DNA of 64,000 nt from Lentisphaerae bacterium ADurb.Bin082 (GTDB taxonomy: Bacteria > Verrucomicrobiota > Lentisphaeria > Oligosphaerales > Oligosphaeraceae), in the NCBI GenBank assembly GCA_002070945.1, contig MWEG01000111.1, positions 62,001-126,000 on the forward strand. Direction: 5' to 3'. Both the position numbers and the translations under genes were made by a program. Below the pieces are notes generated by a model, which made no database searches, was not told the origin of the DNA, and was given only the letters and a program-made list of their open reading frames with translations. Below are positions 1-64,000 of the stretch, one piece after another (the first letter of the stretch is position 1; every line of letters starts with the position of its first letter).

Positions 1-217
1 GGTAATAGGCCGGCACCAAGTAGGCGAAGGTCTTCCCGACCCCGGTCGGCGCCTCGACGCACAAATTCTCCTCCTGGTCCAGTGCGTCGGCCACGGCTGT
101 GGCCATGGCGACCTGCTGGGGGCGCGGCTCGTAGGCAAAGCCCTTCTCAACCTGCCCCGATTGGCGGCACAATGACGACAGGCCGCCGAAGAATCGTTCC
201 GTCTCCCTAAGGCTCAT
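1..217 (-). CDS. DinG/Rad3-type ATP-dependent helicase, N-terminal fragment
   Basis: Only the first 72 residues are in the window; the gene runs off the left edge. The motif YEPRPQQ at residues 29-35 is the Q-motif-like element that precedes the nucleotide site in Rad3/DinG helicases. APTGVGKT at residues 56-63 is the Walker A loop. Family members are superfamily 2 DNA helicases that unwind DNA 5' to 3', often with an iron-sulfur cluster; that region is not visible here, so DinG cannot be separated from related Rad3-like helicases. The start at 217 follows a GGAGAGGGG ribosome binding site. A membrane-protein gene lies 83 bases upstream on the same strand and may be co-transcribed. Confidence 0.8.
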   Translation of the reverse strand, partial: MSLRETERFFGGLSSLCRQSGQVEKGFAYEPRPQQVAMATAVADALDQEENLCVEAPTGVGKTFAYLVPAYY

Positions 218-300
218 CAACGCCCCTCTCCAGCAGGCGTTTGCCCGCCCTGTCCGGTTCACCCTGCATACGTCATCCCCCTTCCCTGCATCGAATCGAA

Positions 301-1128
301 TTACTCTTCCACCTTGATCTCCGGCAGGCGCAGCATGATGTCGCCCTGCTCGCCGCCTTCAATCACGATTTTCGGCAGGGGTTCACGCTCGGTGGCGGCG
401 CCAGTCTCCATGGGCGGCGCCAGGTCGAGGGTCTCCATGTCAAGCAAGGGCTTTTCCGTCGGCCCATAGACTTCTTGATAGACTGAGTTGACGACCTCCA
501 ACAGGTCCTGCGGCGCAAAGAAAACCGGTGAAAATCCCATCAGGTCGATGGTTCGGTCTGGCCGTTTCGGGTCGCCAAAAGTAAAACTCGTCCTGCCATT
601 GACGGAAATGGATTGTCCTTCGTAGTCCACGAGGACTTTCCGTTCCTCCATGGGGAGCTTATCCGTGATATGATAGGCAATATGGAATTCGCTTGGCTTG
701 AGGTCAATGACCTCATTCAGGATGCGGGTGACTTTTTCGTCAAGTCTCTTGCCTTCCGGATGTGTGACCACGATTTTGATTTTGGCCTCGGGATTTCCCT
801 CGTTCCGTTCGACCAGCGCGGTCGGATCGCCTTCGGGCGGGACTTCCGGCGCCGTCAGCCAAACCGGCTTTTCCGCGAATGGGAACACTTTGAAATGCCA
901 TGCCGCCAGCAAGGCCAGGGCCGTCACCAGGACGACGGCAGGAAGACCGTACTTGAGCGCCAGGCGGCGGCGGCGCGCTTTTTCCAGTGCCCAGAACGCT
1001 TCCACCACGGCCACGGAACGCTTAATATCATCGGCGCTTGAGATTTCCTGGATACCGCTGGCGCTCGTGATTTCCTGGTCGAATAAGGTCTCGCTGGTTT
1101 TCGCCTGCTTCGATTCCGGCGCTGCCAT
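301..1128 (-). CDS. Single-pass membrane protein of unknown function
   Basis: A 275-residue protein I do not recognise. An N-terminal cytoplasmic part of about 58 residues is rich in acidic and alanine residues and ends in a basic ARRRR cluster at 51-55. One strong transmembrane segment follows at about 60-78. The remaining roughly 195 residues would lie outside the cytoplasmic membrane, with mixed alpha/beta character and an acidic C-terminus. I chose the internal ATG at 1128 because AGGGGAAG sits just upstream of it; a start at 1185 would add 19 residues without such a site. It precedes the helicase gene on the same strand. Nothing in the sequence assigns an enzymatic function. Confidence 0.7.
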   Translation of the reverse strand: MAAPESKQAKTSETLFDQEITSASGIQEISSADDIKRSVAVVEAFWALEKARRRRLALKYGLPAVVLVTALALLAAWHFKVFPFAEKPVWLTAPEVPPEGDPTALVERNEGNPEAKIKIVVTHPEGKRLDEKVTRILNEVIDLKPSEFHIAYHITDKLPMEERKVLVDYEGQSISVNGRTSFTFGDPKRPDRTIDLMGFSPVFFAPQDLLEVVNSVYQEVYGPTEKPLLDMETLDLAPPMETGAATEREPLPKIVIEGGEQGDIMLRLPEIKVEE

Positions 1129-1499
1129 GACTCTTCCCCTGCTTTTGCGTCTGAAATTCGTCTCAGCTCCCGGCCTGGTTGCCACAACGCGACTTTAGGC
1201 CGTTGCAACAATGTATCCCGATTGGCGCGGCAAGCAAATTCATTGCCGCAACTTTGCTGGCTAAAGCGCCTTGTCCGGCGTCCCCAACGCCTTGGTGAAC
1301 AGCCGAGGTGCCCAAAACGTCTTTTTTCAGGTCAGCTCCTTGCAAATCATGGTTCCCGGCCTTATTTTCACTCTTTCTAAACTATATGCTCAATTCCCGG
1401 CAACGAATCCGCCTGCTCGGCTTTGATAGCCAACCGGCTAACTTCCGCCTCCCATGTCCGCTACGGACGTCATCATCTCCCCAACCTGACATCATCATA
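1129..1499. other. Divergent intergenic region without genes
   Basis: This 371-base stretch lies between a minus-strand membrane-protein gene and a plus-strand exported hydrolase, so it should contain promoters for both. I see no convincing -35/-10 pair, no RNA gene and no repeat. The open frame upstream of 1500 encodes no domain and lacks a ribosome binding site. Confidence 0.5.
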
Positions 1500-4415
1500 A
1501 TGAAATTACCACTTCCCCTCTGCGCCGTCCTTCTTTTGAGTTCGACTGCCGCCCTCAGAGGCGACGGCCAGCTGACTGTCCTTGGCAGCACTGGCTTACA
1601 GGCTTGGATCTCTTTCCCCCTGCAAATCCGCACCTTCACAGCCGAACAAGTGCAGCAGCCCCCGGAAAAATGGCTGTTGCGCCTTTGCGAAAGCATTGAC
1701 AACTCAAGCCTCGTCGTCATCGGCGACTTTTTCCCGGCTGCCGGCCTCCAGGCTGTATTCAGCCATCCTGCCGCCTGCAAATCCCTGAGTGCCTTCTGGT
1801 CGCGTGGCGGCACCCTGTTCTGGGGGCTCTTGTCGTCGGACATCATCCTTGCGTTCCCTGCTGTCATGACTGGCTTTTTCAAAGAACACGAGGTTCCCTA
1901 TCCGAGCCTCAACTTCTATCACGACCCTGGCCAAGGCAAGGAGACGCATCTACGCGGCATTCCGGCGCCAGGCTATGACGGCCCTCTGCTGGCGACCGCA
2001 GACCAGAAGCCCATGACCTTGACAGCTATCCGCCATTTTGGATCATTGCCGGCCAAGACCTTCAAGCCAGTTGCGGTCGCCCAGGAGAACCAGGACTGGC
2101 CCTTGATCGTCATGGCTGAGAACATCCTTGGCAAAGGCCGCATCATCTGCAACTACTGCTACAACCTCAGCCGGGAGACCAATCATCCCTTCTATGCCAA
2201 CCTCGTCACCCTCGCCTACGGCTCTCTCGCCCAGCATTCCGCCAAAGACACCCTCCGCAAGCGCCTTCAGCAGGCTGCCGGCACAGAAGCCCTAGCTGCC
2301 GCCAAAGCGCCTGCGCACGTGCTTGACTTGCGGCAGCCGCAGACCGTGTCTCTGCGCAATTGGCGCGAAGCCAAGCCAGCGACCAAGCCTACCGAGGCCA
2401 CGGTCACTCTGTCTGAAGAGACCCTCACCTGCAAGTTCACCTGCTTTGACCAAGACATCGGCAACCTGGTCGCCAACACCACCCAGAGAGACGGCATGGT
2501 CTGGAACGACGACTCCATCGAAGTCAACATCGCCAGCAGCGCCAAGGCTGACGCGGACGTCGTCAAAATCATTCTCAACCCCAGATGCGTGGGCTATGAT
2601 TCCAAAAACGGCGCCGCTTCCTGGAATGGCGATTGGAAGGCGGAGACCGCCATCGGCTCCGACCATTGGACTGCCAGCCTGGCCATCCCATTCGCAACTT
2701 TAGGCTTCAACCCGCACAACGTCGACTTCTTCAAAATCAACCTCTGCCGGTCGACCGCTGGCGGCAAGGAATTGACGTCTTGGAGCGAAGCGAAAAATCA
2801 GTTTGACGAGGTGGCTGCCATGGGCTATGCCAGCGTGCTGCCTCCAGCCGAACTCGCTGCCAAGCTGGCAGGCGGCGCCAAGCCTACGGTGGCGCCGGCT
2901 GACGCTGTCCGCCTCTGGGCGCCAAGGCCTTTCCAGCGCGTCTACAGCGACACCTTTCCAGACAGCGACACTCCGCCGCTGCCCACTTTGGACATCGTCG
3001 CTGGCCGCAACGACAGCGAAGCCGCCCAGGTGCTGATTACCAATTTCTCTGAAGACAACCTCTATTTCCGGGTCGAGCCGCAATTTCTGCTGGAAGACGG
3101 CGTCACTCGTTTTTCCGAGCTTTTGACTATTCGGGAAGCGATTCCGTGGCGATCCACGACTGGCCAAGTCGTGCTTTCGCCGCTGTCTCGCCTCAACCAG
3201 GCCGGCGTCCTGGCGCTCCCTCCCCTGGAAACCCGCATGCTCTGGTTCGAGGTCAAAACTCTTCTGCCACCCGGCAAGTACGCCTGGTCCTGCCGCCTGA
3301 CGCCGGTCAATGCCGATGTGCCTAAACACGACATCAAGCTGAACGCCGAAATCCTCGACCTGACTTTCCCCAACCCGCTGCCAGTCGGTTCCTACACCTT
3401 CGGACCCTACGGCTATTCCTTCGCCTACAACCAGCACCTGCGCCGGCAATACTTCCAGACCTGCCTTGACTACCATATCCGCTTCCTGCAAACCGTTGAT
3501 GGGCCTCACCGAGCCCTGAAGCAGGACGGCACAGTCTCCACCGAGCCAGCAGACTACCGGAACGAGGAAAAACTCCTCCTTGAGCTGGGCGCCAACTGGG
3601 TTTACGGCTATGGCGTCGTCGCCCGCTTCCAGGACACCCTCAAAAAATACGGCCACGACTATGACCTCAGCGTCCCGGCAGTCCAGGAAAAATTCCGCAC
3701 TTGGATTTCGACTTGGGCGTGGACTTTGCGTTCTGACGGCGTGCCATTTTCTCGTTTCCTGGTGCCTTTGCAGGACGAGCCAGCCACCAAGGACATTGAC
3801 AATCTGCTGATGGGCGCCAAGATCATCCACGAGGTCGACCCTGCCTTTCAAACCACGGTGACCGTTGCGACCTGGAGCACCCGCGCCGACATTGAAAAGC
3901 TGGCGCCAGCCGTCGACGTCTGGATTCCCTGGGAGCCGCGTCTGACCATGCGCGCTGAAGGCCCCGATGAGCTGGCCTTCTACCAGCAGCAGAACAAGCC
4001 TTTCATGACCTATTTATGCAGCACGGGCGGCAACATGGCTCCGTACCTGGACTATTTCCGCTTCCGCGGCATTCGAGCCTTCCTGCACGGAACCGACCAT
4101 TTCGCCCTCTGGGCCTTCAACAGCTGGCGCCAGAATCCCTGGACCAGCTCCGAAGACAAGGAGAAAAGCGGCGCTTTCCTGTTTCTCAATGGCACTGAAG
4201 GCCCGGTACCCACCGTGCGCGCCGAATGGTTCCGAGAAGCCGCCGAAGACCTTTACCTGCTCACCCTGGCCACCCGATCATCCAACCCTGAAGCCAAAGC
4301 CCTGGCTGACCCAGAACAACTGAAAAAGCTCCTTGACGCCAACGACAAGCAGCAGCCGGAACACGTCAATGCCTGGCGCATCGCCATCACCCGCGCACTC
4401 GCAGCCAAACCGTGA
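1500..4415 (+). CDS. Exported GH123-like hydrolase (DUF4091) with CBM9-like domain
   Basis: About 971 residues, starting at MKLPLPLCAVLLLSS, a typical signal peptide; this decided the start, because the frame is open further upstream without any export signal and no clear ribosome binding site marks any start. The middle (about residues 270-440) resembles a CBM9-like carbohydrate-binding fold, including a WNDDSIEVNI strand. The C-terminal half resembles the DUF4091/GH123 TIM barrel. The Asp759-Glu760 pair in QDEPATK matches the adjacent Asp-Glu used in substrate-assisted catalysis by GH123 N-acetyl-beta-galactosaminidases. If active it would release GalNAc from extracellular glycans; this is inference from family resemblance. 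Followed by a separately transcribed small gene. Confidence 0.72.
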   Translation: MKLPLPLCAVLLLSSTAALRGDGQLTVLGSTGLQAWISFPLQIRTFTAEQVQQPPEKWLLRLCESIDNSSLVVIGDFFPAAGLQAVFSHPAACKSLSAFWSRGGTLFWGLLSSDIILAFPAVMTGFFKEHEVPYPSLNFYHDPGQGKETHLRGIPAPGYDGPLLATADQKPMTLTAIRHFGSLPAKTFKPVAVAQENQDWPLIVMAENILGKGRIICNYCYNLSRETNHPFYANLVTLAYGSLAQHSAKDTLRKRLQQAAGTEALAAAKAPAHVLDLRQPQTVSLRNWREAKPATKPTEATVTLSEETLTCKFTCFDQDIGNLVANTTQRDGMVWNDDSIEVNIASSAKADADVVKIILNPRCVGYDSKNGAASWNGDWKAETAIGSDHWTASLAIPFATLGFNPHNVDFFKINLCRSTAGGKELTSWSEAKNQFDEVAAMGYASVLPPAELAAKLAGGAKPTVAPADAVRLWAPRPFQRVYSDTFPDSDTPPLPTLDIVAGRNDSEAAQVLITNFSEDNLYFRVEPQFLLEDGVTRFSELLTIREAIPWRSTTGQVVLSPLSRLNQAGVLALPPLETRMLWFEVKTLLPPGKYAWSCRLTPVNADVPKHDIKLNAEILDLTFPNPLPVGSYTFGPYGYSFAYNQHLRRQYFQTCLDYHIRFLQTVDGPHRALKQDGTVSTEPADYRNEEKLLLELGANWVYGYGVVARFQDTLKKYGHDYDLSVPAVQEKFRTWISTWAWTLRSDGVPFSRFLVPLQDEPATKDIDNLLMGAKIIHEVDPAFQTTVTVATWSTRADIEKLAPAVDVWIPWEPRLTMRAEGPDELAFYQQQNKPFMTYLCSTGGNMAPYLDYFRFRGIRAFLHGTDHFALWAFNSWRQNPWTSSEDKEKSGAFLFLNGTEGPVPTVRAEWFREAAEDLYLLTLATRSSNPEAKALADPEQLKKLLDANDKQQPEHVNAWRIAITRALAAKP

Positions 4416-4571
4416 CCGAAGCTGCAACAGATATGAGGCGATAACTAAAAATCGCCGCCAGGCTGCAAGTTGCCTCCTTGTCACTGGCAAAATGACGTTC
4501 CAGGCATATATTAAGGGTCTGTGATTTTCACCATCTTTGTCCTTAACCGCAACCACGGGAGAATCCAAATA

Positions 4572-4775
4572 ATGGCTACCAGTACATTCCGCAACAAAAA
4601 TGAAGTCCGGCCCAAAAAAGGCGCCAGTGACAGACGGCGCCGCGTCAAGACCCAGAAAAAACGTCTCATCAGCCTCGGCATGCCGGAAGAAGCCGTGCAA
4701 AAACTCCAGGTAGATGAAATCAGAACCCTACTGAGACACCCGAAAAAGGTGGAAAGGCAATACGCCGCCCAATAA
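4572..4775 (+). CDS. Small basic protein, PVC-type candidate
   Basis: A 67-residue, strongly basic protein (KKGASDRRRRVKTQKKR in the N-terminal half) with a predicted helical C-terminal half. The start at 4572 has GGGAGAA nine bases upstream; the longer frame from 4521 has none. A strong Rho-independent terminator follows within 50 bases, so this is an independent short transcript. Members of the PVC superphylum share a small, abundant basic protein thought to bind nucleic acids (TIGR04137-like). Composition, length and the basic-then-hydrophobic pattern fit, but I cannot align it confidently. Function otherwise unknown. Confidence 0.75.
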   Translation: MATSTFRNKNEVRPKKGASDRRRRVKTQKKRLISLGMPEEAVQKLQVDEIRTLLRHPKKVERQYAAQ

Positions 4776-4824
4776 CCCCTACGCTCAGCGTCACCGCTAC
4801 CACGCCCCAGTGCAGACAAGGCAA

Positions 4825-4860
4825 AGCGCCGTCCGACAATCCGTCGGACGGCGCTTTTTT
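4825..4860 (+). terminator. Rho-independent terminator of the small basic protein gene
   Basis: A perfect 13-bp stem (4825-4837 with 4843-4855), five-base loop AATCC, and a run of six T. It lies 50 bases after the stop codon at 4775 and is the strongest terminator in the window. Confidence 0.93.
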
Positions 4861-4882
4861 GTCCTTGGAAACAGCTCAGCGC

Positions 4883-4910
4883 TTGCAAAGGGGGAGATCT
4901 GGAATATAGT
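4883..4910 (+). promoter_or_regulatory. Candidate sigma70-type promoter for radC
   Basis: TTGCAA at 4883 and TATAGT at 4905 are separated by 16 bases in an AT-rich stretch directly after a terminator and about 100 bases before radC. Seen by eye only. Confidence 0.35.
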
Positions 4911-5006
4911 TATATCAATCTGATAATCAAGTAATTACAAATCCTTAAAATCATCCTTCCTCATCTCTATTCATCTTTTTTCACGTCTTGCCATGACTTA
5001 TTCGCC

Positions 5007-5708
5007 ATGACATCGACCTTTTCCGATTCGCATGTTCCCGAGCGTCCCCGAGAACGTCTTCAAGAGCTTGGCGCTGACGCTCTCAGCGACCGTGAGCTCA
5101 TCGCAATCCTGTTGCGGACTGGCATCAAGGGCAAGCCCGTGCTGCAAATGGCCGGCGAGCTTCTTGCCGCCTTCAATGGCAGCCTCCTTGAGCTGAGCGC
5201 GGCCAGCATTGAGGAGCTGCGCCGCTTCCCTGGTCTCGGCAAAACCAAGTCGCTGGAGCTGTTCGCCTCTTTCGCCCTGGCCCGCCGGCTGGCGCGCAAA
5301 CGCCTGGAAAGCAGGCCGCACATGAACAACCCGCAGCTGATCGCTGACTTTATGCGCGAAATCTTCGTCTCCGAACGCCAGGAGGAATTCCATGTCCTGC
5401 TGCTGGACCCGCATCTGCGCGTCATTCGGGAGGAACTCATCACCCTGGGGCTGGTCGACCGCAGCCTTGTCCACGCCCGCGAAGTGTTCCGTTGCGCCAT
5501 CAAGGAGGCCTGCACTTCGATCGTCCTCTGCCACAACCACCCCAGCGGCGACCCAATGCCGTCGCCGCAGGACATCGAAGTGACCAAGAAACTCACGGAG
5601 GCCGGAGCCATCATCGGCATTTCCGTTCTCGACCATATCATCGTCAGCGGCAAGGTCGGCGGCAGCCACGACTACTTCAGCTTCCGGGAACAGTCGCTTA
5701 TGCCATAA
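5007..5708 (+). CDS. radC: RadC family JAMM/MPN-domain protein
   Basis: A 233-residue protein of the usual RadC length. The N-terminal part carries a helix-hairpin-helix-like segment (PGLGKTKSLEL, about residues 75-85). The C-terminal JAMM domain has the metal-binding signature His176-x-His178-Pro-Ser-Gly followed by PSPQD with Asp189. RadC was historically linked to DNA repair, but its biochemical role remains unclear; the fold is a Zn-dependent isopeptidase-like one. The gene stands alone between a terminator and the convergently transcribed mrdA, whose stop codon is 25 bases away. No clear Shine-Dalgarno sequence precedes the start. Confidence 0.93.
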   Translation: MTSTFSDSHVPERPRERLQELGADALSDRELIAILLRTGIKGKPVLQMAGELLAAFNGSLLELSAASIEELRRFPGLGKTKSLELFASFALARRLARKRLESRPHMNNPQLIADFMREIFVSERQEEFHVLLLDPHLRVIREELITLGLVDRSLVHAREVFRCAIKEACTSIVLCHNHPSGDPMPSPQDIEVTKKLTEAGAIIGISVLDHIIVSGKVGGSHDYFSFREQSLMP

Positions 5709-5733
5709 GGAGACGGGTGGCGCCTCGCCTTGC

Positions 5734-7599
5734 TCATGGCGCTGGCGCAGTCGTCGCTGCGCTACCTGAGCTGGACACGCCCGCGATGTCGCCGCCCCTG
5801 GCCTGCCAAAGGCGCAGGAACTGCGCGGCGACCGGCACAGCGGTGCGCCCCCCCGTGTCGCCTTCCTCAATAATGCAGGCCAGCGCAAAGCGGGGCGTCG
5901 GCAATGGCCCATAGCAGACTACCCAGGCGTTTTTATGCCGGTCGGTACGGGAGCCGACCTCGGCTGTCCCGGTTTTGGCTGCCAGGGGAATGCCGGTCCG
6001 TTCCAGGCCGCGCGCTGATCCGTCCGACGCAGTGACTGCCGCGACCATGCCTTCGCGCACCAGGGCCAGATGTTCGGCTGACACTGGCAGCCGATGTCGA
6101 ATCTGCACCGGCGTCTCCCGCACCCGCCGACCCTCGGCAGTAGTGATTGATTGCACGAGGTACGGGCGATGCAGCCGACCGCCATTGGCCAGAGCCGCCG
6201 TCATCATCGCCGCTTGCAGCGGCGTCATCTCAATAGCGCCTTGGCCAATCGACACGTATGCCGTGTCGATGATCAGCCAATGTCGCTTCCAGCGCCGACG
6301 CGCCAACGCCCTGGACGGCAGCAGGCCGCGCTGGATTTCCGGATAGTCAATGCCGCAGCCCTCCCCGATGCCGGCCGCTGAAAATATCGGCGCCAGGCGG
6401 TCTAACGTGCATTCCACCCCGGCATGAATGAAAAATGGGTTGCATGACACGGTGATGGCCCGGATCGCGTCGATATCGCCATGCCCCCAGGTCTTGACGC
6501 AGCGAATCGAAACGTTGCCAAGCATGTATGCCCCGGTGCAGTGATAATGGTCGCCGGGGTTGAGGACGCCATGCTCCAGCGCAGCAGCCAGGACCAGCGG
6601 CTTGACGATCGACCCAGGCATGTACGAGCCATTCACGGCGCGGTTGACCAGCGGACGCTCCTTCTCGTTGGTGCGCAGGCTGTCATAGATGTCCTGGGTC
6701 ATGGTCGACGCATCATACGTCGGCGCCGACGCCATGGCCAGGACGCCGCCGGTCTCGACGTCCACGACCACCAGGGCGCCGCACTGGCCTTGCAGCACGT
6801 CATCAGCGCTGAGCTGCGCCTGCAAATCCACCGTCAAATGCAAATCATAGCCGTCCACCGGCAACGACGTCCCAGGCAATTCCTCATGCACATAGCCGAG
6901 CGTGTCAACCCGGAGCTGGCGCAGCCCGGGGCGTCCGCGCAGCTCCTCGTCATAGTACGCTTCCAGGCCTTCGCGGCCGAATTGCTCCTTGCTCACGTAG
7001 ACCAGCGCAAATTCGTCGCCGACCTTGCTTCGACCGTCCGGCCATTTCATGCCCGTGAAGCCGGTCAGGTGGGTGGCGACTCCAGGATAGGGGTAGTCGC
7101 GCTCCAGCTGCGGCATCACCTCCACCCCTGGAATCGGCGGCGACATCTCCAGAATCCGGGCTATCTCGGTCGGACTTAAATCCGTGATGACCTCCATCGG
7201 CATGACCAGCTGTTGTTCGAAATGCTTTTTGATTCGCTCCATAGTCAACTGGTGTTCACGGCCGACGACGACCGCCAGGCGGGAAGCGCAGGCCATCACA
7301 TAGCTCATGGTCTTGCTCCGTCGGCCGGGCTGGCGCATTTCCGAAATGTGAAAGACCAGGTCATAGCTATTGCGGTTTCCGACTAGGACTTGGCCTCCTG
7401 CGGTCAACATCCGTCCTCGTGCCGGGTTGAGCAGAATCGGTCGGATGCTCTGCCGTTGGATGCGCCGCTGGTGTTCAGGCCCCTGGACGACCTGCACCTG
7501 CCATAAACGCAAGGTCAGCAGCAGCAGCGGCGCCACCATGATGACGCCGCTGAGGAAAATCCGCCAAATGCGCTGATTCTCCGCCTTCTTCTCACTCAT
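5734..7599 (-). CDS. mrdA: Penicillin-binding protein 2 (peptidoglycan transpeptidase)
   Basis: 621 residues with an N-terminal membrane anchor (about 12-35), a class B PBP dimerisation region and a C-terminal transpeptidase domain. The catalytic motifs are all present: Ser330-Ile-Val-Lys333 (SxxK), Ser385-Cys-Asn387 (SxN) and Lys542-Thr-Gly544 (KTG). Together with MreD it points to the elongation-specific PBP2 of rod-shaped cells. The start at 7599 overlaps the end of mreD by eight bases, which suggests translational coupling; longer frames reach back into mreD and are not plausible. Its presence indicates a peptidoglycan wall, consistent with Lentisphaerota. Confidence 0.93.
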   Translation of the reverse strand: MSEKKAENQRIWRIFLSGVIMVAPLLLLTLRLWQVQVVQGPEHQRRIQRQSIRPILLNPARGRMLTAGGQVLVGNRNSYDLVFHISEMRQPGRRSKTMSYVMACASRLAVVVGREHQLTMERIKKHFEQQLVMPMEVITDLSPTEIARILEMSPPIPGVEVMPQLERDYPYPGVATHLTGFTGMKWPDGRSKVGDEFALVYVSKEQFGREGLEAYYDEELRGRPGLRQLRVDTLGYVHEELPGTSLPVDGYDLHLTVDLQAQLSADDVLQGQCGALVVVDVETGGVLAMASAPTYDASTMTQDIYDSLRTNEKERPLVNRAVNGSYMPGSIVKPLVLAAALEHGVLNPGDHYHCTGAYMLGNVSIRCVKTWGHGDIDAIRAITVSCNPFFIHAGVECTLDRLAPIFSAAGIGEGCGIDYPEIQRGLLPSRALARRRWKRHWLIIDTAYVSIGQGAIEMTPLQAAMMTAALANGGRLHRPYLVQSITTAEGRRVRETPVQIRHRLPVSAEHLALVREGMVAAVTASDGSARGLERTGIPLAAKTGTAEVGSRTDRHKNAWVVCYGPLPTPRFALACIIEEGDTGGRTAVPVAAQFLRLWQARGGDIAGVSSSGSAATTAPAP

Positions 7600-8164
7600 C
7601 GGCCGGCTCTTCGCCGCCGGGTAGTTCGGTGCTGCCATACTCTTCCAATTGAATCTGATAGGGGCTGACTTGAGCGTAGCGCCGCACGGCCAGCAGGCGC
7701 GCCTGGCGGTCGCCGACCCAGCACAGCAGAGGCAGGAGGACAGCGCCCCCCAGTCCCTGTCCTGCGACCCAAAGCACACACCAGCGGACATCGAATAAAA
7801 CCGCCGCCCCCTGCCGGAAAACCATATACAGCAAAAGCGCCAAGCCAGCGACCATCCCGACGCCCAGGCCTGGCAACGCCTGCACTATGACGGTGCGCAA
7901 CTCGCCGTAGCGCCGCCAATACTGCGCGCCCATGACGACAATGGGAAGCATGACTAAATGGCAAGGAAACGACCGGCAAAACAGCAAATCCACCGAAAGA
8001 CCGGCGATCAGCAGAGGAAACAGCACCCGGCGCCAAGGACGGATGACGGCAAAGTAAAAAGCAGCGACGAGCAAACAGGGCAACGCCAGGCCACCTGTGC
8101 CTAACATGACCTCTAGCAGCGCTGACAAAGCCGTCACGCACCAGAACCACATCCAGAAAATCAT
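7592..8164 (-). CDS. mreD: MreD-like rod shape-determining membrane protein
   Basis: 190 residues, highly hydrophobic, with about five transmembrane segments and a short hydrophilic C-terminal tail. Length, topology and position directly before PBP2 (8-base overlap) support MreD, which links the MreB cytoskeleton to wall synthesis. MreD sequences diverge strongly, so the call leans on context. AAAGAG precedes the ATG at 8164. mreB and mreC are not upstream; instead an exported carbohydrate-active protein ends 111 bases before it. mreBC must be elsewhere. Confidence 0.8.
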   Translation of the reverse strand: MIFWMWFWCVTALSALLEVMLGTGGLALPCLLVAAFYFAVIRPWRRVLFPLLIAGLSVDLLFCRSFPCHLVMLPIVVMGAQYWRRYGELRTVIVQALPGLGVGMVAGLALLLYMVFRQGAAVLFDVRWCVLWVAGQGLGGAVLLPLLCWVGDRQARLLAVRRYAQVSPYQIQLEEYGSTELPGGEEPADE

Positions 8165-8275
8165 CTCTTTACGCCCCTCGTCGTCACCCAGCGGCTGTCA
8201 TGCTGCTTGGCGACTGCGATAAAATCGCTGACAACATTCCATTTCGTTCGTTATTGTCTATCGTCGCCCTCTTGT

Positions 8276-11200
8276 TCACGGCACTAGTTCCAGCACGAAG
8301 GCTTCCAGGAAAACATCGCCTTGGGCTTGTTGTTCTGGGAGGAAGCCGCCGACATACAGGAACGACGCTTCCGTCAAAGTCACGCCTTTGCTGATGGTCA
8401 CTGTTTTGAAGTCTTCACCGACAATCGACTTGATTGGGAAAACTGCGTTGCCGATGATTTTTTTGGTTGCCTGGTCGTACACGCCGATGCGGCTGGTTGC
8501 CTTTTCGTCCTTGAGCGTGGCATTGCTGCGCAGCCGCGCGCCAATGCGATAGGCCGGGCGCAGGTCAAGCCCGCTCGGTGCCGACGCCTTGATGTCCCAG
8601 GCATGGTTGCCGTCCATCACTGGCAGGCTGCCGTCCCGGCGGGTGGAAGTCACATCGCGCCCTGACAGCTCCAGCCGGCCAGGATAAATCCGCCCCAGCC
8701 GGTGAAAGCCATTCAAATAGCCCTGGGTATAGATGGGATTCCAGGACAAGGACAGCCTGGCGTCGCCATGATTGCGGAAAAAGTTCGCCTGCAAGGCCAT
8801 CGTGAACTGCGGCAGCCAGCGTCGCGGCAGGGCCATCTGCCACTGCCAGGCGCCGGCCTCGGAGCGGTTGTTGATCTTCCCCTCGAACGGCACTGCGTTG
8901 GACACCCGCATGTCCTCATTGCTGTTCGGGTCACTCGTCTTGGTTAAGGTATACAGATTGCAGCGGATGCGTCCCGAGGGCGCCACGCCGACCTGGAGAA
9001 CCGAACCCAGCGTGTTGCCAGCAAAAAACATGTCAACCGTATTATTCCAAAAGGAAGCGCTTTCGCCCCCGCTGGCTCGCTGTTCGCGATAGGCAAGGTA
9101 GAGATATTCGTCGTCAAACGCCACCCGCATTTCCGTCTCTGGCGTTTTTGGGGCGTTGCCCGAGAACGACTCTCCCCACGCTGCCATCGGCATGACTGCG
9201 TTCCAGTCAACCGCTGTTGGGTCGCCGCCCGCGGAGGCGATGACAGGCGCGATCATGATTGCCGAGGGGCGCTGCGGCAGCGTCGTTGCGGCTACTTGGA
9301 TTGGCGGTGTACGACCGTCGGTCTTGACCAGCACGATGCGGTCGGTATACACCTTTGCGTCGTCGAACCGGCAGGAGACATAAAGGTCCCAGAGCTGCTC
9401 CGGTGAGGTCTTCTCCCAGCAATGGCCGATGAACGCCGTGCCGTAGGTGCCGCCCGACCCTGCCGCCGGCACCCTCACGTCGCATTCCCGGCTCAATGCG
9501 GTCCGGCCCAGGTAATACAATTGGTATCCCCTGCCAGGCTGCACTGGCACATCAAGTTGCAACGCCGGCAACTGGCCTAGTGAGTCATTAAAACGATATC
9601 GCGCAGCGCCGAGATGGGGCGCGTCAGCCGCCAAAGCGATGCCAAAGGCCGCCTGCGGGTCTGGCGGCACCCTGGTTTTGTTGCAGGCTGGCGTCACCTG
9701 CCGGATGGCACTTGGCGGGACCTCGGCAAAAGCCTTGGGCAGCGGCTTCGGCTCCTTGGTGACTGCATGAACATGATCCCCGGCCGCCAGCATCCTCTCA
9801 TATTGCCACGGCTTCTTCGAACCTGGTGCGAGGTTATGGCCGTTCGCCATCACGATCTCAATCCCAGCCAGATAGCGTGCGTAAATCTGGTCGAAATCCA
9901 GGGCATGGCCTGGCTGTTCACGCTTGATTTTCTGCGCCTGGTGCATGGTGTTGAGATCAAGGTTCATGCGCGTTGTGCGCAGATGCATCAGCGCCCGCTC
10001 GTCGTTGGCGGCCAATGCTTCCATCGCGTCAAAATCCCGCTGCCAGCGCAGCAGGTTGTCCACAGTCAGGTAATTGATGAAGCGCGGGTCTGGATTCCAG
10101 CGCAGGTAGCCATCGTCTGCCGCCATCAGTTGTTCTAGTTCATCGAAATACGCCCGCATCGGCTTGGCGACCGGGCCATAGATGGCTGTGAAGTACTCGT
10201 CTATCATCGTTTCGATATCCAAGGTGACGTCATTGGCAAGCATGGTGCGCAGATACAGCTGCAAGCTGACAAAGCCCATGTTTTCCAAGGGGTAGGCCTC
10301 GTCGTTGAACACATAGCGAATGTTATGGGCGTGGCCGATGCGATAATCATGCGCGCACTTGATGATGTTGCCGAACAGCGGATAGTGAATCAGCGGCCGC
10401 GGGAACGTGCTGGGATAGTAGTACAGCCACATCCGGGAGGAAACCCGCCCCCAGTTAGCCAAGCTGTCGTAGATGACTTGGTTGCTCGGCGCGTCCCAGG
10501 CCTTGCTGAAGTCGCCGGTAATCGGCGCAAAATAGGGGACGAGATTTTCCGGCAGCCGGCCGCCCGGAAGCGCCTCAGCGGCCGGGGGCAATTCCGTCTG
10601 CTCCCGGTTGTAGGCCAGGAAGCGGATCACGATGCGCGGGAATTTCTTCTGAAAATGCGCGCTGATTGCGAGCAGGCAGTCGAACATTGCCCCGCCTGGC
10701 GACTGGTATTTTTTCTCCAGCGCCTGGCAAGGCTCGCAGTAGCAGAAACGGCCGCCTGTGTCAGCCTGGTCGACGTCGATGACCGCCGGCGTGTCCGTGG
10801 CGCGACCAGCCGCAACCAGCTTCTCCAGGTTCTCGATCAAGGTCTGCCGCAGGCCAGCGTTTGAAAAGCAATAATGCCCCAAATACGTCCGCTTGCCTTT
10901 GCTGTTCAGAGTGAAGTATTCCGGATTCGTCTCAAAATACTTCTTGTCCTTGAACAGCGGATGGGGGCCGCATCGCTGCGGCAGATTCGGGATGCCTGAG
11001 GGCACCAGCGCTGGCAGAGTATGAATATGTCCTCCCAGCGGCCGAATCGGTACCAAGGTATTGTTGTTGTGAGTTCGTTGTCGACGGAAAAAGTCGGCGC
11101 TGGTCGGGCAGCCTGTCCTATCCCAGGAGTACTGCTTCATGTCCCGGATCAGGTATGACGGCGTCATGCGGCGATTGCATGACGCCAAGGCCAGCCGGTC

Positions 11201-11659
11201 GTATTTTGGAATCCGGCTGTCTCCCCAGGGATGAAACCAGCGGCAATGCAGCTGGTCCTCCAGGAATTGATACACGGCAAAGACTGTCCCGCAGGCGCCA
11301 CCGCCATAGATGAGGATGTCGTCGCCGACGGTGCGGTAGACCCGTTCTTCATCGGCGAGTTCTTCGAGTTCTCCGGCTACGGCCCGCATCGGCTCGGAAT
11401 AGCCCACAAAAATCCTTTTTGGATGCTGCCCAGCCTGCGTCGGCTCGACGATTGGGAAGTCTGCACCGGTCGCTTGGCGCAGCAGGGTCGCCAAGTCAGC
11501 CACCGTCGTCTCTTCCGCTGGCGATGGCGTTGTCGGCTTGACGATGACATACGCAGTCTGGCCATTTTCAGCCAGAATCGGCTCGGCTGCCGCTGACAGC
11601 GCCGTTGACAGACAGCACAGCGACAATGCCAGCCAATTTGAACTCGGATGCAACCTCAT
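8276..11659 (-). CDS. Exported DUF4838-type protein with CBM9-like C-terminus
   Basis: 1127 residues. MRLHPSSNWLALSLCCLS is a signal peptide, preceded by a strong GGAGG site. Residues about 30-140 resemble the GH20b/GH67-type N-terminal alpha/beta domain (VADLATLLRQATG, RIFVGYSE). The centre (about 180-480) resembles DUF4838, including a Cys-rich FCYCEPCQ segment. After a linker, residues about 800-1000 resemble a CBM9-like sandwich (MRVAFDDEYLYLAYREQ). DUF4838 proteins are abundant in Lentisphaerota and are thought to act on glycans; catalysis is unproven. A second, lipoprotein version occurs at 44630-47215. Likely monocistronic. Confidence 0.78.
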   Translation of the reverse strand: MRLHPSSNWLALSLCCLSTALSAAAEPILAENGQTAYVIVKPTTPSPAEETTVADLATLLRQATGADFPIVEPTQAGQHPKRIFVGYSEPMRAVAGELEELADEERVYRTVGDDILIYGGGACGTVFAVYQFLEDQLHCRWFHPWGDSRIPKYDRLALASCNRRMTPSYLIRDMKQYSWDRTGCPTSADFFRRQRTHNNNTLVPIRPLGGHIHTLPALVPSGIPNLPQRCGPHPLFKDKKYFETNPEYFTLNSKGKRTYLGHYCFSNAGLRQTLIENLEKLVAAGRATDTPAVIDVDQADTGGRFCYCEPCQALEKKYQSPGGAMFDCLLAISAHFQKKFPRIVIRFLAYNREQTELPPAAEALPGGRLPENLVPYFAPITGDFSKAWDAPSNQVIYDSLANWGRVSSRMWLYYYPSTFPRPLIHYPLFGNIIKCAHDYRIGHAHNIRYVFNDEAYPLENMGFVSLQLYLRTMLANDVTLDIETMIDEYFTAIYGPVAKPMRAYFDELEQLMAADDGYLRWNPDPRFINYLTVDNLLRWQRDFDAMEALAANDERALMHLRTTRMNLDLNTMHQAQKIKREQPGHALDFDQIYARYLAGIEIVMANGHNLAPGSKKPWQYERMLAAGDHVHAVTKEPKPLPKAFAEVPPSAIRQVTPACNKTRVPPDPQAAFGIALAADAPHLGAARYRFNDSLGQLPALQLDVPVQPGRGYQLYYLGRTALSRECDVRVPAAGSGGTYGTAFIGHCWEKTSPEQLWDLYVSCRFDDAKVYTDRIVLVKTDGRTPPIQVAATTLPQRPSAIMIAPVIASAGGDPTAVDWNAVMPMAAWGESFSGNAPKTPETEMRVAFDDEYLYLAYREQRASGGESASFWNNTVDMFFAGNTLGSVLQVGVAPSGRIRCNLYTLTKTSDPNSNEDMRVSNAVPFEGKINNRSEAGAWQWQMALPRRWLPQFTMALQANFFRNHGDARLSLSWNPIYTQGYLNGFHRLGRIYPGRLELSGRDVTSTRRDGSLPVMDGNHAWDIKASAPSGLDLRPAYRIGARLRSNATLKDEKATSRIGVYDQATKKIIGNAVFPIKSIVGEDFKTVTISKGVTLTEASFLYVGGFLPEQQAQGDVFLEAFVLELVP

Positions 11660-11803
11660 CTGTCTACCTCCTTGTCCTGACTATGTGAAAACCTCATCCC
11701 ACGGCGACAGTCGCGAGAGGAATGGTGCCTAGCCGGCCTGAATGCGTTCTGCCTCATTTGCGTCAGGCCGTCCTGGCCAGCCAGTCGGTCGTGTGGCTAA
11801 CGG

Positions 11804-12841
11804 CTACCCGTCTATTTTGAACGCCAGCAGGTCAGCGACCCGGTCGCCGCTTCCCAGGGCGCCGGGGAGCTTGCCTGCCAAAACGCCGCCGGAGCGTTCC
11901 ACTAGGCTGATTTTCTCCTGATCAGTCGGTGCAGCAAAGAAGAACATCGACATATTCATTTTGGCTTTGAAGGCCGAAGCGGTCGCCTGGATAAGCTCAG
12001 GGGCGGCGTCAATATAATCACCATGCACCGTGAAATCAAGAATTCCGTGGTCCTGGAGCCGGAGCGCATGGGCATAGCCGACCATCGTCCCAGCGGCATT
12101 TTCCGCCACCCATTGCACGCCATTGCCCTGGAGGACTTCTTGCAGGGCAATGCGGTAATCCGGCGTCTGTGCGGCAGGCCCCCGGCGCACATGCCGACCG
12201 CCCTGATAGATGCTTGGAGCGTAAAACAGGAATTTATCGCAATCGAATTGGTCGCCCGGATGGCCTGGCCGCAGAAGTGCAATGCCCTTGCCGGCAAAGG
12301 CCTGCTCGGCCGCTGCCAGGAAATTGGGCGCCTCGTCGGTCTTCATCAAGCAAAGCGGCCCTTTTTCGCCGCCATAGATCAGCCTGAAGCCGACTTTGCA
12401 GTAACTGGCTACCGCGTAGGGGTTTCCACTTGAGCAGCACAGCATCTTAGCCGGGCTGGCGGCAAAGTCTTCCACGCAAGGCAGCAGCAACTCGGTCATC
12501 AGGCCGCGGCGCCGGTATGCCGGCATCGTATAGACATTGCCGAAGTTGCCGCGGCCGCTGCGCTTGGAATAGCCGAACCACAGGCTGGCGGCATACACGT
12601 CATCGACCTGGGCGCAATAGAAGTTGTCCTCGGTGTAATCAGCGTAATGGCCGTCGAGACGTTCGCGGTAATCCAGGCGCCAATAGGCGTGCTGGATGAA
12701 ATTCCTCCGGTGGTCATCGCACTTGAAGGCTTCCATCAAATAGCGCCACATAGCCAGCGGATATTCTCCTGGCGGCCTGAAGCGCGTCACCCGCAACCAG
12801 CTGCCATCCGCCATCCGAGCCTCCTTCAATACTGTCAACAT
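11804..12841 (-). CDS. GNAT family N-acetyltransferase
   Basis: 345 residues. The first half has the GNAT acetyl-CoA loop: VYTMPAYRRRG followed by a helix (about residues 103-125), preceded by strands typical of the fold. The second half repeats a weaker GNAT-like pattern (VQWVAENAAGTMVGYAHALR), so this may be a tandem two-domain GNAT, as in enhanced-intracellular-survival-type proteins. The substrate is unknown. Two in-frame starts are each preceded by a near-perfect site: AGGAGG before 12841 and AAGGAGG before 12814. I give the longer form; both could be used. Confidence 0.82.
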   Translation of the reverse strand: MLTVLKEARMADGSWLRVTRFRPPGEYPLAMWRYLMEAFKCDDHRRNFIQHAYWRLDYRERLDGHYADYTEDNFYCAQVDDVYAASLWFGYSKRSGRGNFGNVYTMPAYRRRGLMTELLLPCVEDFAASPAKMLCCSSGNPYAVASYCKVGFRLIYGGEKGPLCLMKTDEAPNFLAAAEQAFAGKGIALLRPGHPGDQFDCDKFLFYAPSIYQGGRHVRRGPAAQTPDYRIALQEVLQGNGVQWVAENAAGTMVGYAHALRLQDHGILDFTVHGDYIDAAPELIQATASAFKAKMNMSMFFFAAPTDQEKISLVERSGGVLAGKLPGALGSGDRVADLLAFKIDG

Positions 12842-12893
12842 AACCGCCTCCTAGTTGCCTGCCCTGCTCTAGTCTGTTGTTGGTGCCTTCGCT

Positions 12894-12930
12894 CCACCGT
12901 CCACTACCGTCCATTGTCCACTGTCCACTA
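12894..12930. repeat. GTCCACT-type short tandem repeat
   Basis: Degenerate tandem copies of a roughly 7-base unit, CCGTCCA/TGTCCAC, in the gap between the GNAT gene and tRNA-Thr. The complementary GTGGAC unit recurs at 47339-47373. Confidence 0.7.
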
Positions 12931-13031
12931 AAGCGCCTTACCCTGGGCGCCTGACGCCGCAACTTGTCGGAACTCCAAAGTATCAATGAGTGACCGATTA
13001 CTGCGCCCTGCTCATTCTCAGCTATCCTGAG

Positions 13032-13059
13032 TTGTATTTTGAGGTTGGCGGTTTATATT
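13032..13059 (+). promoter_or_regulatory. Candidate promoter of tRNA-Thr
   Basis: TTGTAT at 13032 and TATATT at 13054, spacing 16, about 45 bases before the mature 5' end of the tRNA. Judged by eye. Confidence 0.4.
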
Positions 13060-13105
13060 ATGCAATTAGCTTTTTTTGCCTGCGCCGTCCAGTTTATTCT
13101 ATATT

Positions 13106-13181
13106 GCCAGCGTAGCTCAGTTGGTAGAGCACTTGACTTGTAATCATGAGGTCACCGGTTCGATTCCGGTCGCTGGCTCCA
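13106..13181 (+). tRNA. tRNA-Thr (anticodon UGU)
   Basis: 76 bases with CCA encoded. The seven-base acceptor stem GCCAGCG/CGCTGGC is perfect. The D-arm contains AGCTCAGTTGGTAGAGC and the T-arm CCGGTTCGATTCCGG. The anticodon loop CTTGTAA gives UGU, which reads ACA threonine codons. One U-U mismatch is present in the anticodon stem. A Rho-independent terminator starts nine bases downstream, so the tRNA is probably transcribed alone. Confidence 0.96.
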
Positions 13182-13189
13182 TTGTAACG

Positions 13190-13229
13190 CCCCGCATCGC
13201 AAGCAGTTGCGAGCGGGGTTTTATTTTTT
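13190..13229 (+). terminator. Rho-independent terminator after tRNA-Thr
   Basis: CCCCGC-A-TCGCAA pairs with TTGCGA-GCGGGG (12 bp with one bulged A, loop GCAG), then TTTTATTTTTT. Confidence 0.88.
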
Positions 13230-13334
13230 CGAAAAAACAAATTATGGTATTTTCACAGATAACTCCAGGTAGGGACTGTCTTAAAATTTGCACAATTTTA
13301 ACACAACAATAAGGATTCACCTGTTCGGTCTTGT

Positions 13335-14726
13335 TCAACGCCTGGCCAATTCCGCAGCCATGTAGGCTTGGACAACGCTTTTTTCCGGTTTTAGGGTCAC
13401 TCGCCGGACGGGCAGGTTCTTCAAGGCCTCCAACGCCGGATGCTTGGCCAGGTCCGCCCCCAGCGCCTGCGTGATTGCAGCAGAGAATTTGGCGGGATGG
13501 GCCGTGGCCAGGCAGATGGTCGGAACTTGGCTGGGGAAGGACTCGGCAACGGCGACGCCGACAGCAGTATGCGGGTCCAGGATGTATCCGTGCTGTTTAT
13601 GATAGCGCTGGATGGCATCCAAGGTCATGGCCGTATCGCCGCGGCCGGCCGCAAAGACGGGATCGCCATCATCCTGAATGGTGATTTTCCGGTCACGCGC
13701 AAAGGTCGCCATCAAGTCCCGCACCCTGGTGCTGTCTTCACCGATGCGGTAATACAGATACCGCTCAAAGTTGCTCGCCACCTGGATGTCCATGCTGGGA
13801 CTCAAAGTCGGGCTGACTGTCCCGAGGCTGTAGTCGCCGCGGTTGAAGAACCGGCTAAGGATGTCATTCTCGTTGGTCGCCAGGATCAGGCGCTCTATTG
13901 GCGCTCCCATCCGCAAGGCGATGTAACCAGCAAAAATGTCGCCAAAATTCCCGGTCGGAACAGCGACTTGCACAGCTTGCGCTCCGCTCTGCTCGCGCAC
14001 CCGGAAGGCCGCCCAGAAGTAATACACCACCTGGGCCAGCACCCGCGCCCAGTTGACGGAATTGACCGCACCGAGGTGGTACTGCCGCTTGAAGGCAAGG
14101 TCGTTGAAAATCTCCTTCAAGACGCGCTGCCCGTCGTCAAAAGTTCCCTCAACTGCGATGCAGTGGACATTGCGGTCTGGGACGGTCGTCATCTGTCTTT
14201 CCTGCAATGGGCTGACCCGGCCATCAGGAAACATGATGAAAATATCAATGCCGGCTTTGCCGCGCACGCCGTGGATAGCGGCGCTGCCGGTGTCGCCGCT
14301 GGTCGCGCCAAGAATGTTCAGCTTGCCCCCGGTCCGTCCTAAAATGTACTCGAAGAGATTGCCCAGAAATTGCAGGGCGATGTCCTTGAAAGCCAAGGTT
14401 GGGCCGTGAAACAACTCGGCGATGTAGAGATTGCCGCAAGGGACTATTGGGACGACTTCCGGAACGGTGAAGGTGGAATAACTCCGGCGCAGCAGGTCAA
14501 GAAGGACATCAGCAGGAATGGTGTCGCCGACAAAGTCCGCCATGACTGCTGCCGCCAATTCCGGATACGCCAGGCTGCGCCAAGAGTCAAGCCGCTCCCG
14601 AACATCAGGCAAAGACGCTGGCAGCAGCAAACCGCCATCGTCAGCCAAACCCATCATGACTGCGGACAAGAAGTCAACGCCCGCCACCCCGCCGCGAGTG
14701 CTGATATACGTGTTCGTTTCCGACAT
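13335..14726 (-). CDS. thrC: Threonine synthase
   Basis: 463 residues. The PLP-binding lysine is Lys114 in HGPTLAFKDIALQF, a motif highly diagnostic of threonine synthase. A glycine-rich phosphate loop follows in LGATSGDTGSAA. It converts O-phosphohomoserine to threonine and phosphate. The length and the VNSVNWARVLAQVVYYF segment match the fungal/gamma-proteobacterial-type enzyme. The start at 14726 has AAGGGA ten bases upstream; the longer frame back to 14882 is non-coding in character. It is transcribed toward tRNA-Thr. No other threonine-pathway genes are adjacent. Confidence 0.94.
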   Translation of the reverse strand: MSETNTYISTRGGVAGVDFLSAVMMGLADDGGLLLPASLPDVRERLDSWRSLAYPELAAAVMADFVGDTIPADVLLDLLRRSYSTFTVPEVVPIVPCGNLYIAELFHGPTLAFKDIALQFLGNLFEYILGRTGGKLNILGATSGDTGSAAIHGVRGKAGIDIFIMFPDGRVSPLQERQMTTVPDRNVHCIAVEGTFDDGQRVLKEIFNDLAFKRQYHLGAVNSVNWARVLAQVVYYFWAAFRVREQSGAQAVQVAVPTGNFGDIFAGYIALRMGAPIERLILATNENDILSRFFNRGDYSLGTVSPTLSPSMDIQVASNFERYLYYRIGEDSTRVRDLMATFARDRKITIQDDGDPVFAAGRGDTAMTLDAIQRYHKQHGYILDPHTAVGVAVAESFPSQVPTICLATAHPAKFSAAITQALGADLAKHPALEALKNLPVRRVTLKPEKSVVQAYMAAELARR

Positions 14727-14930
14727 GTTCAACGTCCCTTTTAGTGACCCAACGGCCGCATACAACAGCCAGGAATGAAATAAAGACAGATAAAATAGTA
14801 ATATAGTCGTCGGCGTAATGGACGGATAGCCGGACAGGCGCATTTCCAGGAAAATCCTGCTTTCAAAGCTCCTTGCAGTCACCCAGCCAGATGCTCGGCG
14901 GAAGCTGTTTTGTCGCTTATCGGCTACTGT

Positions 14931-15644
14931 TTACTTTAATGTCCGACGCACCGCTTTGCCAAGCACTTTGCGAACTTGATCTCCACCGCAGGACAACGAA
15001 AGCGGAAAACGCACCCCAAGAACCATTTCCGGTGAACACATTGCTGCGATGACTCTCTGCTCCGGGGCAAAGGCTGGAACTTCGGCGAAGCCGGTACGCT
15101 GTGCTTCTTCGAGAGCCGTAACAAAACTCTCATGGTCTTTCCAATATGGGGAGCCGTAATCTGCAAAAGGATAATGTTTCAGCAATTCTTCGCTGGCATA
15201 ATGATTGGCCAGCAGGCAAATTCCGCTGGCAGTCCCATAAATGGGCAAGGGCTGACTGGTATTCTGGATGGAATTCATGCCTTCGGATGTTAGGCGCTTC
15301 TTAATAAAAAGCTCATATCCTTCCAGCCCGCAGAGCGTTACAACACAGGCCGGCAACTCGTCAACTATCATCTGCATGGCTTCAGCAATGCGTTCCAGCT
15401 GTTCCTTCTGCTGATTGCGAATGCATAAATTGCGAAGTGCCGGGCCGATGTGATAACGTTCAAAACGGTCTTTGCAGACAAACCCCTTGAACCTCATGGT
15501 ACGCAATAAATTATGAATCGTGGTTTTACCGATTCCAGTCAATGTCGTTAATTCATTCAACCGCACTCCCTCTTCGCGTTCTGCGATCAGAGACAGGATG
15601 TCGATTGCTCTCACGAGTGACTGTACAAGCTCATTTCCTGGCAT
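14931..15644 (-). CDS. IclR-type transcriptional regulator
   Basis: 237 residues. An N-terminal winged helix-turn-helix (about 8-65, VRLNELTTLTGIGKTTIHNLL) is followed by an effector-binding domain of IclR type. IclR proteins often control uptake and breakdown of sugars or aromatic acids and commonly autoregulate. I use the start at 15644, which has AAGGAAG upstream; upstream extension would run into a palindrome-rich repeat element. That element begins about 53 bases upstream, so its end lies within the likely promoter. The nearest candidate targets are the hydrolase genes from 16333 onward. Confidence 0.85.
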   Translation of the reverse strand: MPGNELVQSLVRAIDILSLIAEREEGVRLNELTTLTGIGKTTIHNLLRTMRFKGFVCKDRFERYHIGPALRNLCIRNQQKEQLERIAEAMQMIVDELPACVVTLCGLEGYELFIKKRLTSEGMNSIQNTSQPLPIYGTASGICLLANHYASEELLKHYPFADYGSPYWKDHESFVTALEEAQRTGFAEVPAFAPEQRVIAAMCSPEMVLGVRFPLSLSCGGDQVRKVLGKAVRRTLK

Positions 15645-15696
15645 TCGATTTTGCTTCCTTTCCTTCCAAACCCGGCAAGGCAGCAGGCAAAAATTG

Positions 15697-16165
15697 GTTA
15701 ATATGCGAAATTTTGGGTAATGTGCGATATCTTGTGATAAAATGAGAGACTTGACGCAGGGGTTGTGCTGGCAGACGTCCGGTAGTGCCCTACGGGGCAC
15801 CACTTTAGGGGGCATGCCTCCCCCAGGCTGAAGCCTGGGGTTAAGCATAGTTAAGTACCTACGGCGCAAAAGAATGTGATTTTAAGCATGGTGCATCTAT
15901 CCCGGCTGGAAGCCTGTGGAAGCCCGTGTAAGACACGTGTCGAAAGCACCACCGTCTGCCTACGTCCGCAGCAGCAGAGCTGCAAAAGCCCCAACGGGGC
16001 GCGACATACCAGCCCAGGGCAAGCGAAGCCCGCCAGGGGCGAGCGACGCCCTGGGTGAGAAGGCATATAATTTTGAGCCCTGAAAGGGCGAGACAAAAAT
16101 GCCGCTGTGGCTAAAAGACAACATAAAGGCATGCAAGTATTCATCACAAAATTTCGCACATTGTC
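15697..16165. mobile_element. MITE-like element, copy A (ends and core shared with copy B)
   Basis: The left end GTTAATATGCGAAATTTTG is mirrored at the right end, where CAAAATTTCGCA (16147-16158) is the exact complement of 15704-15715. A second end-like motif lies at 15717. A core of about 97 bases (15772-15868) containing hairpins such as GTGCCCTACGGGGCAC occurs in opposite orientation at 62601-62696 in copy B. The right half (about 15890-16130) holds further palindromes, such as GCCCCAACGGGGC and AGCCCTGAAAGGGC, that are absent from copy B. No transposase is encoded, and I found no flanking duplication. Short open frames inside it are not genes. Confidence 0.65.
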
Positions 16166-16332
16166 CCCAAAATAGGCTGTGGACGGCTACCACCCTAGGC
16201 CCTTTCGTGTTTTTCGTGGTTAAAAATTAAAGTAAAGTAAACATGTTACGCTTGACCGTGCCTCCTTGCTTTTTTGGTTTGATGACTAACTCTTCTCTCG
16301 CTATTCCAGTCAGGTCGACTTGCCCTTCTGCA

Positions 16333-18072
16333 TCAGGCTTGGTCATTCCAGACCAGCACCGCCCAAGTCACCACTGCCGGCAACTCTATGCTACCATGAC
16401 TTGGAACTAAACGGGTGGCTTCCCAATCTGGGGAAAGCACCAGCACTTCTGCTGGCGGTGCCGAAAACGCAATGCTGACTTGAGCCGGCGCCGACTGGTT
16501 GTCATAATTCAAGCAATGCAAAACACGGCGCTGGTCAGCAGTCCGCCGCGCCTCCACGAACACTGTCTCCGGCGCCGAGACCGTCACCTCGCGCTGGCCG
16601 AGGGCAGCTATAATTCGCTCTGCCTCCTGCTCCATCTCCGGAGTCATGGCAACAGCAGCATGATCAATGCGGCTGACAGTAGTTGGCCCCAGCTGGCCAC
16701 TGATGTCAAGCACCCGTGCAGGCTCGGAAACACTGGCCTGCGGACGGCGGCTGCGGACCCTGAGTACGAGGCGCTCCGGACGCCGGCACGCCGCCGACTC
16801 GGAAAAAACCAAGTCAAAAGTCACGTGACGCCGCAACAGCAGCTCCTGGACAGCTAAAAAAGTCCCATAGCTCTGGCTGAATTCCCAGGCCGGGCTTTCC
16901 TGGTCAAGGAAAAGAGCTGCCTCGCCGTCGCCGTGAGAGTCAACAAACACATCCGCATGTTGGCGAATAAAGTCCAGATTGCGTTTCAATTCGCGGCAGA
17001 GGGGGCCTTGTGACAGCAAATCATGCAGATGACTGGGGCGAAGCAGCCAGTTACTGCCTGGAACAGCCCCAAAAGCAGCGCTCTCAGCCGTGTTCAAGGC
17101 GATTTCCGCTGCGGTCTGCGGCAGTCCGAGTCCTTCCACGTCACGCATCCAGGTGGTTGAAAATGTCCGATAGCCAATGGCCTCTGCCGTCTTGAAAAAA
17201 TTGACTTGGTGGATAAGGCGTCCGTCCCGACAGCCGGGGAAATTGCCGCTTTCCGACCAAAGCAGGCCAGCCCGGGTGCCAAGTTGTCGGAAATCAGTCC
17301 CGCGCAAGGCGGCCTGATTCAAGGTTCCGCGGATGGGGCTGGGATTCCAAATCAGCTCCACATCCGGCTTAATGGCGCGGGCAAAACGGCTGATTTCCTC
17401 CATCAGGCCTGCCAGCCGGTCGCAACGAAAACGAATCCATTGTCGCACCACCGGATCGTGATGCGGCTCATTGTCCAAGGCGTTTTCCGGGGGAATCTCG
17501 GCATTGGCGTAAGCGCGGAATTCCTTCCGACAGCGCGGACAATAGCAGGGCCGGCTGTAGAAATTGTCGAAATGGAGTCCGTCCAACCCGACGTCCTGCA
17601 AGCCGTGGCGGATGCATTTCTGCAGATACTGATGATGTTCGTCAGCATGAATGCAGGGCAGGAAGCGCTGTGGGATGCCGCACCAGAGTTGGGGTGCGCC
17701 GGTCTCGCCGAGCTGAATCCAGTCTTTCGCCTGGGGGCATTCCTGGAAAAAGGTTTCGTGCAGGATGGTGCCGTACTGCAAGTATCCGAACACCTTGATG
17801 CCATAGCGGTGGCAGATGCTGGTCAAGGCGGCTGTCCGAGCGATCTCCTCCTGTTCATAGTCCAGGCCAAAGCCTTTCACAAAATGGGTGACAGCCCAAT
17901 GGATGCCAAGTTCAGCGGCCGCCTTTACCACGTCTTCGGAATGCAGCTGCTTGTACCAGTCGCCAAGGCTTTCCGAAGTCTGCCCAGCGATGCCAGCAGC
18001 CTGCCCTTTCATGTAATGGTAGAACTGCAACGGCTCCCAGCCCCACCAAGCCCAGAACATCGGTTCATTCAT
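16333..18072 (-). CDS. TIM-barrel glycoside hydrolase-like protein
   Basis: 579 residues, no signal peptide. The first 330 residues look like a TIM barrel of the GHL/GH42-related type: successive strand patterns end in acidic residues (GLDGLHFDNFY at about 168-178), followed by a Cys-rich CYCPRCRKEF. Later parts resemble GH42-like trimerisation and C-terminal beta domains. The ATG at 18072 overlaps the stop of the upstream propeller gene (ATGA), with GGAG upstream, indicating translational coupling. The partner is also cytoplasmic, so the pair may process an imported oligosaccharide. No family can be assigned firmly; substrate unknown. Confidence 0.7.
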   Translation of the reverse strand: MNEPMFWAWWGWEPLQFYHYMKGQAAGIAGQTSESLGDWYKQLHSEDVVKAAAELGIHWAVTHFVKGFGLDYEQEEIARTAALTSICHRYGIKVFGYLQYGTILHETFFQECPQAKDWIQLGETGAPQLWCGIPQRFLPCIHADEHHQYLQKCIRHGLQDVGLDGLHFDNFYSRPCYCPRCRKEFRAYANAEIPPENALDNEPHHDPVVRQWIRFRCDRLAGLMEEISRFARAIKPDVELIWNPSPIRGTLNQAALRGTDFRQLGTRAGLLWSESGNFPGCRDGRLIHQVNFFKTAEAIGYRTFSTTWMRDVEGLGLPQTAAEIALNTAESAAFGAVPGSNWLLRPSHLHDLLSQGPLCRELKRNLDFIRQHADVFVDSHGDGEAALFLDQESPAWEFSQSYGTFLAVQELLLRRHVTFDLVFSESAACRRPERLVLRVRSRRPQASVSEPARVLDISGQLGPTTVSRIDHAAVAMTPEMEQEAERIIAALGQREVTVSAPETVFVEARRTADQRRVLHCLNYDNQSAPAQVSIAFSAPPAEVLVLSPDWEATRLVPSHGSIELPAVVTWAVLVWNDQA

Positions 18073-19157
18073 AATGTGCACTCCCACAAATAGCCAGCGC
18101 GCTTCTCAGTATCGGTTTCTCCTGCATAGATGGCCTGGTCGCTGATGCAGAGGTCATGGCCAATGTAGAGCTGGTCCTCGCCATCCTGGATCAGGCCGAA
18201 ATCCTCAAAGTTGCGCCGCTGGCGGTCGTACGCAAAAAGGTGACAGCGGCCATAGAACCCTGCAATTCCGTAGAGCCGCTTGTCCGGCCCGATGGCCAGG
18301 GCTGGCAGACGGCGCTCGGGCGTCGGTCGGCCCAAATATTCAACCTTGGCGCTGGATGGTTCAATGCGGACCAGGTCGCCGGTCGTGCAGCCGACGTACA
18401 GAAAGCCGTCCCCGCCATTGAGCATCATGTCAATCGGCCCAGCTCCTGGATACATCAAATCAGCGCCCTGCCCCTCGATCAACGAGTGGTGATAATAGAC
18501 GACCCGGTCGGCGTCCGGGTCGTACTTGAACAGGTTGTGGGTGCGCGCATTCCAGGTTGACCAGACGCAGCCCGCATCGTCAAGAGCCATGATATGCGGA
18601 GCGCTGCCCATGTACTGCCGGAACCGTACCTCGCGGCGCTTCAAGTCAAAGACGAAAAACTCAAAAACTGGGTAGGTGACACCGTAGACCAGGCCACGCT
18701 CCTCGTCAAGAGTAATCGTCTGGATGTAGTCCTGCGGCACTGGGATGCCGAGGAAGTCATAGACCTGGCGTTCGAAGTCATAATGGAAGATGCGTCCGCC
18801 GGCCCCTTCCTGGCGCTGATCTTCACGATGCAAGCAAGCCGTGGCGCCGTAGACATTGCCGTTGCCATCATAAACCAGAGAACGATGGATTTTGATTTCA
18901 AACCGCTCTGCCAGGGGCTGAAAGCCAAGATTGTGGAAAGTCCCGCTGGCCGGGTCGAATTCATACATCAGGTCGTTGTTGAACGCCGTCAGGCCGCATG
19001 TCACGCGCCGACGCTTCGGGTGCCAGAGCAGACTGGTGAAGGAAACCAGGTTATCCCGCCAGTCGGCATTGCTGGTGAAGTCGCGATAGCCCATAGTCCG
19101 CAAGGGACGATCAACCGGATGCTCCAAACGCCGCAAAAGGTGCTTTTTGATACGCAT
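18069..19157 (-). CDS. Beta-propeller protein of unknown function
   Basis: 362 residues made of repeated four-stranded blade-like units with regularly spaced YD, FDP and GxVYG motifs (for example DEERGLVYGVTYPVFEFFVFDL), typical of a six- or seven-bladed propeller of SMP-30/WD-like type. There is no export signal. It is the first gene of a two-gene unit; its stop overlaps the start of the TIM-barrel gene by four bases. It may act as a lyase or a sugar-binding partner; neither is shown by the sequence. Confidence 0.65.
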   Translation of the reverse strand: MRIKKHLLRRLEHPVDRPLRTMGYRDFTSNADWRDNLVSFTSLLWHPKRRRVTCGLTAFNNDLMYEFDPASGTFHNLGFQPLAERFEIKIHRSLVYDGNGNVYGATACLHREDQRQEGAGGRIFHYDFERQVYDFLGIPVPQDYIQTITLDEERGLVYGVTYPVFEFFVFDLKRREVRFRQYMGSAPHIMALDDAGCVWSTWNARTHNLFKYDPDADRVVYYHHSLIEGQGADLMYPGAGPIDMMLNGGDGFLYVGCTTGDLVRIEPSSAKVEYLGRPTPERRLPALAIGPDKRLYGIAGFYGRCHLFAYDRQRRNFEDFGLIQDGEDQLYIGHDLCISDQAIYAGETDTEKRAGYLWECTL

Positions 19158-19335
19158 GACAGACCTGACTAATTAAGGGTGGAATATGACTTGTTGCCGG
19201 ATAACTATTTTTTCACGAAAACAATGTTGCTGGCGGCTATGAGCCGATAGCGTCTTGCGTTTTTGCAAGGGCGGGAAACCGATGTTCTTATCTCCGCAGA
19301 TAGTAATATTTCGTATGTCTGTGCCCCAGCTGGTG

Positions 19336-22300
19336 TCACTGCTTTTGCTGGAGGGCTGGTGATGGCCCTTGCTCCAGCTGATAATTTTCACGATAGTCTT
19401 GCGATTGGCCGGGGGCGATGGTGACGGGCAGATAAATCCACTCTTGGGTGGAGGTCGTCCGACCGCTGTAGAGATAAAACGCCGCGAGGCCCTGCGGGTC
19501 TGGCGTCAGGCCGACATGGAGGTTGTTGCCGGTGAAGTCGATATAGGCGGCACCCGGCAGGGTTCTGACAGCGGCCAGGTTGCGACGGTTGCCGATGTCT
19601 TCTGGTTTGGCGGCGCTGCTCAGCACGAAGATATGGTCCAGCGTGCGGTCAGCGAGCTGGAAGCCGGTGTCGGTCGGGAACCGGAAGTCGCCGTCCAGGA
19701 GGGTGTTGGCGAGATTGCCGGGATTGAGGACGTTTCTGGTCCAGAAGGCGATGTGCAGCGGTTCCTGGCCGGTGTTGGTGAGCTTGTAGTCAATGCGGAA
19801 AAATGTGCCTTCCGCCGGGACTGTGAAGGTCTTGTCGAGTTGGAGGGGAACAGCGTCGAAGATTCTGCGGATGGTTACGACGGCGGTTTGCTCGCGCAGG
19901 GTGCTTTCCAGCACTTGGCAGGGGAGTTTGGCGGAGGCGTCGGAGCGGGCGGCCTTGGGCGTCCAGAGGCGACTTTCAGCGATGATTTGGCTGCGGCTGT
20001 AGTCAGGGCAGAGGCGGATGTCGCCGGCTTGCCAGTCAAGGATGCCGCCGCCGTGTTCGGCGTCAATGATCAGCTTCTGGTTCGGGGTGATCATAGCCAG
20101 TTCGAGGATGCCGTCGCTGTCATGGTCAGTGAAGGCCAGTTCGAGGTCGCCGCCTTTTTGGGGCTTGAAGGCGCTCTGCTTTGGGCCGCCGGTGAAGGCT
20201 TTGGCATCGCGTTGGAAAGCTGCTTTGATGTCCTCTTGGCTGGGCGCTGGGGTGAAGCCGGTTGTATTATCGGCGTCATTGGTGACTTCGAGCAGGCGGG
20301 CGTCGCGTGGCGGCACTGGGACGAGCAGGGTAGTGGCGCCGGCTGGGACAGCATAGACGGTTTTGGTGATTGTGTCGCGGATGATTGCTTTGGCCCAGGT
20401 CGGGTCGAGGGCGATTTCGACGTAGGCGGTTAGTTCTGTGTGATGGTTGAGCAGTGAGATCAGCCGGTTTTGGCCGAGTTCGCGGGTGTTGTGTCGGAAG
20501 AATTGCTCCCAGCGCGGATAGTTGAGGGTCATCTCCTTGCCGCCGGCCTGGGTGGTGACAGTGCGGAAGGGCAGGACGGTCACGGTCGGGCCGGGGATGA
20601 GTTTGCCGTCGAGGCAATAGTCTTCCACGGCGGCGATTTCCGCCATGACCCGGTCGGCTGCTAGGTAGAACATGCCGTCAAGGCGTTCGCCGGGATAGAT
20701 GGCCACGCCAGGGCAGCCGGTGACAGCGGCGTTCAGGCACATCATGCGGAAGCGCGGCGGAGTTAGGACTTCGTCTTTGGTCAGGTACGACCCAGCGCCG
20801 TCAACAGCGACCATCGGATAGTACGGCTTGGTCAGCGTGTCCAGGCCGATGCGCATCATGTCAAACGCTGTGGCGTCCAAGATGTGATAGTAGCTGGCCA
20901 GGTGCATGTCCTGGTATTTTTCATTGAGCAGAGCGTCTTTAGCAATGGCATAGAAGCGGTTTTTGTAGTCGGGTTTGGTGTAGTCGACGACGTAGTTGTA
21001 GTCGCCGATGAGCAGGAAAGGGAAATGCTTTCTGGCCACATCATAGACCATTTTGACTTTTCCCATGGCATTGTCAACGCGGAAATCGCGCCATTGTTCA
21101 GCGTATTGTTGCTTGATGGCGGCAGCGTCTGGCACCTGTTCAAGTCCGATTCGGCGTGAAAAGTTGGTTCGGCAGCGGTCGCAGAAGCACCAGTCCATGG
21201 GAGCCCAGTCTTCGCTGTCCATGACAAGCACGTCACCTGGTTGCGGATTGCGGCGCTGGATGCCTTCCAGGATCAAGGCGTCGCGTCTTTCGGTGAAGGT
21301 CGGGTCATTGATCATGTATTCTGGGCACAGGCGTTCGATTTCCTTGCCAGTGACATCAATGACGCAGACGTTTTTTTCGTCTTTGGGGATGTATCTGTCC
21401 GAGAGGGAGCCTGCCATCATGAAATGCCAGCCGCGCTTGGCGAGCATGGCGCAGATTTCTTGATTGCGTGGATTGTCGCCATAGCGGATACACCAGTTGT
21501 AGCCGGCCTCTTCAATGCAGCGGAGCGACGCGAGCAGCACATCGTCGCGGCTGAAGGCGAGGTCTTCATAGTTCCAGCGGAAGAACTTAAAGCGTTTTGG
21601 GTTTGGGGTTTTTGGCATTGGCGGCAGGATGTTGAGCAGGAATGATTCCTCCACATCGGCCTGGCCGTCGTTTTCCAGGTGCCAGAAGACTAGGTGTCCA
21701 TTTTTGACAGCGTCAGGCGTTTCCGGCATCAGGCCCAGGACGACGCGGCGTTGGTAAGCGAATCTGTCTGGCCGGGCCAAGCGCATTCCTGTTGGGTTTT
21801 CGATTCGCCAGCGGCGGTACTCGCCTTCAGGTCGGGTCAGTGGCTGGCTGGTAAAGGGTTCTGCGCGCCATTGGGAGGGATGGCTTGCGAAAGCGTCAGC
21901 CAGGCGGACGTTTGCTGGCAAGTCAATGAGCAGGGCTGGCTTGACCAGGCGTGAGCCTTTACCCTTGAAATGGAAGGTCAACTTGGTTGGGCTGTCGGCA
22001 AAGGTGTTGAATTGCGGCGGCCCTTCCAGTTGTTCTGGCGAGGTGCAGACCGGGAACACTTTTGCTTCGATCATGCGTTCGCGGAGCCGAAGTGCGTTAG
22101 CATCATCCGTCCCTGGCAGGATGACGGCGCTGGCGAACCAGGCTGTGCCGGCGCCAGTGTTCAGCAGCAGGACATGTGCTCGGCTGGCTGTTGGCGGGAG
22201 GACGAATGTGCTGTCGAGCGTGAACCAGTTTTCTTTGGCGACACCGGGCGCCAGGATTTCGCCGAGGCTTTTGCCGCCGGCGTCCAGACATTCCAGGCCG

Positions 22301-23169
22301 ATGACAGCTTCGCCAGCGCCGGCAGTTTTTGCTTCTACCAGCAGTCGGACGATTTTTTGTTTGGCGTGGGCTTCTGGCAGCGGCACGGTCAGCCCTGACT
22401 TAGCGGCGCCAGCAGACCATTGCTGGCGGACGGCAGTGCGGTCGTCAAGGGTTTCGATGCTGACTGCGGAGACGTTTTCATTGCCGTCGTATTTCTTTTC
22501 CAGCCAGACGCCCGGCAGTCCAGTGCGGGGATTGACCTCGCCGGTGAAGTCGATCCGGGCAGACGCATTCTGGTCGGCGTCTGTCTCTAACATCAGAAAT
22601 TGCACCTCGTCAATCCACAGAGTGCCGGTTCCGCTCAGCCGGAAGGAGAACGTGATAGCGGTGGTGCCTGGATTGAACTCCAGGTCATGGGTGACTGTCT
22701 TCCAGTCAAAGGTACCGCGATGATTGCCGGTGTTCACCCATTGGGCGCGGGCTTTGTCCTGGTTGGTGGTCTTGATGACCAGATGGGCGACGCCACCAGT
22801 TACCTCGTGAGCATAAAAGCGACAGGAGATTCTGCCTTTGACTGGAGTCGCCAGCGGCTCGGCGAGCTTGATGGTCTGGGTGAGGGTGGCGGAGGTTGAG
22901 CCAGCCCGGGTGATGTCGAATTTGACTGACTTGACGCCGCTGGCCGCCAAATGGTCGTCCAGAGATATGGCGCCTTGAGCTGCGGCAGGCAGGTTGCGGT
23001 TCCAGCCTCGCGCAAAGCCGGTTTTACTGTCGACTCCTTCAAAGTCAGGATTGACAAGAGCAATGTCAGCGGCAGTTAGAACATGGCCGGCAATTGCCGC
23101 AGACAGTAGGCATAATGTCAGTAAGGATTGGCCAAACGGGCAAAATCGGGAGGAAAGGAAGCATTGCAA
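19336..23169 (-). CDS. Very large exported carbohydrate-active-type protein
   Basis: 1277 residues with a signal peptide (about 1-33, LLTLCLLSAAIAGHVLTA). Residues about 35-200 and 205-360 resemble two consecutive jelly-roll carbohydrate-binding domains (NPDFEGVDSKTGFARGW; LWIDEVQFL). A TIM-barrel-like region follows (about 540-860), with GDVLVMDSEDWAPMDWCFC carrying acidic residues where retaining hydrolases place theirs, and a Cys pair CFCDRC. The C-terminus is beta-rich. AGGAG lies about ten bases before the start. I do not recognise a named family. It is monocistronic and divergent from the gene at 23636. Confidence 0.7.
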   Translation of the reverse strand: MQCFLSSRFCPFGQSLLTLCLLSAAIAGHVLTAADIALVNPDFEGVDSKTGFARGWNRNLPAAAQGAISLDDHLAASGVKSVKFDITRAGSTSATLTQTIKLAEPLATPVKGRISCRFYAHEVTGGVAHLVIKTTNQDKARAQWVNTGNHRGTFDWKTVTHDLEFNPGTTAITFSFRLSGTGTLWIDEVQFLMLETDADQNASARIDFTGEVNPRTGLPGVWLEKKYDGNENVSAVSIETLDDRTAVRQQWSAGAAKSGLTVPLPEAHAKQKIVRLLVEAKTAGAGEAVIGLECLDAGGKSLGEILAPGVAKENWFTLDSTFVLPPTASRAHVLLLNTGAGTAWFASAVILPGTDDANALRLRERMIEAKVFPVCTSPEQLEGPPQFNTFADSPTKLTFHFKGKGSRLVKPALLIDLPANVRLADAFASHPSQWRAEPFTSQPLTRPEGEYRRWRIENPTGMRLARPDRFAYQRRVVLGLMPETPDAVKNGHLVFWHLENDGQADVEESFLLNILPPMPKTPNPKRFKFFRWNYEDLAFSRDDVLLASLRCIEEAGYNWCIRYGDNPRNQEICAMLAKRGWHFMMAGSLSDRYIPKDEKNVCVIDVTGKEIERLCPEYMINDPTFTERRDALILEGIQRRNPQPGDVLVMDSEDWAPMDWCFCDRCRTNFSRRIGLEQVPDAAAIKQQYAEQWRDFRVDNAMGKVKMVYDVARKHFPFLLIGDYNYVVDYTKPDYKNRFYAIAKDALLNEKYQDMHLASYYHILDATAFDMMRIGLDTLTKPYYPMVAVDGAGSYLTKDEVLTPPRFRMMCLNAAVTGCPGVAIYPGERLDGMFYLAADRVMAEIAAVEDYCLDGKLIPGPTVTVLPFRTVTTQAGGKEMTLNYPRWEQFFRHNTRELGQNRLISLLNHHTELTAYVEIALDPTWAKAIIRDTITKTVYAVPAGATTLLVPVPPRDARLLEVTNDADNTTGFTPAPSQEDIKAAFQRDAKAFTGGPKQSAFKPQKGGDLELAFTDHDSDGILELAMITPNQKLIIDAEHGGGILDWQAGDIRLCPDYSRSQIIAESRLWTPKAARSDASAKLPCQVLESTLREQTAVVTIRRIFDAVPLQLDKTFTVPAEGTFFRIDYKLTNTGQEPLHIAFWTRNVLNPGNLANTLLDGDFRFPTDTGFQLADRTLDHIFVLSSAAKPEDIGNRRNLAAVRTLPGAAYIDFTGNNLHVGLTPDPQGLAAFYLYSGRTTSTQEWIYLPVTIAPGQSQDYRENYQLEQGPSPALQQKQ

Positions 23170-23635
23170 GGGTTTTCTCCTGAAAGTGAAGGTGAAGTTA
23201 CTTGAGAATAACGAGTTTTCTATAAAATGGACACAACGATATTAAAACACAAAATCGATTATCCCTGAACGCATCTACTGTTATTACTTCCATGCAAATC
23301 AATTGCCCCCAAATATCGTCCATCATTGATGAATGGATGTTCCGATTTTTTAACATAAGTTACATTTTAAAATCCTTTTGTCAAATTGCAATTGTAATTA
23401 TTGTTAATGTGTGAAGTTTTGTGGTAATGTGTACGGGGGTAGTCCACCCTATGCGAAAGGCGGAAATTGTCCGGGCGGGAAATAATTTTGTTGGGGTGTC
23501 ATTTGACATTGCTGGCTTGTCCATGACATTGAACAGAGAGTTTTTGCCGACGCCGCGCTTCCCTCGTCAGTCACTTTATGCAGAGGCGAAGTCGGCGTGT
23601 GTATCCTCAACCACGCTTAAAGGAGTAATGACACC
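23170..23635. other. Divergent AT-rich regulatory region
   Basis: 466 bases between two divergent carbohydrate-related genes; far more AT-rich than its surroundings (especially 23340-23410). A reverse-strand TTGACA (23379-23384) with TAACTT 16 bases away could be a promoter for the minus gene. A motif matching the ends of the window's MITE-like elements lies at 23403-23430. No gene is supported here. Confidence 0.5.
23403..23430 (+). repeat. Solo copy of the MITE end motif or a regulatory site
   Basis: GTTAATGTGTGAAGTTTTG then TGGTAATG closely matches the ends at 15697 (including its following GGTAATGTG) and at 62426. No second end or core is found nearby. It could be a relic end or a protein-binding site shared by several promoters. 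Confidence 0.5.
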
Positions 23636-24649
23636 ATGCCTCTCAGCCCATCCATGAAAGCTAAAGTCGCTGCCGCCCTGGAAGATTTCAAGTCCTTCAA
23701 AACTGCCTTGCGTGCCCGTTGCCCCTACGTATCCTGCGAAACTGCCGACCCTGATGCCGACCTCGGCGGCCAGTGCCCCCCTAAGCCGGAGGCGATTCGC
23801 TGGGCCCGCGAACTAAAGCCGGCCAGCGACAAGCTTGACGTGGTCCTGGGAGAAGCCGTCGCCGAATTGACTGCTGGCCTGCCTGCGCCACCGCCAATCA
23901 GCCGGGATAAACTCTGGCTCTGGGGCGGCCCGACGCCCTATTGGTGCGGCTCGACTGACGAGGACACACTGGTCACTGGCGCTGACTACTTCAACGCCAA
24001 AAACGTAGTCTATGTCTATGGCCCGGTCAATGAAAAAATGCTGGCCAAATTGAAAAAGTACGACAAAGTGCTCTGCCAAGTCACCAGCAACTGCCGCTCA
24101 CCTGGCGCACAGGTGGAAAGCGACGCGGAATGCGCGGAAAAAACCAGCCGGCTCGCCTTGCAGTTCCCCAACCTCGTTGGCGGCCTGATGGATGATTCCA
24201 TGCAGCACAGCCAGAAGTATTCCTACGCTACTCCTGGCGACCGCTTCCGGGATGTCAACGCCGCGCTCAAAAAGCATAAGAAAGACATGATTCTGGCTGG
24301 CGTCATCTACGTGCATGAGTTCGAACAATACGACTTCTCCGGCGTGCTGCCGCATTTTGACGTCGTCAACCTGTGGTTCTGGTTTAAGCACGAGCTGCTT
24401 GAACTTGACGACAAGATAGCGCAATGCCGCAAGCTGTTCCCAGGCAAAAAGATTCTGCTTGGCTGCTTCATTCATGACTATGGCCTGACCGACCTGGGCA
24501 ATGCGCCGGTGCTGCTCAACTATCAGCTGAGCCGAGCAGCCCAGCATTTGCAGGATGGCGTCATCGACGGCGTGGTCATCCTCGGCGACCGTGAAATCCG
24601 CAAGTGGCCGGCCAGCACCGCCGCTGTCAAGGACTTCCTCGACCGCTGA
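23636..24649 (+). CDS. Cytoplasmic barrel-like protein of unknown function
   Basis: 337 residues, no signal peptide, start at 23636 supported by AAAGGAG. The second half alternates strands and helices as in a TIM barrel: NVVYVYGP, NLVGGLMDDSMQ, MILAGVIYVHEF, FDVVNLWFWF, KILLGCFIHDYG. Acidic residues at strand ends (DD at about 185) could be catalytic. Proteins of this type are found among carbohydrate loci of Lentisphaerota, but I cannot name a family. It is followed after 139 bases, including a hairpin, by a GHL6-type hydrolase on the same strand, so the two are probably one operon. Confidence 0.65.
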   Translation: MPLSPSMKAKVAAALEDFKSFKTALRARCPYVSCETADPDADLGGQCPPKPEAIRWARELKPASDKLDVVLGEAVAELTAGLPAPPPISRDKLWLWGGPTPYWCGSTDEDTLVTGADYFNAKNVVYVYGPVNEKMLAKLKKYDKVLCQVTSNCRSPGAQVESDAECAEKTSRLALQFPNLVGGLMDDSMQHSQKYSYATPGDRFRDVNAALKKHKKDMILAGVIYVHEFEQYDFSGVLPHFDVVNLWFWFKHELLELDDKIAQCRKLFPGKKILLGCFIHDYGLTDLGNAPVLLNYQLSRAAQHLQDGVIDGVVILGDREIRKWPASTAAVKDFLDR

Positions 24650-24674
24650 AAACACGCACCATGTCCGCAATAAA

Positions 24675-24715
24675 GGCTGCTGGCATGGACTGTCCTTCAG
24701 CTCAAGCCAGCAGCC
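24675..24715 (+). other. Intercistronic stem-loop
   Basis: A perfect 10-bp stem, GGCTGCTGGC (24675-24684) with GCCAGCAGCC (24706-24715), and a 21-base loop containing an inner GGAC/GTCC. It has no T-run, so it is more likely an mRNA stability or attenuation structure between two co-directional genes than a terminator. Confidence 0.5.
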
Positions 24716-24788
24716 AGCGGGTGCGATCTTTTGTCTATGGTCTACAAAGCTTCCGTTGCCGCAGACGTCATCTCAGGAGGTTCTGCCC

Positions 24789-26753
24789 ATGCCATCACGA
24801 ATCAAATATGCGCTGTTCTATGACTTCCATACCAGCACCATCATCCCTGATGTCGGCAGACGCTTTGACGTCGAAACCTTTACAGACCAGCTGGTTGCCT
24901 GCGGCGTTGACTTTCTCACTTGGCATGCCCGCTGCAACCAGGGCCATGCCTACTACGACACTGCTATCGGCAAACGCCACCCCTCGCTTGACTTTGATCT
25001 GTTCGGCCAGCTGGTGGCCTCCTGCCATCGCAAGGGCATCAAAATCAGCGCCTATTTCAATGGCGGCCTGACTGACCAAGAACTCCTGGAGCACCGTGAC
25101 TGGATGCGGATCGCCCCGGATGGCCGCACCCTGGCTCTACCGGAACACCACCCCACCCCGGCTGTCCGCGCTGTCTGTTACAATTCACCTTTCCGCGACC
25201 ATCTCAAGGCCATGGCTCGCGAGGTCGCAGCCAAGTATGCTGTGGACGGCTTCTTCTTTGACTGCATGATGGACTCCCTCACCTGCGTCTGCCCGACCTG
25301 CGTCACGCTGATGAAAGAACGCGGCATCAACTTCCGCGACCCGGCGCAGCTGACGCAATTCACCCGCGCCTCGCTCTTGCAGCTGGCCCGCGAACTGTTC
25401 GCGGAAGTCCGTGCCATCAATCCCGATGCCCTGTTCTTCCTCAACGGCTGCCTGGTCGAAGACATGATCGGCTACAACACCCAGCTGGAATGCGAATGTC
25501 TGCCCACGGCCGCTGCCCTTGGCTACGACTATCTGCCAGTCCACGCCCATTACTTGCGCACCGTCGCCCAGGGCAATCCAGTACTCAACATGACCGGACG
25601 CTTCTATGAATGGGGCGACTTTGGCGGCCTGCGCAAGCCGGAAAGCCTTGAATACGACCTCTTCTATGGCTTGGCGCATGGCATGCGACCGGAATTGAGC
25701 GACCACTTCCACCCCCGCGGCGACTTCAGCCAGCCGGTCTTTGACCTGATCCGACCCCTGTACAATGACCTGCAGCAGTACGACGAATGGTGCGACGACG
25801 CAGTCAACTGCACTGAAGTCGCCATCGTCTTCCCCAAACCTGGTGCGCCCCTGCGCTTTGACAAGCCCCTGCGCGCCGCCGTCCGCATGCTCTCGGAGTT
25901 GAAGGTGCAGTTTGACGTGGTCACCCACGCCGCCCCTTGGGACAAGTACCAGGTGCTGATCTTCCCTGACCACATCAACTTCAACGAGGGAACTACGGAA
26001 CGAGTCCGGCAATGTCTGCGCCGAGGCGCCGCCGTCATCGCCACCGGCGACTCTGGCCTGAACGAGGACGGCAGCGCCTTCGCCTTGCAAGAATGGCCGG
26101 CCGAATACATGTCGCCCAGCCCGCACAACCCGGTCTATTTCCAGCCGGAGGGTGAACTGGCCGCTGGCCTGCCCGAGCTGCCCATGTCCTTCTACGCGGA
26201 CGCCGCCCTGGTCCGCCCTGCCCCTGGCGCTGGCGTCGCCATGCGCATTGTCCGCCCCTATCACAACCGGGAGTGGGATGGCCTGCACGCCAACTACTAT
26301 ACGCCGCCAGACGCTGTGACTGAGGAGCCATTCCTGGCCATCAAAGGCAGGATCGCCTACCTGGCCGGAAAAATCTTCCTTGGCTATTACCGACGTTCGC
26401 CCTACCAGCTGCGCCTGTTGCTCGGCAACCTCCTGCGCCGCTTCCTGCCCCGTCCTCTGCTGCAAACGCCGACCATGCCCAGTTTCGCCCGAGCCGCTGT
26501 CCAGAAAACCCCATCCGGCAGCATCCTGGTGCATCTGCTCGCATACACGCCGGAACTGCGCGGCGAATCCGTCGCCCTGGAAGACCGCGCCACCCTGGCT
26601 GACACCGAAATCCTCCTCCGGCTGGACGGACGGCGACTCACCCGCGTCTATCTCGCGCCGGAGCGGACGCCGCTGCCATTCACGGTCACGGACGACGTTG
26701 CCCGGGTTGTGCTGCCCGTCTGCAACGGCCACGCCATCATCGTCTTCGAATAA
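24789..26753 (+). CDS. GHL6-type glycoside hydrolase with GH42-like trimerisation domain
   Basis: 654 residues, cytoplasmic. The start at 24789 follows CAGGAGG; the frame is open 234 bases further upstream but that part is non-coding. The N-terminal barrel begins YALFYDFHTSTIIPD and contains CGVDFLTWHARCNQGHAYY and DGFFFDCMMD, typical of the hypothetical glycosyl hydrolase 6 group. Residues about 370-480 look like a beta-galactosidase (GH42-type) trimerisation domain (VLIFPDHINFNEG, GAAVIATGD). A beta-rich tail follows. Substrate unknown; a galactosidase or fucosidase-like activity is possible. Confidence 0.75.
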   Translation: MPSRIKYALFYDFHTSTIIPDVGRRFDVETFTDQLVACGVDFLTWHARCNQGHAYYDTAIGKRHPSLDFDLFGQLVASCHRKGIKISAYFNGGLTDQELLEHRDWMRIAPDGRTLALPEHHPTPAVRAVCYNSPFRDHLKAMAREVAAKYAVDGFFFDCMMDSLTCVCPTCVTLMKERGINFRDPAQLTQFTRASLLQLARELFAEVRAINPDALFFLNGCLVEDMIGYNTQLECECLPTAAALGYDYLPVHAHYLRTVAQGNPVLNMTGRFYEWGDFGGLRKPESLEYDLFYGLAHGMRPELSDHFHPRGDFSQPVFDLIRPLYNDLQQYDEWCDDAVNCTEVAIVFPKPGAPLRFDKPLRAAVRMLSELKVQFDVVTHAAPWDKYQVLIFPDHINFNEGTTERVRQCLRRGAAVIATGDSGLNEDGSAFALQEWPAEYMSPSPHNPVYFQPEGELAAGLPELPMSFYADAALVRPAPGAGVAMRIVRPYHNREWDGLHANYYTPPDAVTEEPFLAIKGRIAYLAGKIFLGYYRRSPYQLRLLLGNLLRRFLPRPLLQTPTMPSFARAAVQKTPSGSILVHLLAYTPELRGESVALEDRATLADTEILLRLDGRRLTRVYLAPERTPLPFTVTDDVARVVLPVCNGHAIIVFE

Positions 26754-26787
26754 CTATCAACCTGACAACCAGGTTCGCCCTGCTGCC

Positions 26788-28293
26788 TCAGCCACAGTGG
26801 AAATGCTGCATGACCAGCCGCTGCATGGCTTCCGGGTCGTCTTCTATAGTCGTCCGCAGAGTGGCGTCATTGTAGGAACGCAGCTGGCTCAGGATGGCGT
26901 TCAACACAGAGGGACTGAACACGCCATATTGCTCGAAAACTGCGCGCTGCGCCTCCAGGCAATCGGCCGAGGCAGCGCAGCTGTCTGGCAGCTGGGACAG
27001 ATTCTTCAGCAGCGCCTGATGCTCGGCTTGATGGATGTTGACGTTGACGTAGGTCTTGGCCGCCACCTCAAGGGCGTCAGCCATTTGCAAGCCATGCCGA
27101 CAGGCGACGGCCAGCCCGGCCAGCAGCAAATAGACGTCGGCAGAGCCGTCTGGCGAGCGTATTTCGACAGTCTGCTTCTGGCCGGTATGGTATTTGCAGG
27201 CTGTTTCCAGGGGGTTGGCCTGACAGCAGAGGTCCTTGCGATTCGTCCACCCCAGCGGGACTCGCACCAGCACTGATCGGTTGCAGTCGGCCCAACACAC
27301 ATTCGTCGGCGCTTCCTGGTGCGGCACCAGCCGGAAATACGAGGTTGGATTCATATTGCCGAATCCGGTCAGCGCCGGCGCCAGCGTCATCAGTCCTGCA
27401 ATTGCTCTACGGGCGACGTCAGAGAGCTGCCCGTCCGCCTGCATTTGGTTGAGCTGGCCTTTCATTATGCGTATATGGACGTGCATCCCAGAACCGGCCT
27501 TGCCAGCAGTGATTTTCGGGGCAAAGGTCAGGTTATAACCATGCTGATGCGCCAGGTTCCGCAGCACCCATTTGGCCAGCAGAAGCTGCGCTGCGGCCTC
27601 CTCGGCCGGCACAGGCAGAAACTCGATCTCGTTCTGCTCGTAGATTTTCCCCTGCAAGGTGAAATTGCCGACTTCGGAATGGCCGTACTTGATCTGGCCG
27701 CCAGTCTGGGCGATGTACATCATGCATTGCTGCCGGAAAGCATTGAATTTGGCGTAAGGCGCTGACTCATGGTAGCCGCGCTGGTCCGAGGCCGGGAAAA
27801 GAGCGTCTTCCGGCGCAATCACATAGTACTCCAATTCGCCCATCGCCTCAAAGTCCATGCCAGTGACGTCACGGAAGACCCGGCAGGCTTTGTGCAGCGT
27901 GAATTCCGGCGAACTCTCCAAAGGATCGCCGTCACGATTGAAGAATGAGCAGAGGAAATTCAGCGTCGGCGATGCTGCGAACGGGTCCAGGAAAGCCGTG
28001 CGGTAACGGGGAATGACATATAAGTCACTGTTGCCAGGTTCGATAAAGCTGAACAGGCTGGAACCGTCCACGCGCTCGCCGCAGGTCAGAATCTCGTCCA
28101 GGCTGGCCTCGCTTTGGATGATGAAATTGAGGGTTTTCAATCGGCCGTCGCCAGCCGGATACATAAAATTGACGTGGCGAATATCCTCGGCGTGAATAAA
28201 GCGGATGATGTCGGCCTTGGTAAATTCAGCCGGCGCCTTCTCCAGCGTTTTGGTCAATTTATTGCTGTACATCGACCATGCATCTGAACTCAT
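26788..28293 (-). CDS. Glutamine synthetase-like enzyme (GS-I superfamily)
   Basis: 501 residues. Recognisable GS motifs: MGELEYYVI (metal-binding Glu), GSGMHVHI (ATP/glutamate loop), NPTSYFRLVPHQEAP, and EIRSPDGSADVYL near the C-terminus, which deviates from the usual R-x-PD-x-NPY. The typical adenylylated tyrosine segment is not evident. It would ligate ammonia, or an amine, to glutamate. The context of glycan-degrading genes raises the possibility of a gamma-glutamyl ligase on amino sugars or amines rather than the housekeeping enzyme. The start at 28293 follows AGGAG; the longer frame lacks a site. It is convergent with the GHL6-type gene. Confidence 0.85.
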   Translation of the reverse strand: MSSDAWSMYSNKLTKTLEKAPAEFTKADIIRFIHAEDIRHVNFMYPAGDGRLKTLNFIIQSEASLDEILTCGERVDGSSLFSFIEPGNSDLYVIPRYRTAFLDPFAASPTLNFLCSFFNRDGDPLESSPEFTLHKACRVFRDVTGMDFEAMGELEYYVIAPEDALFPASDQRGYHESAPYAKFNAFRQQCMMYIAQTGGQIKYGHSEVGNFTLQGKIYEQNEIEFLPVPAEEAAAQLLLAKWVLRNLAHQHGYNLTFAPKITAGKAGSGMHVHIRIMKGQLNQMQADGQLSDVARRAIAGLMTLAPALTGFGNMNPTSYFRLVPHQEAPTNVCWADCNRSVLVRVPLGWTNRKDLCCQANPLETACKYHTGQKQTVEIRSPDGSADVYLLLAGLAVACRHGLQMADALEVAAKTYVNVNIHQAEHQALLKNLSQLPDSCAASADCLEAQRAVFEQYGVFSPSVLNAILSQLRSYNDATLRTTIEDDPEAMQRLVMQHFHCG

Positions 28294-28562
28294 GGCGGCT
28301 TTGCTCCTAAGGTTATCGCATGTATTGACAAAAGAAACTATAACCATAAACCTTCTGCTGAATCCCTGCAAACAGCTTAGTCGCAATTTCTCTGATGCCC
28401 ATAGAAAAACTTACGCTCCTGGCGGCATTTCATGCAGTGTTTCAACGGCTGTCAGCCGGATTGTCTTGGGCTGTTCATTGCAAGCTTTCGTCAACAAGGT
28501 ATATTTTGGATGACGATTAGACTCATCCCGAGCGTCCTTTCATTTTTTTTTGCGAGGTTCCC

Positions 28563-30704
28563 ATGCTCACGAATGAACTGACTATCGCCCCGCCGTCAAT
28601 GACGACTAACCGCCCGGCCGGCGCCCTCGACTCGCTCGCAGCAGCCTTTGCCCGGCTGCGCGTTCTCCGGGTCCGTGGCGAAGCCGCCTTCCCCTTCACT
28701 ATCTGGTGTCATGGCGGTCGTTACCAGCTGGACAAGCCGGTGCTGTTGCAAGCCGAGGATACTTTTCCGGTGACGGTCAAGGCCTGCCCAGGCGAAAAAC
28801 CGGTGTTCGACGGTGGCTTGCCCGTGACCGGATGGCAGGAAGTTTTCCTCAACGGCCATGCCATGCTCCGAGCCGAGGTGCCGCAGGAAGCCATCCAGGA
28901 CGGCAGGGTCGACCAGCTCTTCGTCAACGGCAAACGCAAACAGCGCGCCTCCTTTCCCAAGAGCTTGACTGGCCTACCCATCCAAAGTCCGCTCGGGCCG
29001 CCGCCGGCCAACTTCTTTGTCGGCGCCAATGGATTTGTCGTCCATCCCGGTGATTTCGACCCGTCCTGGTACGACCACCAGGGCATCGAATGTCTCCTGT
29101 TCCAACGCTGGATCGACAACCACCTCCCGGTCGAACGATTCGACCCTGCCACCGGCATCGTGACTTTCACCCGTTACAGCCGTTTTGACATCAACGCCCA
29201 GTCGCGCTATGTCTGGCAAAATGTCCGCGAAGCATTGACTGAGCCTGGGGAATTCTACTTTGACAGGCAAGAAAAAGCGCTTTACTACTATCCGGAAGAA
29301 GGCGAAAGTGCATCTACCTTGGAGGCGTATGTGCCTGTTCTGCCGGTGCTGCTTATGTTGCATGGCGACCCGGAAAACGGCCAATCGGTGCAATGGCTGT
29401 CCTTTGAAGGCTTGACCTTCCGCCATAGCGGCGGCGGCCGCCCCGTCACTGGACCTAATTATGATTTAGGCGACTGCGACGTGCCGCCCATGCGCAATCC
29501 CTTTGTCAAGCCCTCTTGGAAGCCGGACACACGCCCCTTGGGCGGCTTTCCCCAGGCTTCCCTGAACCTGCCCGCTGCCATCATGCTCACCGGCGCTGCT
29601 CATTGCGCCTTCCGGCAATGCACCATCGAACATTGCGGCGCCACCGCCCTGATCATGGCCGAGGGATGCCGCCATATCGAATTGTCCCGCAACGAGTTGA
29701 GCGACCTGGGCGGCGGTGGCGTGGTCATCTCAGGAAATGCCGACACCGACGCGGCGCCCGAACTGCGCACCAGCCATATCATCTTACGTGACAACCATAT
29801 CCATGACGGGGGCAACGTCTTTGCCAGCGCTGTCGGCATCGCGATTGGACACGCTTTCGGCAACCTAATCGAACACAACCATATCCACGACTTCTACTAT
29901 TCCGCCATCTCGTGCGGCTGGGTCTGGGGCTACAGCGACAGCGTCTGCCGCGAAAACCGCATCGGCTTCAACCTGATCCACGACATCGGCAAGCAAGTCC
30001 TCTGCGACATGGGCGGCATCTATCTGCTTGGTATCCAACCAGGAACACGAGTCTACAACAACTACATCGCCCGCGTCCAATGCCGACACTACGGCGGCTG
30101 GGGCATCTACACCGACGAGGGTTCAGCGCACATCGTCATCGAGCAAAACATCTGCACCGACTGCTCCCGCGAGGGCTTCCACCAGCACTACGGTCGTGAG
30201 AATATCGCCCGCCACAACGTATCTGCCTTCCCAGGCGATTGCGGCATCGCCATCTCCCGCAGCAACCAGAGCCGCCAGGACGGCTTTGCGTTTCCTGGAC
30301 TCTGCCACTCCTTCAACTACAACTTCGTGGCCAATGTCATCGTCGTCGACAACAAGCCCTTCTTCAAGAGTTCGGAATGGTTGACGCTAACCGGCGCCCA
30401 GCTGCTCTCGGAGAGCAATGTCTTCTTCGATGTCAGCGCCTCGGCCGACGGCAAGCGCCAAGCACCTTTTTTCCAGGCCATGGTGAGCAAAGACGGCGTT
30501 GCCACCTGGCAGGACTTCACCTTTGCCGACTGGCAGGCCCTGGGGCATGACGCTGCTTCGGTTCTGGCTGACCCTGGTTTTATGAATCTCAAAAAACGCG
30601 ACTTCCGGCTGAAGAAAAACTCCCTGCTGCGTCAGCGCGGCTTCCCTGACCTGACCGCCACTATTACTGGCGCCGGGCTGCGGCCGCTCCCCAACGACCC
30701 ATAA
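28563..30704 (+). CDS. Parallel beta-helix hydrolase, GH141-like
   Basis: 713 residues, no signal peptide. The N-terminal part (GGRYQLDKPVLL, GEKPVFDGGLPVTGW) and the long repetitive centre (about 340-600), with turn-forming HNHIHDF, GIYTDEGS and ENICTDCSREG rungs, define a right-handed parallel beta-helix. GH141, which includes alpha-L-fucosidase and xylanase activities, has this architecture, and the gene is followed 22 bases later by a GH29 fucosidase, so a role in fucosylated glycan breakdown is attractive. GAGG lies six bases before the ATG. The family call is by pattern only. Confidence 0.75.
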   Translation: MLTNELTIAPPSMTTNRPAGALDSLAAAFARLRVLRVRGEAAFPFTIWCHGGRYQLDKPVLLQAEDTFPVTVKACPGEKPVFDGGLPVTGWQEVFLNGHAMLRAEVPQEAIQDGRVDQLFVNGKRKQRASFPKSLTGLPIQSPLGPPPANFFVGANGFVVHPGDFDPSWYDHQGIECLLFQRWIDNHLPVERFDPATGIVTFTRYSRFDINAQSRYVWQNVREALTEPGEFYFDRQEKALYYYPEEGESASTLEAYVPVLPVLLMLHGDPENGQSVQWLSFEGLTFRHSGGGRPVTGPNYDLGDCDVPPMRNPFVKPSWKPDTRPLGGFPQASLNLPAAIMLTGAAHCAFRQCTIEHCGATALIMAEGCRHIELSRNELSDLGGGGVVISGNADTDAAPELRTSHIILRDNHIHDGGNVFASAVGIAIGHAFGNLIEHNHIHDFYYSAISCGWVWGYSDSVCRENRIGFNLIHDIGKQVLCDMGGIYLLGIQPGTRVYNNYIARVQCRHYGGWGIYTDEGSAHIVIEQNICTDCSREGFHQHYGRENIARHNVSAFPGDCGIAISRSNQSRQDGFAFPGLCHSFNYNFVANVIVVDNKPFFKSSEWLTLTGAQLLSESNVFFDVSASADGKRQAPFFQAMVSKDGVATWQDFTFADWQALGHDAASVLADPGFMNLKKRDFRLKKNSLLRQRGFPDLTATITGAGLRPLPNDP

Positions 30705-30708
30705 CCCC

Positions 30709-30768
30709 AACTGCAAGGAATTGCCCATGATTCCCCGCAACTGCAAGGAATTGCCCATGATCCCCCGC
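30709..30768 (+). repeat. 30-bp tandem duplication containing RBS and start codon
   Basis: Two consecutive 30-base copies, 29 of 30 identical (30732 T versus 30762 C). Each has AAGGAATT and an ATG (30727 and 30757) in the same frame, since 30 bases equal ten codons. Confidence 0.95.
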
Positions 30769-31980
30769 TTTGGCGATGGCCGCGATTGGTTTTTTGAAAA
30801 GCGCTTCGGCATGTTTGTGCATTGGGGCATTTACGCTGTCGCTGGCTGGCACGAGCAACAGCAATGGCGCGCCGCCATGCCCCAAGCGGAATATGTCAAG
30901 TTTGCCGAGCAATTCAATCCGACCAACTTTGATCCGGACGAATGGCTGCGCCTGGCCAAGAACGCTGGCATGGAGTACCTGGTGTTCACGACCAAGCACC
31001 TTGACGGCTTCTGCATGTGGGACACCGCTGCCACTGACTTCAACATCATGCACACGCCATACGGTCGCGACATCCTCGCCGAACTGGCCACAGCCTGCCA
31101 GCGCCAGGGCATACTCCTTGGCCTCTACTACTCTTGCCAGGACTGGCACCACCCAAACGCCATCAATCTGGGCGGCGACCATCAACTTGAGAAGCCCAAT
31201 CCCGGCGATCAGCCCGACCTGATGAAATACATCGACTTTGTCCGTGCCCAAATCCGCGAACTGGCCACCAACTACGGCCGCATCGTCGCCTTCTTCTGGG
31301 ACACCCCGCCGCGCCTAAACGTCCCTGATTTGAACGAAACTCTCCGTGCCCTCCAACCGGGAATCGTGATCAATGACCGCGGCTTCAGTCCGGGCGATTA
31401 TTGCACGCCTGAACGCAATGTCCCAGCCGGACAGGCCTTTACTCGACCGACCGAGGCCTGCCAGTCCGTCGGCGAACAAAGCTGGGGATTCCGGCGCGAC
31501 GAAGACTACTTCACACCCGACTTCCTCATCCGCAGCATGGACAAAATCTTTGCCATGGGCGGAAACTATCTGCTCAATGTCGGCCCGCGGCCAGACGGAA
31601 CTATCCCGCCAGAAGCGACGGCCATCTTGACCGAAATCGGCGCCTGGTATAAATGCGTCCAGGAAAGCATAGTCGGCGCCGACCCGGCACCTGGAATACT
31701 GGCCAACACGGAGATTCTGACGACGCGCCGGGGAAACACGCTCTACTTGCATCTGCCCCAGGGTCTAACAGCAACCGGCCTCTGCCTCCCGCCGCTTCAG
31801 GCTAAACCGCAACGCGCCATCCTGCTCAACACCGGCGAGCCAGTGCGTGCCTCTGTGGAACAGCCGCCTTCCATGTTCCGCCGAGGCCCCTGCCTTCGCC
31901 TGAGTGGCCTGCCAGCAGACGGACTTCGCAGCCAGGCCGCTGTCATCCGGCTCGACTTCGATGACGGTGTATTGCCGTAG
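30727..31980 (+). CDS. GH29 alpha-L-fucosidase, cytoplasmic
   Basis: 417 residues from the first ATG, or 407 from the second at 30757; both have identical ribosome binding sites in a tandem duplication. The GH29 barrel is clear: RFGMFVHWGIYAV, FTTKHLDGFCMWD, GLYYSCQDWHH, and AFFWDTPPR, whose Asp (residue 192 of the longer form) occupies the nucleophile position. GGNYLLNVGPRPDG is the family's C-terminal signature. It would hydrolyse alpha-linked L-fucose, with retention. No signal peptide, so it acts on imported fucosides. It forms an operon with the beta-helix gene 22 bases upstream. Confidence 0.93.
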   Translation: MIPRNCKELPMIPRFGDGRDWFFEKRFGMFVHWGIYAVAGWHEQQQWRAAMPQAEYVKFAEQFNPTNFDPDEWLRLAKNAGMEYLVFTTKHLDGFCMWDTAATDFNIMHTPYGRDILAELATACQRQGILLGLYYSCQDWHHPNAINLGGDHQLEKPNPGDQPDLMKYIDFVRAQIRELATNYGRIVAFFWDTPPRLNVPDLNETLRALQPGIVINDRGFSPGDYCTPERNVPAGQAFTRPTEACQSVGEQSWGFRRDEDYFTPDFLIRSMDKIFAMGGNYLLNVGPRPDGTIPPEATAILTEIGAWYKCVQESIVGADPAPGILANTEILTTRRGNTLYLHLPQGLTATGLCLPPLQAKPQRAILLNTGEPVRASVEQPPSMFRRGPCLRLSGLPADGLRSQAAVIRLDFDDGVLP

Positions 31981-31984
31981 TCCC

Positions 31985-32112
31985 CGCCCCTAACGAATGA
32001 TAAATGACGAATGATGAATGATGAATGACAAATGCGCCTCAACATTCAGCATTCAGCATTCAACATTCAGCATTCAGCATTCAGCATTCAGCATTCAATC
32101 CCTCGCCCCTAA
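31985..32112. repeat. Heptanucleotide repeat island, copy 1
   Basis: Architecture: CGCCCCTAA, then about six GAATGAT-type heptads, a short spacer ATGCGCCTCAA, about seven CATTCAG-type heptads, and CGCCCCTAA again (32104-32112). The two arms are partly complementary, six of seven positions per heptad, so a long imperfect hairpin can form. It lies between two plus-strand genes. Confidence 0.9.
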
Positions 32113-32127
32113 CCCAAAGGTCAGCCC

Positions 32128-35100
32128 ATGAAAGCATTTATCCTGAGCATAATGATCCTTGTCGGCGCTGTTCTTCACGGTGCCGACACTGTTGGCAAGC
32201 GCCCTTACGAACTGGACTGGGCCGGCCGTTTCGAGGACACGCACCCCCCGCTTGTCGACTTTGAGCGTGACGAAGCTTGGGTGATTGAGACCAGCGACGC
32301 TGTGGCGTCCTTCACTCGCAGCCGCGAACAGCAAATCTGGGGCGATTACGTGGGCAAGCTTACCTACCGCCGAGATGGCGACATACCCGTAGTCACGCTG
32401 CGGCCGCCAGCGCCGCTGGCGTTGCCGGCGTCTTTTGACATGGTCAGCTGCTGGGTCTATGGAAACAACAGGGGTTCGAGGCTGGTCAGCCACACCCCGC
32501 AAGTCACCATTGAACTCCTCTTCGCGTTGCCGGAGGGCACCGAACACGCCATCAATCTCATCCGCGTCAATTGGCGCGAATGGTTCCTGCCCATACGCCG
32601 CCTTGACGACGCCCAGCAGCGGCTCCTCAACCAGCCCAACACGCATTTCACCGGTTTCCGGATCACCAATGGCCGCAACCTCCAAGACCGTACACTTTTC
32701 TTTGACAACCTGAGCTTTTTCACGGACGAGCAGCCGCCGCTGACCTTCAAGCCCCGCCCAAAACGCAATCTGAAACCATTCCCCGGACAATCCCATGCCG
32801 CCAATACCGGCCCTGGCACGCTGCCCTTCCCCACCCGCGAAGAAACCATCCTGCCCGACAGCGCCAAGCCCGGCGCTAAAAATAGCGTCAGCGCGGAAAA
32901 TGACCGCAATTTCGTCCTGCGCTACCAAGGCTCGGACGGCGTTCTTAGCTACCGCTACACGCCCTACTCCGGTGCCTCGCAGCTCATCACAGCGCAATGG
33001 CAGAACAACGCGCCCATCAGCATCCTCAATGGCGGCGGCGTGCAGTTTCCCGACGACGCAACACCCCACTGGATTGCACCTGAGCACAGCGAGGTGGTCA
33101 GTTGCGCTGTGGAGGGCGACGCCGTCATCAGCCAGTGGCGACTGCGGCGCGGAGAGGACAGCATTGACGCCCGTTATGAATTGCGCATCATGGGCAAGAC
33201 TCTCGTCATCGACACCATCGCCCTGGGCGGCAAAGTCGGCGCTGTGAGCTTCGGCAGCTGCGAAGGCCTTGACGGTCTGCGTTCCATTGAGATTCCTTAC
33301 TACAGCTATGGCAACCCCTACGGTCGCCCGGCCGTACTGGTGTTCAAAAACGGCAGCGACACGCTGTTCTTGTCTGCCCACATCGACTGGTACCGCTCCA
33401 ACGGCAGCCGTCCCTGGGGTGCTGACAAGGTCAGCGCCAACGGCGGTGTGCTCTACACTCCCCGCACTGACGGCCAGCGCAATGACTGCTTTGAGCGCTT
33501 CTTTGTCACGGTCGGGCCAGAATTTGCCGAGCACCTGCCCAACATTCCCAACCCGCCCTCGCCCCACAAACAGATCACTGGCACCCACGCCTGGCGCGCA
33601 CATGGCGCTGGCAATCGCGACAATGACAAGAAATACTGGCATAACATCTGGCGGCACGGCATGCGCAAGGTTCTCGTCACCGACCACGAGACCTGCTGGC
33701 GCGATGGCGACGAAAGCTTCACCTTCCGCACTAAGGCCGCACCTGGCAAAGGCGGCGACGCCGGCATGGCCGATTACTCGCGCTACATGCAGGACACCCT
33801 CGGCTTTGTCTACGGCCCCTACAATAACTTCACCGACTTCGCGCCTGTCAACGAGTATTGGCGCATTGATCTCATCAGCCGCACGGCTGACAACCAGCTC
33901 CAGGGCGCTTGGTACCGCTGCTATGCGCCTAAACCCCAGTATGCAGTCGAGTATTGCGCTGAACTCAGCCCCATCAATCAGCAAAAGTACCGCTTCAGCA
34001 CGGCTTACTGCGATGTCCACACTGCGGTCACGCCCTGGAGTCGCACTGATTACGACTATCGCGTTCCTGGCGCCGGCACCTTTGCGGCGACTTACTACGC
34101 CTTTGGGGAAATCATGCTCATTCAAAAGGCCGCCTGGGGCGGGCCGGTCTATTCCGAGGGACCGCACCACTGCTTCTATAGCGGCCTCACCGACGGCAAT
34201 TATGCCCAGGACCGCAGCTACTATCTGCCTGAAAAACCCTGGCTGGTTGATTTCGATCTGCTTAAAATGCATCCCCTCGAATGCAATTTTGGCATGGGTA
34301 ACATGGAGATGTTCTACGGCAGAGACGTCCCCCTCGGAAGCACCAGCACCGAACTGGACGCCAGCATCGACCGTTTCCTCGCCGCCACGGTCGCCTTTGG
34401 TCACCCGTCCTTCCTGGTCAGCGTTGGCGGCATGCGCCGCACCCTGCGCGGCTACTTTCTGCTGCAACAGCTCCATAGCCGTTACACCCAGGCAAACATC
34501 GCTGCCATCCGTTACGCTGATGCCGAGGGCCGCCTCTGGAACACCAGCCAGGCGATCGCCAACCGCGCCTACGAGCGCTCGCAGCTCGTCCTCGACTATG
34601 AAGACGGCACACACGTCGTGGTCAATGGCCACCGCCAAGATGATCTGAGCCTCACGCTCGACGGCAAAACCATCACTCTCCCGCCCAACGGCTTCACGGG
34701 CTGGACGGACGACGGCAGCGTCCATGTCATCAGCACTAACCAGAATGGTCTCCGCGCCGACTATGCTGACAGCCCTGCCTATCTCTACGTTGACGGTCGC
34801 GACCTGGCCTTCCAACGCTTCCCCAAGGCCGCTGGCATGGGTGCTGGCATCTGCCGCCGCGACGATGCCGAACACTGGGAAGTCATCCTCTATAAGCAGG
34901 CTGATTGTGGTTTTGCGGTCAACGCCGTCAGCGCCGAGGCGCTGGATTTCGCTGGCAAGAGCCTTGGCCCGGCCATACTTCGACGCGCCCGCGGCTTGAC
35001 CTACGTCATCCCCGTCCCTGGCGCTTTCAGCTACCGCCTCCGTGAAGGCAAGGTCCGTTTCGCGCCGGAACTGCGCTGTGACCGCGACGTAGTCGTCCCC

Positions 35101-36489
35101 GGGGAAACTGTCACTATTCACAGCCCAGACGGCAAGACTCACGAACGGCTCATCGCCCAAGACGCCAAAGCCGGCGAACGTCTGTGGTTCAACATTGACG
35201 ACGCTTGGATTGACTTCAACGTCCAGGATTTGACCCGCTGCGAGGGCACCATCACCGACACCACCCTCACCCTGCGCCTGCTGCCAACCAAGCAACGACC
35301 CGGCGAGTTGCTCTGCCAGCTCGGCGACCAGCAGCAGCGCGTGTCAGTCAAGCCCGGCACATGGAGCCAGGTCGCCTTTGCCTTGCCCCAGGCCACCACG
35401 CCTACCAGACGCCTCATGAGCGTCACCATCAGCGACGAGCAGTCCAGCCAGCGCTGGCAGAGCGGCCTGATCAGCTCCTTCGCACCCGAGCGCCTCGCCA
35501 TTGATTTCCTCGAAAACTGGCGCTTCACTATGCGCCCACGCCAAGCACCCGAAACCGACGCTCCCGGCAGCAGCGGTGCGAACGTCAGACGCTTGAAAGA
35601 CATGTACTGCGGCGAGGTTCAGCACGATGGCATCTTCATGCACCCGCCGTGGAAAGGCCAAATCGGCGCTGCCTGCGCCAACTATGATTTGGAACTGCCC
35701 CAAACCGACGACGCATGGTGGTTCCGTGCCCTGGTAGGCAAACGCGATGGCAGCTACCTCGGTGACGGCATCCTCTTCCAGGTCGCTGTGCGCGACGCTG
35801 CCGGCGAAGAACGCTTGTTAGCCGAACACACGGTTGCCGGACACCGCTGGGACCTCATCAGCGCTGACCTCAGCGCCTACGCCGGCCAAAAAATCACGCT
35901 GGTTCTCATCAGCGACGTCGGCCCCAATGACGACTCTTCCGGTGACTGGGCCTGCTGGGCTGACCTGCGCATCGAATCCAAGCGACCGATTGCCAGCTAT
36001 GAACTTGATCCAGTTCCCGAACGCTATGCACAGGAAGTGCCGGAGGAGAAGCGCGTCGTCACCCCCGAACTGCTGGCCAGCGCCACCCGCGGCTGGCTCT
36101 GCTACGAAGGCCAGGGTTTCGACAGCTCAGCCAAGAGCTATCCCAGCACTGGCGTTCTCAACGGCATTGACATCGGGCTGCTCAGCCGCGCAGGCGGCAG
36201 CGAAACTGCCGACATCTGGTCCGAAGAACAGCGCGTGCCCATTCCAGCTGAAGCGCTGCGCAGCATCGGCGTATACAACGTCTTTAGACTCTGCAATCCC
36301 AATCGCGACTACTTCAAAATCCGGCGCTTCCGCCTCTTGCTGGAGCTTGCTGACGGCAGCATGTTCAGCTCATATACCTCAACCGCCGTCTTCACCCAAC
36401 CTCCCAGTTGGCCACACGCTGAGGGCATCCTCGTCGATTTCAACGACGACATCACCGTGCCCATCGCCTTTGTCCCGCTGGATGAGTAA
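32128..36489 (+). CDS. 1453-residue exported glycoside hydrolase-like protein
   Basis: It begins with a signal peptide (MKAFILSIMILVGAVLHG). Regions in order: beta-rich N-terminus (about 20-230), a beta-sandwich as found before large GH barrels (about 260-480), a TIM-barrel-like domain (about 490-830) with STAYCDVHTAVTPW and GGPVYSEGPHHCFY carrying candidate catalytic acids, and several C-terminal jelly-roll-like domains. The order of sandwich, barrel and jelly-rolls recalls endo-alpha-N-acetylgalactosaminidases (GH101) and relatives, but I cannot confirm the family. An antisense open frame of about 1066 codons here is a codon-bias artefact. It is preceded by a heptad repeat island. Confidence 0.72.
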   Translation: MKAFILSIMILVGAVLHGADTVGKRPYELDWAGRFEDTHPPLVDFERDEAWVIETSDAVASFTRSREQQIWGDYVGKLTYRRDGDIPVVTLRPPAPLALPASFDMVSCWVYGNNRGSRLVSHTPQVTIELLFALPEGTEHAINLIRVNWREWFLPIRRLDDAQQRLLNQPNTHFTGFRITNGRNLQDRTLFFDNLSFFTDEQPPLTFKPRPKRNLKPFPGQSHAANTGPGTLPFPTREETILPDSAKPGAKNSVSAENDRNFVLRYQGSDGVLSYRYTPYSGASQLITAQWQNNAPISILNGGGVQFPDDATPHWIAPEHSEVVSCAVEGDAVISQWRLRRGEDSIDARYELRIMGKTLVIDTIALGGKVGAVSFGSCEGLDGLRSIEIPYYSYGNPYGRPAVLVFKNGSDTLFLSAHIDWYRSNGSRPWGADKVSANGGVLYTPRTDGQRNDCFERFFVTVGPEFAEHLPNIPNPPSPHKQITGTHAWRAHGAGNRDNDKKYWHNIWRHGMRKVLVTDHETCWRDGDESFTFRTKAAPGKGGDAGMADYSRYMQDTLGFVYGPYNNFTDFAPVNEYWRIDLISRTADNQLQGAWYRCYAPKPQYAVEYCAELSPINQQKYRFSTAYCDVHTAVTPWSRTDYDYRVPGAGTFAATYYAFGEIMLIQKAAWGGPVYSEGPHHCFYSGLTDGNYAQDRSYYLPEKPWLVDFDLLKMHPLECNFGMGNMEMFYGRDVPLGSTSTELDASIDRFLAATVAFGHPSFLVSVGGMRRTLRGYFLLQQLHSRYTQANIAAIRYADAEGRLWNTSQAIANRAYERSQLVLDYEDGTHVVVNGHRQDDLSLTLDGKTITLPPNGFTGWTDDGSVHVISTNQNGLRADYADSPAYLYVDGRDLAFQRFPKAAGMGAGICRRDDAEHWEVILYKQADCGFAVNAVSAEALDFAGKSLGPAILRRARGLTYVIPVPGAFSYRLREGKVRFAPELRCDRDVVVPGETVTIHSPDGKTHERLIAQDAKAGERLWFNIDDAWIDFNVQDLTRCEGTITDTTLTLRLLPTKQRPGELLCQLGDQQQRVSVKPGTWSQVAFALPQATTPTRRLMSVTISDEQSSQRWQSGLISSFAPERLAIDFLENWRFTMRPRQAPETDAPGSSGANVRRLKDMYCGEVQHDGIFMHPPWKGQIGAACANYDLELPQTDDAWWFRALVGKRDGSYLGDGILFQVAVRDAAGEERLLAEHTVAGHRWDLISADLSAYAGQKITLVLISDVGPNDDSSGDWACWADLRIESKRPIASYELDPVPERYAQEVPEEKRVVTPELLASATRGWLCYEGQGFDSSAKSYPSTGVLNGIDIGLLSRAGGSETADIWSEEQRVPIPAEALRSIGVYNVFRLCNPNRDYFKIRRFRLLLELADGSMFSSYTSTAVFTQPPSWPHAEGILVDFNDDITVPIAFVPLDE

Positions 36490-36573
36490 TCGCTCCGGCA
36501 TTGATGCCAGCTGCGCCAAGTTTATCGGCGTCTATCTGTGGTGCAAATGTATGGCCCAGCTCGGCGGGGTGCG

Positions 36574-37194
36574 TCACTCATTGTGCAGCTTGAAAGTGCC
36601 TTGGAATTCGCCAGTGACGCTGTCATAGAAGTGATATGTGCCATCTTTGCGGCGTTCCCAGCGCCAGGGATGACGGGTGGCTCGCTCCTTCTTGAGGCGA
36701 TTCCGATACATCCAGCGATCCAGCCAGCTCATCGTGCCGAACCGTCGTTCTCCGGGCCGCGCCCCGGCCTTGATCCGGAAGACCTCGCGACCGGTTTCGC
36801 GCTCAATCACGTAGTACCATCCGCCGCGCTGTTCATAGCGCAATGCCTCTGGCAGCTCGCCCGCCGCCGTAGCGTCCGGATGCGGCTGTTCCAGGCGCTG
36901 CCGCTCCTTTTCCGCCTCTTGCTGCAAGCGTTCCTCTTGCTTCGACGCCCGCCGCAACCGTGACCAGAAGCGACGCAGCGCAGAGGTTCTCCGGCAGCTG
37001 CCGCCAGGACACGAAGACTGCATGCTTGCAGGTGCGCTCCAGGCGCGAACGACCATCGGCTTCACCGCAGAAATGAACGCCAAGACGTTGCCCCAATCAC
37101 CGGAAAAAGGCTCCCGGCACCATCCCGCCTGGCCAGGGCTGACCAGGCATAGAAGCCACACTATGGCAGCCATCCCTAGGACTTTTTTCGTCAT
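36574..37194 (-). CDS. Small exported basic protein of unknown function
   Basis: 206 residues with a signal peptide (MTKKVLGMAAIVWLLCLVSPGQA) and a strong AGGAGG site before 37194, which decides this start over 37245. After about 60 residues comes a highly charged, probably helical or coiled-coil stretch (SKQEERLQQEAEKERQRLEQ), followed by aromatic, repeated-looking strands (GGWYYVIERETGREVFRI; GTYHFYDSVTGEFQGTF). These two strand pairs look like duplicated short beta motifs. I do not recognise it. It faces convergently the 1453-residue protein. Confidence 0.65.
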   Translation of the reverse strand: MTKKVLGMAAIVWLLCLVSPGQAGWCREPFSGDWGNVLAFISAVKPMVVRAWSAPASMQSSCPGGSCRRTSALRRFWSRLRRASKQEERLQQEAEKERQRLEQPHPDATAAGELPEALRYEQRGGWYYVIERETGREVFRIKAGARPGERRFGTMSWLDRWMYRNRLKKERATRHPWRWERRKDGTYHFYDSVTGEFQGTFKLHNE

Positions 37195-37388
37195 CACTGC
37201 CTCCTTTTTTTGGCAGCGCACCGGCAGTAGTCGCGATGCTGGCACGTTAGGCCCGACAAGCGCAGAAGTCTCCTCAGAGCAGCAACCTTGAAGCCGCCAC
37301 TCGCCTGAAGCCTATAAAAGCCATACTGGTTTATTAGTGTCTATCAGTGGTTCGAACCCGGGGCTTGCCTAGCGCCGCCGAGTTCGTG

Positions 37389-38564
37389 TCACAGTTCGAG
37401 CATATAAATGCCGCGTTCGTAATTATGGATGCTGTCAACGGTGATGGTTCGGCTATCCTGCGACCAGCGCGGATGCAGGTCGCACCGGGCATCGCCGCAG
37501 AAGCCCTGGGGCTTGTAGTGCCGGAACAGGCCGATTTCCTCCAGCGAACCATCGGCCGGATTGACCAGCGCCAAGTGCTGGTTGCTGTTTTCGTCTGCAT
37601 ACGTGTCAGCCAGCATCCACTTGCCATCCGGGGAAAAAATAGTATGTCCAAACGGCCCCATGCCCTTAGAAATCAAAGTCGCCCGCAACGGCAGCTGACG
37701 TTCGTCAAAAACCACGTAGTCTGTGTTGTTGTTGGTGCGCCACTTGGCGTCAATCAGGACTTCTCGCGGCGTCCGTCCCCAGATTTGGTGCGAAATCATG
37801 CCGTTCCAGTAGAAATGCGGCAGCGGGCACAGCAGTTCGGAGCCGTCGACGCCGACCGTGAACATGTGCGTCTTCCAGGATGGCGCCAAGGGATTGTGGC
37901 AATGACGGAACAGCCACAAAATCCGGCTGGAGTCAATATTGAAGATAGCGTGGTTAAGCCAGACGTAGACATCGTCCAGCTCGTAAGGCACGGGATGCAA
38001 GTCCATCATCTGCCGGTAGCTGACGAGGACGCGGGAGGCGCCGCTGTGCATGTCAATCAAAAACAGCCCTTCGGTGTCATAGTCAGGATGCTCGTCACGG
38101 CTCAGCGGCGCATCGGCATAGCTGTAGCCGCGTCTTGGGATACGGCCGAAATTGAGCGACACGCCCCAACGCCCGTCCGGCGACATGGCGTACACAGGAC
38201 GGTCATATTCGCCGACCAGGCCGCGCTTTAAATCATAAATCCGCGCCAGCAATTGCTTGCGTTCAACATCATAGTCGTTGAAGATGAAACAGCCGGGGCG
38301 ATGGGGCAGCCACAACGTCATGCTCCCTTGCTGGTGGCACCATGCGCGCGTTTCAGTCAGGCCTTCGTAATGGCCATTGCGGTCAACAACGCCGACCTCC
38401 GCCGTCTCTCCGGGGAGCGGCAGCCGCGTATCCTGCGCTACCTTCAGAGTCAAATGCAGGGTCTGGTCATGATTCCAGGGGCAACGGTCGTAATACCCGA
38501 AAAAATAATGATGTCCATCCGCCGGGGTCAGCCGCTTCCAATCGTACTTGGCATGTATCCGCAT
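37389..38564 (-). CDS. Beta-propeller protein, oligogalacturonate lyase-like or TolB-like
   Basis: 391 residues, no export signal. It starts with HHYFFGYYDRCPWNHD and contains blade motifs such as RPVYAMSPDGRWGVSLNFGR, FGHTIFSPDGKWMLADTY and DLHPRWSQDSRTITVDS, each with the SPDG/SxDG turn found in TolB-like and oligogalacturonate-lyase propellers. The function of close relatives is unknown. AAGGAG about ten bases upstream supports the start at 38564. It stands alone between a small exported protein and a divergent membrane protein. Confidence 0.7.
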   Translation of the reverse strand: MRIHAKYDWKRLTPADGHHYFFGYYDRCPWNHDQTLHLTLKVAQDTRLPLPGETAEVGVVDRNGHYEGLTETRAWCHQQGSMTLWLPHRPGCFIFNDYDVERKQLLARIYDLKRGLVGEYDRPVYAMSPDGRWGVSLNFGRIPRRGYSYADAPLSRDEHPDYDTEGLFLIDMHSGASRVLVSYRQMMDLHPVPYELDDVYVWLNHAIFNIDSSRILWLFRHCHNPLAPSWKTHMFTVGVDGSELLCPLPHFYWNGMISHQIWGRTPREVLIDAKWRTNNNTDYVVFDERQLPLRATLISKGMGPFGHTIFSPDGKWMLADTYADENSNQHLALVNPADGSLEEIGLFRHYKPQGFCGDARCDLHPRWSQDSRTITVDSIHNYERGIYMLEL

Positions 38565-38792
38565 CGTTAACTGCTCCTTTTTGAAACTAAGTTGTCTTGG
38601 CAGTGAATGTTGTCATTGACGGTGCAAGCCGACGGCCTTAAACTTAAGATATACCGGAATCCATATCCGTCTCATAAAGTGACGGCGAATTTGTAAAATA
38701 GTGATCTCAAATCATCTTACATGAAAGCCTGTCCGAAAAGCCGCAACCAGAGTTTCTCGGCAAAAGTTAACTTTCGCTACGGAGAACGCGCC

Positions 38793-39605
38793 ATGTCTAC
38801 TGATTCACAACCTGAACATCAGGCAACGCCAGTTGGCCTTCCCGCCCCTAAATGGTGTTTTGTGCTGCTTGGGGTGCCCACTTTCTACATGCCCTTGGCC
38901 TACCTGCTCATGCCAGGGTGGATGGTTTTCAAGTTCGCGACCGGCAGCATGGCCGAAGAGCCGCCAAGCGCGCTCCGGGACGCATTGGGTGTAGCCTTCT
39001 ACGTTACTTGTGCCATGTTGCCAATCTACTCGGCATGGGTCGCGTTGTCAAAACGGCTGACGCGCTGGGAAAAAGCCTCTTGGCTTCTCGTGGTGATCTT
39101 CTTAAATATGCTCGGCATGCCGGTATTCTATATCTTTATGATTCGACGATATTTAGGACTGGAGAACCCCACCACGCAGCGAGATGAGGCTGCCTTGGAG
39201 CGTTTTCTCCAAAAACACGCGATAGACCGGGACTGCCTATCGGAAGAGCAACTTAATCTCCTGTTAGTTTATTGCCGGCACTGCCGCCTTGCCAAGTTGA
39301 GCATAGCGCCGATGTTAGCGTTCGCAGCTGTCTGGCTGTGCATTGCCGTGTCGTTCCCCATGAAAATATTGCCGCAATCCACGAACGTCATTTGCACAGT
39401 TGACACAACGATAGAATCTGGAGCGCTGCATCCCGCCGTCGGGTTTGCGATGCTGCTCGGAGTACTTGCGGGGATATGGGCAACGGGAAGCATCCTTACT
39501 CTGATTGCCGCACTCTGCCCCTGGCATGGCCCTCACCATCGAAAGACCCTGATAGTTTTTTTGCAGGCAACCCAGCGAAACCAGCAAACCAATCCGCCTG
39601 CCTGA
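38793..39605 (+). CDS. Polytopic membrane protein of unknown function
   Basis: 270 residues with about five hydrophobic segments (roughly 20-45, 66-88, 95-117, 171-190 and 214-238) and a charged cytoplasmic-type loop between the third and fourth (about 122-165). No family motif was recognised. The ATG at 38793 has GGAG eight bases upstream; an upstream ATG at 38721 does not. It is followed 127 bases later by a P-type ATPase, but there is no evidence for a functional link. Its codon use is less GC-biased than that of its neighbours, a possible sign of recent acquisition. Confidence 0.6.
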   Translation: MSTDSQPEHQATPVGLPAPKWCFVLLGVPTFYMPLAYLLMPGWMVFKFATGSMAEEPPSALRDALGVAFYVTCAMLPIYSAWVALSKRLTRWEKASWLLVVIFLNMLGMPVFYIFMIRRYLGLENPTTQRDEAALERFLQKHAIDRDCLSEEQLNLLLVYCRHCRLAKLSIAPMLAFAAVWLCIAVSFPMKILPQSTNVICTVDTTIESGALHPAVGFAMLLGVLAGIWATGSILTLIAALCPWHGPHHRKTLIVFLQATQRNQQTNPPA

Positions 39606-39732
39606 CGCAAGCTGGTTGAGGCCCCTAAGAATGGCATAATTCAGGAACAGGCCGGTCGGCGCCCTGGTCTAAGCGGCATTGCGTCACCCTGCCCTGTCCC
39701 ATCCTCTCTCACTATGGCAAAGGCTGCCAGCC

Positions 39733-41895
39733 ATGCAGACAATCCATTATAAAGTTGATGGCCTCGACTGCGCCGAAGAAGTCGCGATTCTGCGCCGCGA
39801 AATCGGCACTCTGGCCGGAGTGCTGAACCTAGAATTCGATGTCATCAACGCCCGCATGAGCGTTGAATACGACCCGGAAATCATCAATCCGGCCGCTATC
39901 GTCCAGGCGGTGGCGCGAACCGGCATGAAGGCATCGCCTTGGGAGCAGCGTTTGGCTGCTGACACACGAACATTCTGGGAAAAGCATGGCCAACTGGCAC
40001 TGACCATCGCCAGCGGCGTTCTGCTTCTGGCCGGTTTCACGGCTCATTGGATTAAGCACGGCAGCTTTATGCATGCTTTGACCGGCGGAGGCGAGGCCGA
40101 CCATGTCTTTCCGTTGGCCGTCTGGGTGCTTTATCTGGCCGCCATCGTCGTCGGCGCCTGGCAGGTCATACCCAAAGCCTGGCAGGCCTTGATCAGGCTG
40201 CGTCCAGACATGAATCTGCTCATGATCGTTGCCATCCTTGGCGCTATCGTCATGGGCGAATGGTTTGAAGCCGCCACCGTGTCCTTCCTGTTCGCAGTCT
40301 CCCTGCTGCTGGAGCACTGGAGCGTCGAACGAGCTCGCCGCGCCATCAGCGCCTTGATGAATTTATCCCCTCCAACAGCGCGCTATGCCGCCACCGGCCA
40401 GGAAGCGCCGGTGGAGACGATTCCGCCCGGCACCCGGATATTGGTCCGGCCCGGCGAACGCATTCCCCTGGATGGCAATGTCTGTCAAGGTGAATCGACG
40501 GTCAACCAGGCGCCTGTCACCGGGGAATCCATGCCAGTGCCCAAACGCCCAGGGGATGACGTCTTTGCCGGCACCATCAACGAAGATGGCGTTCTGGAGA
40601 TTGAAACGACCAAAGCCGCGACTGACACGACCTTGAGCCGAATCATCAGCATGGTTGAAAGCGCCCAAACCCGTCGCGCGCGGACACAGCAGTGGGTGGA
40701 CCAGTTTGCGCAGGTGTACACTCCTGCCATGATGTTCCTGGCTGCGGCCGTGGCTGTGTTGCCGCCGCTGTTGGCAGGAGCGTCCTGGTCAGAGTGGATT
40801 TACCGCGGTCTCGTCGTCCTGGTGATTGCCTGTCCATGCGCACTGGTCATCGCCACCCCGGTCGGCATTGTCTCGGCATTGACTGCGGCTGCTCGTCACG
40901 GCGTGCTCATCAAGGGCGGCATCTATCTGGAAGCCGCAGGGAGACTCCGCGCCCTAGCCATGGACAAGACCGGCACTCTGACCGAGGGGCGACCAGAAGT
41001 GCTGCGCGTCATCCCATTGCAAGGCCATACTGAAAATGAGCTGCTGGAACGCGCCGCCAGCCTGGAGGCGCACAGCCAGCACCCACTGGCGCGCGCCGTG
41101 CTTCGCCACGCCCGCGCCGCTGGACTGAATCCGCTGCCAGCCGAAAACACCCGCGTTTTAAGCGGCAAAGGCGTGGAAGGCTTCTGGCAAGGGCGGCTGT
41201 TCTGGTTGGGAAGCCACCGTTTCATGCATGAGAAAGGCCAGGAAACCGAGGCTATTCACGCCCAGGCGCTGGCATTGGAAGCTGCTGGCCATACGGTCGT
41301 CGCCATCGGCAATAACAACCATGTCTGCGGGCTGATCAGCATCGCCGACCGTCTTCGGCCAGAAGCGCGAACCTTGATCCAGGACTTGCACGAACTCGGT
41401 GTCAAACCCATAGTCATGCTGACCGGCGACAACGAAGGTACAGCCAAGGTGATCGCCCAGGAAACCGGCGTGGACGAATTCCACAGCGAACTGCTGCCGG
41501 AAGACAAGGTCGCAGTCATTGGCCGACTGGTTCGCGAGCATCGCTACGTCGCCATGGTGGGCGACGGCATCAACGACGCTCCGGCCATGGCGGCGGCTAC
41601 GTTCGGCATCGCGATGGGCGCTATGGGGTCGGACGCCGCCCTGGAAACCGCTGACATCGCCCTGATGAGCGACGATTTGTCGCGCTTACCACGGCTGATC
41701 CGCCATTCCCGCCATACCCTTGCTATCATCAAGCAGAATGTCCTGTTTGCGCTGAGCCTGAAACTGCTGTTCATCCTTCTAGCGCTTGCTGGCCAGGCTT
41801 CGCTCTGGTTGGCAATCTTGGCTGATACCGGCGCCACCCTGCTCGTGATCGCCAACAGCCTGCGCTTGCTGCGGTCAGCGCCGACCAATTCGTGA
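39733..41895 (+). CDS. Heavy-metal P1B-type ATPase, Zn/Cd type
   Basis: 720 residues. An N-terminal ferredoxin-like metal-binding domain has the motif GLDCAEE (one Cys plus acidic residues rather than CxxC). Membrane helices carry Cys367-Pro-Cys369, the metal-transport motif. The phosphorylated Asp411 lies in DKTGT; TGDN and GDGINDAPA (hinge) follow. The last helix carries DTGATLLVIANSLRLL, matching the conserved Asp of ZntA-type P1B-2 pumps. Most likely exports Zn, Cd or Pb. The start at 39733 follows AAAGG; a longer frame from 39679 adds no domain. No metal-responsive regulator is adjacent. Confidence 0.9.
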   Translation: MQTIHYKVDGLDCAEEVAILRREIGTLAGVLNLEFDVINARMSVEYDPEIINPAAIVQAVARTGMKASPWEQRLAADTRTFWEKHGQLALTIASGVLLLAGFTAHWIKHGSFMHALTGGGEADHVFPLAVWVLYLAAIVVGAWQVIPKAWQALIRLRPDMNLLMIVAILGAIVMGEWFEAATVSFLFAVSLLLEHWSVERARRAISALMNLSPPTARYAATGQEAPVETIPPGTRILVRPGERIPLDGNVCQGESTVNQAPVTGESMPVPKRPGDDVFAGTINEDGVLEIETTKAATDTTLSRIISMVESAQTRRARTQQWVDQFAQVYTPAMMFLAAAVAVLPPLLAGASWSEWIYRGLVVLVIACPCALVIATPVGIVSALTAAARHGVLIKGGIYLEAAGRLRALAMDKTGTLTEGRPEVLRVIPLQGHTENELLERAASLEAHSQHPLARAVLRHARAAGLNPLPAENTRVLSGKGVEGFWQGRLFWLGSHRFMHEKGQETEAIHAQALALEAAGHTVVAIGNNNHVCGLISIADRLRPEARTLIQDLHELGVKPIVMLTGDNEGTAKVIAQETGVDEFHSELLPEDKVAVIGRLVREHRYVAMVGDGINDAPAMAAATFGIAMGAMGSDAALETADIALMSDDLSRLPRLIRHSRHTLAIIKQNVLFALSLKLLFILLALAGQASLWLAILADTGATLLVIANSLRLLRSAPTNS

Positions 41896-42050
41896 ACCAT
41901 CAAAGCAAATCACGCTGACGATCCCAGTCAAAAACCTCGTTTTAAACTGCCGGCATTTGACAAATCACGGCCAGGAATCACAGTAAAGGCTCGTCTTTCC
42001 ACCAACTGGCCTGCTCTGTGTTCAAGTTCTTTCCCTTTTGGACATTCATA

Positions 42051-43412
42051 ATGCAAGACCCCCTTGCCGTATCCATCGTCAGCTTAGGCTGCGCTAAGAA
42101 TCTCGTTGACACCGAAGTGATCTGCGGCTCAATCGCGGCGGCTGGCCTCTACCTGGCCGCCTCTCCAGAGGACGCCGACATCGTCCTGATCAACACATGC
42201 AGCTTTATCCGCGACGCCCGGGAAGAGGCCGAAAAAGCCATCCGCGACGCCTTGCGCTGGAAAAAACGCTCCCGCCGACAACGCCGCTTAGTCGCAGTCG
42301 CTGGCTGCCTGCCGCAGCGCGACCCTGAGGGCTGCGCCCGCGCCTATCCAGACGTCGACGTCTTTCTCGGCTTAGATGATATTCCGAAAGCTGCGGAATT
42401 ATTGCGGGCTGCCTACGACAACGCCCTCCCCGGCCGCAACGTACCGAAATCATCGCTGCCGACTTATCTCTACGACCATACTGTCCCGCGGCTGACCGTG
42501 ACGCCACCGGCTTTCGCCTATATCAAGATCGCCGAGGGCTGCGACCACCGTTGCGCTTACTGCGCCATCCCAATGATCCGCGGCCGTCAACGCAGTCGCG
42601 ACCTCGCTTCAGTGTTGGCGGAATGCCGCCAACTCCTCGACCAGGGTGCGCTCGAACTCAACCTGATTGCTCAAGATACGACGCGCTACGGTCGCGAACA
42701 GCCGGATGGCCCCACGGTGGAGGAATTGCTCCGGCAGGCCGATGCCTTGCCAGGAGACTTCTGGCTGCGCCTTCTCTACGCCCATCCGCTGTATGTGACC
42801 GATGAACTGCTGGAGCTGTTAGCTGGCGGACGCCACCTCGTGCCGTATCTTGACATCCCCTTGCAGCACATCAGCGACAACGTCCTGAAAGGCATGCGGC
42901 GCGGCCTGGACAGCCGCGCCACCCGCGCCCTGCTGACCAAAATCCGCTCCCAATACCCGTCCCTGGCTCTCCGCACGACCTTCTTAGTCGGCTTCCCTGG
43001 CGAAACCGAGCAGGATTTCCAGGAATTGCTTGACTTTGTCCAGGAAATCAGATTTGAACGCCTGGGCGTATTCACCTTTTCACGAGAGGAAGGCACGGCA
43101 GCAGCTTCTCTCGACAACCAGACGCCAGCGTCAGTGGCGGAGGAGCGCCGTCAACTCCTGTTGCAGACTCAGCAAGAGATCGCCCGCGCCAACAACGAGG
43201 CCATGATCGGCAAAAAACTCACCGTGCTCCTGGAAGACCCCTTGGACAACCGTCGCTGGATAGGCCGCAGCCAGGCTGACGCGCCAGACGTGGATCAGCA
43301 GATTATCGTCAGCGCCGCCAATCGCAAAAAACTGCGCACTCCAGCCTTTGCCCAGGTCGTTATCAAGAGCGCCGACGCCTACGACCTCAACGCCGTCATC
43401 GCCGAAGCATGA
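42051..43412 (+). CDS. rimO: Ribosomal protein S12 methylthiotransferase RimO
   Basis: 453 residues. The N-terminal methylthiotransferase domain has Cys14 (SLGCAKNLVDTE, typical for RimO), Cys50 and Cys86 for the first cluster. The radical SAM motif is Cys164-x3-Cys168-x2-Cys171. A C-terminal TRAM domain follows (about 385-450). The YLDIPLQHISD motif supports RimO or MiaB, and SLGCAKNLVD favours RimO. It methylthiolates an aspartate of ribosomal protein S12. There is no strong ribosome binding site; a GTG at 42018 would add eleven residues. Likely monocistronic. Confidence 0.94.
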   Translation: MQDPLAVSIVSLGCAKNLVDTEVICGSIAAAGLYLAASPEDADIVLINTCSFIRDAREEAEKAIRDALRWKKRSRRQRRLVAVAGCLPQRDPEGCARAYPDVDVFLGLDDIPKAAELLRAAYDNALPGRNVPKSSLPTYLYDHTVPRLTVTPPAFAYIKIAEGCDHRCAYCAIPMIRGRQRSRDLASVLAECRQLLDQGALELNLIAQDTTRYGREQPDGPTVEELLRQADALPGDFWLRLLYAHPLYVTDELLELLAGGRHLVPYLDIPLQHISDNVLKGMRRGLDSRATRALLTKIRSQYPSLALRTTFLVGFPGETEQDFQELLDFVQEIRFERLGVFTFSREEGTAAASLDNQTPASVAEERRQLLLQTQQEIARANNEAMIGKKLTVLLEDPLDNRRWIGRSQADAPDVDQQIIVSAANRKKLRTPAFAQVVIKSADAYDLNAVIAEA

Positions 43413-43521
43413 CACGAATTATGAATTGTGAATTATGAATGATGAATGATGAATGCGTCTTCCACATTCAGCATTCCACATTCAGCATTCAGCATTCAGC
43501 ATTCTCGCCCCTCGCCCCTAA
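43413..43521. repeat. Heptanucleotide repeat island, copy 2
   Basis: Left arm of GAATTAT and GAATGAT heptads, spacer with ATGCGTCTTC, right arm of CATTCAG heptads, and CGCCCCTAA at the right end (43513-43521). The left CGCCCCTAA is missing, as the island abuts the rimO stop codon. It lies between convergent genes. Confidence 0.9.
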
Positions 43522-43524
43522 ATT

Positions 43525-44490
43525 TCACGGCATGCCGGCCCATTCTTTCCACTGCTGGGCAAAGTCTTCGACATACAAATCGAGATACTGCTCAGAGATG
43601 GCTGATGCATGCGGCAAGCGCCACAGATTTGGACAACGCCGCAAAATCGAATTTTCCGGCAGGGGTTCGGTGGAGAACACATCCAGGAAAGCTCCGGCGA
43701 TGCGTCCAGCTGACAGTGCGGCATAGAGCGGCATTTCCTCAATGGCGTTGCCGCGGCCGACATTGCAGATAGTGACGTGGCTGGCCAGAAGATTGATGCG
43801 GCGGCTGTTGAGAATGCCGTTGGTGTCTTCATTGCCCGGCAGAGCGAGGACAACGTGGTCAGCCGTCTGCAACACAGCGTCAAGGTCATCTTCCAGGAAG
43901 AGTCGGTCGTCTGGGGTGAACCACGCCGGCGGCTTCCGGTGCAAGCTGCGCCGCAACCCGCTGATTCTGACCCCGAACGGCTTGAGCATGCGGCCAATCC
44001 ATTCGCCGACGTTCCCAAGCCCGAGGATGACCACGTGGCTGCCGCGCAGTGGCCTGATAATGGAGCACAATTCCTGGCGCGGCCAGGGCTGGTCGGCAAG
44101 CGTGGTGGCCGAGGCGAGCAGTCCCCGCGTCATGGCCAAAATCATGCCGACTACGGTCTCGGCAATGATGCAACCATGAAACGCGCCGTACATGAGCCGC
44201 ACCTGGGGAGGCGGCTCGACCAGGAAATAGTCCCGGCCAGCCGAAGGCGTTGACAGCACCCGCAGACGAGGCGCCAACTCGAACCACTCCTGCTTAAAGG
44301 TCCAGACCATGACGCAGTCTGCTTCCGGCAGGGCCGCGACAAATGCCTTTTCGTTTTCGCAAATCAAAACCCGCTGGTTGGGCAGACAACGCTGAAGGTG
44401 CTGAGCATGATGGGCGCGAAAATTCCAACATTCCACGTCATGATGACGCAAATAAACTGCATTAGTAATTAAATCTGTATGATTATTCAT
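43525..44490 (-). CDS. D-2-hydroxyacid dehydrogenase, NAD-dependent
   Basis: 321 residues. The Rossmann motif GLGNVG (157-162), Arg246 in NVGRGN, Glu275 and His294 form the catalytic and dinucleotide-binding set of the family (glycerate/lactate/phosphoglycerate dehydrogenases). It would reduce a 2-oxoacid to the D-2-hydroxyacid, or the reverse; the substrate is not predictable. GGAGG lies seven bases before the ATG at 44490, which decides this start. It is downstream of, and co-directional with, a lipoprotein DUF4838-type gene 139 bases away. Confidence 0.9.
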   Translation of the reverse strand: MNNHTDLITNAVYLRHHDVECWNFRAHHAQHLQRCLPNQRVLICENEKAFVAALPEADCVMVWTFKQEWFELAPRLRVLSTPSAGRDYFLVEPPPQVRLMYGAFHGCIIAETVVGMILAMTRGLLASATTLADQPWPRQELCSIIRPLRGSHVVILGLGNVGEWIGRMLKPFGVRISGLRRSLHRKPPAWFTPDDRLFLEDDLDAVLQTADHVVLALPGNEDTNGILNSRRINLLASHVTICNVGRGNAIEEMPLYAALSAGRIAGAFLDVFSTEPLPENSILRRCPNLWRLPHASAISEQYLDLYVEDFAQQWKEWAGMP

Positions 44491-44629
44491 CTTGAAACCT
44501 CCATGCCGGCAATTCGCCAGACAGCATGCCGGGCATAAACAAAATAATATAATGCCCGGCTGCCAGACCGGCCTGGAACCAATGCGAAAAAAGTCCCAGC
44601 CGGTCGTTCCAGAGGTGCCGCGATGGCGG

Positions 44630-47215
44630 TCAGTCAAAGATCAGTTCGCCAAACGACTCCCGGTCATGGAAGCTCATAGTCTCCAGGTTCGGCGACCATA
44701 GCGACAATTCAACGTCGCGCTTGCCTTTGGCATTAGGGATAAAATCCTCCCGGCCGACGTTCATGGTCCAGCGCGTACCTCGCTCTGGGCAGGACACGCC
44801 CAGGGTGGCGAACGGCATCGTCACCAGGGCCGTCCACACGCCGTCCTTGATTTCGCCCTGGTATTTCCAGGCGCCGTTCCAGGACGGATCGCTTTTGTTA
44901 TAGCGCGGGTCAAGCGCATCCGTGACCAGCCCGAAGGCCGCGTCATAGAAAGAATTCGGAACTGGGTTGAAGATGAAATGGTAATACTGCTGCCGCTGCC
45001 CCTGCGGGTCCAGGGTCAGCTCCAGGCAATCCTGGCGCCAAGCCGGGCCATCGTGTCCCAGCGTCTCATATTCCAGGCCGGGTTCGACCGTGCTGGCAAA
45101 GGCCAGATAGAGGTTGTCCTGGTCATAAATGACTTTGAAGCGCGTCTTGGCGCGTGTTTCGCCCAGTTGAATGCCTTTCAGCTCTTGCCAGGACACGTCC
45201 TTCCAAGCACCGGCAGTGAAATCAAGGCCGCTGACAGCGCCTGACGCCCGCGACGCTGTCATAGAGCGATTGGATGTCCCCGGGATGATGTTGCTTGCCC
45301 GCAGCGCTGCGATGTTCCAGGTGAAGGGAGCGCCCAGCGGTGCATTCAGGCGGCCGTTGAGCAGCACTGTTGCCTTCGGTGCATGGCCCAGGAAAAGCAC
45401 TTCCGGCCAGCCAGGCACCGGCTGCATGGAGCCTTTTGGCGTGTAATAACCGTCAATCATCGCATTGCGGGCCTCAACCGCGTCGGCCAGCTGCGCAAAA
45501 TTGCTTTGGTCAGGCCGGAAGCGGAAACTGTTGTAAAAAGCCAATACCGTCGCCAGATTTTTCACGTAGTCAAACTCTTTCCGAACCAGGCTCAGGCGCA
45601 CCTGCACCTTGTCATTGTCAGCCAGCGCTTCCGCACGCGACAGATTTTTCTCCATGGTCTCAATCAGGTCAGGAGTGTAGATAGCGCTCAGGATGATGCG
45701 TGGATTTTTGGGCAGACCCGGCGCACTGGACAGGAACGAATACATGCCCTGGCGGACATAGAGGGCTTCGACGCGCTCGTGCAACACGCCGTAGAACGTC
45801 CGCATCGGAGCGGCTGCCTTATGGAAAGCGGCGCGGTAGAACTCGTCTACCAATTGTTCGGCATTCTGGCCGGAAGCGTCTAACGCCTTGCCGTAGACGT
45901 AATAGGACGGCCCCTCCAGACCGAACAGTTCGCCGAATCCGCAACGGTAAATGCCTTTGACGCCATTCCGCAAGAAAAGGTCAATTTGCCGGGCGCAGGA
46001 GTCTGGCGATGTCTTCGGGGTCAAGCCCACCAGTTGATACCAGCCCCAGTTGTAGATGTAAACTGTGAAACCTCCCGGGACTTTGATTTTCGACCAGGCG
46101 TCAAACATCTCCTGGGTATAGGCGCACAACTCGATGATGACATTGTCCGGGAAGGAGTTGAACGAGCGAGGCGGGTTCTTGGTCGGTCCGTAGGCGATGA
46201 TGTGGACGTTTTTTCCGGGGCGGTCCTTCAGCAGCCGTTCGGCCATGGCCCGGTGGATGATCCAGAGCTTTTCCCCTTGGTCGTCGGTATTGCCGAGGGC
46301 TTTGCAGGACGGACATTCGCACGGCTGGTACCCGTCAGTCTGCGCCAGTTGTACCGTCTTTGCGCCAGCGTCGAGCTGTTTCAAAACTTCTGCATAGATC
46401 AATTCCTGGACTTCTGGATTGGAAATGCAGAGGTGGTTGCCCGTAGAGGTTCTGGCTGAGCCCAGGAAGGCGAAATACTCCGGATGTTCCTTGGCGTACT
46501 CGCTGGCGGGGACGGCGTCATAGTAGGAATGCCCCCCATACGACTTGAAACTGCCGCTGCCATAATTGTTGTTGGCGTAATCATAGAGCAGGCTATAGTG
46601 CCGGCCAGTGGCAAAAATCAGCGGCGGTATGACTTCGCGGGTCAAGCCTCGGGGCACGGCGACCGGCGCTGCGACGCCGTATTCGATGCCAACTTCGCCT
46701 GGCAGCAGAAATCGCGTGCCCAAGTAGTCTTCCATGAAGACAACCGCCGTCTTAACCGTGCCCAAGATATAGTCGTGTCGATTGCGGGAGACCTTGTCGC
46801 GGCCAAAGCGGTCTTCGTCACGCCCGAGTATGAACACGTCGCCGTTGCGCTCAGCGATGAAGCCGCCGTACTCAGGCGTCTTGTCCACCCACAGCCCAGC
46901 CGCTGCGGCGGCGTTGGTCATTCCCAGAAAGATAGCCGAACCTGGCTTTTTGCCGCTTTCTTGGACAATCGGGAAGTTCCCGCCCGTCACTGCTTGCAGG
47001 GATTTCTGCAAGGCCTCAGCAGTCTGTCGCAGAAACGGCGCTACGCCTTCATTCTGGTGCGTGTCCGGAAGCACGATTTGGTGCGGGGCAGCGGCAGAGA
47101 AGGTCAGCGCATCCGATTCAGACTGCAACCGCGCTTCCGGGCTGCGGCTCTGCGTGCCAACGCAGCCAGCAAGACCGATGACCATAATCATGACCAAAAT
47201 GAGAGTTCTCTGCAT
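44630..47215 (-). CDS. Lipoprotein DUF4838-type protein with CBM9-like domain
   Basis: 861 residues. A lipoprotein signal peptide ends in LAGC with the acylated cysteine at Cys18, so it would be membrane-anchored. The N-terminal GH20b/GH67-like domain (about 60-200), central DUF4838 region (about 210-470, with ECPSC and a His-rich GRHYSLLYDY segment) and CBM9-like C-terminus (about 690-861, RFKVIYDQDNLYLAFAS) parallel the exported protein at 8276-11659. A surface-anchored glycan-binding or hydrolytic role is likely. An AGGAGG site supports 47215. Likely first gene of a unit with the D-2-hydroxyacid dehydrogenase. Confidence 0.8.
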   Translation of the reverse strand: MQRTLILVMIMVIGLAGCVGTQSRSPEARLQSESDALTFSAAAPHQIVLPDTHQNEGVAPFLRQTAEALQKSLQAVTGGNFPIVQESGKKPGSAIFLGMTNAAAAAGLWVDKTPEYGGFIAERNGDVFILGRDEDRFGRDKVSRNRHDYILGTVKTAVVFMEDYLGTRFLLPGEVGIEYGVAAPVAVPRGLTREVIPPLIFATGRHYSLLYDYANNNYGSGSFKSYGGHSYYDAVPASEYAKEHPEYFAFLGSARTSTGNHLCISNPEVQELIYAEVLKQLDAGAKTVQLAQTDGYQPCECPSCKALGNTDDQGEKLWIIHRAMAERLLKDRPGKNVHIIAYGPTKNPPRSFNSFPDNVIIELCAYTQEMFDAWSKIKVPGGFTVYIYNWGWYQLVGLTPKTSPDSCARQIDLFLRNGVKGIYRCGFGELFGLEGPSYYVYGKALDASGQNAEQLVDEFYRAAFHKAAAPMRTFYGVLHERVEALYVRQGMYSFLSSAPGLPKNPRIILSAIYTPDLIETMEKNLSRAEALADNDKVQVRLSLVRKEFDYVKNLATVLAFYNSFRFRPDQSNFAQLADAVEARNAMIDGYYTPKGSMQPVPGWPEVLFLGHAPKATVLLNGRLNAPLGAPFTWNIAALRASNIIPGTSNRSMTASRASGAVSGLDFTAGAWKDVSWQELKGIQLGETRAKTRFKVIYDQDNLYLAFASTVEPGLEYETLGHDGPAWRQDCLELTLDPQGQRQQYYHFIFNPVPNSFYDAAFGLVTDALDPRYNKSDPSWNGAWKYQGEIKDGVWTALVTMPFATLGVSCPERGTRWTMNVGREDFIPNAKGKRDVELSLWSPNLETMSFHDRESFGELIFD

Positions 47216-47338
47216 GTTCTTCCTCCTGATGATAGGGTTTGACAAAACGAAGCAACGATTAAATGCGATATGTAGTGATAACTCCTTGAAGTTCAAGATG
47301 TTGTTTGCTGTATGTTGCAGCTTTGCAGGATGCTCGCA

Positions 47339-47373
47339 GTGGACGTGGTGGACATAGTGGACGTTGTGGACGG
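47339..47373. repeat. GTGGAC tandem repeat
   Basis: Four copies of GTGGAC spaced nine bases apart. It is the complement of the unit at 12894-12930 and directly precedes heptad island copy 3. Confidence 0.75.
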
Positions 47374-47394
47374 CGGTAAGTGTATGTAGTTCCT

Positions 47395-47488
47395 CGCCCC
47401 TAACGAATTATGAATTATGAATTATGAATTATGAATTATGAAATGCGCCTCAGCATTCAGCATTCAGCATTCAGCCTCTCGCCCCTAA
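47395..47488. repeat. Heptanucleotide repeat island, copy 3
   Basis: CGCCCCTAA, five GAATTAT heptads, ATGCGCCTCAG, three CATTCAG heptads, CGCCCCTAA (47480-47488). It has the same architecture and plus-strand orientation as copies at 31985 and 43413. Confidence 0.9.
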
Positions 47489-47490
47489 TC

Positions 47491-48777
47491 CTAATCCCGC
47501 GGCAGCGGCCGATGGGTGAATTGCTTCCGCCCCTCTGCATAATCAGCCACCACCTGTCCGCTGCCTTGCAGCAGCCACTTATAGATCACCAGTCCTTCCA
47601 GGCCGACTGGTCCGCGCGCATGGATTTTGCTGGTGCTGATGCCGACTTCCGCGCCCAGGCCATAGCGGAATCCGTCGCTGAAGCGCGTGCTGCAATTCCA
47701 GAACACGTTTCCGGAGTCCACCAGGCTTTGAAAACGCTTGGCGGCCTGTTCATCATTCGTGATGATCACGTCCGTATGCCCAGAGCCATGTCGATTGATG
47801 TGCGCAATCGCCTGGTCTATGCTGTCTACTACCTTAATTGCCAAGATGTAATCAAGATATTCGGTGTCCCAGTCCTGCTCGGAGGCCGGTTCAGCGGCGA
47901 TGATTGCGCAAGTATCTGGGCAACCCAGCAGTTTGACGCCGCGACTGCGCAGCGCTTCAGCGGCAGCGGGCAGAAATTCAGCGGCGATGGCCCGATGCAC
48001 CAGCAGCGTCTCCAGGGCGTTGCAGACCGACGTGTATTGGCATTTGGAGTCAACCACAATGCTGCGCGCCATCTCCAGGTCAGCGTCATCATCCACATAC
48101 GCATGGCAGATGCCATCGGCATGGCCCATGACCGGGATGTTGGAATTGTCCATGATATATTTCACGAAGGCGTTCGAGCCACGCGGGATGACTAAGTCAA
48201 TCAGATCATCCTGCTTCAGCATCTCATTGACATCGGCCCTGGTCTCCAGGAGTTGCAGCCAGCCAGTCGGCAGACCAGCCTTTTCAGCGGCCTCTGCAAT
48301 GACCGTCGCCAGAACCCGGTTGCTGTGCATTGCCTCGCTGCCGCCTTTAAGCAAAGCCGCGTTGCCACTTTTCAGGCACAAAGTCGAAATCTGCACCAAG
48401 GCATCGGGACGCGATTCGAAAATGACGCCAATGACGCCGATGGGGCAACTGACCTTGCAGAGGTTGAGTCCTTGATCCAGTTCGGTGGCAGCCAGCGTGA
48501 CCCCAGCCGGGTCTGACAAGGCCAGCAGGCTTTCCACCCCGGCAATCACGTCGTTCAACTTTGCTGCATCGAATTTCAGCCGTTTCAGGATGGGGCCAGG
48601 GAGTCCGGCGGCGACAGCGGCCTCCAGGTCAATGGCGTTGGCCGCGATAATGTCGTCACCACATTTGCGCAAGGCCGCAGCTACGGCTTGCAAGGCTTTG
48701 TTTTTGCTATCGCTGCTGAGCGCGGCCAGCGTGACCGACGCATCTTTGGCCTGTCGAGCCATTTCTCTGATTGTCAT
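47491..48777 (-). CDS. Gamma-glutamyl phosphate reductase, P5CS-like subtype
   Basis: 428 residues of the ProA aldehyde dehydrogenase superfamily. The catalytic Cys252 lies in SVCNALETLLV. The segments CPIGVIGVIFESRPDALVQI and GHADGICHAYVD resemble the reductase half of plant-type P5C synthases and cyanobacterial-type enzymes rather than the standard bacterial ProA. It reduces gamma-glutamyl phosphate to glutamate semialdehyde, for proline synthesis. The ATG at 48777 has GGAG nine bases upstream; the ATG at 48792 has a poorly spaced site. The standard proA lies directly upstream on the same strand, 93 bases away. No proB is visible. Confidence 0.88.
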   Translation of the reverse strand: MTIREMARQAKDASVTLAALSSDSKNKALQAVAAALRKCGDDIIAANAIDLEAAVAAGLPGPILKRLKFDAAKLNDVIAGVESLLALSDPAGVTLAATELDQGLNLCKVSCPIGVIGVIFESRPDALVQISTLCLKSGNAALLKGGSEAMHSNRVLATVIAEAAEKAGLPTGWLQLLETRADVNEMLKQDDLIDLVIPRGSNAFVKYIMDNSNIPVMGHADGICHAYVDDDADLEMARSIVVDSKCQYTSVCNALETLLVHRAIAAEFLPAAAEALRSRGVKLLGCPDTCAIIAAEPASEQDWDTEYLDYILAIKVVDSIDQAIAHINRHGSGHTDVIITNDEQAAKRFQSLVDSGNVFWNCSTRFSDGFRYGLGAEVGISTSKIHARGPVGLEGLVIYKWLLQGSGQVVADYAEGRKQFTHRPLPRD

Positions 48778-48870
48778 AGTGTTTTTCTCCATCCTGATTC
48801 TATTCGGATTGCATTTCGGTTTCGTCCCGGCTGACGGCTGTGCTGCTATGCCTGCCCGGGTCGTTGTTGC

Positions 48871-50127
48871 TCATTGCCGCAGGTGGCCGTTTCCGTAAAC
48901 CTGCCATTGATACGTTGTCAGCTCTCGCGGCCCGACCGGGCCGCGGGCATGCAGCCGTCCAGTGCTGATTCCCACTACGGCGCCCATGCCATAATCACCG
49001 CCGCCGGACAATCGGGTTGAGGCATTGACCAAGACGGAAGCCGAATCGACCATCGCTTGAAAACGCCGCGCCGAAGTTAGGCTGCCTGTGACTATGCCGT
49101 CAGTGTGGCCAGAGCCATATCGATTGATGTGCTTGATGGCGGCCTCCAAATCATCCACGACCTTAATCGCCAAAATGGCGTCAAGGTATTCAGCGCCCCA
49201 GTCTGCCGCCACCGCCGCTTTACAGCCCGGCAAAATCCGCCGACAGCGGGGGCAGCCCCTGATTTCAACGCCAGCAGCAGTCAGCGCTCGACCGATTTCA
49301 GGCAACAGGCGTTCTGCAGCGGCTTGGTCGACCAGGAGTGTCTCCAGGGCATTGCAGACTTCCACCCGCTGGCATTTGGAATTGACGGTCAAAGCTGTGG
49401 CCATGGCAGTGTCCGCATCCGGCGCCAAATACAGATGGCAGATACCGTCATAATGCTTGATGACCGGAATCCGGCTTTTCTCAGTCACTGCCTTGATCAG
49501 GCTTTTGCCGCCCCGCGGGATGATGACGTCGACATATCGGTCCATGCGCAGCAATTCCCGCACGATTTGGCGGTCGGTGCTGGCGGGCATCTGCACGGCT
49601 GCCTCTGGCAGGCCATGCTCAACGATAGCCGCCTGCATCAGCTTGACCAGCGCCGCATTCGTCCGCCAGGCTTCAGAACCGCCTCGCAAAATCACCGCAT
49701 TGCCGCTTTTCAAGGCGACGGCGGCTGCGTCAGTGGTGACGTTGGGTCGCGCTTCATAGATGATGCCAATCACCCCCAAAGGGACTGACACGCGGCTCAC
49801 CTCCAGGCCCGAGGGTTCGACATGGCCTTCCAGCACGATTCCCAAAGGGTCGGGAAGACGCGCCGCCTGCTCCAGGCGATCAATCATGTACGCAAAGATT
49901 TTTTCAGTAATGAGCAGTCGTTTGCAGAAAGCTGGGTCAGCGCCCTGAGCTTCAGCAGCGCGCATGTCCTGCTGGTTGGCGGCGATGACGTCATCGTGGG
50001 CTTGCCGGAGTTTTTCGGCCATGGCCTCGATGGCCTCTTGCCGGCTGGTTGCAGGCGCCGCCGCCAGTTCCCGAGCCGCCGCCCGCGCAGCCTGCCCAAT
50101 GGTCAATATATGTTTTCTAATATCCAT
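48871..50127 (-). CDS. proA: Gamma-glutamyl phosphate reductase
   Basis: 418 residues, the usual length. VPLGVIGIIYEARPNVTTDAAA and LKSGNAVILRGGSEA are the standard bacterial ProA sequence; the catalytic Cys258 is in EVCNALETLL. It catalyses the second step of proline synthesis from glutamate. A start at 50127 agrees with the N-terminus of the family; an upstream frame to 50217 lacks support. A second ProA of a different subtype follows on the same strand. One of the pair may have another gamma-glutamyl substrate. Confidence 0.92.
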   Translation of the reverse strand: MDIRKHILTIGQAARAAARELAAAPATSRQEAIEAMAEKLRQAHDDVIAANQQDMRAAEAQGADPAFCKRLLITEKIFAYMIDRLEQAARLPDPLGIVLEGHVEPSGLEVSRVSVPLGVIGIIYEARPNVTTDAAAVALKSGNAVILRGGSEAWRTNAALVKLMQAAIVEHGLPEAAVQMPASTDRQIVRELLRMDRYVDVIIPRGGKSLIKAVTEKSRIPVIKHYDGICHLYLAPDADTAMATALTVNSKCQRVEVCNALETLLVDQAAAERLLPEIGRALTAAGVEIRGCPRCRRILPGCKAAVAADWGAEYLDAILAIKVVDDLEAAIKHINRYGSGHTDGIVTGSLTSARRFQAMVDSASVLVNASTRLSGGGDYGMGAVVGISTGRLHARGPVGPRELTTYQWQVYGNGHLRQ

Positions 50128-50421
50128 AAATACCCCACAATACGCCGCAAATTGGCAAAATATGATTGCGTCCAATCCGTATAAAATAACGCTCTTGTCC
50201 GCCTTGTGCCATATCAACCAGGGCTTTTGTCGCCCTCTTTTGTAGTTTTACTTGTTTGCCGTCGGCTTGGCTTGCATGTCCTATTTACGATATTACAATA
50301 ATACGAGTTTGTTTTTTTTGTACGGCCGTGCGTTTGCCGGTCATTTCCCCTCATTCAGCTGCCGCTGCTGGCGTCATGTCATCCAGCAACGGTCGCAACA
50401 ACCTCGGAGCAAGACGTCATC
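50128..50421. other. Divergent intergenic region without genes
   Basis: 294 bases between proA (minus) and a ceramidase-like gene (plus). It is moderately AT-rich, with a long T-run near 50311-50318. No RNA or convincing promoter was seen. Confidence 0.4.
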
Positions 50422-51969
50422 ATGAATCAGCTTTTAATCGGATGGGCTTCCAGAGACGTATCTACAGACAAACCGGTCAACATTCCCGGCCAATTCCACA
50501 TGCGGATTTCAGAAGGGATTCTCGACCCAGTCACCGTGACCGCGCTGGTCATTGACAACGGCGAGGACCTGGTCTGTTTTCTATCCGCTGACCTGGTAGT
50601 TATCCGCTCCGGCCTGTTGGACGAGGTCCGCGCCAAAACAGCGAAGTTGCTGCCCGGCTTCCCAGTTCTAAAAATCATTATGAACGCCACCCATACGCAC
50701 GCGGCGCCCAGCCATTATGCGGATGGCGGCTGGGGTAAGACTGCCGGCGGTATCTCCACCCCGTCAAAAAACGATGTGCCCGTGGAGATGGAGATTGCCT
50801 CTGGAGACGAATACCGCGATTTTCTGTCCACCCAGTCAGCCGAGGCGATCGCTGAGGCGTACCGCAGCCGGGTTCGCGGCGGGGTGGCCTGGGGATACGG
50901 CTATGCCGTAGTCGCGCACAGCCGCCGGGTGACCTATTCCGACGACCTCTCGCAACGCCCTGGCGCAATCAAAAATTCGACCCACGGCCTAAACGGCCAT
51001 TCGGCCATGTACGGCAATACTAATGACCCGAACTTCTTGGGCTATGAGGCTGGCGCCGACCATTTCATCAATCTGCTGTACACGTTTGACAGCGAGAACC
51101 GCCTGACTGGAGCGATTGTCAACGTACCCTGCCCCTCGCAATGCAGTGAAGGCATCTACAAGCTCAGCGCCAGCTATTGGCACGAAACCCGTGAGGCAAT
51201 CCGCAAGAAGCACCCTGGCGTTCATATCATCGCCCAGGCCGGCGCCAGCGGCGACCTCTCCCCGCGCATCCTCCATTACAAGAAGGCGCAAGAACGCCGC
51301 TTCAGCCTGAAATACGGTCGGGAAAGGCTGTTTGCAGAGGAATTTGAACGCCGCGACATCGCTGAACGCATCTATGAGGCCTTCGAGGAAGTCCTGTCAT
51401 GGGCAAAGAAAGACATCCGAACCGAGTTGCCAATCAAGCACGTGGTGACCACCGCCTCGCTGACTAAACGACTGATCACCAAAGAAGAATATGAGGCTGA
51501 CAAAGCCATGCTGGCTGAGTTGATGACAAAGCCATTCAAGACCGACGGCACCCCAAATGAAAACTTGAGGCATAATTCTGTCTTAGTGGCCAGCCGCAAT
51601 CGCTGCAAGCGCATTATTGACCGTTATGAAAAGCTCGACGCCGAGCCGAAGTTGCCCATGGAGCTGCATACCCTCAGAATCGGCGACATCGCTTTTGCCA
51701 CCAATCGCTTTGAACTCTATATGGACTTCATGCACCGCATCCAGGCCCGCAGCCCCTTTGAACAAACTTTCGTTGTCCAACTCTGCGGCGTGCCAGGCAT
51801 GGACGGCGGCACCTACCTGCCTACCGAACGCGGCGAATGGGGACGCGGCTACAGCGCCTCCAAATACTGCAACATCGTCTCCTCCAAGGGCGGACAGGAG
51901 CTGGTCGAGCAAACCCTCGAACTGCTCAACCAAATCGCTGACCCTAAACCGGCGGACGGAAGCCGCTGA
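50422..51969 (+). CDS. Neutral ceramidase-like protein, cytoplasmic
   Basis: 515 residues. The N-terminus (LLIGWASRDVSTDKPVNIPGQFHMRISEG, broken here for length) and NATHTHAAPSHY with His91 and His93 resemble the N-terminal domain of neutral/alkaline non-lysosomal ceramidases, where equivalent histidines bind zinc. Unlike true ceramidases it has no signal peptide and lacks the usual C-terminal beta domain. Relatives are common in Planctomycetota and Lentisphaerota without known substrates; an amidase-like hydrolysis of a glycan or lipid is possible. The start has GGAG at a rather long 12-base spacing. Confidence 0.7.
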   Translation: MNQLLIGWASRDVSTDKPVNIPGQFHMRISEGILDPVTVTALVIDNGEDLVCFLSADLVVIRSGLLDEVRAKTAKLLPGFPVLKIIMNATHTHAAPSHYADGGWGKTAGGISTPSKNDVPVEMEIASGDEYRDFLSTQSAEAIAEAYRSRVRGGVAWGYGYAVVAHSRRVTYSDDLSQRPGAIKNSTHGLNGHSAMYGNTNDPNFLGYEAGADHFINLLYTFDSENRLTGAIVNVPCPSQCSEGIYKLSASYWHETREAIRKKHPGVHIIAQAGASGDLSPRILHYKKAQERRFSLKYGRERLFAEEFERRDIAERIYEAFEEVLSWAKKDIRTELPIKHVVTTASLTKRLITKEEYEADKAMLAELMTKPFKTDGTPNENLRHNSVLVASRNRCKRIIDRYEKLDAEPKLPMELHTLRIGDIAFATNRFELYMDFMHRIQARSPFEQTFVVQLCGVPGMDGGTYLPTERGEWGRGYSASKYCNIVSSKGGQELVEQTLELLNQIADPKPADGSR

Positions 51970-52132
51970 GGTGAGTACGAAAAGCTCTAAGCACGCCGCC
52001 CAAAAATAAGAAATCGGTGCAACCCTTGCCATCATGAGCAACTGAATTATATTATGCTTTCGTTAATCCCGGAGTGAGAATGATTCCGCTCAGGGAGTCG
52101 TAAATGAAATCAATCTGTAAAAGAGGTGAGTC

Positions 52133-52306
52133 ATGGCCGCTGTTGTGGATAAAGAAAAATGCGTGGGCTGCGGTGCTTGCACGGATGAATGCCCGGTCGA
52201 AGCGATCGAAATCGTCGATGACAAGGCAGTCATCAAGGAAGACGACTGTGTCAGCTGCGGCGCCTGCGTCGAAGCCTGCCCAGTCGAGGCACTCAGCGTT
52301 GAATAA
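52133..52306 (+). CDS. 2[4Fe-4S] ferredoxin
   Basis: 57 residues, beginning MAAVVDKEKCVGCGAC. Two classical cluster motifs: Cys10-x2-Cys13-x2-Cys16-x3-Cys20-Pro and Cys39-x2-Cys42-x2-Cys45-x3-Cys49-Pro. It is an acidic, clostridial-type ferredoxin that carries low-potential electrons in anaerobic metabolism. A GAGGTG site lies just before the ATG. A strong terminator follows, so it is expressed as a single-gene unit. Its presence supports an anaerobic lifestyle. Confidence 0.96.
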   Translation: MAAVVDKEKCVGCGACTDECPVEAIEIVDDKAVIKEDDCVSCGACVEACPVEALSVE

Positions 52307-52332
52307 GCCTTGATCTTTTGTTGACGCACGTC

Positions 52333-52387
52333 AAGGACAACAGGCAGTGCAGGCTTTTGCCGCGCCACCTGTTGTCCTTTTTGTTTT
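52333..52387 (+). terminator. Rho-independent terminator after ferredoxin
   Basis: A perfect 12-bp stem, AAGGACAACAGG (52333-52344) with CCTGTTGTCCTT (52368-52379), a 23-base loop and a T-rich tail TTTGTTTTG. Confidence 0.9.
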
Positions 52388-52412
52388 GCCTCGTGACGGC
52401 GCCTGAAGCAAC

Positions 52413-53291
52413 ATGGAAAGCAGACCAGACATGCGCGCTGTAGCTAAAATCAATCTCTATCTCGCCATTGTCGGCAAGCGCCCGAATGGCTACCACGACC
52501 TCAGCACTATTTTTCTGCCGCTGCCAGAACTGGCTGACGACATTATCGTGGCGCCTCATTCAGCCCCTGGGATAGTTATTGAATGCGATGTTCCGGAGCT
52601 GCCGGTCGACTCCAGCAACCTCTGCTGGCAGGCAGCAGAGCAATTCTGCCAATGCTTTGGGGTGACGCCGCAAGTGCGAATCACCATCCGCAAGCGCATC
52701 CCAATTGCGGCTGGCTTAGGCGGCGGCAGCTCGAACGCAGCGGCTGTTCTCCTGGAAATGCGGCGGTTGTTTGCCCCGACCATTTCCGACCAGAAACTGG
52801 CCGCCTTGGCGGTCAAGCTGGGCGCTGACGTACCATTTTTCCTGCGACCGACTCCGTCTCTGGCTACTGGCATTGGCGAAGTCCTGACTCCAATTGCCGT
52901 CAAGGCAACCCCGCCGCTGTTGCTGGCGTCACCAGGCTTTCCGGTCTCTGCGGCCTGGGCTTACGGCCACTGGCAGGATAGCCCAAAGCCAGCTCCGCCA
53001 GCAATCGAAAAATTGCTCGCAGCCCTGGCTATAGGCGATGTCAACGCCATCGCCAAGCTGACCCATAATGACCTTGAGTATTGCGTGTTGACGAAATTCC
53101 CGCTGCTGAGCATTCTCCGGCAGCGGATGCTTGACCTGGGGTGCCTGGCCGTACACGTTTCCGGCAGCGGCCCGACTTTGTTCGGCGTCGGCCCCTGCCA
53201 AGGTCTTGAGCCAGAGGCCTTGTCGACCTTGGCCGAAGGCATGCCTACGCTCAAAACCTGGTTCTTCCCCGGCACAGCGGCTGTCTGCTAA
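52413..53291 (+). CDS. ispE: 4-diphosphocytidyl-2-C-methyl-D-erythritol kinase
   Basis: 292 residues of the GHMP kinase superfamily. AKINLYL with Lys12 near the N-terminus, the ATP loop PIAAGLGGGSSNAA (97-110), LGADVPFFL with the catalytic Asp, and the C-terminal VHVSGSGPTLFGV motif identify IspE. It phosphorylates the 2-hydroxyl of CDP-methylerythritol in the MEP isoprenoid pathway. The start is uncertain: ATG at 52413 or 52431, neither with a strong ribosome binding site. It is directly downstream of a terminator, so it has its own promoter. Confidence 0.94.
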   Translation: MESRPDMRAVAKINLYLAIVGKRPNGYHDLSTIFLPLPELADDIIVAPHSAPGIVIECDVPELPVDSSNLCWQAAEQFCQCFGVTPQVRITIRKRIPIAAGLGGGSSNAAAVLLEMRRLFAPTISDQKLAALAVKLGADVPFFLRPTPSLATGIGEVLTPIAVKATPPLLLASPGFPVSAAWAYGHWQDSPKPAPPAIEKLLAALAIGDVNAIAKLTHNDLEYCVLTKFPLLSILRQRMLDLGCLAVHVSGSGPTLFGVGPCQGLEPEALSTLAEGMPTLKTWFFPGTAAVC

Positions 53292-53305
53292 AACGACGCT
53301 ATAAC

Positions 53306-54475
53306 TCACTGGGCAGGCGCAGGCGCCGGAACAGGCGCAGGCGCGTTAGTCCGGCGATAGAATTCGATCAGTTTTTTCAGGTTAACATGCGCATACGGCA
53401 TGTCGCAGGCTATTTTTTTCCGACCGGCGTCTGCAAACCAGACATCTAAAGTAGCTGGCTTGAAAATGGCGTTATGCAAGTTGGACTTCATAGCGACCGG
53501 CCGCTTGATGATTTCCATCATCACTTCCGGGGTGATGGCACCCAGCTTTTTATGCAAGCGTTCTGACAGGACTTTGGCGCGACTGGGGGCGGAAATCATC
53601 ACCGTGTCAGCCGGTACGGTCGGCAGCTTGGAGTGCTGCTGGCCTGCCTCCAGCACCTCAAGCACAGTCGGCGTCGCATAAATCCCGACCATGTCGCGGC
53701 TGCGGTCGCTGATGACGTAGTAGTACTCGCATGTGCGCGGCGTTTCCTGCAAGATTGCCACGGCTTCGCGCACGGTCTTGGCTCGTTCCATGATGTCACG
53801 CATCAGGAAGGTCATCGGCATACCGTCCCAATGGCCTTCGCCGCCGCCGCCGATTTCGCCCATGGCCAGGCCATGCTCGTTCATCGCCGTCACCGTACCC
53901 ATAAAACCAGCATAGCCGACGGACAGCCAGGCATTCAGGTCTTTCGGCAGAAACACTTGCAGCACCGTGTAGTTCTGCAAGTTGACGTCAGCCATGTAGT
54001 CGAGCACACGCGCGTGTACAACCTCGCCGTCAGCGGAAGCCTGGCCACGCACTGCGACGCCGCTGCAATGAAACAGCTCCGGGAAGAAATTGGCGCAAAG
54101 TCCGTCGCGGTCGCTGATGCCAGCGGCCCGGCTCATGGCCAGGCATTCGGCCAGGAAGCGCTCCGGCGTATGCGGTTTGGCGCGGGTGATGATCTCTTCG
54201 AGACGGTCGTAAAACCACTCCCCTTTAGCAAAACAATATCCGGCCGCCACCAGCGACATCGTCTGCGGCGTGACCTTGGGAATGAGCCTGGCCAGCAGCC
54301 GGCCGTGGGCGGCGCCCATTTCCTCCGGCGTCCCAGCCACAAACAGCACGCGCTTGCCCTGCGTCTGCGCCAGCAGACCATGCGCGTCCCGCGTCATAAC
54401 CCTGATATCCTGGCCGAACAAAGCCAGGCCAGACAACATTGCAACCGCAATCAGCCGCAAACACCATGTACGCAT
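53306..54475 (-). CDS. Exported C45/NTN-hydrolase-type amidase
   Basis: 389 residues with a signal peptide (about 1-22). It resembles acyl-CoA:6-aminopenicillanate acyltransferase (peptidase C45) and choloylglycine-hydrolase NTN enzymes: HCSGVAV with Cys137 as the probable N-terminal nucleophile after self-cleavage, then LDYM and NEHGLAMGEIGGGG. It would cleave or form amide bonds in the cell envelope. The start at 54475 is nine bases after AGGAGG. The C-terminus is a proline/alanine repeat. It is the last gene of a minus-strand run, 52 bases after an alpha/beta hydrolase. Confidence 0.82.
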   Translation of the reverse strand: MRTWCLRLIAVAMLSGLALFGQDIRVMTRDAHGLLAQTQGKRVLFVAGTPEEMGAAHGRLLARLIPKVTPQTMSLVAAGYCFAKGEWFYDRLEEIITRAKPHTPERFLAECLAMSRAAGISDRDGLCANFFPELFHCSGVAVRGQASADGEVVHARVLDYMADVNLQNYTVLQVFLPKDLNAWLSVGYAGFMGTVTAMNEHGLAMGEIGGGGEGHWDGMPMTFLMRDIMERAKTVREAVAILQETPRTCEYYYVISDRSRDMVGIYATPTVLEVLEAGQQHSKLPTVPADTVMISAPSRAKVLSERLHKKLGAITPEVMMEIIKRPVAMKSNLHNAIFKPATLDVWFADAGRKKIACDMPYAHVNLKKLIEFYRRTNAPAPVPAPAPAQ

Positions 54476-54527
54476 GAAAAACATCCTCCTTGCCTTAAAT
54501 AGCAAACAGCCCTGGCCAGCGCGGCTC

Positions 54528-56234
54528 TCAGAGATTGATTGATTCAAGCAGACGATTGAAAATCGCCGCGACCATGCGCAAGACATCCTCTTGGTTGACC
54601 TCACGCGCGGTGCGGCCGGCCGGCGGCCCAAAGTCCGCCTCCGGCGTCTCCGCATCCAAGCGCCATTCGGATATGGTCAGCGTGCCTTGGACGCCGCCGA
54701 CTGCGAAAAAGCCGTTTTTCGGCGCGCCCTTGGCGTCAAACACCAGGTTGATCCGGCCAAAGAAGTCAGGATGGGGGATGTCCACCGCGACCCGGGTCAT
54801 GCCCTCGGTAGTCGGCGTGGCCGCAACCCGGGTATAGCCGGTAAGCATCTCTGGCGCCATGACAACGCTGGCCAGTGCGCCAATCCCCATCTGGTATTTC
54901 AGCAATTGCTCCGGGGCGATGAATGTGTCAAAGCGCCGCCCGTCCACAGCATTCAGCGAACCGACATACAGCGATTCCTTGGCGCCGGCCATCCACGGGT
55001 ACTCGGCTTGCCCGAAAGCCGCCTGTCCGAGCTTAGGCACATTTCCGGACAGCGCATACCATCCTCTCGCGCCGCGCCTTAGCTGCAGCTCGGCCTTGTG
55101 GCTGCTGCCCTCGTCATCTATCGCCAAGCTGAGGCTCAGGCGATGGCCGCAGCCAGGCGTCGGCGTCTCTGTCAGCATCTGGCTCAATTCCCGCAGGAAC
55201 CCTGCCAGCAGGCGGAGTCCGACGGCCTCGGGATTGTCGCCGTCACTCGCGCCGACCGGCTTCCACTCTGGCGGTCGTCGCACCGTGAAGAAATCCACCA
55301 GCTCGGCGAAGATAAACGCTGACTGCGACGCCACCGTGTAGTGATTCACGCCAGGCAGCCAAGTGATCGTGCATCCTGCTGCCTCAGCCAGGAGCTGCGA
55401 GCATTCCGGCGGAATGACGTGATCCTCGGAGGCGCAAATCATCCTCATCCGGCCGAAGCGGCTGAGACGGCGCAAAGCCTCGCCCTGAGAAATCGGGTCC
55501 AGTCGCATCAAGGCATCCAGCGTCTCCTTCCGCGAAGCATCGTCCAGGCTGTCTAAGAACTTCCGGAACACCGCTGTCTCACGCGATTCATGGCGGAAGA
55601 TTTGCTCCAGGTTGCCGCCACCCATGAGCAGGAATGCTCTTTCGAGGCGTGGTTCGAAGCCGCAGACGCTTGCTGAGATAATGGCGCCTAGGCTGCCGCC
55701 ACCGATGCCGACCTTGTCCGCCGCCACTTCCGGCCGGCTGGCCAGGACGTCCACGGCCCGCCGGTTGTCCTGGATTGCCTGCTCCAGGGACTTGATGAAT
55801 CGGTCGGCCGACTCCAGCATCTGCTTGCGGCCACGGTTATCGCCGCGCCGTTCATAGTAGGGCATCATGATGAACATGGCGACCACGCCATTGTTGGCCA
55901 GGGTGGTGCACATCATCCGTTCCAAATCAAAGCCACCCGCCAAAATGTGGTTGATCACCACCGCCGGATGCGACTTGGTCGACGGCAGTCCGTGCGGCAA
56001 GAAGAATTCACCGTGCACGGTGTTGTTGCTCTCCAGGTCGGAAACGACCGGCGACGGATAGGAAATAGCATACACCGTGTGCGTCTGACGCCGCTCAAGC
56101 TCACGCAATTCATACTCAAACGGCGACTGGTTAAACGTCTCGCCAACAGCGGTCTTGATGACATCGGCCTGCCCATACAAAGCCCAGGTCCATACCACCA
56201 GGAACACCGTGACCATTTTCACTGCACCACGCAT
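54528..56234 (-). CDS. Exported alpha/beta hydrolase (dienelactone hydrolase-like)
   Basis: 568 residues with a signal peptide (about 1-23). The alpha/beta-hydrolase domain has the nucleophile elbow GGGSLG with Ser181, probable acid Asp271 in ASEDH, and His298 in GVNHYT. The C-terminal half (about 330-568) is beta-rich and of unknown type. The substrate is unknown; ester or amide cleavage is expected. AAGGAG supports the start at 56234 over 56258. It is co-directional with the C45 gene downstream, and both are exported. Confidence 0.78.
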   Translation of the reverse strand: MRGAVKMVTVFLVVWTWALYGQADVIKTAVGETFNQSPFEYELRELERRQTHTVYAISYPSPVVSDLESNNTVHGEFFLPHGLPSTKSHPAVVINHILAGGFDLERMMCTTLANNGVVAMFIMMPYYERRGDNRGRKQMLESADRFIKSLEQAIQDNRRAVDVLASRPEVAADKVGIGGGSLGAIISASVCGFEPRLERAFLLMGGGNLEQIFRHESRETAVFRKFLDSLDDASRKETLDALMRLDPISQGEALRRLSRFGRMRMICASEDHVIPPECSQLLAEAAGCTITWLPGVNHYTVASQSAFIFAELVDFFTVRRPPEWKPVGASDGDNPEAVGLRLLAGFLRELSQMLTETPTPGCGHRLSLSLAIDDEGSSHKAELQLRRGARGWYALSGNVPKLGQAAFGQAEYPWMAGAKESLYVGSLNAVDGRRFDTFIAPEQLLKYQMGIGALASVVMAPEMLTGYTRVAATPTTEGMTRVAVDIPHPDFFGRINLVFDAKGAPKNGFFAVGGVQGTLTISEWRLDAETPEADFGPPAGRTAREVNQEDVLRMVAAIFNRLLESINL

Positions 56235-56331
56235 GCGCTTTTCTCCTTTTTCAAACACTCGCTGCTACGACGAAAATCATCTCCCAGCACAAGTCAAAAT
56301 CGTAAACCGACCTAAGCCGATAGCCGCGTCG

Positions 56332-57699
56332 TCACCGGCCGCCGATGACGGCATTCCTGATTCGGATATGCGGCCCGCCCTCGGTCACTGGCAGCGGTGA
56401 CTGGCCGCCTTTGCCGCAGCCGCCACCGGTTTCATTGATGGTGAAATCATCGGCAATACCGTCAATGGCGTGCAAGGTGTCGAACACATTTCCGGTCAAG
56501 ACCACGTCGCGCAGCAGTTCGCAGACTTGCCCGTTGCGGATGCGATATCCGTAGGCGGCTGAGAACGTGAACATCTCCATCATGGTTTGGCCGCCCTTCA
56601 TGCCGCAGGCGTAAATGCCGTCATCAATGTCTGCGAACAGCTGTTCGCGGGTGAGGTCGCCCGGTTCGATGAAAGTGTTGGTCATGCGCACGATTGGCGC
56701 ATAGCCGCCGCTGATGGCGCGGGCGTTGCCAGTCGGCCGCGCACCCATCTTGCCGGCTGTCTCCAGCGAATGCAGATGACCGACCAGGACGCCATTCTTG
56801 ATCAGTTCTGTGCGCTGCGTGGGCACGCCTTCGTCGTCCACAGGATGCGTACCCTGGAGCGTGCCTCGGGCGCCGTCATCAGTGATGTTCAAGTTTTTCA
56901 CGCCCATGACGCGCCCAATGGTCATCAGCTCCCGCATCTGCTGGTTTTCATACAGGAAGTCTGCTTCGCTTAAATGACCGAAAGCCTCATGCGCAAACAC
57001 CCCGGTCAGGTCCGGACGCAGCACGACCGTATAGCGGCCACCCGGGCATTGCGGCGCTTTCAGCAAGTCCACCGCACGCTGAGCAACTTCGCGAGCGAGT
57101 TCTTCGCGGCCAAAGACAATGCCGTAGTCAGTGGCGGAGGCGACGCTCTCATGCGCCCTCTGCACCAAGCCACCAGACCGAGCGCCAGCAGACAGCACCA
57201 GGATGGCGCGAGGTCGCTCATCCAAAAAATACGACCCGCGCGTCGAGGCGAAGTAGACCGTCCGGAACGTGTCAGAATAACTGACCAGCGACGTCTCAAC
57301 GCCAGGCGTTGACTTGCGCACAATCTCATTGTAGCGTTCGACTAAGGCGACCTTGTCCTGGATCGGCACCGTGCGGAAATCCTGTTGCAGGGGCGCCCGG
57401 AATTCCTGGTCCACGACTGGGACGCCTTCGGCCAGGACGGTTTTCTCACGGCCGACTAAGGCAGCGGCTGAGCAGGCGTCAGCCACTTTTTCCTCCAAGT
57501 CGTCCAAAGTGTCAAAGGAGCAGACTCCCCATCCCCCCCGGTGGCAGGCGCGGACGATTCCGCCGGTGGTGCAGCCAGTGCTGGCGTTTTCCTGCTCTGG
57601 GCCGCGATAGGAAAAAGAAGTCGCATCAGATTGTTCGTATCGAATCTCGGCGTAATCCGCCCGGGCGTTCTTCAAGGCATCCATCAAACGCTGTTTCAT
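56332..57699 (-). CDS. tldD: TldD-family metalloprotease
   Basis: 455 residues. The zinc-binding HEAFGH motif (His237, Glu238, His242) and the C-terminal GCGKGGQSPLPV region are those of TldD. TldD, together with TldE/PmbA, degrades unfolded linear peptides and matures some modified peptides (microcin B17). No tldE/pmbA is in the window, so its partner must be elsewhere. AGGA lies before the ATG at 57699. It follows hemW on the same strand after 110 bases. Confidence 0.92.
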   Translation of the reverse strand: MKQRLMDALKNARADYAEIRYEQSDATSFSYRGPEQENASTGCTTGGIVRACHRGGWGVCSFDTLDDLEEKVADACSAAALVGREKTVLAEGVPVVDQEFRAPLQQDFRTVPIQDKVALVERYNEIVRKSTPGVETSLVSYSDTFRTVYFASTRGSYFLDERPRAILVLSAGARSGGLVQRAHESVASATDYGIVFGREELAREVAQRAVDLLKAPQCPGGRYTVVLRPDLTGVFAHEAFGHLSEADFLYENQQMRELMTIGRVMGVKNLNITDDGARGTLQGTHPVDDEGVPTQRTELIKNGVLVGHLHSLETAGKMGARPTGNARAISGGYAPIVRMTNTFIEPGDLTREQLFADIDDGIYACGMKGGQTMMEMFTFSAAYGYRIRNGQVCELLRDVVLTGNVFDTLHAIDGIADDFTINETGGGCGKGGQSPLPVTEGGPHIRIRNAVIGGR

Positions 57700-57809
57700 G
57701 ACTTGTCCTGTTTCTATCGTCGACAGCACACCACCGGCGGCAAGGATGCCCCCGGCGGTTTAAGAATTAAATACGGCAAAAAGCCTAATGTAATTCAGCA
57801 AGCTGATTC

Positions 57810-58916
57810 TTACAATAATTCCATGATAACGTCATCATTAAAAAGCATTCCTTGGCGGGTTGGCCGTGCGCCTGAGGCGTCGCTCGTCAACAAGCCGCGT
57901 TTGGCCAGCCGCGCCAGGGCGTCGCCACGCAGCTGGCGCGCGTCACAGCCCGTGCGTTGTTGGAAATCCTGCCACTGCCAGCCGACCGTCCGGCGCATGC
58001 CAAAGGCGAGAATTTCAGCCGCCTGTTCGTGTGCCGGCAAGGTCTCCCGCACTGGCGGCGCACGGTTCAGCCAAGCCGTCAAATCAGAGGGGTTGGCTGA
58101 ACGGCCAGCGCCGTCAAACGACACGGCCGACGGACCGCAGCCAAGGTATGTCCCGCCTTGCCAGACCCCGACATTGTGGCGGCACTCTTCGCCAGCCAGA
58201 GCGAAGTTGGAGATTTCATAGCGCTGGAAGCCAGCGGCGCCCAGAATCGCGTCAGCGGCGTCCCACATGTCGAGGAACACGTCGTCGGAAGCAGGGCTGA
58301 CCTGGCCGGCTAAGCGCGTCCCCTCTTCAATGGTCAAGGCGTAGGTTGACAGATGCGTCGGCTCCAGAGCCACAGCCTGGCGCAGGTCAGCCTCCCAGTC
58401 CGACAGGGTCTGGCCTGGAATGGCGTAGATGAAATCAAGATTGCAACGCTGAATGCCATGCTGGCGAGCCGCACTCAGCCATTCGCCCACAGACTCGGGA
58501 CTGCCGCGGCGGCCAATCGTCCGCCGCAGAGACGGTGAAAAGCTCTGGACGCCAAAGCTGAGGCGGTTGACGCCATGCTCTGCCAGGAGGGCGATCTTCT
58601 CCTCGTCCATCGATTCCGGATTGGCCTCCACAGTCCATTCACAATCCGGCGCAAGTGCAAAGCAGCCTTTGACAAGTCCGGCGAGCTGGTTCAGCTCTGC
58701 GGCAGCCAGGGCGCTGGGCGTGCCGCCGCCAAAGAAGACAGACTGCAACGGTGCGCAATTCTTGGCGCCTTGGCGCATCTCCTGCTCCAGCCGTTCCAAG
58801 TAGGCGCGGCGCGCGTCCGAAGACGACTCTCCCAGCGAGTAGAAGGCACAATAAGAGCATTTCCCCCTGCAAAAGGGGACATGGACGTATAAGGATTGAA
58901 AGGCGCCTGCTGTCAT
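57810..58916 (-). CDS. hemW: HemW-like radical SAM protein
   Basis: 368 residues. The radical SAM cluster is bound by Cys16-x3-Cys20-x2-Cys23 in PFCRGKCSYC. GGGTPS (about 63-68), VEANPES, LSFGVQSF and the C-terminal HemN-like domain (about 280-368) identify HemW, formerly annotated as an oxygen-independent coproporphyrinogen oxidase. HemW is a heme chaperone rather than an oxidase. The characteristic Cys of HemN N-terminal extension is absent. It is the third gene of the M20-nitrilase-hemW run, 48 bases after the nitrilase-family gene. Confidence 0.9.
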   Translation of the reverse strand: MTAGAFQSLYVHVPFCRGKCSYCAFYSLGESSSDARRAYLERLEQEMRQGAKNCAPLQSVFFGGGTPSALAAAELNQLAGLVKGCFALAPDCEWTVEANPESMDEEKIALLAEHGVNRLSFGVQSFSPSLRRTIGRRGSPESVGEWLSAARQHGIQRCNLDFIYAIPGQTLSDWEADLRQAVALEPTHLSTYALTIEEGTRLAGQVSPASDDVFLDMWDAADAILGAAGFQRYEISNFALAGEECRHNVGVWQGGTYLGCGPSAVSFDGAGRSANPSDLTAWLNRAPPVRETLPAHEQAAEILAFGMRRTVGWQWQDFQQRTGCDARQLRGDALARLAKRGLLTSDASGARPTRQGMLFNDDVIMELL

Positions 58917-58964
58917 GGTTCAGAATGAAGCTCAAGACTATCCGAAACACCTCGGTTCGCGGGA

Positions 58965-59801
58965 TCAGGCGTGGTGTTCCGGGCAAGAACACATCGCCCG
59001 GGCGCCCAAGGCGGCGCGGCATTCGCTCAGCCGTTCCCGACGCAAGGTGACCGTAAAACACTGCGGCTCGCGGTGCGGCGCGACAGCTGTCGGCAATCCC
59101 CAGGGGTCGTAGACCCCAGAGTGGCCAAACAGCTCCAAGCCGGTTTCCTGGTTGACGCCGCCCTGCCCCACCCCTGCCACCCAGGTCTGCGTTTCAATGG
59201 CCCGGGCCCGCAGCAGCACTTCCCAGTGAGCCTGACCAGTCCAGGCCGTGAAGGCCGCCGTGCAGAGGAATAGATCACAGGGCCGACATTCCTGGAAAAT
59301 CTCTGGAAAGCGCAAATCAAAACAGATAGTCAGAGCAATCTTCCAGCCACGCCAGTCAAAGGTGACCGCCTTCTGGCCGGGACGAAACAGCGCTGGCTCA
59401 AAAATGGCCTCGGGATGCTTGCCTTGCAAGGTGAACAGGCGCCTTTTGTCGTAACAAGCCAAAATGGCGCCATCCGAGCCGACCGCATACGAGCGGTTGA
59501 CTATGCCGTCCTCAACCGTCACTGGCACCCCCCCGAACACAGCTGCCAGACCTTCTTCTTGGCACAGCTTGCTCAGCGTCTCCGCCCACTCCGACTCTGG
59601 CCAGGCAGCCGCTCGCGTAGCCGTCGTGCCAGCCAGGCAGAACACGTATTCGGGAAACACCGCCAGGTCAGCGCCTTCTGAGCGCACCTGGCAGAGGCTG
59701 TCGCGAACTGAAGCGAGATTGACCGCCACCTCCGCTACCGAACACATCTGCACCAGGCCCAAACGCAAATCACCAGCAGCTGTGGACGACGTCTTTGTCA
59801 T
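58965..59801 (-). CDS. Nitrilase-family C-N hydrolase
   Basis: 278 residues with the complete Glu-Lys-Cys triad: Glu51 in FPEYV, Lys119 in YDKRRLF and Cys160 in ICFDLRFPE. The YDKxxLF and CYDLRFPE-like motifs fit the Nit/omega-amidase branch, which hydrolyses deaminated glutathione or omega-amides of 2-oxoacids. The start overlaps the stop of the M20 gene by four bases (ATGA), so the two are translationally coupled. The pair suggests sequential amide-bond breakdown. Confidence 0.88.
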   Translation of the reverse strand: MTKTSSTAAGDLRLGLVQMCSVAEVAVNLASVRDSLCQVRSEGADLAVFPEYVFCLAGTTATRAAAWPESEWAETLSKLCQEEGLAAVFGGVPVTVEDGIVNRSYAVGSDGAILACYDKRRLFTLQGKHPEAIFEPALFRPGQKAVTFDWRGWKIALTICFDLRFPEIFQECRPCDLFLCTAAFTAWTGQAHWEVLLRARAIETQTWVAGVGQGGVNQETGLELFGHSGVYDPWGLPTAVAPHREPQCFTVTLRRERLSECRAALGARAMCSCPEHHA

Positions 59802-61156
59802 TTCGTCTCGCTTTCCGTTTTTGGATGGATGACCGTCTCCAGCACGTCGGCGACGTTTTGCGTCGACGTGAAGCTGTCAGCATAGTCGATATATTCCTGG
59901 ACTGTCATTTTGCCTTCGCGGCGGTCTGCGATTTCGCGGCCTTTTTCAGCCTTGCCATGCAACAAGTCCACCACCATCAGCGCGGCCAGCTTAGCATTGT
60001 TCAGGTAAAGGCGGACCGGGTCATCAACCGTGAAATCGATGCCATGCCCGGTTCCCTTCATGCCAGGCGCTGAGCCATGGATGACTGGCATGATGCAGCC
60101 GACATCGCCCATGTCAGTCGAACCCATGCTGAAGCCGCGACCGACCGGCTTGTCCCAATCTGGCTCGATCAGCTTCACTGCTTCCTTAAACAGCTCGAGC
60201 AACGCATCGTCATCCTTCAGCGGCATATAGCCGCAGACCGTCCTGATTTCCACGTCAGTCCCGACTGCTGTGGCTGCGCCAGCCATGACATTGTCAAACT
60301 GCCTGGAGACAACCTTGACTTCCTCCATATTGTCCGCCCGGAGCATGTACTCCATCTTGCAGGAATCAGGGATGATGTTGACCACGTCGCCGCCGCTCGT
60401 CATGATGCCATGCACCCGAATGGTGCGGTTGCGGGAAAACGTCTCCCGAATCATGCCAAGGGCGTTGACGGCAAGGGTGGCGGCATGGAAGGCGTTGACG
60501 CCCCCGCCCGGCCCGGCAGCGTGGCAGCTCTTGCCCTTGAAACGGACTGTTTTCATGACAAAGCCGTTGTGGTCGCTGACTCCATAGCCCCTGACGCCGG
60601 CATGATGCATGATCGCGATGTCAACGTCATCAAAAGCGCCAACGCGGATCAACTCGCTTTTGCCGCCCAAAGCCTGAATCTTGCCTTCGGCCATCATCTG
60701 CAAACGATGCTCGAATTCAATGCATTCCTCAGCTGGCGTGCCAATGAAGCTGACCCGCCCGGACAGGCTTTTCATAGCTCCGGAGTCAACCAGGCCCATG
60801 GCTGCTCCTAACATCGCGGTGACATGGGCGTGATGCCCGCAGGCATGCACTGCCCCGGTCTCCGGATCGCATTCCGGATGCGTGGGCAGCAGCAATGCGT
60901 CTAGCTCGCCTAAGATGGCGACCGTCGGGCCAGGCTTGGCGCCATCCAAGTCAGCGCGCATCCCGGTCACCGCCAGTTTTTCCCGCACGGCCATTCCCAG
61001 CGAGCGCAAGGTCTCGGTCGCCTTGGCGGCAGTCTTATACTCGCGATAGCCAGCTTCGGGGTTCTTCCAAAAATAGTCTCCCAGGGCTAAAATGTCATCT
61101 TTACGGGCGTCAATCGCCTTGATGACTGCCGCCTTCACCGCATCGATCTTTTTCAT
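59798..61156 (-). CDS. M20 family amidohydrolase
   Basis: 452 residues, cytoplasmic. The metal-site motif HACGHHAHV carries His104, Cys106 and His108/109, as in M20D amidohydrolases that use a cysteine ligand or gate; GTPAEE (about 139-144) supplies the catalytic and metal glutamates. Relatives include AbgB (p-aminobenzoyl-glutamate hydrolase), IAA-amino acid hydrolases and N-acyl amino acid deacylases. AGGGAG precedes the ATG. It is the first gene of the minus-strand run and is coupled to a nitrilase-family gene. Confidence 0.88.
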   Translation of the reverse strand: MKKIDAVKAAVIKAIDARKDDILALGDYFWKNPEAGYREYKTAAKATETLRSLGMAVREKLAVTGMRADLDGAKPGPTVAILGELDALLLPTHPECDPETGAVHACGHHAHVTAMLGAAMGLVDSGAMKSLSGRVSFIGTPAEECIEFEHRLQMMAEGKIQALGGKSELIRVGAFDDVDIAIMHHAGVRGYGVSDHNGFVMKTVRFKGKSCHAAGPGGGVNAFHAATLAVNALGMIRETFSRNRTIRVHGIMTSGGDVVNIIPDSCKMEYMLRADNMEEVKVVSRQFDNVMAGAATAVGTDVEIRTVCGYMPLKDDDALLELFKEAVKLIEPDWDKPVGRGFSMGSTDMGDVGCIMPVIHGSAPGMKGTGHGIDFTVDDPVRLYLNNAKLAALMVVDLLHGKAEKGREIADRREGKMTVQEYIDYADSFTSTQNVADVLETVIHPKTESETK

Positions 61157-61230
61157 GTCGTCTCCCTGTTTGTTTCATCTCAAGGTGTTGCAATCCAGGC
61201 CGCTCTCATTCCGCGCCAGCTGGACTACAA

Positions 61231-62361
61231 TCACAGCCATTTCCGGAATTGACGCAGCCGATGGAAAGTGATTCGATTCGAATCATGGAAATTATGCGCT
61301 CCGCGCCAGGCCATCCTGGTCGCGAAAATGATGTCTTCTTCGCCGTCAAAGTGCCAGTCGACGTACTGAAAGCCAGTCAGCCGCGCAGAATCCTGCGGGA
61401 CAAGCCCAGACTCATCCCGCAAAATCTCCTTGACGACTTGCCAGTGCCGCAAATCCTCTGATTTGGCCAGCGACAGCACATTGCGGCAGCCGCTCTGATA
61501 AGGCGTCTTTTGCAACGGCGCGTTGACTAAGCTGAGATAGTAGCCGGTCCGCTCGTCACGCCGAATCACAAACTTGGTCTTGCCGCCCGGCATCTCGATG
61601 AATCCCTGGCTGGGATCAAACGAAATCTCCCTGCCGCCGTCCGACACCCGAACCATGGCGCCGACGTCGTAGCGCGGCGCCGTATGGACGCGCAGGATGT
61701 TCCAGATTTGTCCTTTCGGGTCCAGGCAGACATTGCCTTCCAGCCAGCCGCCTGAACCCTCGTCTTCCCATTCTTTGGGCAGCCAGTCATGCTGGAAAAG
61801 GATTTTATTGCTCATCGTCCAGCTGGCGGCGTCAAGCAAGTCAGAATCCTGGTCAGCGGAAATCACAAAAGCCTTGAAGCCGCTGCCCCACTTGGCGTCC
61901 CAGCATTCTTCCATCCCCCGGTAAATGCGATGGCGGTGGAACAGAAACGGCACCGACGAGGTATGATAATTAGGATTATCGTGATAATAGCCGCCCTTGA
62001 ACAGCAGGCCATTGCTGCCATTCGTCGGATGCGACCAAGTAAAGCCCCCGTCATCGCTGCGCCGGATGACAATAGAGCCATATTGCTGGGTGACGCCGAA
62101 CAGGTAAAGGACACCGCGGTGTATAAACAGGGTGCTCCAATAGGCGTTCATCACATGAGTGACGTTCTGCCAACTCTGGCCGTTGTCCTCGGAGCGATAG
62201 ACGCTGGCCAGCGCTTCCTCAGACTCATGATTGCGCGGGCAGCCTGGACCAAAATAATCGTGCGTTGCCACTAAGACGCCGTCTTCCAGCCGAATGATGC
62301 TCGGACTGCCTAAGTAGGTGCGCGTCTGTTCCGGCTGATACTTGATCTCACTGTAAAGCAT
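61231..62361 (-). CDS. Sialidase-like beta-propeller (BNR/Asp-box)
   Basis: 376 residues, no signal peptide. Two clear Asp boxes, S57-E-D-N-G-Q-S-W64 and S102-D-D-G-G-F-T-W109, mark a six-bladed sialidase-type propeller. An arginine near the N-terminus (Arg24 in SIIRLEDG) could belong to the arginine triad, and RDERTGYYLSL lies in the C-terminal half. It may be a cytoplasmic exo-sialidase or a related lyase/phosphorylase; catalytic residues cannot be assigned safely. A MITE-like element with target duplication starts 57 bases upstream. Confidence 0.72.
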   Translation of the reverse strand: MLYSEIKYQPEQTRTYLGSPSIIRLEDGVLVATHDYFGPGCPRNHESEEALASVYRSEDNGQSWQNVTHVMNAYWSTLFIHRGVLYLFGVTQQYGSIVIRRSDDGGFTWSHPTNGSNGLLFKGGYYHDNPNYHTSSVPFLFHRHRIYRGMEECWDAKWGSGFKAFVISADQDSDLLDAASWTMSNKILFQHDWLPKEWEDEGSGGWLEGNVCLDPKGQIWNILRVHTAPRYDVGAMVRVSDGGREISFDPSQGFIEMPGGKTKFVIRRDERTGYYLSLVNAPLQKTPYQSGCRNVLSLAKSEDLRHWQVVKEILRDESGLVPQDSARLTGFQYVDWHFDGEEDIIFATRMAWRGAHNFHDSNRITFHRLRQFRKWL

Positions 62362-62417
62362 GACCTATGAACCTTCTACGTGTTGAAATAAACAAGGAAA
62401 AACTACGGCAGAACGCT

Positions 62418-62425
62418 GAATTTTA
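62418..62425. repeat. Target-site duplication, left
   Basis: GAATTTTA directly outside the left end of the element at 62426-62753; an identical copy is at 62754-62761. Confidence 0.85.
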
Positions 62426-62753
62426 GTTAATGTGCGAAGTTTTGTGATGAATGCTTGTAAACCTTCAGACTGGCGTAGGTGGGATTGGTCTCATGCGCAG
62501 GCTATGATTCCTGCGTTCGCTGTCAAATATCGCTTCTGAAGCCATATATTGCCGATTTCATAGTGAGTTGATTATCAGTCAATTCTTCTCGCATGTATTC
62601 TGCGCCGTAGGCGCTTAACCATGCTTAACCCGGCTCCAGCCTGGGGGTGGGTAGCCCCCGAAAGTGGTGCCCCGTAGGGGCACTACCGGACGTCTGACAA
62701 ACAGAACCGCTGTGCCAAATCTCCCTTTCTGTCACAATATCTCGCACATTAAC
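62426..62753. mobile_element. MITE-like element, copy B (328 bp)
   Basis: The ends are GTTAATGTGCGA (62426-62437) and its perfect complement TCGCACATTAAC (62742-62753), with partial extension of the inverted repeat inward to TTGTGA. Both sides carry the perfect 8-bp duplication GAATTTTA. There is no coding capacity. A palindrome-rich core (62601-62696) matches copy A at 15772-15868 in the opposite orientation. This is the signature of a non-autonomous transposable element mobilised in trans. It lies upstream of a sialidase-like gene. Confidence 0.82.
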
Positions 62754-62761
62754 GAATTTTA
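62754..62761. repeat. Target-site duplication, right
   Basis: GAATTTTA, identical to 62418-62425. Confidence 0.85.
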
Positions 62762-63486
62762 AGGTAGGAAACGGCGTCCAGACAAAAAATGAAAAGCGCC
62801 CTCCCCTCATCATTTTCAAGATGCTTAACGCCGCTGGCAAATCGTGCATTAAAGTAATCCAAGTATAGCAAAAAACCACCCGCAACGCTGACCTCTTCCC
62901 AAGGCGGATGTCATCGGTCACCGGTTGAACATTGCGCCGTAGGACGCGCCCCCTCTCGTCTTATCTCATTCAGGTTCCTGTAACTCTTTGGGTCGCACAC
63001 GGGTGCCATTTCTGATGATGGAAAGCATTATGCCAGCGTGCAAGCAAAATCATGCACAAGCACAAAATGCCTATGATTCTTCTGAAAACCGCTTGTAAAA
63101 GAGTGCGCAACGGCCTATTTTTTCACCGGTTCCAGAAATCAGACCCCACCCACCCAAGGGGGGACCTCCCACCCTGAATTTTGCCGCGCGCGCGAGATGC
63201 GAGCTTAATATCAATGGCTGACTCATTACAGGCGGATGGCGTTTTCAGCGAGGTGCTGTCAATGCCTGCCGACGATACACCTGAAACTCGCCTTGTTGCC
63301 CTGATTTCCGGCAGATGCGCCCTAAAAACGGGCATCGCGCAACCTTTTCAGCGGCCCTTCCCACCTTTGAAGCAACCTCTAGCGTCATGGTATCAAACTT
63401 GCTTGTAAAACAAGTATTTTCCGGCTATCTTTGCCGAGCCTGCGCCTGATGAAACCCATCTCACCGCCCTTCTTTTCAACATTGCC
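62762..63486. other. Long intergenic region without a supported gene
   Basis: 725 bases between the MITE-like element and the ABC transporter gene. Short open frames (for example plus 63181-63408 and minus 62625-62921) have no ribosome binding sites or domains, and the second runs through the element. A G-rich run on the minus strand lies at 63144-63174. No tRNA or riboswitch was seen. Confidence 0.5.
63403..63431 (+). promoter_or_regulatory. Candidate promoter of the ABC transporter gene
   Basis: TTGTAA at 63403 and TATCTT at 63426 with a 17-base spacing, about 56 bases before the ATG at 63487. Judged by eye; the match to consensus is moderate. Confidence 0.3.
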
Positions 63487-64000
63487 ATGTCACAACCCAA
63501 CGATCAATCCAGCCTGCCCCTTGTCGTCGAGAACCTCCACAAGCGATTTCGCCAGGAAGGCGTTGACATCCCAGCGCTCAACGGTGTCTCGCTGGCAGTG
63601 CCTGACGGCGATTTCGTCGCTATCATGGGACCGAGCGGTTCCGGCAAAAGCACGCTGCTCCACGTCATTGCCGGGCTGACCAACGCCACTTCCGGCCAGG
63701 TGCGCATTCACGGCATGGACATCGCCACGCTTTCAGACCGTCGCATGACAGCCCTTCGCCGCCGCCAGATTGGCGTTGTCTTCCAGGCTTTCAACCTGAT
63801 CCCAACGCTCTCAGTGCAAGACAACATCACCCTGCCGGTGCAAGCCGACGGCCGAGCCTGCGATCTTGGCCGACTGCTGCGCATCACGTCTCTTCTCGAC
63901 ATTGATGACAAGCTCGACCGACGCCCCGGAAAACTGAGCGGCGGCGAACAGCAGCGCGTTGCCATCGCCCGGGCTTTGCTCCCAGCACCAGCCATCATCC
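63487..64000 (+). CDS. ABC transporter ATPase, LolD/MacB type, N-terminal part
   Basis: The first 171 residues are present; the gene continues beyond the window. Walker A GPSGSGKST (48-56), Q-loop VFQAFNLIPTLSV (98-110) and signature LSGGEQQR (150-157) identify an ABC ATPase. The Q-loop form FNLIPTL and the spacing are those of the LolD/MacB/FtsE group, which energises lipoprotein release, efflux or envelope remodelling through FtsX-like permeases. The partner permease would be expected downstream. No clear ribosome binding site precedes the ATG. Confidence 0.93.
   Translation, partial: MSQPNDQSSLPLVVENLHKRFRQEGVDIPALNGVSLAVPDGDFVAIMGPSGSGKSTLLHVIAGLTNATSGQVRIHGMDIATLSDRRMTALRRRQIGVVFQAFNLIPTLSVQDNITLPVQADGRACDLGRLLRITSLLDIDDKLDRRPGKLSGGEQQRVAIARALLPAPAII

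Follow-up and report, generated by a model that had tools for sequence, protein, structure and literature searches.

Structure and genomic context of the element

The window analysed here is a stretch of 64,000 nucleotides from contig MWEG01000111.1 of Lentisphaerae bacterium ADurb.Bin082, to which all coordinates refer unless a contig or locus is named. A 328-bp element is located in this window between two divergent genes. The first gene lies on the minus strand with its start at 62361, 56 bp away from the element, and gave a weak match to BNR repeats that remained below the Pfam cut-off, and the second gene starts at 63487 and encodes the ATPase of an ABC transporter. The features of the locus are as follows.

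62418-62425, plus strand: left 8-bp target duplication (TSD), GAATTTTA, from sequence reading
62426-62753, plus strand: MITE, non-autonomous, ISH6-type, 328 bp, from sequence reading and genome matches
62426-62447, plus strand: left terminal inverted repeat (TIR), perfect over 12 bp, 19/22 over 22 bp
62426-62459, plus strand: 34 bp common to the MITE and the transposase-3' end of the parent insertion sequence (IS), 94%
62601-62686, plus strand: three-hairpin module with short loops, also present outside ISH6 ends in the host genome and in same-family relatives
62602-62614, plus strand: hairpin 1, GCGCC-GTA-GGCGC
62629-62646, plus strand: hairpin 2, CCCCAGGCT..AGCCTGGGG, two bases missing in the window copy
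62664-62686, plus strand: hairpin 3, GTGGTGCCCC-GTA-GGGGCACTAC, copies differing by compensatory changes
62713-62753, plus strand: 41 bp common to the MITE and the transposase-5' end of the parent IS, 78%
62732-62753, minus strand: right TIR
62754-62761, plus strand: right 8-bp target duplication, GAATTTTA

The original prediction had described 328 bp of non-coding DNA that end in perfect 12-bp TIRs and are flanked on either side by a perfect direct repeat of 8 bp, and direct reading of the sequence agreed with this description in each respect. The element starts with GTTAATGTGCGA and ends with TCGCACATTAAC, the TIRs are identical at 12/12 positions, GAATTTTA is present at both flanks, and the longest open reading frame comprises 42 aa. 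With the duplications counted in, the inverted arms extend over 32 nt at 78%. The combination of a perfect 12-bp TIR and a perfect 8-bp flanking repeat within at most 1 kb is expected by chance about 9e-5 times in the window. The DNA fold of the element was better than that of shuffled sequences (z -4.05), none of the 100 shuffles being equally good, and a comparison of the element with Rfam at the gathering threshold yielded no match. The strong hairpins predicted for the interior are real, although they are mostly confined to the right half of the element (62602-62686). Just downstream, positions 62910-63222 hold a different interspersed repeat with a length of about 312 bp; copies of this repeat were detected with 76-87% identity at other loci of the host genome and, in large number, with 74-79% identity in the genome G002 of the same genus.

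The MITE family in the host genome

The genome to which the window belongs (G000) comprises 5.11 Mb in 126 contigs and is 91.5% complete. The search of the whole genome for other copies, as suggested by the original prediction, resulted in at least 53 matches to the element, with 40 of the 228 candidates scored; copy counts were deduced from this sequence search along with sampled loci. The 22-bp end patterns matched G000 116 times for the left and 124 times for the right end, the two sets overlapping, and the reversed control patterns yielded no matches in this genome. Perfect, AT-rich 8-bp TSDs were identified at several copies (AAATTTTT, AGATTTTT, AAATTATA, CAAGGTTT, CAAAAATC, GATATTTT, CATAATTC and others), and the dispersed copies accordingly carry independent target duplications. 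The copies can be divided into two size types of about 327 bp and about 400-453 bp, which have the ends and the right half in common and differ in the left interior.

Further sequences of this kind were observed in the window. Positions 15716-16165 are occupied by another MITE of the ISH6 type, which belongs to the longer kind (about 450 bp) and has degenerate ends and octamers that do not match; a lone end motif GTTAATATGCGA is present at 15697, seven bases ahead of this MITE. A solitary ISH6-type left end, GTTAATGTGTGAAGTTTTGTGG, was detected at 23403-23424 with no partner seen nearby. Modules of the MITE interior also stand alone, as exemplified by positions 12899-12998, about 100 bp that match interior sequence of the 453-bp MITE (78-83%) and beside which no ISH6 ends were detected. 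In G008, a genome from another genus of the same family, ISH6-type MITEs of about 390-440 bp were identified (L127-L130, L133-L135 and L139), most of which contain the hairpin module twice, as an inverted pair.

The parent ISH6-type insertion sequence

The original prediction stated that the transposase recognising these ends is not located in the window and proposed a search for a larger transposon with the same ends. The search identified an IS of about 1.45 kb elsewhere in G000, which is bounded by the ends of the MITE, lost its middle to assembly collapse and specifies an ISH6-family transposase that is complete in relatives. Four contigs (C16, C26, C117 and C124) start with an identical sequence of 401 bp, GTTAATGTGCGAAGTTTTGTGATGAACACTTGTAG..., that encodes the C-terminus of the transposase on the opposite strand, with the stop codon inside the TIR. 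At the opposite end of the IS, contigs (C89 and C107) break 75 or 217 bp inside the element, in a region coding for the N-terminus. The breakage of contigs at equal distance inside both ends corresponds to the way in which an assembler treats an identical multicopy element. Six split IS copies were re-paired across contigs by means of identical junction octamers.

C13/C115: octamer GTTTTTTC
C26/C107: octamer CAAAAGGA
C117/C44: octamer TAACATTT
C124/C126: octamer AATAATCG
C16/C89: octamer ACGAGATT
C41 with C55 or C15: octamer GATTTTTC

Since the collapsed assembly of G000 contains no complete transposase gene, the parent is known in this genome only from the matching ends and from relatives. 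A complete relative (L082) was found in a genome of the same family (G009, Lentisphaerota); it comprises 1450 bp, has both ends perfect and contains a frame of 459 aa. The deduced protein belongs to the ISH6 family according to NCBIfam model NF041731 (E=8.8e-138, 459.5 bits, cut-off 240) and displays a Mutator-like D-D-(C/D)xxH-E signature (MADG, CDGE, CQWH and MVER; residues assigned by motif only). The transposase fragments of G000 match the C-terminal part of NF041731 at 121-146 bits and gave no informative match in Pfam, so that the placement in the ISH6 family is based on the complete relative and the NCBIfam model. More distant complete copies in the class, with lengths of 1450-1451 bp, are flanked by the perfect 8-bp TSDs AATTATTA, GAACCTCC and CATGGATA. 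No relative was detected in the viral contigs searched with the transposase fragment. Between the common ends of 34 and 41 bp, the MITE and the IS have nothing convincing in common.

An ISH6-type IS copy on contig C16 (L056, positions 1-830) is broken at CAAGGATG, and the two junctions (68-75 and 804-811) carry this octamer in opposite orientations. The pattern may have been left by an intramolecular insertion with inversion or, alternatively, may represent an assembly artefact.

Empty sites in related genomes

The flank pairs of several copies were joined by one octamer and compared with the genomes G001 and G002 of the same genus. The flanks of the copies on C24 (CAAAAATC), C53 (GAATTTTG/A) and C83 (AAATTATA) overlap by exactly eight bases on the G002 allele, and the octamer is therefore single and the element absent. 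The G002 junction corresponding to the copy on C50 (GATATTTT) likewise aligns through a single octamer, G002 carrying another insertion further upstream. The empty allele that the original prediction expected in related strains was thus observed for four other copies, whereas the window's own site provided a partial answer. In both G001 and G002 the neighbouring gene is conserved (85-91% identity) and the element is missing; the alignment with G002 ends 16 bases short of the site, and G001 shows GAACTTGA at the position of the octamer. Of 5000 random stretches of each length, 122 of the 30-mers and 372 of the 60-mers (2-7%) matched as well as the right flank of G001. G001 was accordingly rejected as a proven empty allele, its right flank being no better than random stretches, and with the right flank too diverged in both genomes the data support the absence of the element at this site and leave the precise empty allele unproven. 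Apparent empty sites within repeats of G000 itself (CATAATTC copies) were also rejected as proof, as they are located in a 7-bp tandem repeat.

The claim that the window element is a non-autonomous element that has transposed is borne out by the multicopy family, the TSDs, the empty sites of sister copies and the IS with the same ends. The element is almost certainly an ISH6-family MITE, presumably mobilised in trans by the DDE transposase of an ISH6-type IS. As suggested by the shared ends, the MITE would have kept about 34 bp on the left and about 41 bp on the right that are recognised by such a transposase, and hairpin-rich DNA without coding capacity would stand where the parent has its transposase gene. 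The protein would be supplied by the copies of about 1.45 kb elsewhere in G000; it is predicted to bind both MITE ends and to insert the MITE in trans at a palindromic, AT-rich octamer of the type NAAWWTTN, and repair of the presumed 8-bp stagger would then generate the direct repeat GAATTTTA. The identity of the IS ends suggests recent movement, and the elements may still be active at present.

The three-hairpin module and alternative explanations

A 27-bp signature of the hairpin module was detected 133 times in G000, 106 times in G002 and 94 times in G008. Two genomes representing another genus of the family contained it 38 and 69 times, and the few genomes beyond the family that were included in the search lacked it. 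Many module copies in G000 and G008 are not flanked by ISH6 ends. Pairing in the hairpins amounts to 94% over 70 distinct copies, and changes on both sides of the hairpins numbered 32 versus 7.2 in shuffles, with far lower values in slid controls; since the module copies are related, the number of independent both-side changes is smaller than 32. With its occurrence outside ISH6 ends and its compensatory changes, the module looks like an older repeat that was captured by, or exchanged between, elements and that is under some pressure to stay palindromic. Another repeat family of G000 (L145-L154, for instance L146, 749-965) also contains this module, at a distance of about 130 bp from the conserved end GTACTACTATCCGCCAACTTCTTGTTTT, and an opposite end matching GTACTACTATCCGCCAACTTCTTGTTTT was not found in this family. 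A candidate for a second TIR-bounded element with the hairpin module, ending in GTACTACTATC, was discarded, as only one consistent end was found.

The retention of three hairpins with compensatory changes, the presence of the module far beyond ISH6 ends and the position of the element 56 bp upstream of a gene start could also be reconciled with a structured repeat that is useful to the host, acting for instance as a terminator, as an RNA or as a binding site; the hairpin module would then be the functional portion, and the resemblance to a transposon would be superficial. This explanation is improbable, as perfect TSDs, empty sites and a transposase gene between the same ends indicate movement as a transposon, and the Rfam search likewise gave it no support; a useful passenger is possible, yet it would not replace the transposon reading. 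Hairpin 3 begins with GTAG on the minus strand, like the GTAG-tagged REPs (PMC3733652), and a palindrome of the REP/RAYT type spread by a Y1 tyrosine transposase was considered accordingly. A search of G000 with PF01797 (Y1 transposase) yielded no matches, and the control search was positive in five of 14 known genomes. The element moreover has long TIRs and 8-bp TSDs, which Y1 elements are not known to make, and an origin of this type is very unlikely. Derivation from another IS family with 8-9-bp duplications (IS256, ISLre2 or ISKra4) is very unlikely, as the weak similarity of the parent transposase to these related Mutator-like families amounts to 29-64 bits (cut-offs 150-205), whereas the ISH6 model gave 459-484 bits (cut-off 240).

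Target choice and back-to-back insertions

The derivation of the element from an ISH6-type IS can also be considered with respect to the target site. A sequence logo of 122 distinct junctions yielded the octamer NAAWWTTN beside the element ends, with 84-93% A+T at positions 2-7 compared with 42% A+T in the window. This apparent preference resembles the published ISH6 target consensus AANATNTT, which was deduced from 39 junctions (PMC3942029).

In 570 kb of G000 sampled, four back-to-back pairs of element ends were detected that are exactly 8 bp apart (CAAGATTT, GATTTTTC, ACGAGATT and AAATTTTT), and no pairs were present in this sample at any other spacing up to 200 bp. If insertions were independent, the expected number of such pairs would be of the order of 0.003, an estimate based on 81 ends within the 570 kb. 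The pairs may reflect a preference of the transposase for the octamer adjoining an existing copy, or they may have been generated by some linked event. A more far-reaching and rather speculative proposal is that the ISH6-type transposase prefers the abutting octamer, leading to X-element-X-element-X arrays, and that the MITEs are carriers of a three-hairpin module which spreads separately and is passed between repeat families that are unrelated.

Comparison with known transposable elements

The cut-off of the ISH6 model was passed by 16 of the 198 genomes searched in the bacterial class. These data extend ISH6, a family described almost only from archaea in the papers searched, to the bacterial class Lentisphaeria and add MITE derivatives to it. 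No ISH6-derived MITE was found in the literature, the search leaving most subscription journals outside its scope. The less usual aspects of the element are its host, this lack of a described counterpart, the back-to-back arrangement of insertions and the shared hairpin module, the last two of which raise questions about target choice and the origin of MITE interiors. In addition, identical target octamers at contig ends provide a way to recognise transposon copies that were lost to assembly collapse.

Among the known systems, the GTAG-tagged REPs are short GC-rich palindromes that occur in high copy number and are reported to be abundant in a verrucomicrobial genome (PMC3733652). The interior hairpin module resembles them, whereas the window element has TIRs and TSDs at its boundaries, and no RAYT/Y1 transposase was found in G000. 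ISH2 of Halobacterium salinarum is a MITE that is mobilised in trans by ISH8 (PMC10264941). The window element is likewise short, lacks a transposase gene and has termini related to those of a larger IS that would move it in trans, but ISH2 belongs with the ISH8 family, generates 10-bp duplications, has an archaeal host and differs in sequence. A further known system is the ISH6 family itself (p-MULT 2; Guerillot et al. 2014, PMC3942029), which shares the NF041731 transposase, a parent of about 1450 bp, the 8-bp AT-rich target duplication and the palindromic target preference, with the difference that the window element is devoid of a transposase gene. Apart from one member from Desulfobacterium, the ISH6 elements published so far come from archaea, whereas the host described here belongs to the Lentisphaeria; the element is ordinary in kind and unusual in its host lineage.
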